Shown here piece after piece: positions 1 to 64,000 of a stretch of DNA of 64,000 nucleotides. Every line of letters starts with the position of its first letter. Within the stretch, counting starts at the first letter, position 1. Origin of the DNA: Eubacteriaceae bacterium (GTDB taxonomy: Bacteria > Bacillota > Clostridia > Peptostreptococcales > Anaerovoracaceae); contig JALCRY010000002.1 in assembly GCA_022652985.1 (NCBI GenBank), positions 1-64,000 of the forward strand, given 5' to 3'. The notes beneath the pieces are model-generated. The model ran no database searches. It had not been told where the DNA came from and saw only the letters and a program-made list of their open reading frames with translations. The position numbers were made by a program, and so were the translations under genes.

Positions 1-105
1 TATTATAGCAAGTGGGTGATTTTTGTATAACTTACGTCGCGCACCCGCATAGCGGGTGGTTTCTATTTCGCGCACTTCGCGCGCTCAACAGGCTTATAAG
101 CCATA

Positions 106-146
106 AAAAAAAAGCAGGGCCGCACACAATGTGCCGCCCCGCCATG
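106..146 (-). terminator. Intrinsic terminator downstream of the purH-like gene
   Basis: Minus strand reads GGGGCGGCACATTGTGTGCGGCCCTGCTTTTTTTTT: GC stem followed by a long T tract, just after the stop at 152. Confidence 0.75.
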
Positions 147-151
147 CAGTA

Positions 152-1327
152 TTAATGATGGAACAATCTGAGGCCTGTGAAGCACATAGCCATGCCATAT
201 TCGTCACATGCCTTGATAACGATATCATCTCTGATGCTTCCGCCCGGTTCCGCGATATATTTCACACCGCTCTTTTTAGCGCGGTCGATGTTGTCGCTGA
301 ACGGGAAGAACGCGTCCGATCCGAGCGCTACATCGCTGTTCTTGTCCAGCCATGCTCTCTGCTCTTCCGGAGTGAATCTTGCCGGTTTTTCCGTGAAGTA
401 ATATTCCCACTTGCCGTCGCCGATGACATCCATCCAGTCCTCGCCGATGTAGTTGTCAATAGCGTTGTCTCTGTCCGGACGTCCGATATCTTCTTTGAAA
501 GGCAGGTTCATTACCTGCGGAGACTGACGGAGGAACCATTTGTCGGCCTTGCTGCCCGCAAGTCTTGTGCAGTGGACTCTGGACTGCTGTCCGGCACCGA
601 TGCCGATAGCCTGACCGCCCTTGGCGAAGCAGACGGAGTTCGACTGTGTATATTTCAAAGTAATGAGCGAAATGATCAGGTCGATCTTGGCGTCGTCAGG
701 AATGTCTTTGTTCTTTGTGACAACATTGCCGAGGAAGTCGCGGTCGATGACAAGTTCATTTCTGCCCTGCTCGAATACGACTCCGAACACCTGCTTATGC
801 TCTACAGGATCCGGTCTGTAGTCCGGATCGATTTTTATTATCGTGTAATTTCCCTTTTTCTTCGTCTTAAGGAGCTCCAGCGCATCCGCGTCGTATCCCG
901 GAGCAATAACTCCGTCTGATACTTCTCTCTTGATTATCTGAGCAGTTGAGAGATCACAGGTGTCTGAAAGTGAAATGAAGTCTCCGAACGACGACATTCT
1001 GTCAGCGCCTCTTGCTCTGGCATATGCAGACGCCAGAGGTGAAAGTTCTCCCAGATCGTCTACCCAGTATATCTTGGCTTCAGTTTCCGTCAGAGGTCTG
1101 CCGACTGCGGCGCCTGCAGGCGATACGTGTTTGAATGATGTTGCTGCAGGAAGTCCTGTCGCGATCTTGAGCTCTCTGACCAGCTGCCAGCCGTTGAAGG
1201 CATCAAGCAGATTGATATAGCCCGGTTTGCCGTTGAGTACTTCGATCGGAAGCTCTCCGTTCTCCATAAATACTTTTGACGGTTTCTGATTCGGATTGCA
1301 TCCGTACTTCAGTTCCATTTCTTTCAT
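152..1327 (-). CDS. purH: Stand-alone AICAR transformylase (PurH formyltransferase domain only)
   Basis: 391 aa; motifs KYGCNPNQKPS, SFKHVSPAGAAVG, SDAFFPFSDNID and AEPGGSIRDD typical of AICAR formyltransferase; no N-terminal IMP cyclohydrolase domain. Confidence 0.85.
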   Translation of the reverse strand: MKEMELKYGCNPNQKPSKVFMENGELPIEVLNGKPGYINLLDAFNGWQLVRELKIATGLPAATSFKHVSPAGAAVGRPLTETEAKIYWVDDLGELSPLASAYARARGADRMSSFGDFISLSDTCDLSTAQIIKREVSDGVIAPGYDADALELLKTKKKGNYTIIKIDPDYRPDPVEHKQVFGVVFEQGRNELVIDRDFLGNVVTKNKDIPDDAKIDLIISLITLKYTQSNSVCFAKGGQAIGIGAGQQSRVHCTRLAGSKADKWFLRQSPQVMNLPFKEDIGRPDRDNAIDNYIGEDWMDVIGDGKWEYYFTEKPARFTPEEQRAWLDKNSDVALGSDAFFPFSDNIDRAKKSGVKYIAEPGGSIRDDIVIKACDEYGMAMCFTGLRLFHH

Positions 1328-1341
1328 GTTTCTTCTCCCTT

Positions 1342-2055
1342 TTATTTGTTTTTATTCTCTATCCTGGTCTCATATTTTCCGGTTGCAATATCTATGAACC
1401 TTACGAAAAGCGAGACTTTATTGTCTTCATTGAGGCCTTCCCAGACTTCCTTTGTGAATTCATCGATTCCGCCCTTGATGTCAACGAGTTTTGGTTCACC
1501 TTCATATGAAGGAAGCGGATCGCCGTTGCCCAGATATGTGTGGATCATATGTCCTTCCCCCGCCTTAGGGTTCTCATATGAGAATGTAAATCTCTGGCAT
1601 GACTCAGGATCGCCGTTCGCGCTCTTGAGAATCGATATTCTGTATTCGTATTTGCCGTCTGCTATGCTCAGCAGCGCCGAAATTCTAGGTGTATAGTTCG
1701 GCTTGTCAGGTTCGAACTCTCTTGATCTAAGCGACTGACCGAATGTTTTGCCCGCCTTCAGTCCGTCATATATCGTATCTGTCTGGTCACCGTTCGTCAC
1801 GATCGTGTCAGTGCCCAGCACTCTGACCGGTGCATAAATGATAAGGCTCGGGTCCTTCATCTTCGCCGGGTCGAAAGCCTGTGTGCGGATGCCCTCGCCG
1901 TCCTCGACGAAGATCCTGTTTCTGCTGTTCTCGCTTCTGCCCATGATAAAGTAAGCTGTTACGGCATATTTGCCGTCCGCCGATCTCCCCGTCACGATAC
2001 CTCTTCCCGGGTATTCGTTTGATTTGAGATCCTGTCCAAGATTCTGCATTTTCAT
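1342..2055 (-). CDS. PurO-like IMP cyclohydrolase
   Basis: MKMQNLGQDLKSNEYPGRGIVTGRSADGKYAVTAYFIMGRSENSRNR... resembles the archaeal-type IMP cyclohydrolase family. Start taken at 2055 with GGAGGAA RBS; the longer 260-aa ORF runs into the riboswitch. Confidence 0.75.
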   Translation of the reverse strand: MKMQNLGQDLKSNEYPGRGIVTGRSADGKYAVTAYFIMGRSENSRNRIFVEDGEGIRTQAFDPAKMKDPSLIIYAPVRVLGTDTIVTNGDQTDTIYDGLKAGKTFGQSLRSREFEPDKPNYTPRISALLSIADGKYEYRISILKSANGDPESCQRFTFSYENPKAGEGHMIHTYLGNGDPLPSYEGEPKLVDIKGGIDEFTKEVWEGLNEDNKVSLFVRFIDIATGKYETRIENKNK

Positions 2056-2071
2056 ATCGATTCCTCCAAAA

Positions 2072-2178
2072 TAAAAAGCCGCCTGGTTTGCCCGTAATAA
2101 GGCTGCCCAGGCGGTCGACTTCATATATTTCCTGCACTCCGCGTGGTTGTTCCACTTATCCGCCAGTCATGCAGTACA
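2072..2178 (-). promoter_or_regulatory. ZTP (pfl) riboswitch with overlapping intrinsic terminator
   Basis: Minus strand GCATGACTGGCGGATAAGTGGAACAACCAC...GACCGCCTGGGCAGCC carries the pfl core (ACUGGCG ... CCGCCUGGGCA). CCGCCTGG (in 2107..2114) pairs with CCAGGCGG followed by CTTTTTATTTT. Confidence 0.85.
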
Positions 2179-2218
2179 CTATTAAGATACACTATCGGGT
2201 CCAAAAATTCAAGTGTGT

Positions 2219-2701
2219 TTATTCGGTTCTTGCCTTTCCGGTGAACCATTCCGCTTCCAGCTTTGTTACGGCGATGCTGTTCGCCATGGCGTCCTTTATT
2301 TCAAAATCCTTCCCGGTATGATGCTTCATGATCAGGAAAAGTCCTTTCTTTTTTTCTTCGAGGTCGTCAACTATTTCCGCCTTTCCGACGCCGAAAACGC
2401 TCTTGTACTTGAAGCCGTAGAAACAGGCGATCTCTCCCTCTACGAGTTCATGTGCGCAGTCCAGTTCAAAGCATACGCTGCTATTTTTTCTGATGGCGTC
2501 GACTTTGCGCCCGTCCTTTGAGCCGTGGAAATAGAAAGTAAGCTTTCCGTCCTCAAATTCATAGCCGAAATTCATCGGCACTATGTACATTCCGTCCTCA
2601 TCCTGCATTCCTACGCGGCACACATCGCATTCGTCAATAATGCTTATCATATCCTTTACTTCGCTGACCTCACGGTCGCGTCTGCGCATTGTATCTCTCA
2701 T
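2219..2701 (-). CDS. Pyridoxamine 5'-phosphate oxidase-like (NimA-type) flavoprotein
   Basis: MRDTMRRRDREV...CRVGMQDEDGMYIVPMNFGYEFEDGKLTFYFHGSKDGRK typical of this fold. Confidence 0.75.
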   Translation of the reverse strand: MRDTMRRRDREVSEVKDMISIIDECDVCRVGMQDEDGMYIVPMNFGYEFEDGKLTFYFHGSKDGRKVDAIRKNSSVCFELDCAHELVEGEIACFYGFKYKSVFGVGKAEIVDDLEEKKKGLFLIMKHHTGKDFEIKDAMANSIAVTKLEAEWFTGKARTE

Positions 2702-2821
2702 TTTGCTGCCTCTTTTTTCCTTCAGATATAATTTCATATTATTATACAACAACTTTATCTGTCGATGTGAAACTTCCTGAAAATATGATATACTTATTTT
2801 CACCGAAAGGAACCTCGACGG

Positions 2822-3805
2822 ATGAAAATAAGCAAAAGCGGACAGACACTTACTATCATCATAAATACGCGGAAATTCATGCGTTATTACTTAATTCCAT
2901 TCTGTACAGTGCTGGCACTGATTCTTGTGCTGTCGTGGACAGCTTCACGCGGGACCGGGATCCCCGACAGCGGGACAAAAGACTATTATGAAGGTCTCCG
3001 CATGGCCGAAGCGGAACAGGACATGAAAGTCAGCGAAGTCCAGGACGAATTCAGCAGCTTCATGGACAGCTGCATCAGAGGACAGGGCATAAGCACATCG
3101 GATATCGCAATAGGGTATTACAACTTCGACACGGGGATACATTACAGCCTCAACACCGGCAGACAGATGACTGCGGCCAGCACCTACAAGCTGCCGCTCT
3201 GCATGTATATCTACGACCTTATTCACAGCGGAAAACTCAGCAGCAATGCCACAATGAAATTTTCCCGGAGCTGTCTGTACGATTCTGAAGGCGGCATCAT
3301 ATCATACGGCTACTGGGTCGGGGACCGCGTCCCTGTCATGACTCTCCTGGAAACGACTATTACTCAGTCCGACAACAATGCGGCTCATATCCTGATGAAA
3401 TATCTCGGCGGATATAAAGCTTATGTGACGAAAATCCAGAAATACACTGATGAATCTCCGGATCTGGCTGATTACAGCCGCAGCCACAACAACATCCGCA
3501 CTGCATATATGATGGATGTGCTGTCTTATCTGTATCATCATCAGGACGAATACAAGACTCTGATAAGCAACATGGAAACTGCTGCGGAAAACGAGTATCT
3601 GCAGAAATATGTCAGTGTTCCCGTCGCACATAAATACGGCAACCTCGATCAGACGGAAAACGATGCGGGAATTGTATTCTGCAGTTCTCCATATGCGATA
3701 GCGGTTTATACTCACGGCGTTGCCAATGCGCCGGATAAAATAGGCAAAATAAATAAAGCGGTCCTTGATTTTACAAACACACATATAGAACCGCTGACCA
3801 GATAG
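2822..3805 (+). CDS. Class A beta-lactamase-like serine hydrolase, membrane anchored
   Basis: N-terminal TM; STYK (SxxK) and QSDNNAAH (SDN) motifs; HKYG near the third motif position. Confidence 0.7.
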   Translation: MKISKSGQTLTIIINTRKFMRYYLIPFCTVLALILVLSWTASRGTGIPDSGTKDYYEGLRMAEAEQDMKVSEVQDEFSSFMDSCIRGQGISTSDIAIGYYNFDTGIHYSLNTGRQMTAASTYKLPLCMYIYDLIHSGKLSSNATMKFSRSCLYDSEGGIISYGYWVGDRVPVMTLLETTITQSDNNAAHILMKYLGGYKAYVTKIQKYTDESPDLADYSRSHNNIRTAYMMDVLSYLYHHQDEYKTLISNMETAAENEYLQKYVSVPVAHKYGNLDQTENDAGIVFCSSPYAIAVYTHGVANAPDKIGKINKAVLDFTNTHIEPLTR

Positions 3806-3822
3806 CAAAGGAGGCAGCTGAT

Positions 3823-4767
3823 ATGGCTCAGAGAACAGATTTCACTTTCTTATCAAACGACAAAGAAACAAATATCCATGCGGTAAAATGGATGCCTGAC
3901 AGCGGGGATTACAGCGCTGTACTGCAGCTTACGCACGGAATGGTCGAATATATCGACAGGTACATACCGTTTGCGGAGTTTATGGCAGACCACGGTTTTC
4001 TCGTGGTAGGTCACGACCACCTCGGACACGGGCAGTCGGCCGCGGTGCGCAGCGATCTCGGTTATTTTGCCGAGGGCAGAGGCGATGTAATGCTTGTCGA
4101 GGATATGCATAAGCTGCGTCTCATCACGCAGGAGGAGCCTGCGAACGCATCTCTCCCTTACTTCATGCTCGGGCACAGCATGGGTTCATACATGCTTCGT
4201 GAATATCTTTCGTCGTACGGCGAAGGTCTCGCCGGAGCGATCATCATGGGCACGGGCGATGTCCCGGCTTCCACTTCGAAGATGGGCATAGCGATGTGCA
4301 AAACGATTGCGCGCTTCCACGGCTGGAGATACCGCAGCAAATTTGTTCAGAACCTGACTTATACCAAACCGTACAAGAGATACGATCTGACGGGCGCCGA
4401 CCTTAACAACAGCTGGCTCGGAAAAGATCCTCAGATCATTGACAAATATATGCATGATCCGTTCTGCACTTACGTATTTACGCTGAATGGATACAGAGGA
4501 CTGTTCGAATCAGTGCTTTTCAGCTGCGATCCGAAAAATATCGACCTGATCCCGAAGGATCTGCCGGTGCTGATCGTATCCGGCGCGGACGATCCTGTAG
4601 GCGATATGGGCGAAGGCGTAAAGCATGTATTCGAGCAATATAAAAAAGCCGGCATCGTTGATGTCAGCATGAAGTTATATGAAGGCGACAGACATGAGAT
4701 CCTCAACGAACTAGATAAGGACGTCGTATTTGCCGATCTCCTGGAATGGATAAATTCAAAGAAATAA
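3823..4767 (+). CDS. Alpha/beta hydrolase (lysophospholipase / monoacylglycerol lipase-like)
   Basis: THGMVEYIDRY, GHDHLGHGQS, LGHSMGSY (GxSxG), C-terminal D and H motifs. Confidence 0.8.
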   Translation: MAQRTDFTFLSNDKETNIHAVKWMPDSGDYSAVLQLTHGMVEYIDRYIPFAEFMADHGFLVVGHDHLGHGQSAAVRSDLGYFAEGRGDVMLVEDMHKLRLITQEEPANASLPYFMLGHSMGSYMLREYLSSYGEGLAGAIIMGTGDVPASTSKMGIAMCKTIARFHGWRYRSKFVQNLTYTKPYKRYDLTGADLNNSWLGKDPQIIDKYMHDPFCTYVFTLNGYRGLFESVLFSCDPKNIDLIPKDLPVLIVSGADDPVGDMGEGVKHVFEQYKKAGIVDVSMKLYEGDRHEILNELDKDVVFADLLEWINSKK

Positions 4768-4778
4768 TAACACCCTGA

Positions 4779-5672
4779 TCAGGATTTATCAGTATCATCC
4801 CCGCCGCGCGCCGGCATATTGAGGATTATGATAGCCGAAAACACCAGCAGCATCCCGAGGATCCTCACCGGACTGTGATCTTCGCCGAAAAGGAATATCC
4901 CTACCAGCGAACCCACGACAGGCTCTGTGGTGACCAGAATCGCGGCTTTCCCCGATTCCATCAGACCGAGTCCGTAAGTATAAAGGAAAAACGGCAGCAG
5001 TGAGCAGATAAACGACAGCATCAGTGAAATCACGAAAATATGCGCATTCATCTTAGCAACAAGATCTGCGGGATGGCACATCACAAAAAATCCAATAGTA
5101 GCAAACATAAATGTGTACAGCGTCGTAGTTGCGGCGCTGTATTTTGCTGATGCGGCTTTGCCGAATATCGAATAAAGCGCATAGCAGAAACCAGAGCACA
5201 GACCGATAGCCAGTATCCTCGCTGATACATGAACGCCTCCGCCCACGATGCCTGCCACCAGGACCACACCGCAGAAAGTCATTACCAGCGCAATGATTTT
5301 CTTCATAGTCATTTTCTCATGGAAAAAGATCGCTGACATTATTGAGACAAATATAGGAGATGTATACAGCAGAACGACAGCCAGAGAAGCCTGGCTTTCT
5401 CTCACTACAGTAATATTGCACCACGAGAACAATGTGGTGCTCAATATTCCCGTGCCCAGGAACATCCATACGTCGCGGATGTTTATCTTCAGGGCATCTT
5501 TGTCTTTGACAAGAATTATCACCAGCAGAACGATGAACGCAAAAACATTGCGGACAAACCCTATCTGCAGCGATTCGAGACCGGCCGCGCTCAGCAGCCG
5601 TATAAAAATACTGATTATCCCCCATAATACCCCGGCCGCAATAACTGCGGCCGGAGCTTTATAATTTTTCAT
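4779..5672 (-). CDS. EamA/DMT-family transporter
   Basis: Ten hydrophobic segments; AAGVLWGIISIFIRLL and TTEPVVGSLVGIFLFGE motifs. Confidence 0.8.
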   Translation of the reverse strand: MKNYKAPAAVIAAGVLWGIISIFIRLLSAAGLESLQIGFVRNVFAFIVLLVIILVKDKDALKINIRDVWMFLGTGILSTTLFSWCNITVVRESQASLAVVLLYTSPIFVSIMSAIFFHEKMTMKKIIALVMTFCGVVLVAGIVGGGVHVSARILAIGLCSGFCYALYSIFGKAASAKYSAATTTLYTFMFATIGFFVMCHPADLVAKMNAHIFVISLMLSFICSLLPFFLYTYGLGLMESGKAAILVTTEPVVGSLVGIFLFGEDHSPVRILGMLLVFSAIIILNMPARGGDDTDKS

Positions 5673-7007
5673 TTATCTCTTGTTGGACCTCCTCCAGATC
5701 CTCTGTTCCTCAGCAGCTTTGATCAGTGCATCGCGGAATTCAGGATGCGCGATCGAAATGAGCTTCTCGGCTCTCTGCCATGAGGACATGCCTTCCATGT
5801 TCACTGCACCGTACTCTGTAGCGATATAGTAGACCTGGCTCCTCGGCGAGGTGATTATCTCGCCGCTGAAATGCGGAAGGATGTTGGAATGCAGTTTGCC
5901 TTCCTTGTCCTTGTATGTCGATGCCAGACAGATGAACGATTTTCCGTTGCGGGAAATCGATGCACCTTCCAGGAAATCGAGCTGACCGCCCGTTCCGCTT
6001 ATCTGACGCGTACCAGAACTTTCGGCATTGACCTGTCCGTAAAGGTCTACGGAAATGCAGCTGTTGATAGAAATCATATTGTCGATCGAGCCGATAACTC
6101 TCGGGTTATTTACATACTCGAGAGGGAAAGCCGCGATCATCGGGTTGTCATCCATCCATTCATACAGTTCCGGTGAACCTATCGTGATGCCCGTGACAGC
6201 CTTGCCCGGATTCACTGTCTTCCTTTTGTTCGTGAGCTTGCCCTTCTTATACAGATCAAGATATCCGTCTGAGCAAAGCTCGGTATGCATGCCCAGATCC
6301 TTGATATCGGAATCCGCGATAAGAGTTCCCAGCGTGTTCGGCATATTGCCGATACCCAGCTGCAGAGTTGCTCCGTCGATAATGAACGGAAGAATATTCT
6401 TTGCTATCGCCATGTCTACATCTGTCGGGTTTCCCTTCGGCATTGGCTTGAACGGTTCATGTTCGCCTTCAACAACGAAATCAACATCCGAAATATGTAT
6501 GCATTCGTCGTAGCCTCCGTGCAGCCGCGGAAGATGTTCATTGACTTCCAAAATAACGATGTCGGCTTTCCTGAGGATCTCGGCCGCGACGCCGGTTCCC
6601 AGAGAGAAATTGAAAAAGCCGTGTTTGTCCATAGGCGTAACGCTGGTCATAGCTACGTTAACGTCCAGGAAGAAATGGTAATATGCGGAATTATTGTGGA
6701 AAACCATCGGCATGAAATATGCCAGGCCCTTGTCGCACAATTTCCTTTCGTAACCGGAGCAGTGCCACGTATTGTACGTGAAATGCTCCTGGGCGGTATC
6801 CTGTTCAACGACCTCTATCGGTCCGTTGATCAGGTTGCCCCTGATTTTGACATCGTGCAGCTCCTCTGCACGCGCTGCCAGCGCTCTGTCGAGCAGTACA
6901 GGCTTGCTCATCGCCGTGGTGTAATCCACCCAGTCACCGTCTTTGATAACTTTGACGGCTTCTTCCGGCGTTCTGAGCTTCTGCTTATACTCCGAGATGA
7001 TGTCCAT
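5673..7007 (-). CDS. Acetyl-CoA hydrolase/transferase family CoA-transferase (butyryl-CoA:acetate or 4-hydroxybutyrate CoA-transferase-like)
   Basis: LQLGIGNMPN, MHTELCSDGYLDL, ESSGTRQISGTGGQLDF, ITSPRSQVYYIATEYGAVNMEG. Confidence 0.85.
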   Translation of the reverse strand: MDIISEYKQKLRTPEEAVKVIKDGDWVDYTTAMSKPVLLDRALAARAEELHDVKIRGNLINGPIEVVEQDTAQEHFTYNTWHCSGYERKLCDKGLAYFMPMVFHNNSAYYHFFLDVNVAMTSVTPMDKHGFFNFSLGTGVAAEILRKADIVILEVNEHLPRLHGGYDECIHISDVDFVVEGEHEPFKPMPKGNPTDVDMAIAKNILPFIIDGATLQLGIGNMPNTLGTLIADSDIKDLGMHTELCSDGYLDLYKKGKLTNKRKTVNPGKAVTGITIGSPELYEWMDDNPMIAAFPLEYVNNPRVIGSIDNMISINSCISVDLYGQVNAESSGTRQISGTGGQLDFLEGASISRNGKSFICLASTYKDKEGKLHSNILPHFSGEIITSPRSQVYYIATEYGAVNMEGMSSWQRAEKLISIAHPEFRDALIKAAEEQRIWRRSNKR

Positions 7008-7037
7008 AGATTTGTTCCTCCTTGTTACACTTACAAC

Positions 7038-7295
7038 TTATTTATACGATTCGCTGCAGTACTCGAAACTTCCACAGTTCGGACAATGCAGTTTCCTCGT
7101 TTTCGGCGTATGTTTAGCAAATGTCATTTCTTTGAGCGGCGGCGTGAATACTTCACCGCACTCAGGACAGATATAATCGACATGCTTGTGCATTTCATGC
7201 AGGATCGCTCCTGCAACAGTGAGTTCGCAGGCCAGGTCTATAAGACACAGCACTACTATTTTTTTCTTTAATTTTTTCTCAGCTTCGTCTTTCAT
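7038..7295 (-). CDS. Small zinc-ribbon membrane protein
   Basis: 85 aa with one TM and CPEC...CPNC. Confidence 0.5.
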   Translation of the reverse strand: MKDEAEKKLKKKIVVLCLIDLACELTVAGAILHEMHKHVDYICPECGEVFTPPLKEMTFAKHTPKTRKLHCPNCGSFEYCSESYK

Positions 7296-8356
7296 TATTG
7301 TTCCTCCTGTCCGGCAGTCTGCCTTATATCAAGAAGTTTGGTCTTGAGCTCGTCTTCCAGTCTGACCAGCTCTGTTTCGGCTTCCAGTCTCTTCTGATGA
7401 CCTTCATCCTGTATTCTGATCACTTCATCTATAGTTGAGATGAGCGATTCATTCGTATGTTTCAGCGTCTCCATGTCCACAATACCGCGCTCTGATTCTT
7501 TGGCCGTCTCTATCGTAGCCATCTTCAGGCTGTCGGCATTCCTCCTCAGCAGCTCGTTCGTCGCGTCAGACACCGTTCTCTGGGCCTCTGCAGCTTCCTG
7601 GGAATGCGCCACTCCGAGAGCTATCATCATCTGACTCTTCCAGAGCGGAAGCGTATTCACGAGCGTGGACTGTATCTTCTCTGACATCTCCGTATCATTC
7701 CCCTGCACCAGTCTCAGCTGCGGGGCCATCTGTATGGAGATCGTCCTTGTCAGTTCCAGATCGTGCAGTTTTTTCTCAAAGCGGTTGCACATGTTCGCCA
7801 GGTCGTTGGCCGCCTGCGCGTCTTCCGGAAGTCCGCTCTGCTGCGCCTTCTGCTGTAATGCCGGCAGTTCGACGGAGAGCGTATAGTCCAGTTTTTGCTT
7901 TCCCGCGGCGATATACATCGACAGTTCTTTGAAATACTGCTTGTTCAGATCATACAGCTTGTCCAGCGTAGCCACGTCCTTCATCAGAACGACCTGATGG
8001 CTTTCCAGCGCCTCCGCGATCTTGTTGACATTCACTTCGGCCTTCGCGTACTTTGCCTTCATGGCAGACACTTTATTTTCGCCTTTTTTAAATAAGCCTT
8101 TCAGGCCCTTCGCATCAGGCTCGCCGAATCCTCTCAGCTCTACCGTCAGGTCCGTCAGCAGACCGCCGACTTCTCCCATATCCTTGGTGCGCACTTTGTC
8201 GAGAGCGCTCTCGGAAAAATCAGCCATCTTCTTCTGCGCGCCCGAGCCGTACTGAAGAATGGCAGTCGGATTTGTCAGATCAACTTTCTGAGCGAATTCC
8301 GCTATCTGCCTCTCCTCTTCCGTGGTGAATTCTGTTACTTCGAGTCCGTCATTCAT
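7295..8356 (-). CDS. TelA/toxic anion resistance family protein
   Basis: YGSGAQKKMADFS start, long helical region, LPLWKSQMMIALG typical of TelA. Confidence 0.8.
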   Translation of the reverse strand: MNDGLEVTEFTTEEERQIAEFAQKVDLTNPTAILQYGSGAQKKMADFSESALDKVRTKDMGEVGGLLTDLTVELRGFGEPDAKGLKGLFKKGENKVSAMKAKYAKAEVNVNKIAEALESHQVVLMKDVATLDKLYDLNKQYFKELSMYIAAGKQKLDYTLSVELPALQQKAQQSGLPEDAQAANDLANMCNRFEKKLHDLELTRTISIQMAPQLRLVQGNDTEMSEKIQSTLVNTLPLWKSQMMIALGVAHSQEAAEAQRTVSDATNELLRRNADSLKMATIETAKESERGIVDMETLKHTNESLISTIDEVIRIQDEGHQKRLEAETELVRLEDELKTKLLDIRQTAGQEEQ

Positions 8357-8374
8357 TCCTTTTCCTCCGCTTCA

Positions 8375-9529
8375 TCACTTACTGATGCCGTCATCCGTCA
8401 GCCCGTCTCTTGCGAACATCGAATTCAGCACCGAAATATCAGTTGAAACATCCATTACTGTATCCTGATACAGCTCATCAAGCAGTTTGCCGAAAGCCGT
8501 TTCAATATTTCCCAGCGTCTGTTCTATCTCTTTTTTCGCCGCCGCCACATCTTCGCTCTGAACATTTTTCTTTTCAAAATCACTGTAGACATTCACTAGC
8601 TTGACAGTTGTCGGCAGATAATAATCCATGAATCTCCGTATATCCGGCAGCAGCGAAGGCTTCTCCTCGACTCTCTTGAATATCTTTGTGACGATATCCT
8701 CTATATCATCGAGATCCTGCATGACAGAAATATCGGTGATGCTACTTTTCGCGCTCCTGATAGTATCTATGCTCTCATGCCCCTTCTCGAGCACTTCCCT
8801 GAGCTTTCTCTGCTCCTCCGTCTCGTCCTCGCGGCGTCTGCTTTCCTCTGCTTCCTCTTTTGTCCTGTTCTTGAATCTGTCCCTCGCCTCCGCATACTGT
8901 TCGAAAGTATAATCGTTGCCGATGAACCACTTCCCGGTGTCATCTATATGGCCCTCGAGAAACATTTTCTTATCTATCATTTTTTTCAGATCTCTGCTGA
9001 CGGCTTCCGGTCTCCGGCCTGCTTTGGCGGCAAGATCGCTGATTTTGTAAAATTCGGTGCCCTTCATGATCCTTAGATAATTTTTGAACCTTTTTATCCT
9101 GTCGCGGATTTTATTTCCCGCCAGAATACAGCATACGCCTGCGCCCGAGATCCCGGCGAGCAGCAGCGTCACGGCCGCCCCGCCGAAAAAGATAAGAGAA
9201 GATACCGCAGTAATGCCGAACCCTATGGTCCCGCATATGCCTGCTGCGATCATCCCGATGCCGCTGAACGTACCTGCGGGTCTTCTGCTGACAGGGATAG
9301 TCAGAGAAGTATTATCTCTTCCGCTGCGCTTTGAACTTCCGTCCAGATCATTGAAATCAAATGTATCCGGCCTGTCTCCGGACAGCCTGATATCATCCAT
9401 GGACGGTCCGCCGAAAACTGCTTTTTTCACAGTTGAATCGATATCGCGGCTCAGCCTTCCGAAGTCCATTGACCTGACGGCATCATCTATTATTCTGTTT
9501 ATGTCATTGCCAAAATTATTCATACTCAT
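8375..9529 (-). CDS. XpaC-like (5-bromo-4-chloroindolyl phosphate hydrolysis) family protein
   Basis: Two TMs, C-terminal DIRRFMDYYLPTTVKLVNVYSDFE; usual partner of TelA. Confidence 0.7.
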   Translation of the reverse strand: MSMNNFGNDINRIIDDAVRSMDFGRLSRDIDSTVKKAVFGGPSMDDIRLSGDRPDTFDFNDLDGSSKRSGRDNTSLTIPVSRRPAGTFSGIGMIAAGICGTIGFGITAVSSLIFFGGAAVTLLLAGISGAGVCCILAGNKIRDRIKRFKNYLRIMKGTEFYKISDLAAKAGRRPEAVSRDLKKMIDKKMFLEGHIDDTGKWFIGNDYTFEQYAEARDRFKNRTKEEAEESRRREDETEEQRKLREVLEKGHESIDTIRSAKSSITDISVMQDLDDIEDIVTKIFKRVEEKPSLLPDIRRFMDYYLPTTVKLVNVYSDFEKKNVQSEDVAAAKKEIEQTLGNIETAFGKLLDELYQDTVMDVSTDISVLNSMFARDGLTDDGISK

Positions 9530-9553
9530 AACATCTTATTATACTACAAACAA

Positions 9554-9583
9554 GGCCGCGCGGTCTATCCCGCGCGGCCAAAT
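9554..9583 (-). terminator. Intrinsic terminator separating the RLP operon from xpaC/telA
   Basis: GGCCGCGCGGtctatCCCGCGCGGCC stem; minus strand continues TTGTTTG. Confidence 0.6.
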
Positions 9584-9595
9584 ATGTCAGGTCTG

Positions 9596-10249
9596 TTATT
9601 CTGCGTCTGCATCGTCGAACAGCTGATCAAGATACCCGTTTATGTCGAAAAAGTCGCCCCACATATAGAACTTCATTCCTTCATGAGCAAGGTGTCTCGC
9701 CAGATCATCGCGGGCAAAGCAGATGTCAGAGCCCATCGCCATAGCGACATCGGTTATCCCGTCGCCGATCGCTATCGCACTGTCATAATCGTATTGACGC
9801 ATCACATTGTCTTTGCGCATGAGATAGCCGTCTCCCTCGTCCGGAGGCATGAGTTTCATGAATCCTGCCGAGGTATCGACTCCCACGCAGTGCACTGCCA
9901 GGAAACGGTCAAAACGATCGCCGAGTATTTCTTTCACGAACGGCTCGAGCCCTCCTGAAAGAAGCACTACCGGTATACCTTTTCTGTCCGTCAGGTCGAG
10001 GAACTCATCGAACCCCTCGCGCAGAGGAACAGAGCGGTAATATTCCAGCATAGGTCCGATCGAATCCGCAGGCATGCTGTCAAATGCCATATGAAGGACT
10101 TCGTTAAGCTTCAGCTTGCCCGCTTTCATGTCGCTGTTGACCTGTATCATCTGCTCCTGCGGGATCACTCTCATAAGCGCTCCGCTGAGCGTTTCTTCCG
10201 ATGTGACTGTCCCGTCGAAGTCAAGAAATATTATGCTTTCGTATTTCAA
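9596..10249 (-). CDS. HAD-superfamily phosphatase, MtnX/phosphoserine phosphatase-like
   Basis: IFLDFDGTVTSEET (motif I), LLSGGLEPF (motif II), AIGDGITDVAMA (motif III). Confidence 0.75.
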   Translation of the reverse strand: MKYESIIFLDFDGTVTSEETLSGALMRVIPQEQMIQVNSDMKAGKLKLNEVLHMAFDSMPADSIGPMLEYYRSVPLREGFDEFLDLTDRKGIPVVLLSGGLEPFVKEILGDRFDRFLAVHCVGVDTSAGFMKLMPPDEGDGYLMRKDNVMRQYDYDSAIAIGDGITDVAMAMGSDICFARDDLARHLAHEGMKFYMWGDFFDINGYLDQLFDDADAE

Positions 10250-10263
10250 CTGTGCCGCCTTTC

Positions 10264-11577
10264 CTATTTCATCAGATCGAATGAAACATCCGCTCCGAGC
10301 AGCTGAGCCATCTGTGCCAGTTCCTTATGCGTCTTCGCGTATTCCATAACCGGAACACCTTCCATAGCCGCATCGATAGCCTGTCTCATCGACTTCGCGC
10401 CCGCTTCGCTCCCTGCCGGATGACCGTGGATAGCACCGCCTGCAGCCAGAACGATATCTGTGCCGAGGGCCTTGATAGCCTTGTCGACCATCATCTGGTT
10501 CGTGCCGCCGGACACCAGGTAAAGCATAGGCTTTATGTTCCACCAAGGCTGAGTGAAGAACCTGAAGCATCTTGCCAGAGACTTCATCGGGAACGGGAAC
10601 TTGCCCCAAGGATGTCCGTTTATCTGCATGTCGCCGCCGGCGAGTCTGACGAATTTTCCTATTGTCAGCGGTGCACTCAGACCTGTATATGTAGCTCCGC
10701 AGAATACTCCCGCGAAATCGATATGCGCCAGGATAGGAACATCGATATTAGGGTCTTCCGACAGCATCTGCAGTGTGCCGAATCCCGAAGTGTATGTATT
10801 GATCATCAGGCAGTTGGCACCGTACTCGATAGCGCGGTATGCATTGTCTCTGACTTTGTCGATCCTGTCTGTGATATTCGTCGCGTAAAGAGTATGCTCT
10901 CCGGTCTCTTCGAATACCTGCTTTTCCTTCTGCATGAACAGCGTTACTCTGTCCTTCTGCGGGCAGAAATCTTCGTTGCACGGCATGAGTTCATCGTCCT
11001 TGATGATGTCTACGCCGCCCTTTGAAGCCTGATAGAACAGATCCGCGCCCTCTTCAGGAGTCCAGCCTGTGTTAGGTTTGATCATCGCATTGACCAGCGG
11101 TCTGTCATGCACGCCGAGTCTGTCTCTGATGCCTTCTACGCCGAATTTAGGTCCGGTGAACTGCTCTACATATTTTTTCGGGAAAGCGCAGTCTATCATC
11201 TTGATCGGGCCGCTGGCCGAAATGTTGCCGAACAGTGTAGAAAGGATCATCGGGAAGCTCGTTCCCATATTTCTCATAGGATAAGCGATCTGAATGATAT
11301 GCATCGGCGGTGCCGGCGGCTGTACCATATCGTTGCCCATATCAGGCAGTTCATATATAGCTACGACCTTGGCTCCGAATATCTTTTTCTTATCATCAGT
11401 CTCGTGAGAAACCTTTATCCAGGTCCCCGTCGTCTGCTCGTCGGCAATAGCCATGGCGAGTTTTTCGATATCGCTTGTCGGCACATTGCACTGATATGTA
11501 GCAATAATATAGTCATCATCGAATGCTACTTCCGGAAATGCGTACGACATATTGATGTCATCTAACTGTTTGATCAT
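10264..11577 (-). CDS. RuBisCO-like protein (form IV RLP)
   Basis: EQTTGTW, FGNISA, AMIKPNTGW, GGVDIIKDDELM, VSGGTNQ, GGAIHGHPAG align with RuBisCO large-subunit motifs; several carboxylase residues are absent. Confidence 0.9.
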   Translation of the reverse strand: MIKQLDDINMSYAFPEVAFDDDYIIATYQCNVPTSDIEKLAMAIADEQTTGTWIKVSHETDDKKKIFGAKVVAIYELPDMGNDMVQPPAPPMHIIQIAYPMRNMGTSFPMILSTLFGNISASGPIKMIDCAFPKKYVEQFTGPKFGVEGIRDRLGVHDRPLVNAMIKPNTGWTPEEGADLFYQASKGGVDIIKDDELMPCNEDFCPQKDRVTLFMQKEKQVFEETGEHTLYATNITDRIDKVRDNAYRAIEYGANCLMINTYTSGFGTLQMLSEDPNIDVPILAHIDFAGVFCGATYTGLSAPLTIGKFVRLAGGDMQINGHPWGKFPFPMKSLARCFRFFTQPWWNIKPMLYLVSGGTNQMMVDKAIKALGTDIVLAAGGAIHGHPAGSEAGAKSMRQAIDAAMEGVPVMEYAKTHKELAQMAQLLGADVSFDLMK

Positions 11578-11628
11578 ATTGTTTCCTCCTTGAAAATCTT
11601 GATGTAAAAGAGTTGGTTTTCATTTATT

Positions 11629-12885
11629 TCAGTCCACGACTTTACCAAATTTTACTTCTTTGGCCATGAACATCATTACAAGTGCTATACCGGTACAGGC
11701 GACCAGTATCCAGAACAGTGCCGTATAGTTTCCTCCGAGAAGCGATGCTCCTCCGACGAAAAGCGCCCCGGCAACATTGCCTGCCCAAAGCAGAAGCCCC
11801 TCAGACGTGCCCTCGCTCGTAGGATAACAGGATTCAGCAGCCAGCGTCAGAAGCACAGGCGCGCTTCCTATCGTGAAGAAACCGTATATCACGGATGCCG
11901 CCAGCATCCCGCCGAAACCGTTCAGAACGGTGAACAGCAGAAGTCCTATCGCACCCAGGATATTGGCGCCCAGTATGTATCTCAGTCTGCGTCTCTCCTT
12001 GTCTTTGTCGGAAAGCATCGATATCACGAGACTTCCCACAGTGCCGACCGCCAGTATTACTACGCCTATTATGCCGACGTGTGTTGAATCTATGCCTTTG
12101 CCGCCCAGTGTCTGCACAAGAGCTTCGATGTCCGTGAAGAACGTGTTGAATACTCCCAGCATCGCAAAGAAGATAAACAGGCAGAGGATAAAGTTTCTCT
12201 GTTTGAATGCATTTTTCATGCCCGGGCCGAAGTCCGAACGTTCAGCTTCTTTTTCTTCGCACGGCGGTGTGGCCGGTTTATCTTTCACCAGAACGATGAA
12301 CAGTACCGCACCGATTATCGATATCCAGCCGTAAAGCATCAGGATCCCCTTGATGCTCATCGAGGACATCAGCAGAGGCGTCACCAGCAGTCCGGCGCAC
12401 ATGCCGACATATCCCGCAAGGAGCGCAACGCTGTTCGCGGTAGCTCTCTCGTTCTCAGGGAACCATCTTCCTGCGACCAGTCCCGGTGAATTGAGTATGA
12501 ACGGCTGCGCCAGCGAGAAGCCCACGGTAGCCGCGATGAGTCCGCCGAACGATCCTCCGAGGATGCCGCGCATTATCGCGCTGAGAGCCATGAGGATGCA
12601 GCCGAAGCTCACCGATTTCTTGAAGCCCCACTTTTCGAACGCCCACATGACCGGTACTGAAAGTATCACCATCCCGACCATGAAGATCACCGACAGCATG
12701 CTTATCGCGCTGTTGCCTTTGACCGCATCTGTAAAACCGTAGTAATGCCAGGCATCGGTAGTAATTGAAAAGAAAGTAGTTCACATTATCTGTATGAGTA
12801 CGCAATTCAGCGCGTAGACCGCCAGAACCACCCATCTGTACCCGTATACCTTGTAATTAGAGCCGCCATTGCCGGAGCCATCCAT
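11629..12885 (-). pseudogene. MFS transporter (oxalate/formate antiporter-like) interrupted by an in-frame TGA
   Basis: ATG at 12885 gives MDGSGNGGSNYKVYGYRWVVLAVYALNCVLIQIM, TGA at 12783..12781, then TTFFSITTDAWHYYGF... continues in the same frame into the 356-aa ORF. Confidence 0.75.
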
Positions 12886-12945
12886 CAATATCACCCTCAT
12901 TCTGAAAATATCGTAAAAATTTTCTGAATCTTTGTTATGAGTTAA

Positions 12946-12974
12946 ATTATACCTTTATCTAATTTTAGTGTCAA
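12946..12974 (-). promoter_or_regulatory. Consensus sigma-A promoter for MFS-RLP-HAD operon
   Basis: Minus strand TTGACA-N17-TATAAT, both hexamers perfect. Confidence 0.85.
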
Positions 12975-12988
12975 GTATAGAAAATCCC

Positions 12989-13017
12989 TTGAAAAAAGTA
13001 TACTTTGGTTGTAATAT
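12989..13017 (+). promoter_or_regulatory. TetR gene promoter with palindromic operator in the spacer
   Basis: TTGAAA-N17-TAATAT; perfect palindrome AAAGTATACTTT at 12995..13006 lies inside the spacer. Confidence 0.75.
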
Positions 13018-13058
13018 AGAATAGTAATCTAAAAACTGCAGTACCCGAGAGGTGAATT

Positions 13059-13655
13059 ATGGTCACTACCAGAAGAGAATCCAACAAAATCAAGTGCAGA
13101 CAGCGCATCCTGAAAGCTTCGCGCCGCCTGTTCAATTCAAAGGGATATGAGGGGACGATGATTGAAGATATCGCCGAAAAGGCCGATATCTCAAAAGCAA
13201 CTTTTTACAATTACTTTCCGAACAAAGAAAGTCTGCTGCTGGGGACAGCAGAAGATGAACTGGCAATAATACAGGAACTGCTTGAGAACGAACTCAAAGA
13301 CGAACTGAACAGCGACAAAAAACTCCGCGCGGTCATCGAATTTCTCGTTCTTGACGGCCTGCCGTTCATCAATCTTTCGCGCAGGCTCACATACCTGAAC
13401 TCCTGCAAGGACAGTCCGGTATACAAGGTGCGTCTCGGCATCATCAGCATTTTCAAACAGCTGATCGGAGAAGCCATGCAGCAGGGCAGATACAAAGAAG
13501 GCCTTACCGTCGACGAGATCGAAGATGTCTACATGAGCGTCTATCTCGTGACGCAGTTCGAATGGACTCACATCAGCAGCTACTCAGAAGAATTCTGCAA
13601 GGAAAAGCTCAACAAGCTGATGGATACTGTTCTCGCCGGTGTTTACGCCGACTGA
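13059..13655 (+). CDS. TetR/AcrR-family transcriptional regulator
   Basis: N-terminal HTH: IEDIAEKADISKATFYNYFPNKESLL. Confidence 0.9.
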   Translation: MVTTRRESNKIKCRQRILKASRRLFNSKGYEGTMIEDIAEKADISKATFYNYFPNKESLLLGTAEDELAIIQELLENELKDELNSDKKLRAVIEFLVLDGLPFINLSRRLTYLNSCKDSPVYKVRLGIISIFKQLIGEAMQQGRYKEGLTVDEIEDVYMSVYLVTQFEWTHISSYSEEFCKEKLNKLMDTVLAGVYAD

Positions 13656-13677
13656 CGCAGAAAGCAAAAACAAAGAA

Positions 13678-13718
13678 CCGGCACATGATTTTATCTTTCA
13701 TGTGCCGGATTTTTCTTG
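13678..13718 (+). terminator. Intrinsic terminator after the TetR gene
   Basis: CCGGCACATGA ttttatctt TCATGTGCCGG ATTTTTC. Confidence 0.8.
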
Positions 13719-13755
13719 ATTTGATTTTCCTGTTTATTTTTCGTATCCGCGCGGA

Positions 13756-14409
13756 TCACATCGACCTGATGACGCCGAGAAGCTGTATCGGATCTTCTAT
13801 TGTGAACTCCGGCATATCTTCCCGTTCCGCATTTTTCAGCGGATCGGTGACTCCCCAGTCCGCGAGAACGGCCTTCACGCCGGCATTGTGCGCGCACCTG
13901 ATATCATGTATCGTATCGCCGAGCATTACTGCTTCCTGCGGTTCGCTGCCTACGCGTTCCAGCGCTTTCAGCACAGGCTCCGGATCCGGTTTCGCCTTCG
14001 TGCAGTCGTCGACCGCGACTATCGTATCAAAGAAATCATCGATGCCGAACTTCTTCAGGCCTCTCATCGTGGTGTGGGCCAGACGCGATGTAACTATCCC
14101 GCTCTTGTACCCTTCCGCCTTTATCATCGTGAGCATGACCATGGCATTTCTGCACATCCTGATCTGCGATTCGAAATTATCATACTGATATTCACGGTAG
14201 ACCCTGATCGCCTCTTCCGGATCCGAATCGGCAAACATTCTTTCCATCGAATCCGCCAGCGGTTCCCCGAAGGTCCCGTATATTTCTTCGACCGGGTGCT
14301 GCTGCCCTTCCATAGCCATGAAAGCATGCTGCCAGGACTCCACTATTACCTGATTGGTGTCCACGAGTGTCCCGTCGAAATCATAAAGTACCGTTGTAAT
14401 ATCGCTCAT
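13756..14409 (-). CDS. HAD-superfamily hydrolase, PpaX/Gph-like
   Basis: LYDFDGTLVDTNQVI, GIVTSRLAHTT, KPDPEPVLKA, MLGDTIHDIRCAHNAG. Confidence 0.8.
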   Translation of the reverse strand: MSDITTVLYDFDGTLVDTNQVIVESWQHAFMAMEGQQHPVEEIYGTFGEPLADSMERMFADSDPEEAIRVYREYQYDNFESQIRMCRNAMVMLTMIKAEGYKSGIVTSRLAHTTMRGLKKFGIDDFFDTIVAVDDCTKAKPDPEPVLKALERVGSEPQEAVMLGDTIHDIRCAHNAGVKAVLADWGVTDPLKNAEREDMPEFTIEDPIQLLGVIRSM

Positions 14410-14795
14410 TAGTTCATGTCCGCGTTGACCTGGACATCCTCCTCCTTCATTTCCACAGGCGGGAGATACAGAGGCTGCATGCCGCAGTTCATCATGATGG
14501 CCGCTACCGTCGCTCTTACGAACGGGAACGCCTCTTTGTATGATTCAACGTGCATCTTTCTCTGGTCATCCGTAGGCTCGATCGTGAATCTGCTGAGCAC
14601 TACGATGTCCATGTTGAACTTGTCCGGATCTTCCTTGTCGCTTATCTTGATGATATCTCTGCCGATGCAGATGCCGTCATCGTAATTGTAGCTGACATTG
14701 TGCGTCGAGTTGATCCCGAGTTCTATCTTGTCCGCTTTTTCTTCCTGATTGTTGAAGCTCAGGCTTTCTACCTGGTATCCCTGAAATTTGATCAT
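14409..14795 (-). CDS. SecB-like protein-export chaperone
   Basis: MIKFQGYQVESLSF start with GGAGG RBS; C-terminal EAFPFVRATVAAIMMNCGMQPLYLPPVEM resembles the SecB FPYARE...P.L.L.PV block. Confidence 0.55.
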   Translation of the reverse strand: MIKFQGYQVESLSFNNQEEKADKIELGINSTHNVSYNYDDGICIGRDIIKISDKEDPDKFNMDIVVLSRFTIEPTDDQRKMHVESYKEAFPFVRATVAAIMMNCGMQPLYLPPVEMKEEDVQVNADMN

Positions 14796-14813
14796 TTTTT
14801 TCCTCCGTTTCAA

Positions 14814-15936
14814 TTATGCGTCCGGCTGCTTCAGCTTTTCGTTGATGAAGTAATCGATGTCACCGTCGAGCACCTTGTCGACATTCCCGACTTCGGCGCC
14901 TGTCCGGTGGTCTTTTACCATCGTGTATGGCTGGAACACGTAGGACCTTATCTGACTGCCCCAGGTTATCTGGCTGAAATCGCCGTGAAGTTCCTTGAGG
15001 TTTTCCTTATGCTCTTCCTCTTTCAATTCTATAAGACGCGATTTGAGTATTCTCATCGCCATGTCTTTATTCTGAAACTGCGATCTTTCATTCTGGCAGC
15101 TGACGACGATATTCGTCGGCAGATGCGTGATGCGTATCGCAGAGTCTGTCTTGTTGACCTTCTGGCCGCCCTTGCCGCTGGAACGAAAAGTATCTATCCT
15201 GATATCGTCCGGATCGATCTCGACTTCGATGTCCTCGCCCATTTCCGGCATGACCTCGACCGCGGCAAAAGACGTATGTCTCCTGCCGGAAGAATCGAAC
15301 GGCGATATCCTGACGAGACGGTGAACGCCTTTCTCGGTCTTGAGATATCCGTAGGCATTACTGCCTTCCACGATTATCGTCGCGCGCGATATGCCGCCTT
15401 CTTCGTTGTCCTGCATATCAACTATCTTGACCTTGAATCCTCTGCTTTCTCCCCAGCGCGTATACATGCGGAGCAGAAGTCCTGCCCAGTCCTGGGCGTC
15501 GGTCCCGCCTGATCCGGCGTGCACCGTAAGTATGGCATTGTTGATATCATATTCTCCGTTGAGCAGTATCTCTATGCGGAACGCCTCGGCTCCCCGCACG
15601 AACTTGTCGTATTCTGCAGTAATTTCCTCGGCCATCTGGTCTCCCTCGGGAGTGCCCGGTGCAGCGCCTTCTTCCTCGGCGAGTGCGATCAGCACTTCGA
15701 GATCTTCCAGCGTCTGCCCTAAAGCCGCAAATCTTTTCATTTTTTCCTCGAGCCGCTTTTTGTCCTGCATGACTGTCTGCGCAGTCTCGCGGTCATCCCA
15801 GAATCCCGGTGATTCCGACTGTCTGGCGAGTCCTTCTATTTCCTTCGACACCTTGTCCGGGTCAAAGGGACTCACCTGCCTCTTTGAGGTCTGCCGTAAG
15901 ATTCGGCAGGTTCATTTTTATTTCTTCTATCTGCAT
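14814..15936 (-). CDS. prfB: Peptide chain release factor 2, programmed +1 frameshift
   Basis: GSGGTDAQDWA (GGQ: SSGKGGQKVNKTDSAIR). First 24 codons MQIEEIKMNLPNLTADLKEAGESL end in CTT TGA C at 15867..15861; +1 frame continues DPDKVSKEIEGL. Confidence 0.95.
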
Positions 15937-15955
15937 GTTATCTCCTAATCATGAT

Positions 15956-18793
15956 CTAACGATTTTCTTCTTCGAGGTCCGACTCCATGTGGCAGTACTT
16001 GTATTTCTTGCCGCTGCCGCACCAGCACGGATCGTTTCTGCCGATCTTCGGATGCTCGCGTCTGAAAGGAGTCTGTGTCTTTTCGCGTTCAGGGATATCC
16101 TGTTCGCCCGGCATGCTCGTTGTGCCGCTTCCGGTATGGACTTCACCCTCCATGAGTTCGCTCTCGTCGAATTCATCCTTGTGCGTCTGGCCTTTGCCGA
16201 TAACGTCTCTTCTCTCTGCCCTTGTTTCCACTGTGACATTATAGCAGAACATGACAGTTTCTTCCTTGATCGCGTTGATCATCTCTTCGAACATCGCAAA
16301 GCCCTCTTCAGCATATGCGCCGGCAGGATCCTGCCCGCCGAGTCCTCTGAGCCCGATCCCGTTCTTGAGCTGATCCATCGCATCGATATGATCCATCCAC
16401 TTGTTGTCGACGACTCTGATGAGGATCATTCTCTCGAGTTCACGCATGGTCTCTTCGCCGACTTCCTGTTCCTTGTCGGAATAAAGCTCGTCGAACAGTT
16501 CCATGATATCGTCATGCAGAGAATCCGCATCGACATCACGCATATCTTCTTCGTCGTAATGCACGCCTTTGAAGCGCGGGCATATCTTTTTGAGATTCTT
16601 GTTGAGCGTTTCGAAGTCCCATTCCTCCGGGAACTTGGAAGCAACCGTTATCGGATCGATCGTCGCTTCGATCAGCTCCTGAGCCATATCCATGATATAG
16701 CTTCTGAGGTCTTCCCCGAAGAGCACCATGCGGCGCTGTTCGTAAATGACTTCACGCTGTTTATTCATGACATTATCGTACTGGAGTACGTATTTACGTA
16801 TCGAGAAGTTGCGTCCTTCGACCTTCTTCTGCGCATTTTCGATGCTCTTCGATACCATTCCCGATTCGATCGGATCGTCTTCGGCCACGCCGAGTTTGTC
16901 CACGACCGTCTTCATCCTCTCGCCTCCGAACATTCTCATAAGATCGTCCTCCAGCGAAATGCAGAACTGCGTCATGCCCGGGTCTCCCTGACGTCCGGAA
17001 CGTCCTCTGAGCTGGTTATCGATACGTCTTGACTCATGTCTCTCAGTACCTATGATGCAGAGGCCGCCGTGCTCACGCACGCGTTCCTGCTCTTCCTTAC
17101 GCTCTTCTTTGAACTGGTCATGCAGTTCGCTGAAACGCTTTCTGGCATCTATGATCTCGGAATCATCCGTCTTTGTCAGCGAATTCGCCTGGTTGACGGC
17201 TTCCTCGGAGAAGCCTTCCTTTTCGAGCTGCTTCAGCGCCTCGAACTCAGGATTGCCTCCCAGAATGATATCGGTACCACGGCCTGCCATGTTGGTAGCT
17301 ATAGTAACAGCTCCTTCACGTCCCGCTTCCGCGATGATCGCCGCCTCCTTCTCATGCTGCTTGGCGTTCAGTACGCTGAAATCCTTGATCCCGCGCTTCT
17401 GAAGCATTTCGGCGATGACTTCTGATTTTTCTATCGATATTGTACCCACCAGCACAGGCATACCCGTTTCGTGAGCCTGAATGATCTTCTCTATGATGGC
17501 GTGATACTTTCCTGTTTCCGTTGCAAATATCGCATCAGGCATATCCTGACGCACCATCGGCTTATTAGTCGGAACGACGACAACGTCCATGTTGTATATA
17601 TCACGGAATTCATCTTCCTCAGTCTTGGCCGTACCTGTCATGCCCGCAAGCTTCTCATACATACGGAAATAGTTCTGCAGCGTTATCGTCGCCAGTGTCT
17701 TGGATTCGCTTCTGACGCTTACGCCTTCCTTCTGCTCGATCGCCTGATGCAGCCCGTCGCTGTATCTTCTTCCGAACATAAGTCTGCCTGTAAACTCGTC
17801 TACGATGATGACTTCTCCGTCCTTCACGATGTAGTCGATATCCTTATGCATGAGAGCATGCGCCTTCAGAGCCTGCTGGCAGTGATGGTTGATCTCCATG
17901 TTTTCAGGATCCGCAAAGTTGTCGATCCCGAAGAACTGCTCGCATTTGTGGATGCCGGCATCGGTGAAAGCGACCTGCTTGTCCTTTTCGAATACGACAT
18001 AGTCGCCGTATTTATCATCCGGCTCATCCTTCGGATCGTTCTCGTCCTTGATGCCGCCGTGCAGAGTTCTGATGAATCTGTCGGCCTGGGCATAGAGCAC
18101 TGTGCTCTTGTCGCCCTGTCCGCTGATGATGAGAGGTGTTCTCGCCTCATCGATCAGTATCGAGTCGACCTCGTCGACGATCGCGTAGTTCAGATCTCTC
18201 TGCATCATGTCTTCTTTATAGATGACCATGTTGTCGCGCAGGTAATCGAAACCGTATTCATTGTTCGTTCCGTATGTGACATCTGCCTGATAGGCTGCTC
18301 TTCTCTGCTCATCTGTAATGTCGTGGATAACGCATCCTATCGTGAGTCCGAGGAATGTATATATCTTGCCCATCCATTCCATGTCTCGCTTGGCCAGGTA
18401 ATCGTTGACTGTAACTACATGCACGCCCTTGCCTTCAAGGGCATTCAGATATACCGGCAGAGTGGCGGCCAGCGTTTTTCCTTCACCTGTCTTCATCTCC
18501 GCGATACGGCCCTGATGCATGACTACTCCGCCCATGAGCTGTACTCTGAACGGCTTCATGCCGAGCACTCTCCACGCGGCTTCCCTGGCTACTGCGAATG
18601 CTTCCGGCAGCAGATCGTCAAGATCTTCGCCTTCATCCAGTCTCTCTCTGAATTCATCTGTTTTCCCTTTGAGTTCCTCATCGCTCAGCGCGCTCGTTTC
18701 TTCATCGAGAGCTTCTATGCGATCTACGATCTTTCCGACCTTCTTGACCTCTTTTTCATTGAGATCTCCGAAGACCTTTTCCATAAAACTCAT
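15956..18793 (-). CDS. secA: Preprotein translocase ATPase SecA
   Basis: 945 aa; [40 protein letters not shown], and C-terminal zinc motif [16 protein letters not shown]. Confidence 0.97.
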
Positions 18794-18936
18794 AAAAATC
18801 TTCCTCCTGTATCTTCACGCATGCCCTGCGCATGCTCCATAACGGGACCTGCTCCGGACATTTTGCGCGCTGGCTCCGCATATACGGAGGTCTGCATTTT
18901 AAACATCACGCTTTGTCCTTCCGGAACCTGGTTCCC

Positions 18937-20217
18937 CTATTCTTCTTCCTCGTCGTCCGGAACATGCTCAACTACGAGATTGATCTCGAGAGCTTTCTTG
19001 TCCGTCGCCTTGGTGACTCTTCCTTTGAAGACCCTGTGCCCGTTCCTGTACTCGAACCTGTCGCCCTTTTCAGGCAGTTTGTCGAGACAGAGCACGACCC
19101 AGCCGTTCACAGTGTTCGCATCGATATCATCGTCTTCTATGCCGAAGTAATCGAACACCTTAGGCAGGCTCGCGTTGCACATGACCCTGAAAGAACCGTT
19201 CTGCAGTTCGGTGACTTCCTGCGACATGATCGCATCATGTTCGTCATAGATTTCGCCAACGAGTTCCTCGATGATGTCTTCCATCGTCAGGAGTCCCTCG
19301 GTGCCGCCGTACTCATCTATTACGATTGCCATGTGGGTCTTTAGTGCCTGCATCTTTTTGAGAAGCAGTGCTATCTTCATTGAACCGGCAACAAACACGA
19401 CCGGCTTTACAAAATCCGAAATGGTGTTGCCTGTTCCGACTATATAATTGTGGAAATCTTTCTGGTTAAGTACGCCCAGAATAGAATCCATGTCGTCATC
19501 GTAAACCGGGATCCGCGAATACCCCGTATCTTTGAATTTCTCCGCGACTTCCTCTATCGAGAGATCAAGGTCTATGGCGACCATATCCACTCTCGGTATC
19601 ATGACCTCTTCCGCTTCGAGGTCGTTGAATTCTATGGCATTCTGTATGAGCTCCGACTGATCTGATTCGATGCCGCCTTCTTTCTCGGCTTCATCGACGA
19701 GAGTAATGAGCTCGTCTTCGGTGATAGTTCTCTCATCACCCACATTGAACACTTTAACGAGCAGCTTTTTCCAGCCCGAAAACAGTATGTTCAGCGGAGT
19801 CAGAATGACCATGATCCCGTGCGCCAGAGGCTGCGCAAATTTTGCGAAACTCTCCGGAGCTTCCTTGGCAAGCGTTTTCGGCGATATCTCCGCGAATATC
19901 AGCACAACTATCGTTATGACTATCGTGGAATATGTCGGTCCGAGCCTGTTGCCGAACAGTCCGATGAACAGCGTCGTCGAGATCGCGGTCATCGTTATGT
20001 TCGCAATATTGTTGCCGATCAGCAATGTGGTCAGCAGTTTATCATAATTGTCCGAGAGCTTCAGTACTTTCCCGGCCTTCTCATCGCCGTCGCCTGCAGC
20101 GTTCTTCATTTTGATCCTGCTCATGCTCGTATACGCCGTCTCTGTAGCCGAGAAATAGGCGCTCATAATGACGAGCAGAATAATAGCGAATATTGCAGTC
20201 AGACTGTGACTGTCCAT
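18937..20217 (-). CDS. CNNM/HlyC-CorC family membrane protein with CBS domains
   Basis: MDSHSLTAIFAIILLVIMSAYFSATETAYTSMSRIK; TGYSRIPVYDDDMDSILGVLNQKD; VIDEYGGTEGLLTMEDIIEELVGEI. Confidence 0.9.
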   Translation of the reverse strand: MDSHSLTAIFAIILLVIMSAYFSATETAYTSMSRIKMKNAAGDGDEKAGKVLKLSDNYDKLLTTLLIGNNIANITMTAISTTLFIGLFGNRLGPTYSTIVITIVVLIFAEISPKTLAKEAPESFAKFAQPLAHGIMVILTPLNILFSGWKKLLVKVFNVGDERTITEDELITLVDEAEKEGGIESDQSELIQNAIEFNDLEAEEVMIPRVDMVAIDLDLSIEEVAEKFKDTGYSRIPVYDDDMDSILGVLNQKDFHNYIVGTGNTISDFVKPVVFVAGSMKIALLLKKMQALKTHMAIVIDEYGGTEGLLTMEDIIEELVGEIYDEHDAIMSQEVTELQNGSFRVMCNASLPKVFDYFGIEDDDIDANTVNGWVVLCLDKLPEKGDRFEYRNGHRVFKGRVTKATDKKALEINLVVEHVPDDEEEE

Positions 20218-20401
20218 AAAATGGGTTCCTCCTTTGCAGCGCACGGTGAAACGCAGCATCTTCCGCGCATTCCAAACCTTGCATACAAAGTCAATTATAT
20301 ATGATACCTGCTTAAAAATAAAGGAAATTCACCTAATCTGCCAATACTGTAATATTCAGATTTTATTTTTCCGTTTCCTTTTTCCTCTGATCCGGCCGAA
20401 A

Positions 20402-20506
20402 GCAGATTTTGATGGGAAGCCAGATTGGATGGAAATCCGGACAGGCCGGAAAACGGGCCGAATGGGAAGTCTGACTGGATAGAAAGCCAGATTGGATGGA
20501 AAGCCG
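20402..20506. repeat. Degenerate short repeats, core CAGATTGGATGGAAA
   Basis: CAGATTTTGATGGGAAG, CAGATTGGATGGAAA, CTGACTGGATAGAAA, CAGATTGGATGGAAA. Confidence 0.6.
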
Positions 20507-20532
20507 GGCAGCTGATATACGATTATTTGATT

Positions 20533-20729
20533 GAATTCAAAATACGGTACCAAACACATGAAATATCCCACAATGGTACCTTGTTCAATGGGCTGCAGCG
20601 ATTGAACATCCGCTCATGCTGCGAAAAGGCCCTGTTTGGAAGAAGTTAGTCGCAACTAACCGTAACAAACCCATTGCTCAGGGTACCATTCACGCAAAAA
20701 AATCCATATTGGTACCTTTTTTTGAATTC
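20533..20729. repeat. 197-bp symmetric inverted-repeat element (MITE-like or structured RNA)
   Basis: GAATTCAAAATACGGTACC (20533..20551) is inverted against GGTACCTTTTTTTGAATTC (20711..20729), 17/19. Inner GGTACC pair and CAATGGG/CCCATTG are placed mirror-symmetrically about 20631. Confidence 0.7.
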
Positions 20730-20822
20730 ACCTCCTTCCCCGCTCTCAGCCGGCGCCAAATGGCATATCGCAGGCTAACTGTCCCGCAAGAAAATCCGGC
20801 TCGAACGTTAAGCGGAACCCAT

Positions 20823-20972
20823 CGGCCGTCCGTACTGTCACGAGCGGCAGTCCGCACTGTCACGGGTCGGCCGTCCGTACTGTCACGAGCGGCAGTCCGC
20901 ACTGTCACGGGTCGGCAATCAGCACTGTCACGGGTCGGCAATCCGCGCTGTAACGGTCGGCAGTCCGCAATG
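20823..20972. repeat. Tandem minisatellite, unit about 22-23 bp (CGGCAGTCCGCACTGTCACGGGT) with a 45-bp higher-order unit
   Basis: Seven consecutive degenerate units; CGGCCGTCCGTACTGTCACGAG + CGGCAGTCCGCACTGTCACGGGT is repeated exactly twice. Confidence 0.9.
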
Positions 20973-21026
20973 TTTGCTAAATCCCCCCAAGTACTGTAGA
21001 ATAATATTGTTACGGAGGAAAACAAA

Positions 21027-22295
21027 ATGCCAAGAGACAGTTTCATACATGAAGCAGCCGGACCTCAGGACCCGAACTGGGAAAAACTCATTGCCAGGAA
21101 CAGCAAAATACCAAGCCGCGAACACGATATCAGGAGCGAATTCGAAAGAGATACAACGAGGCTCCTTCATTGTTCTGCGTTCAGAAGACTCAAGCACAAA
21201 ACCCAGGTCTTCCCGAACATTGAGAACGACCATATCTGCACGCGCATGGAGCATGTGCTGCACGTGGCTTCCGTATCCGGCACAATAGCAAATTACCTCG
21301 GCCTCGACCGTGATCTCACGCGCGCGATATCCATCGGGCACGATATCGGTCATACGCCTTTCGGTCATGCGGGTGAAAAAATACTCGAAGAGCTTTCCCG
21401 CTACTGGCTCGACGGAAGCGATTTCTGGCATGAAATGAACGGCCTGAGATTCGCAGACAAAATCGAGCTGCTCGAAGACTTCAACAGCAATGTGGATAAT
21501 CTCGGGCTCACATATGCAGTAAGGGACGGTATCGTGTGTCACTGCGGCGAAGTTGATGACTACGCGATCTTCCCGCGCGAACATCTCGGAGACCCCGACT
21601 TCGACGGCGGCCCGAACGCCACGGGTGACCCGTTCGGAGATCTTTACAGCATTTCCAGACCGGAGCAGGATGTCTCTGTCAACGCTGTCACATGGGAAGG
21701 CTGCATCGTCAAGATCGCGGACAAGATCGCCTATCTCGGACGCGATATCGAAGACGCTATCGAGCTTGGATTTCTCGGGCCGGACGAGATCGCCGACCTG
21801 AAGACGATGGCCCGCAAATATGATGAGAACGCAATGAACACGACAGTCATCATGCACAACATGATCGTCGATCTGTGTGAACACAGCAGTCCGGATGAGG
21901 GCATACGCCTGTCGGGCAAATACCGCGAGCAGATGAAAGAGCTGATGATGTTCAATTACAGCCATATATATCTCGACAAGAGACTCGATCCTTACAGCAA
22001 GTATGCGCGGCTGGCGCTTGAGCAGATATTTGAACGCCTGCACGATTATTACGACGGCGAAGAGACTATCGCCAATCTGCACGGCTCCATACACGAATAC
22101 CCTCTGCTGATCCGCGAATTCATTTCCTTCCTGCGGATTTACAGCGCTGTGGATTCGCCTCTGCGCTACAGGAACGTGAAGATCTACGGTACGCTGGACA
22201 GCGAGGAAATTTATGACCAGGCCATCATAGATTTCATAGCCGGCATGACGGACAGATTTGCAGTCAAAGTATATGAAGAACTTTTAAAATATTAA
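21027..22295 (+). CDS. dGTPase-like HD-domain triphosphohydrolase
   Basis: FRRLKHKTQVFP, RMEHVLHVASVSGTIA, GHDIGHTPFGHAGE; RBS GGAGGA. Confidence 0.9.
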   Translation: MPRDSFIHEAAGPQDPNWEKLIARNSKIPSREHDIRSEFERDTTRLLHCSAFRRLKHKTQVFPNIENDHICTRMEHVLHVASVSGTIANYLGLDRDLTRAISIGHDIGHTPFGHAGEKILEELSRYWLDGSDFWHEMNGLRFADKIELLEDFNSNVDNLGLTYAVRDGIVCHCGEVDDYAIFPREHLGDPDFDGGPNATGDPFGDLYSISRPEQDVSVNAVTWEGCIVKIADKIAYLGRDIEDAIELGFLGPDEIADLKTMARKYDENAMNTTVIMHNMIVDLCEHSSPDEGIRLSGKYREQMKELMMFNYSHIYLDKRLDPYSKYARLALEQIFERLHDYYDGEETIANLHGSIHEYPLLIREFISFLRIYSAVDSPLRYRNVKIYGTLDSEEIYDQAIIDFIAGMTDRFAVKVYEELLKY

Positions 22296-22305
22296 AGGAG
22301 ACCAC

Positions 22306-22926
22306 ATGGAAAACAAAAATTACCAGGAGCAGGCGGCACAATACGGAAGTTTCTTTTTCCTGCGCACTATCGACGAGAAATTATACGGTCTGATCCGCGA
22401 TGTCGAAGTAGCGGCCATGCAGAACCCGGAAACGATGGGCGACCAGGCAAGAGCAGCGCTTGATTATTTTCTGTTTGAAGTCGCACTGAAAAACAATGAT
22501 CTGAAACGCAGAGAATGCATTGACTTTTACAACGGTTCGCATCCGGGAAATCTCGGTGAAACAGAACTGCACATCGCCATATTCTGCGCTTATGAGGCGA
22601 AGCAGATACCGGTAAATGTCTACATCTACCCGGAGCTCATTAAGGGTTCCGAGAAAAAGACCAAGAACATGAATTTCATGGATAAATTCTGCGACGACTG
22701 GGACACATCGAAGAAGCACAGGTTCTACCGTAAAAAGTTCGCGAATTCGCCGAGGAATATCGTGCTGTTCATGCAGTCGTTCTACTATATAGTAAGCGGT
22801 TATTACCAGTTCTATAAAAAAGCTCCTCTCGATCTGCCGGACTACGATTATAAATTATCGCTCGGGTCGGTGGGCAAGATCGAAGATGTCGGCGATATGC
22901 CGGCTCTGGAAGCAACAGAAAAGTAA
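22306..22926 (+). CDS. Conserved hypothetical protein, likely cotranscribed with the dGTPase-like gene
   Basis: Starts 10 bp after the dGTPase-like stop with AAAGGAG; no family recognised. Confidence 0.6.
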   Translation: MENKNYQEQAAQYGSFFFLRTIDEKLYGLIRDVEVAAMQNPETMGDQARAALDYFLFEVALKNNDLKRRECIDFYNGSHPGNLGETELHIAIFCAYEAKQIPVNVYIYPELIKGSEKKTKNMNFMDKFCDDWDTSKKHRFYRKKFANSPRNIVLFMQSFYYIVSGYYQFYKKAPLDLPDYDYKLSLGSVGKIEDVGDMPALEATEK

Positions 22927-22952
22927 CCGCCCGCAAAACAGCGTAAATGGCA

Positions 22953-22989
22953 GAACGGAGCACCTTACCGTCGTGCTCCGTTCTTTTGT
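22953..22989 (+). terminator. Intrinsic terminator
   Basis: GAACGGAGCAC cttaccgtc GTGCTCCGTTC TTTTG. Confidence 0.8.
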
Positions 22990-23124
22990 TTGTACTATTC
23001 ATTCTTATTATTCATATTATTGTATAGAGAGGGTTTGCAGCTTTGTTATTTATGCTGTGGTTTTATATTAGCGCAGTTTCCTTAAAAGAACTTGAAATAA
23101 TACATTAATTATATTTTTTCCACG

Positions 23125-23157
23125 GAAAAACCGGATCCGAAGATCCGGCTTTCCTGA
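23125..23157 (-). terminator. Intrinsic terminator after the deacetylase
   Basis: Minus strand AGCCGGATCttcGGATCCGGTTTTTCC. Confidence 0.75.
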
Positions 23158-23196
23158 TATTGAGTTCCGGCCTGCCGTTTCAGGCCATGTCATTTT

Positions 23197-24657
23197 CTAT
23201 TTATCGTCTCCGCTGTAGTAGAAGTAGTTATATCCGTAAATCTTGTTGCTCTTGATATTCTCCTTGTATCTGTACTGGATCATCTCCGATACAGTCACAA
23301 ACTGATATCCCTTGGCTTCAAGCTTCGGAACCAGTTCTCTGACAGCTCTGACAGTCGAAGGATACAATGAATGCATCAGCACGACCTTGCCGTCGAGATT
23401 TCCGGCTTTCTCTATATTCGCGACAGTTTGGGCAGTATTCCTGTTCGACCAGTCAAGAGAATCCACCGACCAGAGAATGCACGGAATATCGATCGCGTTT
23501 TCGACCTTCTGATTTATCTCGCCGCCAGGCGGTCTGAAGACAGTAGGCTTTTGCCCTGTAGCCTTCTCAATGGCATTGACGCCTTTCTGAACATTCGCCT
23601 TTGCTTTCTTGACACCTATCGTGCTGAGGAAGTACGGATGATCATAGGAATGTGTTCCGATCTCGCATCCGAGCTCCAGTTCACGCTTCAGAATATCGGA
23701 CGCACCCTTGACGTTTTCCACATTCTGGCCGAGTTCGAAGAATGTGCCTACAGCATCATATTTTTCGAATATGTCCAGCAGATCATTTGTATAGATCGAA
23801 GGACCGTCGTCAAAGGTAAAGCAGACCATCTTTTTCGATGTATCTATCACGCGTTTGCCGACATCGTCTCTCACATAACCGCTGAGATCGTCATAGCTGA
23901 TATCGCATACCGCTATGCCGTAGTCTTTAGTATCATATTTGATGACAGAACCTTTATCGAAATAGAATCTGATCCCGTCCTTGGTCAGAACGAAATTACC
24001 GAAAGCGCCCGAATCGGCACTTACCTTGTTCTTCCATCCGTCCCTGAGTTTATCACCGTAGCTCTTATCGAGCGCCTTCGTAACCAGTTTGGAAACGACC
24101 GGCGCATAGTCTCCCTTGAAGACACCCGCCGCTCCTATCGAAGCCCCGGCCTTCGTCGAGAAGTTATATGTGTGTACCACACCGCTCTTGACTTCCATAT
24201 CCGATCCGCTGTTCTGTTCTATGACAGACGTCAGCGCAACGCTCTGGACTTTATACGGCGTCTCATATGAACTGTATCCCGCGAGGAAACAGGCCTTGTC
24301 TTTCGCTTCCGGATCAAGTCCGCTATAATCAGTCGAGAAATTATCCTTCTCGTCCTTGACTTCATCTTTAAGGATGTCGTTGGAAATATCCATGTCCAGC
24401 TTCGGTATCTGCACCCCCGTCGAAAGAGGCTCGCCGTAGCTTATCGTATTGCTGCTCTCCCCGACCGACTGCTTATCAGCCGCCGTGTCGAAAAACTTTT
24501 CCGCATACTTCTGAAAAGATGACTCATTGTGATATGAACGGCCTCCCAGCAGTTTTATGCCCACAACAACTCCCGCAATGACGACCGCGATTATCGCAAG
24601 TACAATAATCAGCCTGGCCGTATTTACTCTGTAATGTTTTTTTGTGCTTCTGCTCAT
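23197..24657 (-). CDS. Polysaccharide deacetylase (NodB domain), membrane anchored
   Basis: N-terminal TM; VCFTFDDGPS, EIGTHSYDHPYF, FRPPGGEIN. Confidence 0.9.
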   Translation of the reverse strand: MSRSTKKHYRVNTARLIIVLAIIAVVIAGVVVGIKLLGGRSYHNESSFQKYAEKFFDTAADKQSVGESSNTISYGEPLSTGVQIPKLDMDISNDILKDEVKDEKDNFSTDYSGLDPEAKDKACFLAGYSSYETPYKVQSVALTSVIEQNSGSDMEVKSGVVHTYNFSTKAGASIGAAGVFKGDYAPVVSKLVTKALDKSYGDKLRDGWKNKVSADSGAFGNFVLTKDGIRFYFDKGSVIKYDTKDYGIAVCDISYDDLSGYVRDDVGKRVIDTSKKMVCFTFDDGPSIYTNDLLDIFEKYDAVGTFFELGQNVENVKGASDILKRELELGCEIGTHSYDHPYFLSTIGVKKAKANVQKGVNAIEKATGQKPTVFRPPGGEINQKVENAIDIPCILWSVDSLDWSNRNTAQTVANIEKAGNLDGKVVLMHSLYPSTVRAVRELVPKLEAKGYQFVTVSEMIQYRYKENIKSNKIYGYNYFYYSGDDK

Positions 24658-24774
24658 AAAAGATCCTCTCCGCTGCAACAACATTTTTCTCACCGTTGTT
24701 CAGTATAGCACAAATCAAAACATTAATAAATCAACATGACAATTCGCTCATAAACAAATATTTGATCAGCGGCA

Positions 24775-26121
24775 TCAGCTGAAGTGAGCCTTGAGATCCT
24801 TCCCCGATCCTTCAAATGCATCATATATAGAAGCTATTGCTCTTTCCAGATCCTGATTGTTCACGCCGATGATAATATTCATTTCGGAACTGCCCTGGTC
24901 TATCATCCTGATATTGATATGTTCTTCCGCAAGCGCGGTGAATACCTTCGCCGAAACGCCCGGTCTGAACGACATCCCGACGCCTACTGTAGCTATCAGC
25001 GCTATGTCGTCGAATACATCGATAGAATCCGGCTGCAGTCTTCTGTCGATCTCGTCCAGGACATCGTCGAGCTTATCATCGATATTTGCGTTGGCCACGA
25101 TAACGGAAACCGTATCGATACCCGTCGGCATATGCTCGATCTCGATCTTCAGATCTTCGAAAATAGCGGACAGTCTTCTGAGGAATCCTATTTCATCGTT
25201 CAACCTGTCCTTATATATAGTAATAACCTTGAAGTCCTTGTGTCCGGCTATTCCTGTGATGACTCTCTCGCGCGCTTCTTCACTGACCTCGTCGGTGATC
25301 ATCGTGCCTCTGTCCTCAGGGTCGTTCGTGTTCCTGATATTGATAGGGATCTTCGCGCCTTTGACAGGGAATACCGCCGACTCGTGGAGCACATTAGCTC
25401 CCATGTACGACAGCTCTCTGAGCTCTTTATATGTAATAGTATGGATCGGCTTAGGATCCTTGACTATCCTCGGATCGGCAGCGAGGAACCCGCTGACATC
25501 CGTCCAGTTTTCGTATACGTCTGCGTGTACCGCACGCGCTACGAGAGCGCCCGTGACATCGCTTCCGCCTCTGGAAAAAGTCTTGACCCTGCCGTCCGGC
25601 CTCGAACCGAAGAAACCCGGTATTACTGCATACTCATGCTTTGCCAGCTCGGCAGAGAGTACCGCATTTGTTTCCTTATCCTGGAACTTGCCGTGTTCAT
25701 TGAACTTGATGACTTCGGCGCTGTCCACGAAATCGAATCCGAGATACTTGGCTATGAGCTTGGCATTCAGATATTCTCCACGGCTCGCAACGTAATCTGC
25801 CGACGCGTTCGATTTGAGGTGGTCGAGGATTATGTCGAATTCCTTCTGGAGGTCTATATCTATATCGAGATTCATTTTTATCGAATTGAAGCGGTCGCAG
25901 ATCACCTGGAACAGCTGATCGATTGGCAGGTTCTGATTTATCTGCTCCCTGCAGCTGTAAAGAAGATCTGTCACCTTATTGTCTTTTTCAAAACGCTTTC
26001 CCGGTGCAGAAACAATGATATAACGTCTTTCAGGATCCGCTACTATGATATCCCGCATCTTCGATATCTGGATCCCGTCGGCGACTGAACTCCCGCCGAA
26101 CTTTGCAACTTTGATGCCCAT
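24775..26121 (-). CDS. Aspartate kinase
   Basis: MGIKVAKFGGSSVADG, FSRGGSDVTGALVARA, two C-terminal ACT-like regions. Confidence 0.92.
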   Translation of the reverse strand: MGIKVAKFGGSSVADGIQISKMRDIIVADPERRYIIVSAPGKRFEKDNKVTDLLYSCREQINQNLPIDQLFQVICDRFNSIKMNLDIDIDLQKEFDIILDHLKSNASADYVASRGEYLNAKLIAKYLGFDFVDSAEVIKFNEHGKFQDKETNAVLSAELAKHEYAVIPGFFGSRPDGRVKTFSRGGSDVTGALVARAVHADVYENWTDVSGFLAADPRIVKDPKPIHTITYKELRELSYMGANVLHESAVFPVKGAKIPINIRNTNDPEDRGTMITDEVSEEARERVITGIAGHKDFKVITIYKDRLNDEIGFLRRLSAIFEDLKIEIEHMPTGIDTVSVIVANANIDDKLDDVLDEIDRRLQPDSIDVFDDIALIATVGVGMSFRPGVSAKVFTALAEEHINIRMIDQGSSEMNIIIGVNNQDLERAIASIYDAFEGSGKDLKAHFS

Positions 26122-26232
26122 TCTGATTACCTTTCACTTTCAATATAATTAAAGGGCGCGGTCACGCGGGCCGCACCCTTCATAGACTTGTATTATATTT
26201 TATCCGTATGCTGTATTTTTTACAAGTATTAA

Positions 26233-27420
26233 TTACAGCTCAGCCTTGAGTTCATCGACTTTATCGAGTCTTTCCCACGGAAGATCTATGTCTGTGCGGC
26301 CGAAATGTCCGTATGCCGCCGTCTGCCTGTAGATAGGGCGTCTCAGGTCAAGATCGTGGATGATCGCGCCCGGACGGAGGTCAAAGTGCTTCTGGACTAT
26401 TTCGGCGATTTTTTCATCGTCCATTTTTCCTGTGCCGAACGAGTCGACCATGATGCTGACAGGTTTCGCCACGCCGATGGCATAAGCCAGCTGTACTTCG
26501 AGCTTATCGGCATATCCCGCAGCGACGAGATTTTTAGCTACCCAGCGCGCTGCATATGTTGCGGAACGGTCGACCTTTGTAGGATCTTTGCCGCTGAAGC
26601 AGCCGCCGCCGTGACGTGCGTAGCCGCCGTATGTATCAACGATGATCTTTCTGCCTGTAAGCCCGGAATCTCCGTGCGGTCCGCCTATTACGAATCTGCC
26701 CGAAGGATTGATGAAGAATTTCGTTTCATCATCGATGAGCTCTGCAGGAACGACCGCCTTGATCACGTGCTCCTTCAGATCTTTTTCGATCTGCTCGAGC
26801 GTCGCGTCAGGATCATGCTGAGTCGAGATCAGGATAGTGTCTATCCTCTTGACCTTGTCTCCGTCGTACTCTACTGTGACCTGAGTTTTTCCGTCAGGAC
26901 GCAGATATTTGATTGTTCCGTTCTTTCTTACTTCCGTAAGTCTGCGGGCGAGCTTATGTGCAAGGCTGATAGGCATCGGCATATATTCAGGCGTCTCATT
27001 GCAGGCATATCCGAACATGAGTCCCTGGTCCCCGGCGCCGAGCTTGTCATAGTCAGTGTCTGAGGATGCGGTCTTGGATGTTTTTCCCGCTTCGCCGTCC
27101 TGGATGCCTTCGCTGATATCCTGTGACTGCTCATCTATGGCAGTAAAGATAGCGCAGGTATTTCCGTCATATCCGTAATCGCTCCTGTCATATCCGATAT
27201 CTAGGATGACTTCTCTCGCGATCTTCGGGATATCGATGTATCCGTCAGTTGTCATTTCTCCCATGACCATGGCATAGCCTGTGTTGACCGTAGTTTCACA
27301 TGCTACTCTGCTGTAAGGATCCTGTCTGAAAGCCTCGTCCAGGATCGCGTCGGATATCTGGTCGCAGATCTTGTCAGGATGTCCTTCTGTGACAGACTCA
27401 GATGTAAATAATTTCTTCAT
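26233..27420 (-). CDS. metK: S-adenosylmethionine synthetase
   Basis: [63 protein letters not shown]. Confidence 0.97.
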
Positions 27421-27456
27421 TTGTAGATTCTCCTTTCAATCGGAATCCTTCTGTAT

Positions 27457-27612
27457 AAAAAAACTCTTCTCTAATGAGAAGAGTGCATCATTCATACATC
27501 TCCTCATCTTTCACTTCGTCATGCAGACAAGTGTAGGATTTGGCACCTTCGAATCTGATTCAGGTTGCCGGGCTTCACAGGGCCTAATCCCTCAGCCGCT
27601 CTTAATAAGGAT
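27457..27612 (-). promoter_or_regulatory. SAM-I (S-box) riboswitch with terminator
   Basis: Minus strand CCTTATTAAGAGCGGCTGAGGGATTAGGCCCTGTGAAGCCCGGCAACC...AAGGTGCCAAATCCTAC...GATGAGG (P1 closes), then ACTCTTCTCATTAGAGAAGAGTTTTTTT. Confidence 0.95.
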
Positions 27613-27717
27613 CCCATATTTATTGTTTTTGACTTGAGCTATTATACCGCGCCGCCAGCCCGATAGTCAACAGTAATAACAGCGTTCTTATACAACATCG
27701 CGATTTTGACAAAAAAT

Positions 27718-27754
27718 ACATATGCCCGGAATGACCTCCGGGCATATGCACAAT
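27718..27754 (-). terminator. Intrinsic terminator after the dipeptidase
   Basis: CATATGCCCGGAatgaccTCCGGGCATATG stem. Confidence 0.7.
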
Positions 27755-27768
27755 AGTGTTATAAGTGT

Positions 27769-28743
27769 TTATCCGAGTCTTTCTTTTATGACTCTGAGGA
27801 AATTTCCATGTGTTATTTTTTCCAGATCATCGCCTCTGAATCCCGCTTTCTCCAGTTTGTCTACAAACGGGGGAATGTCAGTGCAGTCTTCGAGCCCTAT
27901 AGTCTTCTCTTCTTCTTCACTATGGAAATCGGAAGTGCAGTTCGTCGGCAGGAACCCGTCAAAATCGAATCCGAATCCGACATGATCGACGCCGATCTTG
28001 TCCGCGATATACACTGCATGTTCGACCAGCTTGTCAGCAGTGCGGTTCTGTATTTCCGGATCGATGAATTCATTGAATGCATTGAGTCCGACTACGCCGT
28101 TGAGCTCCGCGATCGCCTTCAGCTGTTCATCTCTCAGGTTTCTCGGCACATCGCACAGCGCGCGTGCATTCGAGTGAGAAGCTACCAGCGGAGCATCCGC
28201 GATATCTATTACATCCCAGAACGATTTTTCATTGAGGTGTGATACGTCGAGCATCATATTTTTACTGAAGATACGTTTGACAACGTTCTTTCCCAGCTCT
28301 GTCAGGCCGCGGTCTTCCGGTCCGCGCACGCCTGTTGCAAAATCGTTGGCTTCATTCCATGTCAGGAATATATGCCTTGTGCCGAGCTCATACACACGGT
28401 CTATCTCGGATACATCAGGCGCAAGTCCGCTTATACCTTCGATCCCTACTATTATATATATTTTGCCTTCGGCTCTGGCCTTTTCTATCTCGGCATAGTT
28501 CCTGCATATTACTGCTATATCAGCGCAGTCCTCTGCCTCTTTTTTCATTGCTTCGAAAGCCTGAGCCGTTCTCTTCTTAGGATCGTCCGTATACGGAGGG
28601 TCTACCCAGATCACGAAGATCGAGCCTTCTATTTCACCTTTTCTTAATCTTTCAATATGATACTTCCTGATAATATCTCTTTCGCCTGCAAGTGATTTGA
28701 TATTGACATCGGTCCATATATCCGAATGAGCATCAAAATTCAT
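27769..28743 (-). CDS. Membrane (renal-type) dipeptidase
   Basis: NFDAHSDIWTDV, VSHLNEKSFWDV, LVASHSNARALCDVPRNL, HVGFGFDFDGF. Confidence 0.9.
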   Translation of the reverse strand: MNFDAHSDIWTDVNIKSLAGERDIIRKYHIERLRKGEIEGSIFVIWVDPPYTDDPKKRTAQAFEAMKKEAEDCADIAVICRNYAEIEKARAEGKIYIIVGIEGISGLAPDVSEIDRVYELGTRHIFLTWNEANDFATGVRGPEDRGLTELGKNVVKRIFSKNMMLDVSHLNEKSFWDVIDIADAPLVASHSNARALCDVPRNLRDEQLKAIAELNGVVGLNAFNEFIDPEIQNRTADKLVEHAVYIADKIGVDHVGFGFDFDGFLPTNCTSDFHSEEEEKTIGLEDCTDIPPFVDKLEKAGFRGDDLEKITHGNFLRVIKERLG

Positions 28744-28775
28744 TTATTCACACACCTCCTGCGATATCTGCTTTC

Positions 28776-29999
28776 TTATGGTAATAACTGTGATACAGCG
28801 ATTCCAAACGGTGTACCGATGACGTACCCGAATACTCCTACGAGCATTGCCGGCGCGACCATCTTGGTCCAGCCCTTCGAGATAGCCATAGCCGCTGCTG
28901 TCGTCGGGCCTCCGATATTTGCATTCGAGGCAATAATGATCTCTTCCATGTCGAAGTGAAGCAGTTTGCCGAAAATGAATACAACGAGCATATTCACAAT
29001 TACCATTATTAATGTAAGTACGAATACCAGCGGTGCGTTTTTAACGATTTCCATGATAGATGCCGGAACACCTATTACAAAGAAGAACAGATATATGAGA
29101 TATGTACCTATCTCCTGAGCGCCGTTCAGTTTCTCGAGCGGCTTCTCGAAATACGTCGACAGTATCATCGAAAGTATCGTTATGATCAGATACTGATTGC
29201 CGAAGAGAACATTGAGCAGCTGCAGTCCTGTGTTCGTCGTCGGTATCACTACACTGAGAAGTCCGGCAACCTTGGATGCGATCATGACGATTATTACCGA
29301 AATAGCCAGCAGGATAGCGATATCCTTAAGGGATATTTCTTTGCCGCCCCAGAATGCCGCGGCCTGTGTCTTTGCGTTTTCAAGTCCTTTAGCTTCCTGT
29401 GCCTCCACCTCGTCGATATGCGGATGAGTATAGTGCTTTCTGAAAAATGCCATCGTCGGAATAGTCATGAGTACGAAGAAGTAAATAGCCATGTTCATGT
29501 TATCGGCAACTGTCGTAGCAGCGATCATGCCCTTTGGAACAGCGAATGAGTTTGCCAGTGCGGCAAAATTCACGCCTCCGCCGATATATGATCCTGTCAT
29601 TACTCCGCAGATCTCTTTGCAGTAAGGGATCAGATGTCCAAGTACGCCGAATGCCGCGAGCGCACCCAGCACAGTTCCGATCGCTCCTATAATAAAGATC
29701 ACGAGCAGCCTTCCGGAATCTCTCCAGATTTTCTTCATGTTGCACTGCAGCAGAAGAAGAGGAATTGCCATCGGTACTGCGTATCCCCATACTACCGTGT
29801 CAAAGAACGGTGCACTTGTAGGAATGATATGCAGATTAGTCAGAATAAGAGCTCCGAGAAGAGCGATGATAGCTCCGGACAGTTTAGATGCCCAGTTATA
29901 ATTCTGCTCCAGATAAATAGCAAGCGCGACGAAACCGAATGTAATGGCCATCAGGACCCACGTGTCGTCCGCACTGATAAGTGTGCCGCCGTTAAACAT
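28776..29999 (-). CDS. DUF819-family integral membrane protein
   Basis: Polytopic; SYIGGGVNFAALANSF and SNANIGGPTTAAAMA. Confidence 0.8.
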   Translation of the reverse strand: MFNGGTLISADDTWVLMAITFGFVALAIYLEQNYNWASKLSGAIIALLGALILTNLHIIPTSAPFFDTVVWGYAVPMAIPLLLLQCNMKKIWRDSGRLLVIFIIGAIGTVLGALAAFGVLGHLIPYCKEICGVMTGSYIGGGVNFAALANSFAVPKGMIAATTVADNMNMAIYFFVLMTIPTMAFFRKHYTHPHIDEVEAQEAKGLENAKTQAAAFWGGKEISLKDIAILLAISVIIVMIASKVAGLLSVVIPTTNTGLQLLNVLFGNQYLIITILSMILSTYFEKPLEKLNGAQEIGTYLIYLFFFVIGVPASIMEIVKNAPLVFVLTLIMVIVNMLVVFIFGKLLHFDMEEIIIASNANIGGPTTAAAMAISKGWTKMVAPAMLVGVFGYVIGTPFGIAVSQLLP

Positions 30000-30239
30000 A
30001 TAACTACCTCCTTAAATAATACAATAATTACAAAACAATGATTAAACAATACATTTCCGTTTTCAATATAATGATTCAAGATGTTGATTCAATATATTGA
30101 TGATGTCTTCATAATAGCATGTTTTTTCTGAAAGTCAAGATAATTCAGCGCAAAAAAGCCGGAAAAAATTCACCATCAAATAATTATGTTCAAATCATTG
30201 AATATCCTGTATAATTACGATTATAAGGAAGGTATTGTA

Positions 30240-30803
30240 ATGGAAGACGAAATCAAAGTCGGATCACGGCTCAATAAAATCAGGAAAGAGAAGGGATTCA
30301 GCATCGCCAAACTGTCTACGCTGTCCGGCGTAAGCACGGGACTGATCAGCCAGATAGAACGCGAAATGGTTGTGCCTTCTGTAGTCAGCCTCTGGCGTCT
30401 GGCCAAGGCGCTCGATGCAGATATCAGTTACTTTTTTGATGAAGAAACGCACGACGACATACAGATCATCCGTTCGGGCAGCCATAGAAAGATCATTACC
30501 GAAAAAGGAACGGCCTCATATGAAATGCTGGGGTCGAACGCCAATGACAGGATGCTCGATATGTGTATAGTCAGGATCTCGCCGGGCGAGGACTATGACG
30601 AAAACGACCTTGCTTCACACGAAGGCGAAGAATGCGGATACGTGGTCGAAGGCACGCTTACTGTCCATTTCAAAGATGAAGACTACATTCTGCAAAAGGG
30701 TGACAGCATCTATTTCAAATCGACGCAGCCGCATAAATACCTGAACCGTTCGGCAACGGAAGAGTGCATATCGGTATGGTCTATGACGCCGCACTTCTTC
30801 TAA
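30240..30803 (+). CDS. XRE-family regulator with C-terminal cupin domain
   Basis: HTH LSTLSGVSTGLISQIEREMVVPSVVSLWRLAKAL plus cupin LTVHFKDEDYILQKGDSIYFKSTQPHKY. Confidence 0.9.
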   Translation: MEDEIKVGSRLNKIRKEKGFSIAKLSTLSGVSTGLISQIEREMVVPSVVSLWRLAKALDADISYFFDEETHDDIQIIRSGSHRKIITEKGTASYEMLGSNANDRMLDMCIVRISPGEDYDENDLASHEGEECGYVVEGTLTVHFKDEDYILQKGDSIYFKSTQPHKYLNRSATEECISVWSMTPHFF

Positions 30804-32131
30804 TCATCGCGTATTACATCAAGAAAATCTTCGAACCTGTCGAAATCCGAATTGATAAATTCGTACAAGACGGGTTCTTTGAATTCAAATTTTTCCGTCG
30901 GTACCAGGAAATTACCCAGCGGGCTTTTCATGATCTCGCGCTCCATCTTCTGGATGGACGGAACTGAATATGCCGCCGCAATAAACTGCCCCATGTCAGT
31001 AATGTAGTACATCCCGAAGATATCTTCACTGAGCATGAAAACACGGCGCCCCACATGATTATTATTTTCATTGAAAGCCAGATACAGTTTACCATGTTCA
31101 TGCATCGTCATCATGGTGTTGAAATTGAGCTCGAATTTTTTTTCATCGATCTCTTCCGGATCCGCGATGAGTTCGTAAACAGTCACAAATTCCGAACGCG
31201 AAAGCATCATCGCCGCCTCGCTCGATGTTACTTTGAATCCGGAGGCGCGCTCATACCGCACCACACGCATACTTTCTATTTTTATTTTTGATACTATTAT
31301 CCTGTATTCGCTGTCTGTTTCGACCAGACTCTGGCATATATAGAATCCGCCCTTTTCATCAATGGTATTTTTGCCCATCGTGGCAGGCTCCATATCCGGA
31401 TAGAGATCGAGCCTCATGTTTTCATCCGGCCCGACCTTCGTTCTCGGTCCCGGGATGAGTCCTTCCTCTCCGGTAAGATATCTTGCCGCGAAAAAATCAC
31501 GTGCAAAGCAGCGCATAAGGAAATAATTCACCAGCTGATATTCGTTTATTATCTCTGTGCATTCCTTCGCAAACAAAACAGCCTGCGCGCTGTGCATGTC
31601 CGCAGGGGTAAACGGGTTCGTGGCCCCGTCTCCGTCAGTTCTGATTATTTTTCTGAAGTCGTTGTCCTGAACAAGAGCTATCTCGTCGTCATCGCTGTCG
31701 CTGTTCTCAGGTATTTCACTGCCGAGAAGGAAACTGTATTCGCGCAGTCCGGCCGGCATTTCGATATCATGCGATTCATTGAAATCGGCATACTCGTTCA
31801 GAAGCATGCGCGCTTCCGTTTCGGTCACAGGAATTTTGCTGCCTCCCAGACAGTCGATCATGCTGTGCTCGATCGACTCTACAGATTTCCTGTCATTGAC
31901 CCATAAACTCTTATATGTTTCAAAGCCGTATTCCTCTGTATCAAAATAGAAAAACTGGTGAAAGTCTTCGGCGTCTGTACTGTCGATGACCGCCCAGTGT
32001 ATATGCATGCCCAAAGCGCCCATCAGCCTCGTATCGGTAACATATGCGGATACGAAACGCTTGCCGCACAATTCCTTCGGCTTGATCCCGCCTTCTATCA
32101 CTTTTAATATTGTATTGGTACTGTTCTCCAT
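30800..32131 (-). CDS. Hypothetical protein (about 440 aa)
   Basis: MENSTNTILKVIEGGIKPK... with GGAGGCAG RBS; no family recognised. Confidence 0.6.
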   Translation of the reverse strand: MENSTNTILKVIEGGIKPKELCGKRFVSAYVTDTRLMGALGMHIHWAVIDSTDAEDFHQFFYFDTEEYGFETYKSLWVNDRKSVESIEHSMIDCLGGSKIPVTETEARMLLNEYADFNESHDIEMPAGLREYSFLLGSEIPENSDSDDDEIALVQDNDFRKIIRTDGDGATNPFTPADMHSAQAVLFAKECTEIINEYQLVNYFLMRCFARDFFAARYLTGEEGLIPGPRTKVGPDENMRLDLYPDMEPATMGKNTIDEKGGFYICQSLVETDSEYRIIVSKIKIESMRVVRYERASGFKVTSSEAAMMLSRSEFVTVYELIADPEEIDEKKFELNFNTMMTMHEHGKLYLAFNENNNHVGRRVFMLSEDIFGMYYITDMGQFIAAAYSVPSIQKMEREIMKSPLGNFLVPTEKFEFKEPVLYEFINSDFDRFEDFLDVIRDD

Positions 32132-32771
32132 CAGCTGCCTCCAACTCGCGTAATCTATTTTATTATACTCTGAGCCTTTCTGCAACTGCCGTGCGCAAAT
32201 CGTTATCAAGTTTCTCTGCAGTAAATAATCTGATATTTTTTGGCTTTTTCAAAACTTTTTTCTCTCAGCATCTTGACAACTCCGATTTAAAATATTTTAT
32301 CAAATCGAATATTTTTTATGTTTTATGTCAACCTCTGTTCGCACCTCGTCAGGGCAATGATTCACAGCCCCTCAAGCCTTGAATTTTGCGAAGCAGAGAC
32401 ACTTATTCACAATCTCTGAAAAATTGTATACAATATTGTCCACTAACCCCTGTGGAAAAATAATTGTAAAACAAATATGGAAATTCAACCCCGAAGAGAC
32501 TTTTTGCTAATTTTTTCCTAAAGTTATCCACATGGCTTAATAAAAAAGTACAGCCGTGTTCTTTTTTATGGTCTATTATGATTATATTGTCATTTTTCAG
32601 TTTTTACCCTATGTTATATGCTGTTATGCACTGTTTTTTTGACGCAAAAATTTTTTCACTTCGACCGTTATCCTGCACTTTCTGCTGCGCTAAAATGTTT
32701 CTCTTAATGAAACCAATGGCGTATACATTTGTATATGTTATAATACCGGATATAAAGATCGGAGGTAAAAA

Positions 32772-34286
32772 ATGACCGAAAAATTTTTTGAGCAAAATGT
32801 TTACGCGAGGACATGCAGCGCTCATGTCGTCTCCGCAGAAATCGTATACTCACCCGGGAAAGGCAAAAAACCGGCTGCTGACTATATCATGCTGGAACTT
32901 GACCGTACAGTCTTCTTTCCGGAGGGCGGAGGACAGAGCTGTGACAGGGGATATATCGACAGCTATCCTGTTGTGGATGTGCAGGAGAAAGGCGGCGTGA
33001 TCATACATAAACTTCTTGTCGCGGGGAAAGACAGCCCGACGGGGACGTCATACGGACCCGCAGACGCGTGCGATTATTTTGACGGCGCGGCAGTCGAATC
33101 AGTTTTTGCGCAGGACAATACCGTCATCTGCGAGATCGACTGGGGCCATCGTTTCGCGAACATGCAGAGACATTGCGGCGAGCATATCCTGAGCGGCACT
33201 TTCTTCCGGCTGTTCGGAGGCATCAACCACGGATTCCACATGGGCGATGACTATATGACTATAGATATCGGACTTGATACCGAACCCGGCGGAGACGTTC
33301 CCGGCGAGGAAGGGTCAGCCCCGGCATTTTCCGCTAACCATGATATGCGCTGGCAGGGATCCGCTGAGGGTGCACCGGGCACGTCAGCCCGGGACGGCGC
33401 ATCGCACATCGGCGGCGAAATGACTGCGGACATGCTGCGTGAAGCGGAGGACTGCGCCAACAGGATCATCCGCGCCGATCTGCCTGTACATACGGACCGT
33501 TTCAGCACGCACGATGAAGCCATGGCCTTTCCGCTGCGCAAAGAAATGAAAATCAGGTCGGACATCTCCGTAGTGACCATCGGCAGCAGAGAAAAGCCGG
33601 CAGACTGCTGTGCATGCTGCGGAACTCATCCGCGTTCATCCGGCGCCGTAGGTCTCCTGAAAATATATAAAACCGAGAAGAACGGCGACTGGTGGCGCAT
33701 ATATTTCGACGCCGGAGCATACGCCATGAAAGAATACGACCGCATATACGATATCGTCGCAGACATCAGCGACCGCTTCACTACCGGCAGCGATAAAGTC
33801 CTCGACTCTCTTGATGCATACATGAGACACTCGGACGAAACGCATGCCAGGCTGATGCGGATACTGAAAAGCGAAACCGAAAGACGGGCCGACAATATCA
33901 TCACCGCGCTTAAGGGCGGTGCCGGAGCCGCGGAACACTGCACCGGCCAGCTGCCGACATGGCATTATGACGACCTCGAAGTCGACGACATGCTGCGCAT
34001 AGGACATGATGTTCAGGAGCGGCTGGGCATCGATACCAAAGGGAAAAAAGCCGGCGGCGGCAGTGATGCGCAGCTGCTCGACAAACCGCTGTGCCTGGTC
34101 GAAGACCGCGGCCACATCGTGCTCCTGTTTTCCAACGGCAGCACTGACTGCGGCAAACTCGTGAAGGAGAACGCCGGCATATACGGAGGCCGGGGCGGCG
34201 GAAGCAAAGTGTCCGCCAGAGCGATATTCTCCGACAGCGTTTCGGCAGACACATATCTTGACCTTATAGAAAAACACCTGAGATGA
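32772..34286 (+). CDS. AlaX-like alanyl-tRNA editing protein with DHHA1-type C-terminus
   Basis: DRTVFFPEGGGQSCDRGYI, NMQRHCGEHILSGTFF, CCACCGTHPRSSGAVGLLKI, GGRGGGS C-terminus. Confidence 0.88.
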   Translation: MTEKFFEQNVYARTCSAHVVSAEIVYSPGKGKKPAADYIMLELDRTVFFPEGGGQSCDRGYIDSYPVVDVQEKGGVIIHKLLVAGKDSPTGTSYGPADACDYFDGAAVESVFAQDNTVICEIDWGHRFANMQRHCGEHILSGTFFRLFGGINHGFHMGDDYMTIDIGLDTEPGGDVPGEEGSAPAFSANHDMRWQGSAEGAPGTSARDGASHIGGEMTADMLREAEDCANRIIRADLPVHTDRFSTHDEAMAFPLRKEMKIRSDISVVTIGSREKPADCCACCGTHPRSSGAVGLLKIYKTEKNGDWWRIYFDAGAYAMKEYDRIYDIVADISDRFTTGSDKVLDSLDAYMRHSDETHARLMRILKSETERRADNIITALKGGAGAAEHCTGQLPTWHYDDLEVDDMLRIGHDVQERLGIDTKGKKAGGGSDAQLLDKPLCLVEDRGHIVLLFSNGSTDCGKLVKENAGIYGGRGGGSKVSARAIFSDSVSADTYLDLIEKHLR

Positions 34287-34304
34287 TCTCAGGTGTCTTT
34301 TCTT
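34270..34304 (+). terminator. Intrinsic terminator
   Basis: AAAACACCTGAGATGATCTCAGGTGTCTTTTC, overlapping the stop codon. Confidence 0.8.
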
Positions 34305-35562
34305 AATCAACGATATAAAGCGTCACGGTCTGTCTGCCCCATTGTTCGCAGATGCTGTTGTTGGCCATCCACAGATCGATACGGTTGCCGATTATATATC
34401 CTCCCGTATCAGCCGCGATCGCATATCCGTAGCCTTCGACATAGACCTTCGTTCCGAGCGGTATCACATCGGGGTCGACAGCTATTATGCCGTCTCCGCA
34501 CGCCGGTCCGCTGGCGGAATAGCCGCCGTCGCAGTAAGCCGTCGCTACCATCGTGTATTTCTGCGTGTACGCGAACGTGCTTCCGTCTATCGTCTTTGTT
34601 TTCTTCGTTCCAACCTTCACCACTTCGGTGACAGGTTTCTTTACATACTCTGTTTTTATCGCAGTCCGCGATACTTCTTTCCCGTATCTGAACTTGATCC
34701 TGTATGTGATATTCGCAGTTCCGTCACTGCCTTTGCTGATGACTTTTTTCGTACCGCGCAGCATATCGTGATCTTTGATCTTTTTCACTTTATGCGCGAC
34801 CTTTTCATATTTCGTCACAGTTTTGGAAGTGATCCTGCCTATATTGACTGTCATGCCGTCAGTCACTTCCGTGTCGAGTCCCGGCGATATCTCATCGGCG
34901 CTGCTTACGGGAATGCCCTGAAGTTCCAGAGCTTCGCTGACCTTCATCGGTATCACGTGGGCAGTAATGCTTCCGCCGTCGACATTGATGTGTATCGTCA
35001 CGGCTCTTGTCACTTTTATGACTTCCCCGTCGCTGACACTCGCTGTGAGTGAAGGACTGACAGTATCGCTGCTGTCCGTCTCCACACCGGCATCTTCCAG
35101 TACTCCTTCGACAGTCCCGGCCTTCGTCGTGACCGCCAGCCGGCTTCCATCGATATCAATGATGACCGATATGGTCTTCATATTATTCTTTCCGAGCGGT
35201 GAACTGTTTAAATCCAGATCCGTCGTCAGGGCGAATACATTTTCAGATGACTCTTTTTCGAGCATCTCCGCATCCGCAGCAACAGACTCTTTTGCTCTGA
35301 GCACTCCGCTTGCTTTTTTCTGTATGTCCGATAATGAGAGTACATCGCTGATCTTATCCGCAACATATTGCTGCGAACCGGCAGTCACTTTCGTCTGATC
35401 CCCGGCCATCTCCTGGGCTACTGCCGCAGTTATGTGGGTATCGGTCCCGGTAATGCCCTTGGCGTCTTCATAAGATACATATCCTGTGCAGACGATCGCT
35501 GCCAGCAGGATCACTAACGTGCAGATGATTTTGCTGCATCGTCGGGGTGTTGTTTTCTCCAT
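34303..35562 (-). CDS. Cell-wall-active protein: DUF348 repeats, G5 domain and C-terminal 3D domain (YabE/Rpf-like)
   Basis: VIIDIDGSRLAVTTKAGTVEGVLEDAGV repeats, ITYRIKFRYGKEVSRTAIKTEYVKKPV, MVATAYCDGGYSASGPACGDGIIAVDPDVIPLGTKVYVEGYGYAIAADTGG. Confidence 0.88.
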   Translation of the reverse strand: MEKTTPRRCSKIICTLVILLAAIVCTGYVSYEDAKGITGTDTHITAAVAQEMAGDQTKVTAGSQQYVADKISDVLSLSDIQKKASGVLRAKESVAADAEMLEKESSENVFALTTDLDLNSSPLGKNNMKTISVIIDIDGSRLAVTTKAGTVEGVLEDAGVETDSSDTVSPSLTASVSDGEVIKVTRAVTIHINVDGGSITAHVIPMKVSEALELQGIPVSSADEISPGLDTEVTDGMTVNIGRITSKTVTKYEKVAHKVKKIKDHDMLRGTKKVISKGSDGTANITYRIKFRYGKEVSRTAIKTEYVKKPVTEVVKVGTKKTKTIDGSTFAYTQKYTMVATAYCDGGYSASGPACGDGIIAVDPDVIPLGTKVYVEGYGYAIAADTGGYIIGNRIDLWMANNSICEQWGRQTVTLYIVD

Positions 35563-35592
35563 GATATCCTGTCTCCTTTCAATATATAAAAA

Positions 35593-35619
35593 AGAGCGTA
35601 ACCAAATTTGGTTCGCTCT
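35593..35619 (-). terminator. Terminator/attenuator hairpin ahead of the G5-3D gene
   Basis: Minus strand AGAGCGAACCAAATTTGGTTACGCTCTTTTTTA. Confidence 0.7.
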
Positions 35620-35850
35620 ATGTATATAGAGTATCGGCGAAACCGCATAAAGTCAAGGTTTCAGCCATTTTCAGAATATTTTACAATCGTTTGGAAGTTC
35701 AGTGTAAATCCCGGAAACCGCATAATTTCAACATTTTTCAAAACCGCCGCCGGCGGTCAGTTCACGATATCTTCACAGGCGTCCGAACCCCCAAATCATG
35801 GAAATTACTGCATGATTTTACTGCAAAATGTGGGAATGATAATTCAAAAA

Positions 35851-37542
35851 TCATTCAGATTTGCGGTTCTTCATCCACTCCCTTGCGGCGTCGATTATGT
35901 GTTCATTAAGGCCCATCATCCGGGCGATATTGATTGCTTCGTGCGGCACATTGCCGCTGTCCTCAGCGTCATATATAAATCCGTGGTCCATCCTGGCCGC
36001 GATGGCATCGATCACTTCTTTCTGCGAAACGGCATTCGTGATGTCGAGCTGCAGCTTCTCCGCATCGGCCGGATCTATGCCTGCCGTACGCATATGATGT
36101 ATGCCTGCGGCGGCATCGCCCGGCATTCCCACTTCGTAATGTGTCGTTATTACAGTAATAGCTTTTTTATCTTTCATGAAGTCCATGACGCCTCTGGTGA
36201 TCGCGCTGCCCTCCTCGGGATTCGTTCCGCTCGCTATTTCAGCGACCATCAGCAGGGTCCTCGGCGCGCCTCCCGACATAACCCTGGCCAGTTCGCTCAT
36301 CTCAGCTCCGAACGAAGACAGTCCGTGCGCAAAAGACTGCCTGTCATCGGTTATCATCTCGATGCAGGATGAAAGGCCGATCTCGGCCCTTCTGCACGGC
36401 ACGAAGAACCCGTACTGCGCGAGTATGGCTGTCTGAGCCGTCAGCTTGACGGCCACGGTTTTTCCGCCCATATTCGTACCGGTAATATATGTGACGCCCT
36501 GTCCAAATTCCATCGACACAGGTTTGTATGCTCTCTCCTGTTTGCGCAGGATCGATTCCACCATAAGATTGCGGCCTGCTTCGATCACGATCTTCTGTTC
36601 CTGCAGTATCACAGGTTTCACGCATCCGTGCGCCCTTGCATACACGGCTTTGGCCAGCGCCAGATCGAACTGTCCTATCTTGCGGCAGTTCAGGAATATC
36701 AGTTCGCGGCTGTCGTATATCTCTTCTGACAGTCTTTCGCGGACAGCATTTTCCTCAGCTTCTATCTTATTGGTGATCCTGTCGATCATCGCCTTGAGTT
36801 CGAGCGACCGTTCGGTGTCTTCCATGCGGAAGAACGCGCTCGATGTGTCCGAATCGACCTGCTTCATGATGCCCGACGCTCTCAGATGCCCTATCATGAT
36901 ATGATCCGATTTAGCTATCATCGCTTCATATGACGGCTGCAGCTTCACACCGTATAACTCCAGGACTCTGTCAGCCGTTTCCTGCTGCCATTGCCCGAGT
37001 TCCTCCCGGAGCGCGCTGCGCTCAGCGCGGAGATCTTTCAGAGTATCCGAAAACTCATCATAAATATAAAAATCCGGTTTCCTTTCACCGCGCGGATCCA
37101 GCTTATCCAGCAGCCCGGAAACATCTTCGGGAATAAATTCTTCCGGTATATCTTCATCACCGATAATATCCCTCAGTCTCCACATCTGCAGAAGCAGCCT
37201 CTTGATACGGAACAGCTCTATCATCGACAGAGCGGAATCACGGCTGTTTTCAACCGCCTGCGAAACATCATTGATATCATGAAAAACGCGTATATATATG
37301 TAGCTTACTTTTCTGCCGTCCGCTTCCAGGAAATCTTTCACTTTCTGAACGCGGGCCAGCTCCTCTCTCAGACTGTCCTCATCGCCGGGCATGAACGGAG
37401 TGCCGGACATTACTGCCTGAAGAGCATCACGTCCGAACGGCGTCCCCATATTAAGGTGTGAGATCACAAAGGAAAATCCTGATTCCTCCTGTGTCCTGCG
37501 CGAGGCGAACACTGTCATGTCATGCTTGAATCTGATTGTCAT
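35851..37542 (-). CDS. MutS-related ATPase without mismatch-recognition domain
   Basis: TYITGTNMGGKTVAVKLTAQTAILAQYGFFVPC Walker A; SSFGAEMSELARV; LLMVAEIASGTNPEEGSAI; TVITTHYE. Confidence 0.85.
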   Translation of the reverse strand: MTIRFKHDMTVFASRRTQEESGFSFVISHLNMGTPFGRDALQAVMSGTPFMPGDEDSLREELARVQKVKDFLEADGRKVSYIYIRVFHDINDVSQAVENSRDSALSMIELFRIKRLLLQMWRLRDIIGDEDIPEEFIPEDVSGLLDKLDPRGERKPDFYIYDEFSDTLKDLRAERSALREELGQWQQETADRVLELYGVKLQPSYEAMIAKSDHIMIGHLRASGIMKQVDSDTSSAFFRMEDTERSLELKAMIDRITNKIEAEENAVRERLSEEIYDSRELIFLNCRKIGQFDLALAKAVYARAHGCVKPVILQEQKIVIEAGRNLMVESILRKQERAYKPVSMEFGQGVTYITGTNMGGKTVAVKLTAQTAILAQYGFFVPCRRAEIGLSSCIEMITDDRQSFAHGLSSFGAEMSELARVMSGGAPRTLLMVAEIASGTNPEEGSAITRGVMDFMKDKKAITVITTHYEVGMPGDAAAGIHHMRTAGIDPADAEKLQLDITNAVSQKEVIDAIAARMDHGFIYDAEDSGNVPHEAINIARMMGLNEHIIDAAREWMKNRKSE

Positions 37543-38599
37543 TCTGTTCCGCCTCCCTGACGTCGATAACCGGTATGCGCGGGATCGCCCTCACCAGTCT
37601 TTCTCTGAACTCTGCCGGATCGAACGAATAGCCTCCCGGCGCGTAAGGGTTCATCGTGATCGCCGCGACATTGATATTCCTGAGCACTTCGACTTTCATC
37701 CCCCGCATGGAAAGCTCCGCCCACGATTCGGAATCCATCATTATATCTGTCGGATCGTTGACGACGAAAGTGAACTGCGAGAGATTGTACATACTGATGT
37801 CTCTGACTATTCCCGGTGTGAAAACACCCGGGAAAAAGATGTAACGGACTTTCGAGTCCATCACGCTGTCCAGATATTTCACGCCCCCTATGCTCGATTT
37901 GAGATAAAGTTTCTCAACGTCATAAGCAGGCCCGGCGTTTTCCGCCACACCCATGTATTTTCTCAGCACCAGGATCCTCCCGTGCTCATGCTCTTTCTGA
38001 ATTATGCTCGCCGCGTCTTCATCGGCCAGCTGCGGCAATGTGTACATCATCGCCATATGAGCTGTCTCTCTGACAGCCTTGTCGATGAACGGCGAGACGA
38101 CAGCCCCGGTGCAGATAATAGAAGCGTCGGAGGTGTCGGCATATACCGCTCCCCTGCCGCTCAGAGAACTGTCGATAAGGATCAGCCCCGCTCCGAGCTC
38201 AGCCATTTCTTCGCAGACCGCTTTGCGGTATGATGCGGCAATAGGCCCGGCCACCGTCACGTATCCCGGCTCCGCGATGCGGCAGATAAGGATATAACCC
38301 AGCGCCGTCGGGTAATTGGTCATGCGCAGGATCTCCAGACCAGCATCCGCTTCGTCAAAAAGCTGTGCCGGCACGGTTGCCAGCATTCCTTTCGGCATCC
38401 AGTATCTCGGCCTCACCGAAGGATCCTGACTGTCGAGCCTGACGCCGCCGGATCCGGATGCTGTAATACCCAGCGTCAGATTCCCGGCCGCCGCGGCATT
38501 TATGAGGTACGACATTGTCGAATACTTGCCTGCCGACCTCGTCATCTGCATGATCGACACATTCATATACTGACCGATCAATTCATTCAATAACTTCAT
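37520..38599 (-). CDS. Uncharacterised partner of MutS-like ATPase
   Basis: Overlaps the MutS-like start; 359 aa, no enzyme family recognised with confidence. Confidence 0.6.
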   Translation of the reverse strand: MKLLNELIGQYMNVSIMQMTRSAGKYSTMSYLINAAAAGNLTLGITASGSGGVRLDSQDPSVRPRYWMPKGMLATVPAQLFDEADAGLEILRMTNYPTALGYILICRIAEPGYVTVAGPIAASYRKAVCEEMAELGAGLILIDSSLSGRGAVYADTSDASIICTGAVVSPFIDKAVRETAHMAMMYTLPQLADEDAASIIQKEHEHGRILVLRKYMGVAENAGPAYDVEKLYLKSSIGGVKYLDSVMDSKVRYIFFPGVFTPGIVRDISMYNLSQFTFVVNDPTDIMMDSESWAELSMRGMKVEVLRNINVAAITMNPYAPGGYSFDPAEFRERLVRAIPRIPVIDVREAEQNDNQIQA

Positions 38600-39303
38600 C
38601 AGATATTCCTCAGATACTCGATTTCTTTTTTCGTAAGCTTGCGGTAATGTCCTTCCGCCAGACGCGAGAGGTAGATATTGCCCATCGAGATCCTCTTCAG
38701 CTCTCTGACATTGCAGCCTACCGCTTCGAACATTTTCCTGACCTGTCTGTTCTTGCCCTCATGTATGGTGATCTCCACCTCGTGATGATGCGGATGCTCC
38801 TTGATGATATTGACCTCGGCCGGGCTCGTAACAAACCCGCCGATATCGACGCCGTTCCTGAGCTTCCACAGACTGTCCTTCGAAAGATTGCCCGTGACCA
38901 TGGCGCTATAAGTCTTCGTCACCTCATGACTCGGATGCATCAGGCGGTTCGCGAGTTCCCCGTCGTTCGTCATTATCAACAGTCCCGTCGTATTGTAATC
39001 CAGTCTGCCTACCGGATATATCCGCTCCGGTATATCAGTAATAAGCTCCATCACCGTACGCCGCCCGCGGTCGTCGCTCGTTGTAGTCACGTACCCGCGC
39101 GGTTTGTTCAGCAGAATATATATCATTTCAGATACCGGCTCGATGATTTTTCCGTCGACTTCCACGACATCGCCCTCTGCGACATCGTATCCCGGCTCCG
39201 ACATTACTTTGCCATTTATCCTGACTTTGCCCGCCAGCGTCAGCTCATCGGCCTTCCTGCGGCTGGCCGCACCTGCGTGCGAAATGTATTTATTAAGTCT
39301 CAT
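38599..39303 (-). CDS. RsuA/RluB-family pseudouridine synthase
   Basis: S4 domain MRLNKYISHAGAASRRKADELI-like N-terminus; LLNKPRGYVTTTSDDRGR; PVGRLDYNTTGLLIMTNDGELANRLMHP. Confidence 0.93.
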   Translation of the reverse strand: MRLNKYISHAGAASRRKADELTLAGKVRINGKVMSEPGYDVAEGDVVEVDGKIIEPVSEMIYILLNKPRGYVTTTSDDRGRRTVMELITDIPERIYPVGRLDYNTTGLLIMTNDGELANRLMHPSHEVTKTYSAMVTGNLSKDSLWKLRNGVDIGGFVTSPAEVNIIKEHPHHHEVEITIHEGKNRQVRKMFEAVGCNVRELKRISMGNIYLSRLAEGHYRKLTKKEIEYLRNI

Positions 39304-39412
39304 TTCAGTCTCCTCTTCATATCATCGATTCTACCATACCGCAGAACGATTTGGGTGGAAAAATGCGTCTCCATGATATATAATTTATAAATGTCGATAG
39401 ATAGGAGAAGAA

Positions 39413-40210
39413 ATGGCATATAAAGTCAAACTCAATGCTTTTGAAGGCCCGTTCGATCTGCTCGTATACCTCATCGAAAATGCGCGTATGAGCATATACG
39501 ACATAAGGGTCTCCGAGATCACAACTCAATATATCGAATATCTTAACGAAATGCAGAGGCTCGACGTAAACATAGCCTCTGAGTTTATGGTTCTGGCAGC
39601 AGAGCTCATCGAGCTCAAATCGAAGATGCTGCTTCCTCACGCTCCGGTTTCCGAAGACGGCACATACGAAGACGACCCGCGCAGCGAACTCGTTGCTAAA
39701 CTGCTTGAATACAAACGCTTCAAAGCCATCTCCGAAATGCTGCGTTCCCGCGAAGAGGAAAACCGCCGGATATATACAAAACCGCAGGAAGACATTTCCG
39801 AGTTCACTGACAGCCCCGACGAGGTACTGACGCTCAGCATGCCTCAGTTCGCCGCGGCCTTCAATCTTTTTATCGAAAAAAAGAAAAAAGTGCAGCTCAT
39901 CCAGGATCATTACCAGCGCATCGAAAGGCAGAAGATCAGCGCCGAACAGCGGGCGGGATTCATTAAATCGCTCTTCGTGCTCAACGGGTCGGAAGCAGTC
40001 GACACCGGCCGCGTCGTGCCGTTCAACGATCTTGTTCCTGACAAAAACGACAAATACGACATGGCATTGTCCTTCACGGCAATGCTCGAAATGATAAAGC
40101 AGCGCCGGCTCACGGCGCAGCAGGCGTCCCTGTTCGCGGAAATATTCGTCAGGGCCACAGAACGTCTAAATAAAGAGGAGAATGATAATGACCAGCAGAC
40201 ACTCGATTAA
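39413..40210 (+). CDS. scpA: Segregation and condensation protein A
   Basis: FEGPFDLLVYLIENARMSIYDIRVSEITTQYIEYL and FNLFIEKKKKV...ILF-type C-terminus. Confidence 0.93.
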   Translation: MAYKVKLNAFEGPFDLLVYLIENARMSIYDIRVSEITTQYIEYLNEMQRLDVNIASEFMVLAAELIELKSKMLLPHAPVSEDGTYEDDPRSELVAKLLEYKRFKAISEMLRSREEENRRIYTKPQEDISEFTDSPDEVLTLSMPQFAAAFNLFIEKKKKVQLIQDHYQRIERQKISAEQRAGFIKSLFVLNGSEAVDTGRVVPFNDLVPDKNDKYDMALSFTAMLEMIKQRRLTAQQASLFAEIFVRATERLNKEENDNDQQTLD

Positions 40211-40856
40211 ATCAGCTTTTGAAGCGATGATGTTCATCTGGGGCGAGCCTCTGGAGGCCAAAACCGCCGCAGATGTCGTCAACATCACCGAAAAAGAAGC
40301 CCTTGAAGTATTTGCGGAACTAATGGCAGATTATGATGCCGACGGCCACGGCCTCCGCGTCAGACAGATAAACAAAAGCTTCCAGTTTATTACTGCGCCT
40401 GAAAACTCAGAGTACATAGAAAGGCTCTGCACGCCGGTGAAAAAAAGAAAGCTCAGCCAGTCAGCACTTGAAGTCCTGGCGATCATCGCCTACAAGCAGC
40501 CGGTCACCAGAGGTCAGATCGAAGCAGTCCGCGGCATCAAATGCGACCGCGTCGTCGAAGGTCTCGCCGAAAAGGGCCTCGTCGAAGAAAAAGGCCGCTC
40601 AAACGGCATCGGCCGTCCTATACTGTACGGGACCACTGATCAGTTCCTGCAGTTCTTCGGGTTCTCATCCCTAAAAGAGCTGCCTGACATCAGCGAGCTC
40701 GAAAACGAGATCGAGGTGCCGGAAGGCGCCGAAGACAGCGTCAGCCTGAACCAGATCAGCTTTGGCGACATCGAATCCGAAATCAAGAGCAGCGTCAGGG
40801 CAGACGATTCTGATACACCTGACGACACAGCCGACGGTACCGGTTCAGATCAGTAA
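40182..40856 (+). CDS. scpB: Segregation and condensation protein B
   Basis: IKSAFEAMMFIWGEPLEAKTAADVV; LSQSALEVLAIIAYKQPVTRGQIEAVRGI; GRPILYGTTDQFLQFFG. Confidence 0.93.
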   Translation: MIMTSRHSIKSAFEAMMFIWGEPLEAKTAADVVNITEKEALEVFAELMADYDADGHGLRVRQINKSFQFITAPENSEYIERLCTPVKKRKLSQSALEVLAIIAYKQPVTRGQIEAVRGIKCDRVVEGLAEKGLVEEKGRSNGIGRPILYGTTDQFLQFFGFSSLKELPDISELENEIEVPEGAEDSVSLNQISFGDIESEIKSSVRADDSDTPDDTADGTGSDQ

Positions 40857-40877
40857 GCATCAGACATTCCCGGAATT

Positions 40878-40927
40878 CAGCAGGGCTCCGCACAGGGATA
40901 TTTTATTTCCCCGCGTAAGCCCTGTTT
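40878..40927. terminator. Possible bidirectional terminator between scpB and mtnA
   Basis: CAGGGCT...AGCCCTG dyad with T/A-rich flanks between convergent genes. Confidence 0.45.
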
Positions 40928-40934
40928 TAGTTCG

Positions 40935-42059
40935 TTATACTTCTATTCCCGATCTGATTGCCTCTCTCAGCCCTCCGAAAATGCCGAAATTGGAACGTTC
41001 CTTGATCAGCCTCAGTCCCTGCTGATACGGCGGCTTCACAATGCCGCGTTCGGTTATTACTGCAGTAATAAGAGTATGCGGTGTGACGTCGAATGACGGG
41101 TTGTACGTTTTCACGCCTTCCGGCGCCATCGGTTTTTCGTACCACATCTTATATATCTCTTCGCCGTCCCGCTCTTCGATCACGATATCCCTGCCTGTTT
41201 TTGTACGGAGATCTATCGTCGAGCACGGGACAAACATGTAGAACGGTATTTCATAATAATTGGCCAGCACCGCGACCGCGCTCGTGCCGATCTTGTTCGC
41301 TCCGTCGCCGTTGGCCGCCATCCTGTCGCAGCCCACGACGACTGCGTCGATTTTGCGCTGCTGCATGAGTGTCGAGGCCATATTGTCGCAGATGAGAGTA
41401 ACATCCACACCGGCTTTCTGCAGTTCCCATGCCGTCAGCCGGGCTCCCTGAAGCAGCGGTCTGGTTTCGTCAGCGTAGACATGGAAGTCGTACCCCTTTT
41501 CATTGCCGAGATATATCGGTGCCAGACAGGTGCCGTACATGGCAGTGGCCAGACTGCCCGCATTGCAGTGCGTCAGTATGCTCATGCCCGGTTTGAGAAG
41601 TGTCAGGCCGTGCTCGCCCATCGAACGGCACGCGGCAATGTCATCTTCTCTTATTCTGACAGCTTCTTCTCTGAGCTTTGCCAGTACATATTCCACTTTT
41701 CCGGATTCGCTCCCCGCTGCCTCCTGCGCGGCGCTCTCCAGACATTTCTCCATCTTATTAAGCGCCCAGGCAAGATTGACCGCAGTCGGCCTGGCTGAAC
41801 CGATGATTTTTTTCTTTTTCGCGAATTCATCGAAAAGGTCAGCCATGGTCCCGATTGCCGCCGTACGCATGCAGGCGTAAATCCCGATCGCCGCCGCAAC
41901 ACCAATAGCCGGGGCTCCTCTGACCCTCAGACTTCTGATCGCCTCGCAGACATCTTCGGCTTTATCGAGTTCGAGATAATGTTCCTCCCCCGGAAGCAGC
42001 GTCTGATCAAGTATAATTAATTTATCATTGCCCATCATCACGGGCTCAATGAACGTCAT
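40935..42059 (-). CDS. mtnA: S-methyl-5-thioribose-1-phosphate isomerase
   Basis: RSLRVRGAPAIGVAAAIGIY, ILTHCNAGSLATA, TLICDNMASTLM, GCDRMAANGDGANKIGT; GAGGAG RBS. Confidence 0.9.
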   Translation of the reverse strand: MTFIEPVMMGNDKLIILDQTLLPGEEHYLELDKAEDVCEAIRSLRVRGAPAIGVAAAIGIYACMRTAAIGTMADLFDEFAKKKKIIGSARPTAVNLAWALNKMEKCLESAAQEAAGSESGKVEYVLAKLREEAVRIREDDIAACRSMGEHGLTLLKPGMSILTHCNAGSLATAMYGTCLAPIYLGNEKGYDFHVYADETRPLLQGARLTAWELQKAGVDVTLICDNMASTLMQQRKIDAVVVGCDRMAANGDGANKIGTSAVAVLANYYEIPFYMFVPCSTIDLRTKTGRDIVIEERDGEEIYKMWYEKPMAPEGVKTYNPSFDVTPHTLITAVITERGIVKPPYQQGLRLIKERSNFGIFGGLREAIRSGIEV

Positions 42060-42188
42060 ATCCAGCTCCTCTTTCATACAATAAGATAAGGAAATTATAT
42101 CACTGCCGGGCAATACGGGCAATTGACACTTGCCGCGGCCGTATGCTACAATTTTCTGAGCACCCGGGAATGGCACAGAAAGGAAAAC

Positions 42189-43079
42189 ATGAAAATCGAT
42201 TTAAGCCGAAAAAAGCAGGCAATGGCCGGACTCATATTTATCGTGGTCCTCTGGGGCCTCGATTTTGTTATGCTCGATTATATCCTGAGATCTGTTTCAG
42301 CTCCGATAGTAACCTTCGTGCGCATGGCCGTCGCAGCCGTCGTATCCACGATATATGTCATTACTGCGGAAAAAGGCTGGCACATCAAAAACCATACAGA
42401 TATGTTCCAGCTCATCCTCTGCGGCGCGCTGGGCATGGGCGTCTACTATACGATAGAATCAGCCGGCATTTCCATGACATCCGGACCTGTTTCTTCGCTG
42501 ATAATGTCGACCGTTCCCGTACTCGGCATGATAGCGGACAGGATTATTTACGGCCGAAAGATAACCGCTGTAAAAGTAATCGGGATCATCGGCTCGATCG
42601 CCGGTGTGGCCATGATCGTCCTGTTCGGCTCCGAAGGGGTCATAGCATCGCTGCCCGGCATCCTGGTCATGATCGTCGCCGCTCTCCTCTGGACCGGATA
42701 TATTATCGTCATAACACCTGTCACGAAAAAATGCACGCTCGCAGCCTTCCTTTCGGTGGCATTCACATCCGGCGCGGCAGTCTGCGCCGTCATCTGTCTG
42801 ATCCAGTCGTGTACGACAGGGCTCATGTTCCATCCCGACTTCAAGGTATGGCTCATCATGATATTTTCCTCACTGATCTGCATACTGTTCGGCGAGATCA
42901 TCTATGTCAATGTCATCAAAACGCTCTCTATTACCACGGTAACTCTGGCGAACGACATGCTGCCGCTTTCCACGATAATATTCTCGTTCCTGGTGTTCGG
43001 CCAGACCATGTCGCCCCTGCAGCTTGCAGGCGGTTTGATCATCATCATAAGCGTCTGCATAATTACTGTGAAAGAATGA
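42189..43079 (+). CDS. EamA/DMT-family transporter
   Basis: MKIDLSRKKQAMAGLIFIVVLWGLDFVMLDYILR; two EamA-like repeats. Confidence 0.8.
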   Translation: MKIDLSRKKQAMAGLIFIVVLWGLDFVMLDYILRSVSAPIVTFVRMAVAAVVSTIYVITAEKGWHIKNHTDMFQLILCGALGMGVYYTIESAGISMTSGPVSSLIMSTVPVLGMIADRIIYGRKITAVKVIGIIGSIAGVAMIVLFGSEGVIASLPGILVMIVAALLWTGYIIVITPVTKKCTLAAFLSVAFTSGAAVCAVICLIQSCTTGLMFHPDFKVWLIMIFSSLICILFGEIIYVNVIKTLSITTVTLANDMLPLSTIIFSFLVFGQTMSPLQLAGGLIIIISVCIITVKE

Positions 43080-43238
43080 CGCCTTCCGTCATGTTCAGCA
43101 GAACCGGATCCCGGAAGCGGGGGATATTGAGCCGAAAGCTGGCAAAGCAGCGCGTGCCTGAATATCTTGATTTGATGATAAGCAAGGTTTGTTTGTGATG
43201 CTGATTTTCAAGAATGCAGAATCTGCACCAACAAAGCT

Positions 43239-43277
43239 GTAAAAAACGGCGCCGGGTCGATCCCGTGCGCCGTTTCT
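43239..43277 (-). terminator. Terminator of the ATP synthase operon
   Basis: Minus strand AAACGGCGCACGGGATCGACCCGGCGCCGTTTTTTAC. Confidence 0.8.
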
Positions 43278-43313
43278 GTTATTTGCTTCTCTAAGGCCTT
43301 GCCTGTTGCTGCG

Positions 43314-43760
43314 TTATAGAGTGTTGATCTTTTTCGTGCCGGCCTCGTATATTGTGAGTCGGGTGACAGCTCTGCGCAAAGCAGCTTCTCTTTTGAGCTG
43401 CTCTGCTTCATCCTCTTCGGGATTGTCCGCCAGCCACTTCTCGGCACGCTCTTTAGCGATCTGAGCTCTGTTCGCATCTATATCCTGGGCCCATTCGGCC
43501 GCGTCGGTATAGATTACGATCGAGTCCTTTACATCTATAAAACCGCCTGCAACAGCAGCTCTCAGATATTGGTCTTTATCTTCTTCCTTAATCCGGAGCT
43601 CTCCGATATCCAACAGCTTCGTAGCCCACTGGTGGCCCGCCATGAAACCTTCGTCACCCGTCAGTGTTCGGCAGATGACCAGTTCGACGTCGCCCTTATA
43701 GAAAAGTTTTTCAGGTGTGATGACTTCCACCGACACCAGATTTTGTGCCATTCTTGCCAT
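43314..43760 (-). CDS. atpC: F1Fo ATP synthase epsilon subunit
   Basis: VEVITPEKLFYKGDVELVICRTLTGDEGFMAGHQWATKLLDIGELRI; operon position. Confidence 0.88.
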   Translation of the reverse strand: MARMAQNLVSVEVITPEKLFYKGDVELVICRTLTGDEGFMAGHQWATKLLDIGELRIKEEDKDQYLRAAVAGGFIDVKDSIVIYTDAAEWAQDIDANRAQIAKERAEKWLADNPEEDEAEQLKREAALRRAVTRLTIYEAGTKKINTL

Positions 43761-43785
43761 TGAAACAGCTCTCCTTTACAATGAT

Positions 43786-45267
<1,482 letters not shown>

Positions 45268-46131
45268 CTAACTAAGTGCTTCCGAACCCGAAACAACTTC
45301 TATCAGCTCATTTGTGATAGCAGCCTGTCTCGCCCTGTTATAGTAGAGCGAAAGATCGCCGAGCATCTCTCTCGCATTGTCCGTAGCATTCTCCATGGCC
45401 ATCCTTCTCGCAGCATGCTCGCATGTTGCGGATTCGATGATAGCGCCATAGAGCATCGTTTCCATATATTTCGGCACGAGATAGTTGAAAACATCTCCCA
45501 CCGATGGTTCATATTCGACTTCCTTGTTCTGCTTCATAACTTCCGGATCCAGATCAGCGCTGAAAGGAAGCAGCTGTACCTTTGTCGCCGCCTGCTCGAG
45601 CTGGCTCAGATAAGACGTATAGACGAGGACAACTTTATCTATCTCTCCCTTATCGTACATCTCGATGATAGGCGAACTGAGTTCCTGTGAGTCGAGGAAC
45701 GTGAAATTCTCAGGCGGCGTCGCAACATCCTGACAGATGGTATAGCCCCGCTTGGCGAAATGATCGCGTCCCCTCGTGCCGATCGTAAACAGCAGCGGAT
45801 TCTCATCTTTGGCCATTTCCTCTTCGGCGATCTTGATTATGTTCGAGTTGAAACTCCCGCATAATCCTCTGGAACTTGTGATTACGATATAGCAGGTATT
45901 GTGTATTTCCCTGCCTCCCTCGAGATATTTCTCCGGCACCTCACCGGTGTTGTTGAAGATCTCGGCTATCGAATCCGTTATGAAATGCAGATACTGATTT
46001 GATTTTTCAAAGGAGGTCTTGGCTCTTCTCAGCTTCGCTGCGGAGACCAGTTTCATAGCATTTGTGATGTGCTCCATGCTTGTTACAGATCTTATTCTTC
46101 TTTTGACTGCCTGAAGATCACTTGATGCCAT
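45268..46131 (-). CDS. atpG: F1Fo ATP synthase gamma subunit
   Basis: VKRRIRSVTSMEHITNAMKLVSAAKLRRA; SSRGLCGSFNSNI; NRARQAAITNELIEVVSGSEAL. Confidence 0.95.
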   Translation of the reverse strand: MASSDLQAVKRRIRSVTSMEHITNAMKLVSAAKLRRAKTSFEKSNQYLHFITDSIAEIFNNTGEVPEKYLEGGREIHNTCYIVITSSRGLCGSFNSNIIKIAEEEMAKDENPLLFTIGTRGRDHFAKRGYTICQDVATPPENFTFLDSQELSSPIIEMYDKGEIDKVVLVYTSYLSQLEQAATKVQLLPFSADLDPEVMKQNKEVEYEPSVGDVFNYLVPKYMETMLYGAIIESATCEHAARRMAMENATDNAREMLGDLSLYYNRARQAAITNELIEVVSGSEALS

Positions 46132-46147
46132 AGTCTCACCTCCTCAC

Positions 46148-48257
<2,110 letters not shown>

Positions 48258-48270
<13 letters not shown>

Positions 48271-48776
48271 CCTGACTTACCTGCCTCTTCTATTACTTGA
48301 TCAACTATCTTCTCCTGCTCACCGTCAGCATTGATCTGCTGCTCGATGATCTTGCCTGCAGCCATGAGTGCGAGACTCATGATCTCCTGCTTCATGTCCG
48401 CCATCGCCTTCTGGCGCTCGCGGTCGATCTGCTTCTCGGCCTGGAGAATTATATTGCTTGCTTTTTCATTGGCCTCTTCTATGATGACCTTGGCATTTGC
48501 ATCGGCACGGAGTTTCGCCTGCTTGACGATCTCTCTGCCCTCTTCTTCCGCGTGTGCGATCTTCTTGTCATAGTTCGCCATTTTTTCATCGGCCTTGGCA
48601 TTTACGGCCTCGGCGCTGGCGATCGCATCCACGATGTTCTGCTGTCTCTGCAGCATAAACCCTCTGAGCTTGGCCCAGAAGTATTTCCTGATAATGAGGA
48701 AGAGTATGAAAATGTTTAAAAGAATCATTACTGAAGACCAGTTAAGTTCTATCAGTCCTGTATGTAATTCAACCAT
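48258..48776 (-). CDS. atpF: F1Fo ATP synthase b subunit
   Basis: Single N-terminal TM followed by a long charged helix; operon position. Confidence 0.9.
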
Positions 48777-48833
48777 ACATCTTTCTCCTTTCCTGTAACT
48801 TGCTTCCCGTTGTAATACGGATCCCTCTTCTTT

Positions 48834-49103
<270 letters not shown>

Positions 49104-49130
49104 CTAATAATATATAATTCCTTTTTGTTA

Positions 49131-49832
49131 TCAACCCTCGTCTCCCGACATTGCATTCGCTGTGAATACCATCGTCAGCATGCAGAACACGAACGTCTGA
49201 AGTATCGGTTCGAACATGTCGAAGAAAAAGTTCAGCGGCAGCGGAATGAATATCTGGAAAAATGGGATAGATGAGCCTAATTTTGCCGACAGATTCGCCA
49301 GACCGTTATAGGTCAGCGACATAACTACCATGCCCGCAAAGATATTGCCGAAGAGTCGGCAGGCCAGTGTTACCGGGAAAACCGCATCTGAAATGCAGTT
49401 GAGCGGGAACATGAAAGCGTACGGTGAACCGAGCTTTTTAGCGTATCCGCCTGCACCATGTACTCTGTTTCCGTTTCCGTGGATCAATATGAACGTGACA
49501 AGCGCCAGCGGCACTGTCGTATTCAGATCAGCCGTGATAGGTCTCAGATCTAAAAGGCCGAGCATGCTGCCCAATCCGAGAAAACAGGCCAGAGTCCCGA
49601 TGTACGGTGCAAATTTGAGATTTTCTTTTCCCATCGCGCCTTCGGTCCAGTTATAGATAAGGTCTACCAGCCATTCAGCCACAGCCTGACATCCATGCGG
49701 CACCGTCTGAAGATTCCTGACGGATCTCCAGCAGAACAGCAGGATCAGGAGACTGATGATGAACGCAAAGCAGACAGTCTCAGTAACATAGACATTCCCG
49801 ACGGAAAAAATCACTCGAGGTCCTAATTGCAT
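49131..49832 (-). CDS. atpB: F1Fo ATP synthase a subunit
   Basis: LDLRPITADLNTTVPLALVTFI; LACRLFGNIFAGMVVM; FEPILQTFVFCMLTMVFTANAM. Confidence 0.93.
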   Translation of the reverse strand: MQLGPRVIFSVGNVYVTETVCFAFIISLLILLFCWRSVRNLQTVPHGCQAVAEWLVDLIYNWTEGAMGKENLKFAPYIGTLACFLGLGSMLGLLDLRPITADLNTTVPLALVTFILIHGNGNRVHGAGGYAKKLGSPYAFMFPLNCISDAVFPVTLACRLFGNIFAGMVVMSLTYNGLANLSAKLGSSIPFFQIFIPLPLNFFFDMFEPILQTFVFCMLTMVFTANAMSGDEG

Positions 49833-49837
49833 ATGTA

Positions 49838-50359
49838 TTATTCCTCCTTGTTCGGCCGGTCATTATCCTTTGGAGGCAGGAACTTGTCGCTTCTGTCCCA
49901 TGAGGGAGGCACTCCCCAGTCGTCATCTTTATCTTCTTCATCATCCCAGTCATGCGGATTATTGAATTTGACATCGTCATCCCAGTCCTTGAAAGGATTC
50001 GGTCTTTTTCTGATGCCGTAAAGATAAAACATGGCTATCTGGGTCTCAAAAAACGCTATAGCGCATCCCGCCATACAATGCATGCCCACCTGTATGGCAA
50101 GAATAAGCCCGACCGCATAGATCGGAAGCCTTACGCCGTATCCCACGATCACGGGGCCGCGTCTTCGTTCCTCAACCGACTTTTTGCCTGAGTAGACCAG
50201 AATTTGAAAATTAATATACGTAATAGCAGTCCCGATACCGAGCCCCGCAAGAAATCGCAGGTCCGCACCAAGGATGAACAGCGAGCCGACGGCTATGATG
50301 CCTCCAACTGCCAGACCACACGTCATAATTTCTCTTTTAAATCCACTCAAATCAATCAT
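49838..50359 (-). CDS. AtpI-like membrane protein with acidic C-terminal tail
   Basis: First gene of the atp operon, four hydrophobic segments, then DWDDDVKFNNPHDWDDEEDKDDDWG tail. Confidence 0.65.
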   Translation of the reverse strand: MIDLSGFKREIMTCGLAVGGIIAVGSLFILGADLRFLAGLGIGTAITYINFQILVYSGKKSVEERRRGPVIVGYGVRLPIYAVGLILAIQVGMHCMAGCAIAFFETQIAMFYLYGIRKRPNPFKDWDDDVKFNNPHDWDDEEDKDDDWGVPPSWDRSDKFLPPKDNDRPNKEE

Positions 50360-50478
50360 GTCAATGATAGTATTATACTCTCATGTGATAAAAAGGTAAA
50401 GAATTGTTAATTAATAAACGCGAATATTTTGTAATTATTAAACAATTCTGCAGATTGTCGAAAAACCGCATTTTTACA

Positions 50479-50952
50479 TCAGAAATTCTGCTGATTTTTT
50501 ATGTCTTCGAGCATGACTATCTTGAGGCCCGCCTCTTCGAGCATCTCGACCGCCATCTCATCCGGATAACCGTCCCTGACGACTATGCGTCTGATGCCCG
50601 CATTGATGATCATCTTTGCGCAGATAACGCACGGCTGATTGGTAATATACATGGTCGCGCCTTCTATCGACTGCGCCAGCGTAGCCGCCTGAATGATCGC
50701 ATTCTGTTCCGCGTGCAGAGCTCTGCAGAGCTCATGCCTCTCTCCGCTCGGGATATGATGATCTTCGCGGTAGCACGAACCTCTGTCTATGCAGTGCTCG
50801 ATCCCCCTCGGAGCCCCGTTGTACCCGGTCGCTATCACATGGCGGTCCTGTACCACCACTGCGCCGACCTGCCTTCTCAGACACGTCGACCTTTTCGACG
50901 CGAGTTCAGCCATTTCCATGAAATATTCATCCCAGCTCATTCTGTCAGCCAT
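50479..50952 (-). CDS. dCMP/CMP deaminase (ComEB-like)
   Basis: [12 protein letters not shown] and [14 protein letters not shown] zinc motifs. Confidence 0.9.
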
Positions 50953-51024
50953 AAAGATTCCCTCCTATACGCAGAATAATATGCATCAATTATAACACAG
51001 GAGGCACAGGAATTGCCTGAAAAA

Positions 51025-51789
51025 TCAATAAAATATCTCTTTTAGATACAGTCCCCGGGGCGGCGCCGTATGACCCGCCTGCGACCTGTCGCATCCGGCT
51101 ATGATCCCGCTCATTTCAGAAGCCGCCATCCTGCCGCGTCCGATGTCGACAAGAGTACCGGCTATTATCCTGACCATGTTGTACAGGAACCCGTCTCCGG
51201 TGATTTCCAGATCGATCTCCCGGGCGCAGGTCCCGTCAGGGAACACAGCTTGCCCTTCGCTGACATCCAGCGCCGATACAGTTCTGACCGTCGTTTCTCT
51301 TTCATTGCCGCCCGCTGCCTGAAAACAGGCGAAATCGTGAGTGCCGCAGACTGCCGCCGCGCCTTCCCGCATCGCCGCGATGTCCAGCCTGTCCTTCACG
51401 AAGTAATAATAGTTCCTCATGAACGGATCCGGTCCGCACGAATCGACAATCTTATAAATGTAGGTTTTTCCCCGCGAATCGAAGCGCGCATGAAACCCCG
51501 CCGGTTTTTCCTCGGCTGCAGTAATGCGTATGCTGTCCGGAAGCGCGTTGTTGACCGCGAACTGTATCCGGTCCGTCGGGATGCCGAACTCCCCGCTGAA
51601 GCTCGCGCGCTGTCCGAAGGCATGCACGCCCGCGTCAGTTCTGCTCGTCCCGTCGACAGTCACTCTTTTTCCGCAAACCAAAGAAAGGGCTTTTTCGATC
51701 TCGCCCTGTACAGTCGGCCTCCCGGGCTGTCTCTGCCAGCCCGAGTACGGAGTGCCGTCATATTCTATTGTAAGCAGTATGGTCCTCAT
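51025..51789 (-). CDS. truA: tRNA pseudouridine synthase A
   Basis: IEYDGTPYSGWQRQPGRPTVQGEIE; GTSRTDAGVHAFGQ; FLYNMVRIIAGTLVDIGRGRM. Confidence 0.95.
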   Translation of the reverse strand: MRTILLTIEYDGTPYSGWQRQPGRPTVQGEIEKALSLVCGKRVTVDGTSRTDAGVHAFGQRASFSGEFGIPTDRIQFAVNNALPDSIRITAAEEKPAGFHARFDSRGKTYIYKIVDSCGPDPFMRNYYYFVKDRLDIAAMREGAAAVCGTHDFACFQAAGGNERETTVRTVSALDVSEGQAVFPDGTCAREIDLEITGDGFLYNMVRIIAGTLVDIGRGRMAASEMSGIIAGCDRSQAGHTAPPRGLYLKEIFY

Positions 51790-52100
51790 TATTTCGGAAG
51801 TACGATCTTGCGTTTGTCAGGATCTTTAGCCTTTCTGTAGACAGTAAATCTTCTGCCGATGGACTGGACGTAATCGCACTTGAGATAGTAGGCGATTTCA
51901 TTCGCCGCCGCCTTGCATTCAAGATCCGAACCTTCCTGTATTTTAACTTTGACCAGCTCGCGGTTTTCCAGCGCTCTGTCTATCTCTTCTTTGACCGTCT
52001 CTGTGAGACCGGCCTTGCCGATCATAACGATAGGATCGAGATCATTCGCGAGTCCTCTCAGATAACTTCTCTGTTTTCCGGTAAGCATAATTCTCCTCAT
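51789..52100 (-). CDS. YhbY/YqeI-type RNA-binding protein (CRM domain)
   Basis: LTGKQRSYLRGLANDLDPIVMIGKAGLTETV; GRRFTVYRKAKDPDKRKIVLPK. Confidence 0.9.
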   Translation of the reverse strand: MRRIMLTGKQRSYLRGLANDLDPIVMIGKAGLTETVKEEIDRALENRELVKVKIQEGSDLECKAAANEIAYYLKCDYVQSIGRRFTVYRKAKDPDKRKIVLPK

Positions 52101-52871
52101 TTAAAATCCGAAAATCCGGATATGCAATACGATATATATTATTGCAGCCGCGCATACATAAGTGCCGACGGGCTGCACATCGCCTTTCTTTGATTTGTGC
52201 GAAAGCGCCCGCGCCCCCGTGACAAGGCCCGACGCCAGCACGCCTGCGACCATTACTGCGACCGCTCCCTGCGGACCCATGATGAGTCCCAGCGCACCGC
52301 CGACAGCGATCTCGTTGATGCCCATCAGCGGAGATTTGTGCTGCTCCACCGAATGGCGCCCGGATATGTATCCGTTCCTGTCATGCCACGTTGCCGGGGA
52401 TGCCTCCCTCTTCAGTGCAAACCGCACGACCAGCCATATTACGGCAGCGGAAATGCATCCCGCCGCGACTCCCCATATGATCATGCGCCATGTGCTGTGG
52501 TAGGGAATAAATCCGAATCCTGTCGCAAACAGCATCACCACCAGCTGGTCCGGCATCACACGGTACTTGCCGCATGATAATGCCAGTTCTGTCAGAAGCC
52601 ATACCGCGCACGCCGCAGGGACCGCATACTGCCAGTCTCTGACCGCCATGAATATCAGAACGATTATGAACGAAGCCGTCATGATATATTTCCACGGATA
52701 GCTCGGGATGCGCTGACGGTCGCGGCTGAGTACTTCTTCGGTTGGTTCGCATCCGTCCGGCGTGAACCATTCCGCCGGGATATGGTTGAATCCGTAGACC
52801 GCCCCGTTCCCGGCTATGACTCCGACGCCGACCGCCGCGAGTATTTCTATTATTGTTATTATTGCTTCCAT
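52101..52871 (-). CDS. Polytopic membrane protein, possibly a degenerate type IV prepilin peptidase relative
   Basis: RVMPDQLVVMLFATGF and PLMGINEIAVGGALGLIMGPQG sit where A24 Asp motifs would be; the GxGD motif is not retained. Confidence 0.45.
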   Translation of the reverse strand: MEAIITIIEILAAVGVGVIAGNGAVYGFNHIPAEWFTPDGCEPTEEVLSRDRQRIPSYPWKYIMTASFIIVLIFMAVRDWQYAVPAACAVWLLTELALSCGKYRVMPDQLVVMLFATGFGFIPYHSTWRMIIWGVAAGCISAAVIWLVVRFALKREASPATWHDRNGYISGRHSVEQHKSPLMGINEIAVGGALGLIMGPQGAVAVMVAGVLASGLVTGARALSHKSKKGDVQPVGTYVCAAAIIYIVLHIRIFGF

Positions 52872-52873
52872 TA

Positions 52874-54523
52874 TTACTTGCTGATCTTGAAGCTGCTCTT
52901 AAGTCCGACTATGCTGTTGAATACTTTTTCAGCGGCCGTTGTCAGTTTTTCATCGGCAACGTAATAGCCGTGACGGAAGAACTGGAATCTTTCTCCTGGT
53001 ACAGTGTCGAGTATCGACGGTTCCGCCATGCAGACGCGCTCCGTGACCGAGTCCTCGTTGAACTCCTGATCTGTGACATTGCCGTTTTCATCGACGACAT
53101 CCCTCATCAGATAGTCATAATCCCTGACTTTGATCTCTACAGCTGTCGCGGCGTCGACCCAGTGGATCGTCCCCTTGACCTTGCGTCCTGCGAATCCGCT
53201 GCCAGATCTTGTTTCGGGATCATATGTGCAGTGCAGTTCCTTTATCGAGCCGTCTTCATTCTTGATGACTTCTTCGCATTTTACAAAGTATGCGCCCTTG
53301 AGACGTACTTCATTGCCCGGGAAAAGCCGGAAATACTTCTTCACAGGCACTTCCATGAAGTCCTGTCCGTCGACATACAGCTCGCGGCTGAATGGAACAT
53401 TTCTCATGCCCATTTCCGGGACATTCCTGTTGTTTTCCATTTCGCATTCTTCGGTTTCGCCTTCCGGATAATTCGTGATGACCACCCTGACCGGATCGAA
53501 AACCACATTTCTGCTCGGTACTTTTTCCTGCAGGTCTTCACGAACGCAGTGCTCGAGCAGTTCCACCTCTACCAGCGAGTTGGCTTTTGCCACTCCGATG
53601 CGCTCGCAGAAATCGCGTACCGCTTCAGGCGTATATCCGCGTCTTCTTATGCCGGCAATGGTCGGCATCCTCGGATCGTCCCATCCGTCTACGGAGCCGT
53701 CATCGACCAGCTTCTTGAGGAGTCTCTTGCTCATCAGGAAATGCGTGAGGTTGAGACGTGCAAACTCTATCTGCTTCGGCGGGTCAGGCCACCAGCCCAC
53801 TTCTCTGATCGACCAGTCGTACATCGGACGGAGGTCTTCGAACTCGAGCGTGCATATCGAATGCGTCACTCCCTCGATCGCGTCCTCCAGAGGATGCGCA
53901 AACGCGTACAGCGGATACACGCACCACTTGTCGCCGGTGTTATGATGTGTCGCTCTTTCTATTCTGTATATTATCGGGTCTCTCATATTGATATTAGGAG
54001 ACGCCATGTCTATCTTCGCCCGGAGGACCATCGATCCGTCCGGATATTTTCCGTCTCTCATTTCATGGAATATCCGCAGACTTTCTTCCGCAGGACGGTC
54101 GCGGTAAGGACTGTTCTGTCCCGGTTCCTTGAGTGTGCCGCGCTGTGACTTTATTTCCTCATATGACTGTTCATCGATGAAAGCCTTGCCCTTCTTTATG
54201 AGTTCCTCTGCCGCCTCATACATCTGATCGAAATAATTCGATGCCCAGCAGATCTTGTCCCATTTGAAGCCGAGCCATTCGATATCGCGCTTGATGGCTT
54301 CAACGTATTCCTCGTCTTCCTTCTGCGGGTTAGTATCGTCAAAACGCAGATTGCATTTTCCGCCGTACTTCTCCGCGGTCATGAAATTGAGGCATATCGA
54401 CTTGGCATGCCCGATGTGCAGATATCCATTCGGCTCCGGCGGGAACCTCGTCTGTATTTTTCCGCCGTAAGTGCCGGCTTCTATGTCTTCATCAATAATA
54501 TTGTGAATAAAGTTCGATTCCAT
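52874..54523 (-). CDS. glnS: Glutaminyl-tRNA synthetase
   Basis: [23 protein letters not shown] (HIGH), [43 protein letters not shown]. Confidence 0.93.
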
Positions 54524-54597
54524 TTTTCTGATCTCCTCGTGAAAATATTTATACTTCGTTATTATAGCATAACTTTGGCATCCGTACATAATAAAGT

Positions 54598-54624
54598 GCG
54601 GCAGGACTCCGTCCCGCCGCCTTG
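54598..54624 (-). terminator. Intrinsic terminator after the CarD-like gene
   Basis: GCGGCaGGACtccGTCCcGCCGC stem, A/T-rich tail on the minus strand. Confidence 0.5.
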
Positions 54625-54626
54625 TA

Positions 54627-55148
54627 TCAGTTTTTCTTCGTTTTGCTGCCCGAGCATCTGTCTGCGATGTAATCCACGACCTCCTCTTCCGGCATGCCGA
54701 GCGCCAGGCTCAGTTCGGAATACAAAGTCTTCTCCGCTTTTTCCATAAAGCGCTTGTCTATCGAGCTCTGTGTCTTTCCTGCGCCCGCGTCGCTTTGTCC
54801 CTTAGCGTAAATGGATTTGATGAGTTTTACGAGGTCTTCACACTCATGTGAATCCATAAACTCTTTATAAAAATCAGAGCGTACACGCGGACTGGAAATG
54901 TAACAGACTTCTCCGTCGATCGTAGGGATGGCTTCGATAAGCTCCTCCGCTTCCTCGCGTCCTATGATCGGGCGCATAAATATTTTGGTGTCTGTCGGAA
55001 TATAGATAGTTTCCGTACTTCCCACCGGGCACAGCGTATAATACGTCTTCCCGCTTTTTTTCAGCGCCGATATTTCAGGAACTCCTACCGCCTCCACACG
55101 GCAGACTCCATTGCTGCCATAGATTATGTAGTCTCCAACATTAAACAT
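54627..55148 (-). CDS. CarD-like transcriptional regulator
   Basis: [25 protein letters not shown]...[18 protein letters not shown]; long ORF extension upstream covers a hairpin and is not coding. Confidence 0.85.
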
Positions 55149-55222
55149 TTCCCACTCTTCTTTCTTCGCGGACTCATAAGCCGCAGAAGTATTATACCAC
55201 AAAACGGCCCCGGAAGCACGCA

Positions 55223-55274
55223 CAAATGAAAAGAGCGACAGCCAGCTGAGGCTGTCGCTCATCTCATTTGTGTG
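55223..55274 (-). terminator. Strong inverted repeat, terminator-like on minus strand
   Basis: CACAAATGA..GAGCGACAGCCagctgaGGCTGTCGCTC..TCATTTGTG; minus strand follows with TTTTCATTTG. Confidence 0.7.
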
Positions 55275-55527
55275 TAAGCATTTCTGCTAATTGAGAGGAT
55301 GAGATATTTATTAGAACGGCTTAAGCCGTATCTAAGCTTGTTGTCGGGTACTTTTCTGTACTCCTGTCCTTTATGTGATTATCTTACTTCCTTTTTCTTA
55401 AATCTTGCTGAAATTTTTTAAGTTTATTTATTTTTTTATCCGTTACACACCGCCGTCCGCCGCAGGTACATGCGGGTCCCGGCAGCACTTCGGCGTCACA
55501 GCATTACGGCATGGCCGCAGCTCCGCC

Positions 55528-55662
55528 TCAAGCTTCGAACAGTCTCGTGAATCGTCCTACACGCACTTTATATCCGCGGCTGTCGATCCTGTATCTGTTG
55601 TAACGCCTGTATCTCAGGATCGTCCTGAAATAAGCAAGTTTTCTTCTGATAGTTACATTCAT
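55528..55662 (-). CDS. Small basic Arg/Tyr-rich protein (44 aa)
   Basis: MNVTIRRKLAYFRTILRYRRYNRYRIDSRGYKVRVGRFTRLFEA; AAAGGAGAAGTACTGAAG-ATG. Confidence 0.5.
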   Translation of the reverse strand: MNVTIRRKLAYFRTILRYRRYNRYRIDSRGYKVRVGRFTRLFEA

Positions 55663-55723
55663 CTTCAGTACTTCTCCTTTCTGTTTCTCCTGAACCGGCT
55701 TTTTATTTGTCACGCAATGTGTA

Positions 55724-55867
55724 TCAGCACATCTGCAGATACGACATTAGCAGTATCATGTCTTCCCTTCTCACATGTTTAGCGGGATCATTCATTATAC
55801 CTCCGAGCCGTTCCCATAAAGTAATGCTGTTTTCTGCTCTGGTCTGTTTCATTGCTATGTAACTCAT
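55724..55867 (-). CDS. Small ORF (47 aa), not in the supplied ORF track
   Basis: MSYIAMKQTRAENSITLWERLGGIMNDPAKHVRREDMILLMSYLQMC; AAGGAGGCAGATT-ATG. Confidence 0.5.
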   Translation of the reverse strand: MSYIAMKQTRAENSITLWERLGGIMNDPAKHVRREDMILLMSYLQMC

Positions 55868-56054
55868 AATCTGCCTCCTTAATGTCTTTTGACAATATCA
55901 CGATACCGTCTCAACCTTAAAGCAATCTGAAAGCGCCGGCGATGTTACATTTCAGTTATTTTTAAGTCACTGTCTATATATTATAGTGTATAATCGACAT
56001 AGAAGTGACGGCGGCGTGTAGCTGCTGTGAATTATAAACAAGGAGGACTTCTCT

Positions 56055-56732
56055 ATGAGAGTATTGATTGTGGAAGATGAAGTCAGACTGGCGGACGCTC
56101 TGGCGCAGATCTTATCTGAACAGAAATATATGACCGACGTGGTCAACGACGGACTGGACGGACTGGACTATGCCCGGGCCGGCATTTACGATGTAATAGT
56201 GCTCGATGTAATGCTGCCGGGAATGAACGGATTCGATATCGCGAAGGAACTGCGGAAAGAAAAGGATCAGACGCCTATCATCATGCTCACCGCAAGGAGC
56301 GAGGTAATCGACAAGGTCAAAGGTCTCGACTGCGGCGCCGACGACTACATGACCAAACCGTTCGCGCCCGAAGAGCTGCTGGCCCGCGTGCGTGCACTGA
56401 CAAGACGCCAGGGCGAAGTTCTGCTTGATGAGCAGTCGTTCGAAGATCTGACGCTCAATCTTTCGACCTGCGATCTTTCCTGCGGGTCCAAATCGATACA
56501 CCTGAACTTCAAGGAATTTGAAATACTCAAGCTGCTGATGTCCAGCCCGAATTCGGCTGTCACGAAAGAAGACATTATAGTAAAAGTATGGGGATACGAC
56601 AGCGATGCAACAGACAACAACGTCGAGGCGTACATATCATTCCTGCGCAAAAAATTTCTATTCCTCGAATCGAAAGTCGGCATTACTGCCCTGCGTAAAG
56701 TCGGATACAGGCTGGAGGTGCAGGATCAGTGA
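56055..56732 (+). CDS. OmpR-family response regulator
   Basis: LIVEDEVRLADALAQIL, VIVLDVMLPGMNGFDI, MLTARSE, winged helix C-terminus. Confidence 0.95.
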   Translation: MRVLIVEDEVRLADALAQILSEQKYMTDVVNDGLDGLDYARAGIYDVIVLDVMLPGMNGFDIAKELRKEKDQTPIIMLTARSEVIDKVKGLDCGADDYMTKPFAPEELLARVRALTRRQGEVLLDEQSFEDLTLNLSTCDLSCGSKSIHLNFKEFEILKLLMSSPNSAVTKEDIIVKVWGYDSDATDNNVEAYISFLRKKFLFLESKVGITALRKVGYRLEVQDQ

Positions 56733-56747
56733 TCCTGAAGAAATAAT

Positions 56748-58274
56748 ATGCTTAAGAAATTACAGCACAGAATCATATTGATCAACATGCTGCTCGTCGG
56801 GGTCATCATTATCTCCGTCGTTGCGGCTATTTGCGTGAACACGTATCGGGAGGCGGCCAGCAATATTACATCCGCACTCTCAGCTTCATATAAATATTAT
56901 AAAAACGACGACGATTCGACACCGAACTTCGGCGGAGGCAGCGGCGTCGGCAACGGAACAGGCAACGGCACCCACAGCCAGTGGGACAAAGATCTGGGCC
57001 GCGTATTTACAGTCACAGTCGTATGCGATACCGCGGGCTCGATAAAGTCCACGGTAACAAAATTCGGCACAATGGATACGGCTAATCTGCAGACCGCGAC
57101 CGCGCTCGCTTTCTCATCCGATTCCTCCAGCGGCCGCATCAAGAGCCTCAACCTCGCATATGCCAAGCACATCGATGAAGATAAGGTCGTCATCGTCTTC
57201 GCCGACACTTATACGACTTTATCAGCAGCGCAGACACAGATCACCTCATCCGCACTGATGGGCGGTGCAGCTCTTATCATTCTCCTGATGATAAGCATCC
57301 TCCTGTCGAAAGTAGTCTGCCGTCCGGTCGAAAAGGCCTGGACGCAGCAGCAGCAGTTCGTGGCCGACGCGTCTCACGAACTCAAAACTCCGCTCACAGT
57401 AATACTGGCGAACAACGATATTCTCCTTTCCAAGGGGCATGTCGACAAAACCGTCACCGATCAGAAGCAGTGGGTAGAAAGCACCAAAACAGAAGCCGTC
57501 CACATGAAGAAACTCGTCGACAACCTGCTGTTCCTGGCCAGATCCGATGCGGCGGAGGCGGCCAGCCAGAAGATCGTCTTCTCGGAAGTCGTCCTCTCTG
57601 ATGTAGTAATGGACAGTTATCTTCAGTTCGAACCTGTCGCGTTTGAAAAAGGCGTGCTGATAGACGCGGACATCGAGCCTGCCGTCAAAGTCAACGGCGA
57701 TCCGACGCAGCTGAAACAGCTCGCGCATATCCTGATAGACAACGCGATCAAGTATGCAGGCGACAACGGCCGCATATTCATCACCGTATCGAAGAACGGT
57801 TCGGCAGCCAATTTCTCTGTGAACAACACCGGTCCGGCGATTCCCAGAGAAGATATCAAGCACATATTCGAAAGATTCTATCGTGCGGACAAAGCCCGCA
57901 CTCAGGGCAGCGGCTACGGGCTCGGTCTGGCGATAGCCAGAAGCATAGTGGAAAACCATCAGGGCATCATCAGCTGCGTCAGCACCGAAGCCGACGGAAC
58001 TACTTTCACGGCCTCGATGCCGGAAGCGGCAGCCGCAGCATCCGGCAAGTTCAAACGCCAGCCGAAGATAAAACCGTCAAAGAATGCACCGGGCGCAGTC
58101 AGCACAGCGGACTCCGCATCGTTCAGATCTGACCGCAGCTCAGATGAGCCGCCGGCGGGAGTTATAGACGCCGACTATGAAGTAGTCGATGACGGCAAAG
58201 ACACCGGTCTGAAACTCAGTCCCGGCCAGGCGCCTCTTGAGAACAGAAATGCCGGAGCTATAAATAAAAAATAA
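56748..58274 (+). CDS. Sensor histidine kinase
   Basis: Two TMs, FVADASHELKTPLTVILANNDILL (H-box), LIDNAIKYAGDNG (N), GSGYGLGLAIARSIVENHQG (G). Confidence 0.95.
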   Translation: MLKKLQHRIILINMLLVGVIIISVVAAICVNTYREAASNITSALSASYKYYKNDDDSTPNFGGGSGVGNGTGNGTHSQWDKDLGRVFTVTVVCDTAGSIKSTVTKFGTMDTANLQTATALAFSSDSSSGRIKSLNLAYAKHIDEDKVVIVFADTYTTLSAAQTQITSSALMGGAALIILLMISILLSKVVCRPVEKAWTQQQQFVADASHELKTPLTVILANNDILLSKGHVDKTVTDQKQWVESTKTEAVHMKKLVDNLLFLARSDAAEAASQKIVFSEVVLSDVVMDSYLQFEPVAFEKGVLIDADIEPAVKVNGDPTQLKQLAHILIDNAIKYAGDNGRIFITVSKNGSAANFSVNNTGPAIPREDIKHIFERFYRADKARTQGSGYGLGLAIARSIVENHQGIISCVSTEADGTTFTASMPEAAAAASGKFKRQPKIKPSKNAPGAVSTADSASFRSDRSSDEPPAGVIDADYEVVDDGKDTGLKLSPGQAPLENRNAGAINKK

Positions 58275-58280
58275 AACACA

Positions 58281-58312
58281 GCGGATCGGTATACCCGATC
58301 CGCCATTTATTT
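58281..58312. terminator. Bidirectional terminator between convergent HK and purC
   Basis: GCGGATCGG tatac CCGATCCGC with T/A-rich flanks. Confidence 0.65.
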
Positions 58313-58330
58313 TCTGAACTTTATATTACG

Positions 58331-59203
58331 CTATTTGAATTCTTTTCCTGTGAGCAGGGCAAATGCTTCCTTATACTTGTCGATCGTCTTTTCGATGATC
58401 TCGTCAGGGAGCAGATAGTCGCTGTCCGGATTAGCTGTCAGCCAGTCTCTTACAAACTGCTTGTCATATGAAGGCTGTGACTGTCCCGGCTTATAGCCGT
58501 CGAGAGGCCAGAACCTTGAGCTGTCCGGTGTGAGCACTTCATCGCCGAGTACTACATTGCCTTCTTCGTCAAGTCCGAACTCGAACTTGGTATCTGCAAT
58601 GATGATCTTCCTCGAACGTGCATAGTCAGCGCACTTCTTGTAGATTTCAATTGTCTTATCTCTGAGCTCTGTCGCATAGAACTCGCCTTTGCCCGGATAC
58701 AGCTTCTCGAGTACTTCGATCGTCTTCTCGTACGATACGTTTTCGTCGTGATCGCCGATCTCCGCTTTTGTGCTCGGAGTGTAGATAGGCTCAGGCAGCT
58801 GATCTGATTCGATCAGGCCCTCCTTCAGTTTGATGCCGCAGACCTCGCCTGTTTTCTGATAGCTTGCCCAGCCGCTTCCTGTAATATATCCGCGGACGAT
58901 GCACTCTACCGGCAGCATCTCAAGCTTTTTGCACATTGTGCTTCTGCCCTCGAACTCCTCAGTTCTGAAAAACTCAGGCATGTCGTTGACATCCGTCGAG
59001 ATGAGATCGTTCGGGATGACATCTTCCGTAAAGTCAAACCAGAACTTTGACATCTGTGTAAGGATCTGTCCTTTCTGCTCTACTTTATTCTTCAGAATAT
59101 GGTCGAATGCCGAGATCCTGTCTGTTGCTACCATGATAAGACTGTCGCCATTATCGTAGATCTCACGTACTTTTCCTGATTTAACCGGTGTAAATTCTTT
59201 CAT
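58331..59203 (-). CDS. purC: SAICAR synthetase
   Basis: MKEFTPVKSGKVREIYDNGDSLIMVATDRISAFD; VPVECIVRGYITGSGW-like; IIADTKFEFGLDEEGNVVLGDEVLTPDSSRFW. Confidence 0.95.
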   Translation of the reverse strand: MKEFTPVKSGKVREIYDNGDSLIMVATDRISAFDHILKNKVEQKGQILTQMSKFWFDFTEDVIPNDLISTDVNDMPEFFRTEEFEGRSTMCKKLEMLPVECIVRGYITGSGWASYQKTGEVCGIKLKEGLIESDQLPEPIYTPSTKAEIGDHDENVSYEKTIEVLEKLYPGKGEFYATELRDKTIEIYKKCADYARSRKIIIADTKFEFGLDEEGNVVLGDEVLTPDSSRFWPLDGYKPGQSQPSYDKQFVRDWLTANPDSDYLLPDEIIEKTIDKYKEAFALLTGKEFK

Positions 59204-59283
59204 TTCAATACCTCTATACTTTTGATTACCAATAATACGATAGTGATATATTACCACCCCGCGCAGCAAAAATCCACCTGCAA

Positions 59284-59324
59284 AAAAAACTGCGCCCCGG
59301 GGATAATGCCCCGATGCGCAGTCA
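59284..59324 (-). terminator. Terminator after thlA
   Basis: Minus strand ACTGCGCATCGGGGCATTATCCCCGGGGCGCAGTTTTTTTTGC. Confidence 0.8.
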
Positions 59325-59376
59325 GTGATCTTTATTAAGTTCCGTGAGCATCCGCAGATCTCACTTTACTCCTGTA

Positions 59377-60561
59377 CTAGTCACAGAGTTCTACAGCACA
59401 TGATGTTCCCATGCCGCCGCCTATGCACAGTGTAGCGAGGCCCTTCTTTGCGCCCCTCTTCTGCATTTCATAGATCAGTGTGATAAGGATACGAGCGCCG
59501 GATGAACCGATCGGATGTCCGAGTGCGATAGCTCCGCCGTTAACGTTGAGCTTTTCAGGATCCCATCCCATTTCCTTGCCTACTGCTACAGACTGAGCTG
59601 CGAAAGCTTCGTTTGCTTCAACGAGATCAAGATCTGCAACTGTCCAGCCTGCCTTCTCGAGGCACTTCTTTGATGCAGGAACAGGTCCGATTCCCATGAT
59701 CGAAGGGTCAACGCCTGCCGATGCATAAGAAACGATCTTAGCCATAGGCTTGAGTCCGAGCTCATCAGCCTTGTCCTTCGACATTACTATCAGAGCTGCT
59801 CCGGCGTCATTGATTCCGGATGCGTTGGCAGCTGTTACCATGCCGTCCTTCTTGAATGCAGGTCTGAGCTTGCTGATGCCTTCAGCTGTAACGCCGTCTC
59901 TCGGGAATTCGTCAGTATCGAAGATGACCGGATCACCCTTTCTCTGAGGGATCTCAACAGGAACGATTTCGTCCTTGAATCTGCCGGCCTTGATAGCTGC
60001 TACTGCCTTCTGCTGTGAAGCTGCTGCAAACTCGTCGAGCTCTTCTCTTGTGAGTCCCCACTGCTCTGCAACGTTCTCTGCAGTAATACCCATGTGATAG
60101 TGGTTGAAGATGTCGAAGAGTCCGTCTTTGATCATGATGTCTTCTGCTTCATAGCTGCCCATACGAGCTCCCCATCTTGCTTTATGATCTGCGAAAGGTG
60201 TTGTCGACATGCTCTCAGCTCCGCCTGCAACGATGATATCAGCGTCGCCTGCTTTAATGATCTGAGCTGCAAGTTCAACAGTCCTCAGGCCCGATCCGCA
60301 AACCTTATTTATTGTCATTGCAGGGATTTCCTTAGGAATGCCTGCAGCGAGTTCGATCTGTCTGGCAACGTTCTGGCCCTGACCTGCCTGAAGAACGCAT
60401 CCAAGTATGACTTCATCGATCATTTCAGGTTTGATTCCTGCTCTTTCAACTGCCGCTTTAACAGCTGTAGCGCCGAGCGTAACAGCTGATACATTTTTCA
60501 GCGATCCGCCGAAGCTGCCGATAGGAGTTCTTGCTGCTGATACGATTACTACTTCTTTCAT
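59377..60561 (-). CDS. thlA: Acetyl-CoA acetyltransferase (thiolase)
   Basis: [68 protein letters not shown]. Confidence 0.95.
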
Positions 60562-60673
60562 GTTTTTCCTCCTCTTGAGACAAATGTCTCTAATCTACAT
60601 TATTGTTTTGGTAATCAGACAAAAACAATATACCGTAAAACATCACTGTTTTCAAGCTAAATCTCTATTTCTG

Positions 60674-61666
60674 TCACTTTCCGCCGACAGCTTCCCAGGC
60701 AACGGGAGCAATAGGAGCAGCTTTTCGGTCGGACTTGAAATTTACGATATATTTTTCGATCATTCTGCACGGTTTGTAGGCCATCTTCGCTTTCCGGAGG
60801 TTCGGCAGGTCCATATCTTCTTCCCTGTTGATATACCTGATATACTCCGGAAGATGCGCACAGAACTCCTTCGTGATCGCCGGATAAAGTCCGCGTATCG
60901 ACGCGTCCGCCTTTTCCACATGACACGTTACAGTTTTGCGGTTCAGCTGTCCGCCGATCGACATAGCCTTCATCTCGCCGTCGATATAGATCGCACCGGC
61001 AAAATATCCGACCGTCTCCAGATTTCCCAGCACATCGCCCATCGCCTTCTGTTCCAGTTCGAGCATATGCCTTTCATCAGCCGGAAGATCAGCCTTGCCT
61101 TCTTCCCACGAATCCAGGAATTCCAGTGCTTCCTGCGCATCGTCTGAAGTCAGCTTCCTGTATTCGTAAATATAATTCTTGAGGAAGTAATTCAGGTGAT
61201 TCTTCTTCTGGTGGTACGCCCTGCCCTTGAGCTCCACAAGATCCGTGCGGTGATACATATAGTCATAATTCGCGCGGTCCGAAATATACACGAGCTCATC
61301 CGGGAACGCCGCATACAGGGTATCCGTAAGATGATAAGGGATCAGCCTCATTGTGAACAGCTGTCCGGCATCCTCGAAACGCTTTTTGCATTCCAGAACG
61401 CATTCCCGCAGCTGAAAGGAATCATACTCGCCCGTCGGGCTGAGCGGCATATTCATAAAATGAACAGTCACGCCCTCCTCCAGCTCAAGATGGCTTATAC
61501 CTTCCACGCACATATAGCCGTTGATCACTTCCCAGCTGAACTCGTTGATCTCGCGCCACATATACAGCGACGAAAACGAAAGACCGGAAGTCCTGTGATC
61601 AACGGCATTGAGATACTGCTCCATTTCGTCCTTGCATCCCAGCGTTACTTTATTTTTAAAAATCAT
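60674..61666 (-). CDS. DUF2156 / phosphatidylglycerol lysyltransferase C-terminal-like protein
   Basis: SFSSLYMWREINEFSWEVINGYMCVEG; RAYHQKKNHLNYFLKNYIYEYRKLT; YINREEDMDLPNLRKAKMAYKPCRMIEKY. Confidence 0.8.
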   Translation of the reverse strand: MIFKNKVTLGCKDEMEQYLNAVDHRTSGLSFSSLYMWREINEFSWEVINGYMCVEGISHLELEEGVTVHFMNMPLSPTGEYDSFQLRECVLECKKRFEDAGQLFTMRLIPYHLTDTLYAAFPDELVYISDRANYDYMYHRTDLVELKGRAYHQKKNHLNYFLKNYIYEYRKLTSDDAQEALEFLDSWEEGKADLPADERHMLELEQKAMGDVLGNLETVGYFAGAIYIDGEMKAMSIGGQLNRKTVTCHVEKADASIRGLYPAITKEFCAHLPEYIRYINREEDMDLPNLRKAKMAYKPCRMIEKYIVNFKSDRKAAPIAPVAWEAVGGK

Positions 61667-61691
61667 TTTCTCTCTTATCCCTCTTTTCCGG

Positions 61692-62261
61692 CTACTTGAC
61701 GATAGCCGATATTTCCTTGAAGCCGGGAGTCTTCGATCCTTCCATCATCTCGAACAAGGCGGCTTCGTATGTAGTAATGACAGCGCCGGCATGTGTCATG
61801 CGGCGTTCCGACATCTTTTTGTCGTTCTTGTGTCTCGATTCGATGCAGTCGCTGATGACGAAAACATTGTAGCCCTCCTGCAGCAGTGCGAGCGCCGTCT
61901 GCTCAACACATACATGCGCTTCTATTCCGATGAGGATGACCGTTTCCCGGCCGGATTCCTCGAGCGCGTTTCTGAACTCATCCGTCAGCAGTGCGCTGAA
62001 TGTATTCTTTTCAATAGGAGTGAACTCGCCGAGAGCCTCTTTGACCGGGCCGACCGTTTCGCCGAGTCCCTTCGTGTACTGCTGCGTAACGAGAACAGGC
62101 ACATTCAGAGCCCGCGCGCCCTTTATGAATTTGACCGCCGTCTCGATCAGTTCTTCACTGTCGTGCATCGCAGGCACGATATGCTCCTGGAAGTCAATAG
62201 CTGCTACGATCGCATCGTCTCTCTCGATCATCAGTGCTTTCAGCAATTCCGGTTTTTTCAT
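61692..62261 (-). CDS. Isochorismatase-family cysteine hydrolase
   Basis: AAIDFQEHIVPAM; VILIGIEAHVCVEQTALALLQEGYNVFVISDCIESR. Confidence 0.88.
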   Translation of the reverse strand: MKKPELLKALMIERDDAIVAAIDFQEHIVPAMHDSEELIETAVKFIKGARALNVPVLVTQQYTKGLGETVGPVKEALGEFTPIEKNTFSALLTDEFRNALEESGRETVILIGIEAHVCVEQTALALLQEGYNVFVISDCIESRHKNDKKMSERRMTHAGAVITTYEAALFEMMEGSKTPGFKEISAIVK

Positions 62262-62276
62262 TTTGTATTCCTCCTT

Positions 62277-63050
62277 TTAAATCAAATCGATGTTCCACTT
62301 TTGCAAACTTTCGATTTTATCATGCGCGGTCGAATCGTACATGATCGGGGTAATGCTGGCATACCCTTCCTGCACGGCTATTACATCTATGGTAATGTCG
62401 TCGCTGTCGTACACTATCGGGTCGCCTGCATACCAGTATTCGGTAATGCCGTTGTCATTTTTGTGCGGGGTGAACCATTCGTCGTATTCTCTCCTGCCGA
62501 TCCTGGTGATCATTGTTCCCTTGATCTCGTCTGCCGGCAGGTTCGGGGTATTGATATTCACTATCATCGACGAATCCATCTTGGCCGCCACTTTCGGATA
62601 TACCAGCTGCGCCAGCCTGCATGCAGCCTCGAAATGTTCGGGCTTATGCGATGCCACTGACACCGCCACAGAGGGCTTCCCGCAGATCGCGCCTTCCACG
62701 GCTGCTCCGACAGTTCCGCTGTATATCGTATCGGTCCCAAGGTTCGATCCTTCGTTGATCCCGGAATACACTATGTCGATATCGATCCCCTGCGAATGCA
62801 GATAACGTATGCCCAGCATCACGCAGTCCGCCGGAGTGCCGTTGACCATCATAGCCATTACTGCACCTTCATAGCTGACCTCCGTGATCTGCATCGGTTT
62901 TTCCATGGAGATGCTGTGGCTCTTGCCGCTCTGCTGCGTCTCCGGAGCACAGATGTAGATCTCCGCGCCTTCTATCGCGGACATGGCCGTTGTCAGTTCG
63001 CGTATCCCGCGTGCCTTTATTCCGTCATCGTTTGCGATCAATATTTTCAT
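62277..63050 (-). CDS. surE: 5'/3'-nucleotidase SurE
   Basis: MKILIANDDGIKARGIREL; VNGTPADCVMLGI; DIVYSGINEGSNLGTDTIYSGTVGAAVEGAI. Confidence 0.95.
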   Translation of the reverse strand: MKILIANDDGIKARGIRELTTAMSAIEGAEIYICAPETQQSGKSHSISMEKPMQITEVSYEGAVMAMMVNGTPADCVMLGIRYLHSQGIDIDIVYSGINEGSNLGTDTIYSGTVGAAVEGAICGKPSVAVSVASHKPEHFEAACRLAQLVYPKVAAKMDSSMIVNINTPNLPADEIKGTMITRIGRREYDEWFTPHKNDNGITEYWYAGDPIVYDSDDITIDVIAVQEGYASITPIMYDSTAHDKIESLQKWNIDLI

Positions 63051-63131
63051 GCTTATTCCTTCTCCCTTAAAAATGACTTTGATTATTATATCACATAATG
63101 GTATGATTCAAACATCAAAGGAGGTTACACA

Positions 63132-63497
63132 ATGTTTAAATTCACACACTATAATTTCAACGTGCTCGATCTGGACAGGAGCATCGCTTTCTATAAAGAG
63201 GCGCTCGGCCTCGAGCCTGCGCGCACCAAGGAAGGCCCGAACGGCAGCTTCAAACTCGTATACCTGCACGACAAGGATACGGATTTCGAGCTTGAACTCA
63301 CCTGGCTGGCTGACCGCACAGAACCGTACAATCTCGGCGAATGTGAATTTCACCTGGCAATGGCGACACGCGACATGGACGCCGCGCACAAGAAACATGA
63401 GGAGATGGGATGCATCTGCTTCGAGAATCCGGCCATGGGGATATACTTCATTACCGATCCGGACGGCTACTGGATCGAGATAGTTCCCTGGAGATAA
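63132..63497 (+). CDS. Glyoxalase I / VOC-family lactoylglutathione lyase-like protein
   Basis: FTHYNFNVLDLDRSIAFYKEALGL; FELELTW; DPDGYWIEIVP. Confidence 0.9.
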   Translation: MFKFTHYNFNVLDLDRSIAFYKEALGLEPARTKEGPNGSFKLVYLHDKDTDFELELTWLADRTEPYNLGECEFHLAMATRDMDAAHKKHEEMGCICFENPAMGIYFITDPDGYWIEIVPWR

Positions 63498-63519
63498 AAA
63501 TCATCGTTACTGAATATAT

Positions 63520-63548
63520 AAACCTGCCTGCCCGGGCGGGTTTTTTTC
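63520..63548 (+). terminator. Intrinsic terminator
   Basis: AACCTGCCTGCCCGGGCGGGTTTTTTTCTG. Confidence 0.8.
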
Positions 63549-63586
63549 TGTCCTGAAACCTGTCTGATTATTTTTGCGCAAAACTC

Positions 63587-63652
63587 TTGACACCGACAGG
63601 TGCCGGAAGTATATTATAGGCGTAATGGTTAGTTAGTCAAGTAACTAACTAA
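63587..63652 (+). promoter_or_regulatory. Promoter plus palindromic operator of the GntR gene
   Basis: TTGACA-N17-TATATT (63587..63615), then TTAGTTAGT-N6-ACTAACTAA (63629..63652). Confidence 0.8.
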
Positions 63653-63706
63653 TACGCCGAGCGGATGCAGCGCGCAGTCATCCGGTCCGGCTGAAAGGAA
63701 AAGGAT

Positions 63707-64000
63707 ATGAAAATCAATTATGAATCTGAGAAGCCTATCTTCATGCAGCTGGCAGAAGAAATAGAAAACGCCGTCATTTCGGGAGCTTTTCCCGAAGGTG
63801 AACAGATACCTTCGATCACCGAACTGTCGGCAACGCTGAAAATCAATCCGGCCACTGCCAACAAAGGTGTGAATATGCTGGTGGATGCGGGGATCGTGTA
63901 CAAGAAACGCGGGCTCGGCATGTTCGTGCAGGAAGGAGCAGTAAAAATGCTTACCGAAAAGAAAAAGAACGAGTTCATTGAAGAACACATAACCGCTCTG
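63707..64000 (+). CDS. GntR-family (YtrA-like) regulator, truncated by window end
   Basis: MKINYESEKPIFMQLAEEIENAVISGAFPEGEQIPSITELSATLKINPATANKGVNMLVDAGIVYKKRGLGMFV. Confidence 0.92.
   Translation, partial: MKINYESEKPIFMQLAEEIENAVISGAFPEGEQIPSITELSATLKINPATANKGVNMLVDAGIVYKKRGLGMFVQEGAVKMLTEKKKNEFIEEHITAL

Follow-up and report, generated by a model that had tools for sequence, protein, structure and literature searches.

A tightly regulated clostridial operon around a RuBisCO relative, probably for the breakdown of amino- or keto-sugars

Described systems with RuBisCO-like proteins

RuBisCO-like proteins (RLPs) with a known reaction are few. Most RLPs are thought to be isomerases or epimerases, and the full range of their reactions has been stated to be unknown (PMC7325909). 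Three described systems come closest to the operon analysed here. In the methionine salvage of Bacillus, the RLP MtnW is accompanied by the HAD-IB phosphatase MtnX. For the DeepYkr RLPs of Rhodospirillum and Rhodopseudomonas, the 1,3-isomerisation of MTRu-1-P is established, and there the same intermediate can instead go to a class II aldolase (PMC5893883). Finally, OiaX and the acid-sugar RLPs are found beside sugar-type kinases in operons that look catabolic.

Our operon resembles each of these systems in part. As in Bacillus, its RLP stands beside a HAD-IB phosphatase and keeps one phosphate site, and MtnW and MtnX are among the best solved-structure matches of its RLP and HAD. With DeepYkr it would share the type of reaction that we propose, a carbonyl shift on a sugar monophosphate, but the operon lacks a cupin partner and the source of the substrate differs. 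The acid-sugar systems also have a sugar-type kinase next to the RLP and a catabolic-looking operon; by contrast, the kinase in the full operon of relatives is of the FGGY family, an aminotransferase and a phosphatase are added, and the RLP belongs to another clade with different residues.

The operon and its regulatory signals

Within the window, the stretch of 64,000 nucleotides that was analysed, the RLP, HAD and TetR genes lie where an earlier note on this DNA had placed them, and domain profile matches confirm their families (Table 1). The strong promoter claimed in that note proved to be a perfect sigma-70 promoter upstream of the operon, and the GC-rich hairpin at the operon's end is a terminator with a fold z of -4.96 (0/200 shuffles were as stable). 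An operator-like sequence occurs at the equivalent position in most of the relatives compared, the window site is the single exact match of the operator pattern in the host genome, and the TetR shares 87% identity with that of a sister genome (G001), where it has the same position. The window locus is a genuine operon under tight control, built around a RuBisCO relative. Additionally, the promoter region contains an 11-nt inverted repeat (12899-12929), which a palindrome scan of the sister genome's promoter region did not find.

Table 1. Features of the RLP locus in the window
Feature	Position	Strand	Details
RuBisCO-like protein (RLP) gene	10264..11577	-	437 aa; PF00016 E=5.7e-49, PF02788 7.8e-11
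HAD-IB phosphatase gene, MtnX-like	9596..10249	-	TTG start, 217 aa; PF12710 7.2e-13
Divergent TetR-family regulator gene	13059..13655	+	PF00440 3.1e-17
MFS transporter gene (ACS/galactonate-like, weak)	11629..12885	-	PF07690 2.2e-32; interrupted at codon 35
In-frame TGA in MFS gene, conserved Trp codon	12781..12783	-	
Sigma-70 promoter TTGACA-17-TATAAT	12946..12974	-	12/12 consensus match
Candidate TetR operator AAATTAGATAAAGGTATAATTT	12944..12965	-	imperfect palindrome over spacer and -10
Intrinsic terminator hairpin	9554..9579	-	10 GC pairs, then T-rich tail

The remaining gene had been read as an MFS gene over the whole of 12885..11629. The family assignment stands, but the TGA breaks the frame, and the uninterrupted MFS ORF is 12699..11629. 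The interrupted codon is aligned to Trp in all six relatives shown (MWTTFF or LWATFF), and the gene of the sister genome has no interruption (dN 0.19, dS 1.97). As protein similarity before the stop is still intact, the TGA is either a nonsense mutation of very recent date or an error in the assembly of this MAG. Reading of TGA as a sense codon is ruled out, since the TetR gene has TGA as its stop codon and the change from Trp to stop is a single case.

A larger operon in relatives

The earlier note had described the operon as self-contained, with MFS, RLP and HAD forming a complete set. The operons of relatives, which contain two further enzyme genes, contradict this description and rule out a complete three-gene pathway. 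Among the 18 core loci with upstream sequence, 15 have a gene for a class III (HemL-like) aminotransferase immediately before the RLP, and 14 of the 15 loci carrying the aminotransferase also have an FGGY kinase; HAD follows the RLP immediately in 19 loci, TetR is present in 17, and the MFS is found in no more than about half of the loci. The genes are arranged as TetR(divergent)–FGGY–(MFS)–aminotransferase–RLP–HAD. The conserved core consists of FGGY kinase, aminotransferase, RLP and HAD. Conservation of gene order, for which the note had asked, is therefore observed, and the operon is hosted by Anaerovorax, Sinanaerobacter, Mobilibacterium, Emergencia, Oscillospiraceae and a Spirochaetes MAG.

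The two additional proteins are classed as FGGY and class III proteins. With 308 bits, the aminotransferase does not reach the cut-off of the HemL model (398), and it reads VQHNL-AF at the VNSPVRAF motif of HemL, so that the carboxylate-binding Arg of this motif is missing. A CYTH/CyaB-like gene adjoins the operon in relatives.

In the window's genus, both genomes carry the operon without kinase and aminotransferase. Another contig of the host (C13) holds an aminotransferase–class II aldolase–FGGY operon with homologous kinase and aminotransferase, also present in the sister genome. Such aldolase operons without RLP, which occur on Butyrivibrio and Burkholderia plasmids as well, often have an adjacent TetR. 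However, a class II aldolase, often with an aldehyde dehydrogenase, replaces RLP and HAD in them, and their aminotransferases form a separate subtype (about 54-58% identical; about 54% for the C13 enzyme against that of the RLP operon) that also occurs without any RLP. As a search of the host genome did not find the TetR operator pattern on C13, co-regulation of the two loci is unsupported.

We propose that the window operon is a shortened version of a catabolic operon that is conserved, under TetR control, in anaerobic Clostridia, an explanation that, taken as a whole, we regard as evenly poised. In this genus, the C13 operon would supply the ketone and phosphate steps, or the substrate would need neither. 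Two observations speak against the proposal, namely that kinase and aminotransferase lie outside the operon in the genus, the C13 copies being of a different subtype, and that the MFS gene is interrupted in the window assembly. The same observations, the TGA and the absence of both genes from the operon in the two genomes, could also suggest an operon in decay, with kinase and aminotransferase lost, importer broken and the remaining genes functionless. This is highly improbable, as RLP, HAD, TetR, promoter and terminator are all intact, the sister MFS is uninterrupted and the RLP is under strong purifying selection (dN 0.06, dS 1.1 against the sister genome).

The RLP active site and the reaction it may catalyse

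Both RuBisCO large-chain domains of the RLP, N (PF02788) and C (PF00016), score above cut-off, which places it in form IV of the RuBisCO superfamily. In a tree that included MtnW, OiaX-type and Photo RLPs, it forms a clade of its own (support 100/100), separate from each of these groups; thus the grouping with MtnW that the note had named as counting against it is not observed. Residues K167, K193, D195, E196, H285 and K326 are conserved, and the carbamylated-Lys/metal site (RuBisCO Lys201, Asp203, Glu204) is kept as invariant K193, D195 and E196. According to the sequence alignment on which this reading of the active site is based, the Lys175 and Lys334 positions are also retained, while Ile286 and Ile319 stand in place of Arg295 and His327 of the second phosphate site, so the protein would have one RuBisCO-type phosphate site only. 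The loss of these two residues, together with a score of 258 bits against the form III RuBisCO model (cut-off 497), sets it apart from bona fide RuBisCO of forms I-III.

Could the operon salvage methylthio- or 5-deoxy-sugars, with the RLP as DK-MTP-1-P enolase or as MTRu-1-P isomerase after MtnA? The best solved-structure matches are those of MtnW-type RLPs and MtnX, and the host has an orphan mtnA inside the window itself. Nevertheless, the RLP stays below the cut-offs of both MtnW models (286.7 bits vs 513.6; 334.6 vs 409), and the HAD, although it belongs to the HAD-IB subfamily (TIGR01488, 55 bits, cut-off 45) and has D10, D12, S98, K146, D163 and D167 invariant in 14 homologues, misses those for MtnX (84.3 vs 303.2; PRK09552, 92.3 vs 292). 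The position of Lys98, the general base of MtnW, is Asn118 in all 14 homologues, and equivalents of Glu60 and Lys334, absent in MtnW, are present. There is no mtnB, no match to ARD (mtnD, PF03079) was found in the host genome (82% complete), and mtnA was not found in 7 of the 21 genomes searched, all seven of them RLP carriers and several of them incomplete MAGs. Moreover, no cupin (methylsulfurylase) adjoins the RLP in the window or in the conserved operon of relatives, in a check of annotated genes only, which are part of the flanking ORFs. Salvage of this kind is consequently unlikely. For the classic aerobic pathway, gene content and RLP features argue strongly against it; we reject it on account of the missing ARD, the missing Lys98 and the separate clade, in agreement with the note's view that this is not a classic mtn cluster.

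Since the operon of relatives includes a sugar kinase and an aminotransferase, it probably serves the breakdown of amino- or keto-sugars rather than methionine recycling. In our model, a small amino-polyol or amino-acid-like substrate would be taken up; conversion of its amine to a ketone by the aminotransferase and phosphorylation of a hydroxyl by the FGGY kinase would yield a keto-sugar or keto-acid with a single phosphate. The RLP would then shift the carbonyl by enolisation, as isomerase or enolase, through the carbamylated-Lys/Mg site and Lys175/Lys334, and HAD would remove the phosphate, making the step irreversible. We hold this inducible catabolic pathway, read from sequence, with middling confidence. 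The kinase of relatives explains the phosphorylation step that the note had assumed, and its idea of an inducible RLP operon that combines an importer with a phosphatase is supported, unlike the three-gene completeness.

The adjoining kinase does not separate an isomerase from a decarboxylase, because other kinase families accompany acid-sugar RLPs. An OiaX-like RLP could decarboxylate a 3-oxo acid formed by the aminotransferase from a beta-amino sugar acid and phosphorylated by the FGGY kinase, before dephosphorylation by HAD. In favour of this reading, proteobacterial and haloarchaeal RLPs (five without a named function, one annotated OiaX) adjoin a four-carbon acid sugar kinase, HemL-like relatives include a beta-amino acid aminotransferase (4ao9), and the importer's nearest matches, weak ones, are organic-anion MFS carriers. 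Related operons also have a class II aldolase at the position of the RLP, a family that includes 3-oxo-tetronate-4-phosphate decarboxylases. By contrast, the RLP scores only 190.8 bits against the OiaX model (cut-off 700) and is not part of the OiaX/acid-sugar clade. At the positions of Phe/Gly in OiaX it carries Trp66/Asn123-type residues, and an Arg retained by OiaX after His294 is missing from it; the kinase family differs as well. We therefore consider decarboxylation possible, but rather doubtful.

The operon could encode a previously undescribed anaerobic pathway for amino-polyols or amino-sugar acids, in which the RLP would catalyse a new reaction and one catabolic module could end interchangeably in the RLP/phosphatase pair or in a class II aldolase, a proposal that we make somewhat tentatively. 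A literature search for the gene set, with most subscription journals outside its range, found no relevant publication. The RLP reaction is directly testable, as cultured anaerobes (Anaerovorax, Sinanaerobacter, Emergencia, Mobilibacterium) have the fixed kinase–aminotransferase–RLP–phosphatase operon.

A wider survey revealed several more RLP branches in Firmicutes, and each has a conserved operon of its own; MtnW is only one derived branch. These branches share a logic in which a phosphorylating system (PTS or FGGY) and a ketone-making enzyme (dehydrogenase or aminotransferase) accompany the RLP, which is adjoined by a phosphatase of unrelated type or by a class II aldolase. The phosphatases beside RLPs are of the HAD-IB (window operon), PHP (host contig C15), HAD-IIB (locus L066) and ComB-like (locus L138 and relatives) types. 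The host assembly has three RLPs, including those on contigs C15 and C25, which differ somewhat from the window in GC and tetranucleotides and may derive from contamination; the window operon is unaffected by this question, as it recurs in the sister genome.

Gene content of the window operon and of its relatives

The RLP, the HAD phosphatase, the divergent TetR, the single strong promoter and the GC-rich hairpin at the operon end, all described in the earlier note, were found again. The MFS start at 12885 likewise holds for this protein family, although in the present assembly an in-frame TGA at codon 35 breaks the gene, at a position occupied by Trp in the sister genome (G001, same genus) and in the other relatives shown in the sequence comparison. 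The operon might be decaying in this lineage as far as the importer is concerned, a process ill-suited to the RLP, whose comparison with the sister genome (dN 0.06 versus dS 1.1) indicates strong constraint.

Features of the RLP operon and its flanks in the window
Feature	Position	Strand	Remarks
TetR-family regulator gene	13059..13655	+	divergent from operon
sigma-70 promoter	12974..12946	-	12/12 consensus match
RLP gene	11577..10264	-	
HAD phosphatase gene	10249..9596	-	
terminator hairpin	9579..9554		operon end; 10 GC pairs; fold z -4.96

An imperfect palindrome (AAATTAgACTyrAGTATAATTT) over the promoter spacer and the -10 element is a candidate TetR operator. Similar palindromes occur in the promoter regions of most compared relatives, being clear in Anaerovorax sp. 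IOR16, Sinanaerobacter and the sister genome and weaker in others, and in the host genome the pattern is matched exactly by the window copy and nowhere else. Just 3′ of the terminator, on the minus strand, lie a TelA / PF10112 gene pair (7295-9529) and a CoA-transferase (5673-7007) that is close to butyryl-CoA:acetate CoA-transferase (544 bits, cut-off 675).

When 84,980 species genomes were scanned, a relative was found to be encoded at 20 loci, including those of Anaerovorax odorimutans, Anaerovorax sp. IOR16, Sinanaerobacter chloroacetimidivorans, Mobilibacterium timonense and Emergencia timonensis, as well as Oscillospiraceae MAGs and one Spirochaetes MAG. The search for conserved neighbourhoods proposed in the earlier note did reveal a conserved order, usually TetR (divergent), FGGY kinase, (MFS), aminotransferase, RLP and HAD. 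When the loci were re-read by tblastn, with gene families named by Pfam and NCBIfam, HAD was directly downstream of the RLP in 19, TetR was present in 17 and MFS in 9. By contrast, the idea of a self-contained three-gene set had to be abandoned, as relatives add an aminotransferase directly upstream of the RLP (15 of the 18 loci with upstream sequence) and, in 14 of those 15, an FGGY kinase, also present in L017, whose upstream part is cut off. Since the gene set is fuller in relatives and the window is among the exceptions lacking the aminotransferase at that place, together with the sister genome (L004/L077) and L012, the window operon is a reduced form. Additionally, aminotransferase and RLP co-occur above chance, with an RLP in 4/13 aminotransferase genomes (391 genomes of the class; one-sided Fisher p = 0.0017, uncorrected for relatedness).

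Some loci carry further genes. A class II aldolase is additional in L016 and L017, and a CYTH/CyaB-like gene (class IV adenylate cyclase or triphosphatase) adjoins the operon, or sometimes lies inside it, in L004-L006, L009 and L014-L020. The Spirochaetes locus (L011) has the full TetR-FGGY-MFS-aminotransferase-RLP-HAD operon and is nested within the clostridial clade, reflecting either horizontal transfer or misbinning.

Phylogeny and active site of the RLP

The core clade, formed by the window RLP and its relatives, stands alone with 100/100 support in two trees, apart from MtnW, OiaX, acid-sugar RLPs, form III RuBisCO and the C. tepidum Photo RLP, and is sister to the RLP type of host contig C15 in the larger tree. 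MtnW is one derived branch within a large Firmicute RLP group, and the phylogenetic placement suggested earlier gave no grouping with it. As the earlier note had argued, the operon does not match the classic mtn cluster: ARD (the mtnD product) was not found in the host genome, itself 82% complete, and the RLP and HAD miss the MtnW and MtnX cut-offs. Methylthio-sugar salvage is further disfavoured by mtnA, not found in 7 of the 21 genomes searched, all seven of which carry the core RLP. The host does have mtnA inside the window (40935-42176, minus strand; 418 bits, cut-off 279) as an orphan, no other methionine-salvage genes being recognised beside it.

In the alignment, the RLP has the equivalents of Glu60, Thr65, Trp66, Asn123, Lys175, Lys201, Asp203, Glu204, His294, Lys334, Ser379, Gly380, Gly381, Gly403 and Gly404, with Ile in place of both Arg295 and His327 and Asn at the MtnW Lys98 position. 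Given what these residues are known to do, the metal and first phosphate sites are kept and the second phosphate site is weakened, which makes a monophosphate the likely substrate. An OiaX-like decarboxylase would account for the kinase plus RLP and for an anion importer; against this reading stand the different clade, the different residues and a kinase of another family.

Proposed pathway and related operons

Gene content, gene order, promoter and residues were observed, whereas we infer where the operator lies, which substrate is used, whether the aminotransferase or the kinase acts first and what the RLP catalyses. Kinase and aminotransferase would yield a phosphorylated ketone, the RLP would shift its carbonyl by enolisation and the HAD would then take off the phosphate. 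The general shape of this mechanism is supported by other RLP branches, which reproduce it from non-homologous components: a PTS plus a Zn-dehydrogenase or 2-hydroxyacid dehydrogenase, RLP and class II aldolase in L146, L150 and L154, a PHP protein at the C15 locus, and the gene sets of L066 and of L138 and its relatives given below. Linkage to aminotransferase or FGGY is seen again in L068, L071 and L072, which lie beyond the core clade, and lends further support. A third line is MTRu-1-P, which is known to pass either to a class II aldolase or to an RLP isomerase (PMC5893883), much like the alternation of aldolase and RLP in the present operons. The RLP protein family is already known; no description of the core clade, the operon type or the possible reaction was found in the open literature, most subscription journals being outside the search.

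Among related RLP loci, a Zn-dehydrogenase and a HAD-IIB gene adjoin the RLP of L066. A different kept operon (L138-L144, L147, L148) joins RLP, a PEP-hydrolase-like TIM barrel (PF09370), a ComB-like phosphatase and UPF0261, often with a second PF09370 protein, tying RLP to Tm-1-like proteins.

The host genome (2.33 Mb, 70 contigs, 82% complete; the window is from contig C2) encodes three RLPs, and RLPs of any type are patchy in the family (4/25 genomes searched, host included). Of the other two, that of C25 (L024) adjoins a fructose-type PTS and PtsI, and that of C15 (L025) a galactitol-type PTS, a 2-hydroxyacid dehydrogenase, PtsI and a PHP-domain protein; the presence of both contigs in this MAG may be a binning error. 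Contig C13 bears an aminotransferase–class II aldolase–FGGY operon, behind the housekeeping set IF-2, TruB and RibF and present likewise in the sister genome, which might supply the missing steps of the window pathway. Its aminotransferase is a second subtype (~54% identity), which also occurs in genomes without RLP and is carried by plasmids of Butyrivibrio and Burkholderia ambifaria.

A widespread unnamed operon of class III aminotransferase and FGGY kinase was also observed (L092-L101, L064, and L112 and L113 on those respective plasmids), usually with class II aldolase and often with TetR and an MdlD-like aldehyde dehydrogenase. Conversion of R-CHOH-CH(NH2)-CH2OH to DHAP and an aldehyde would fit this operon.
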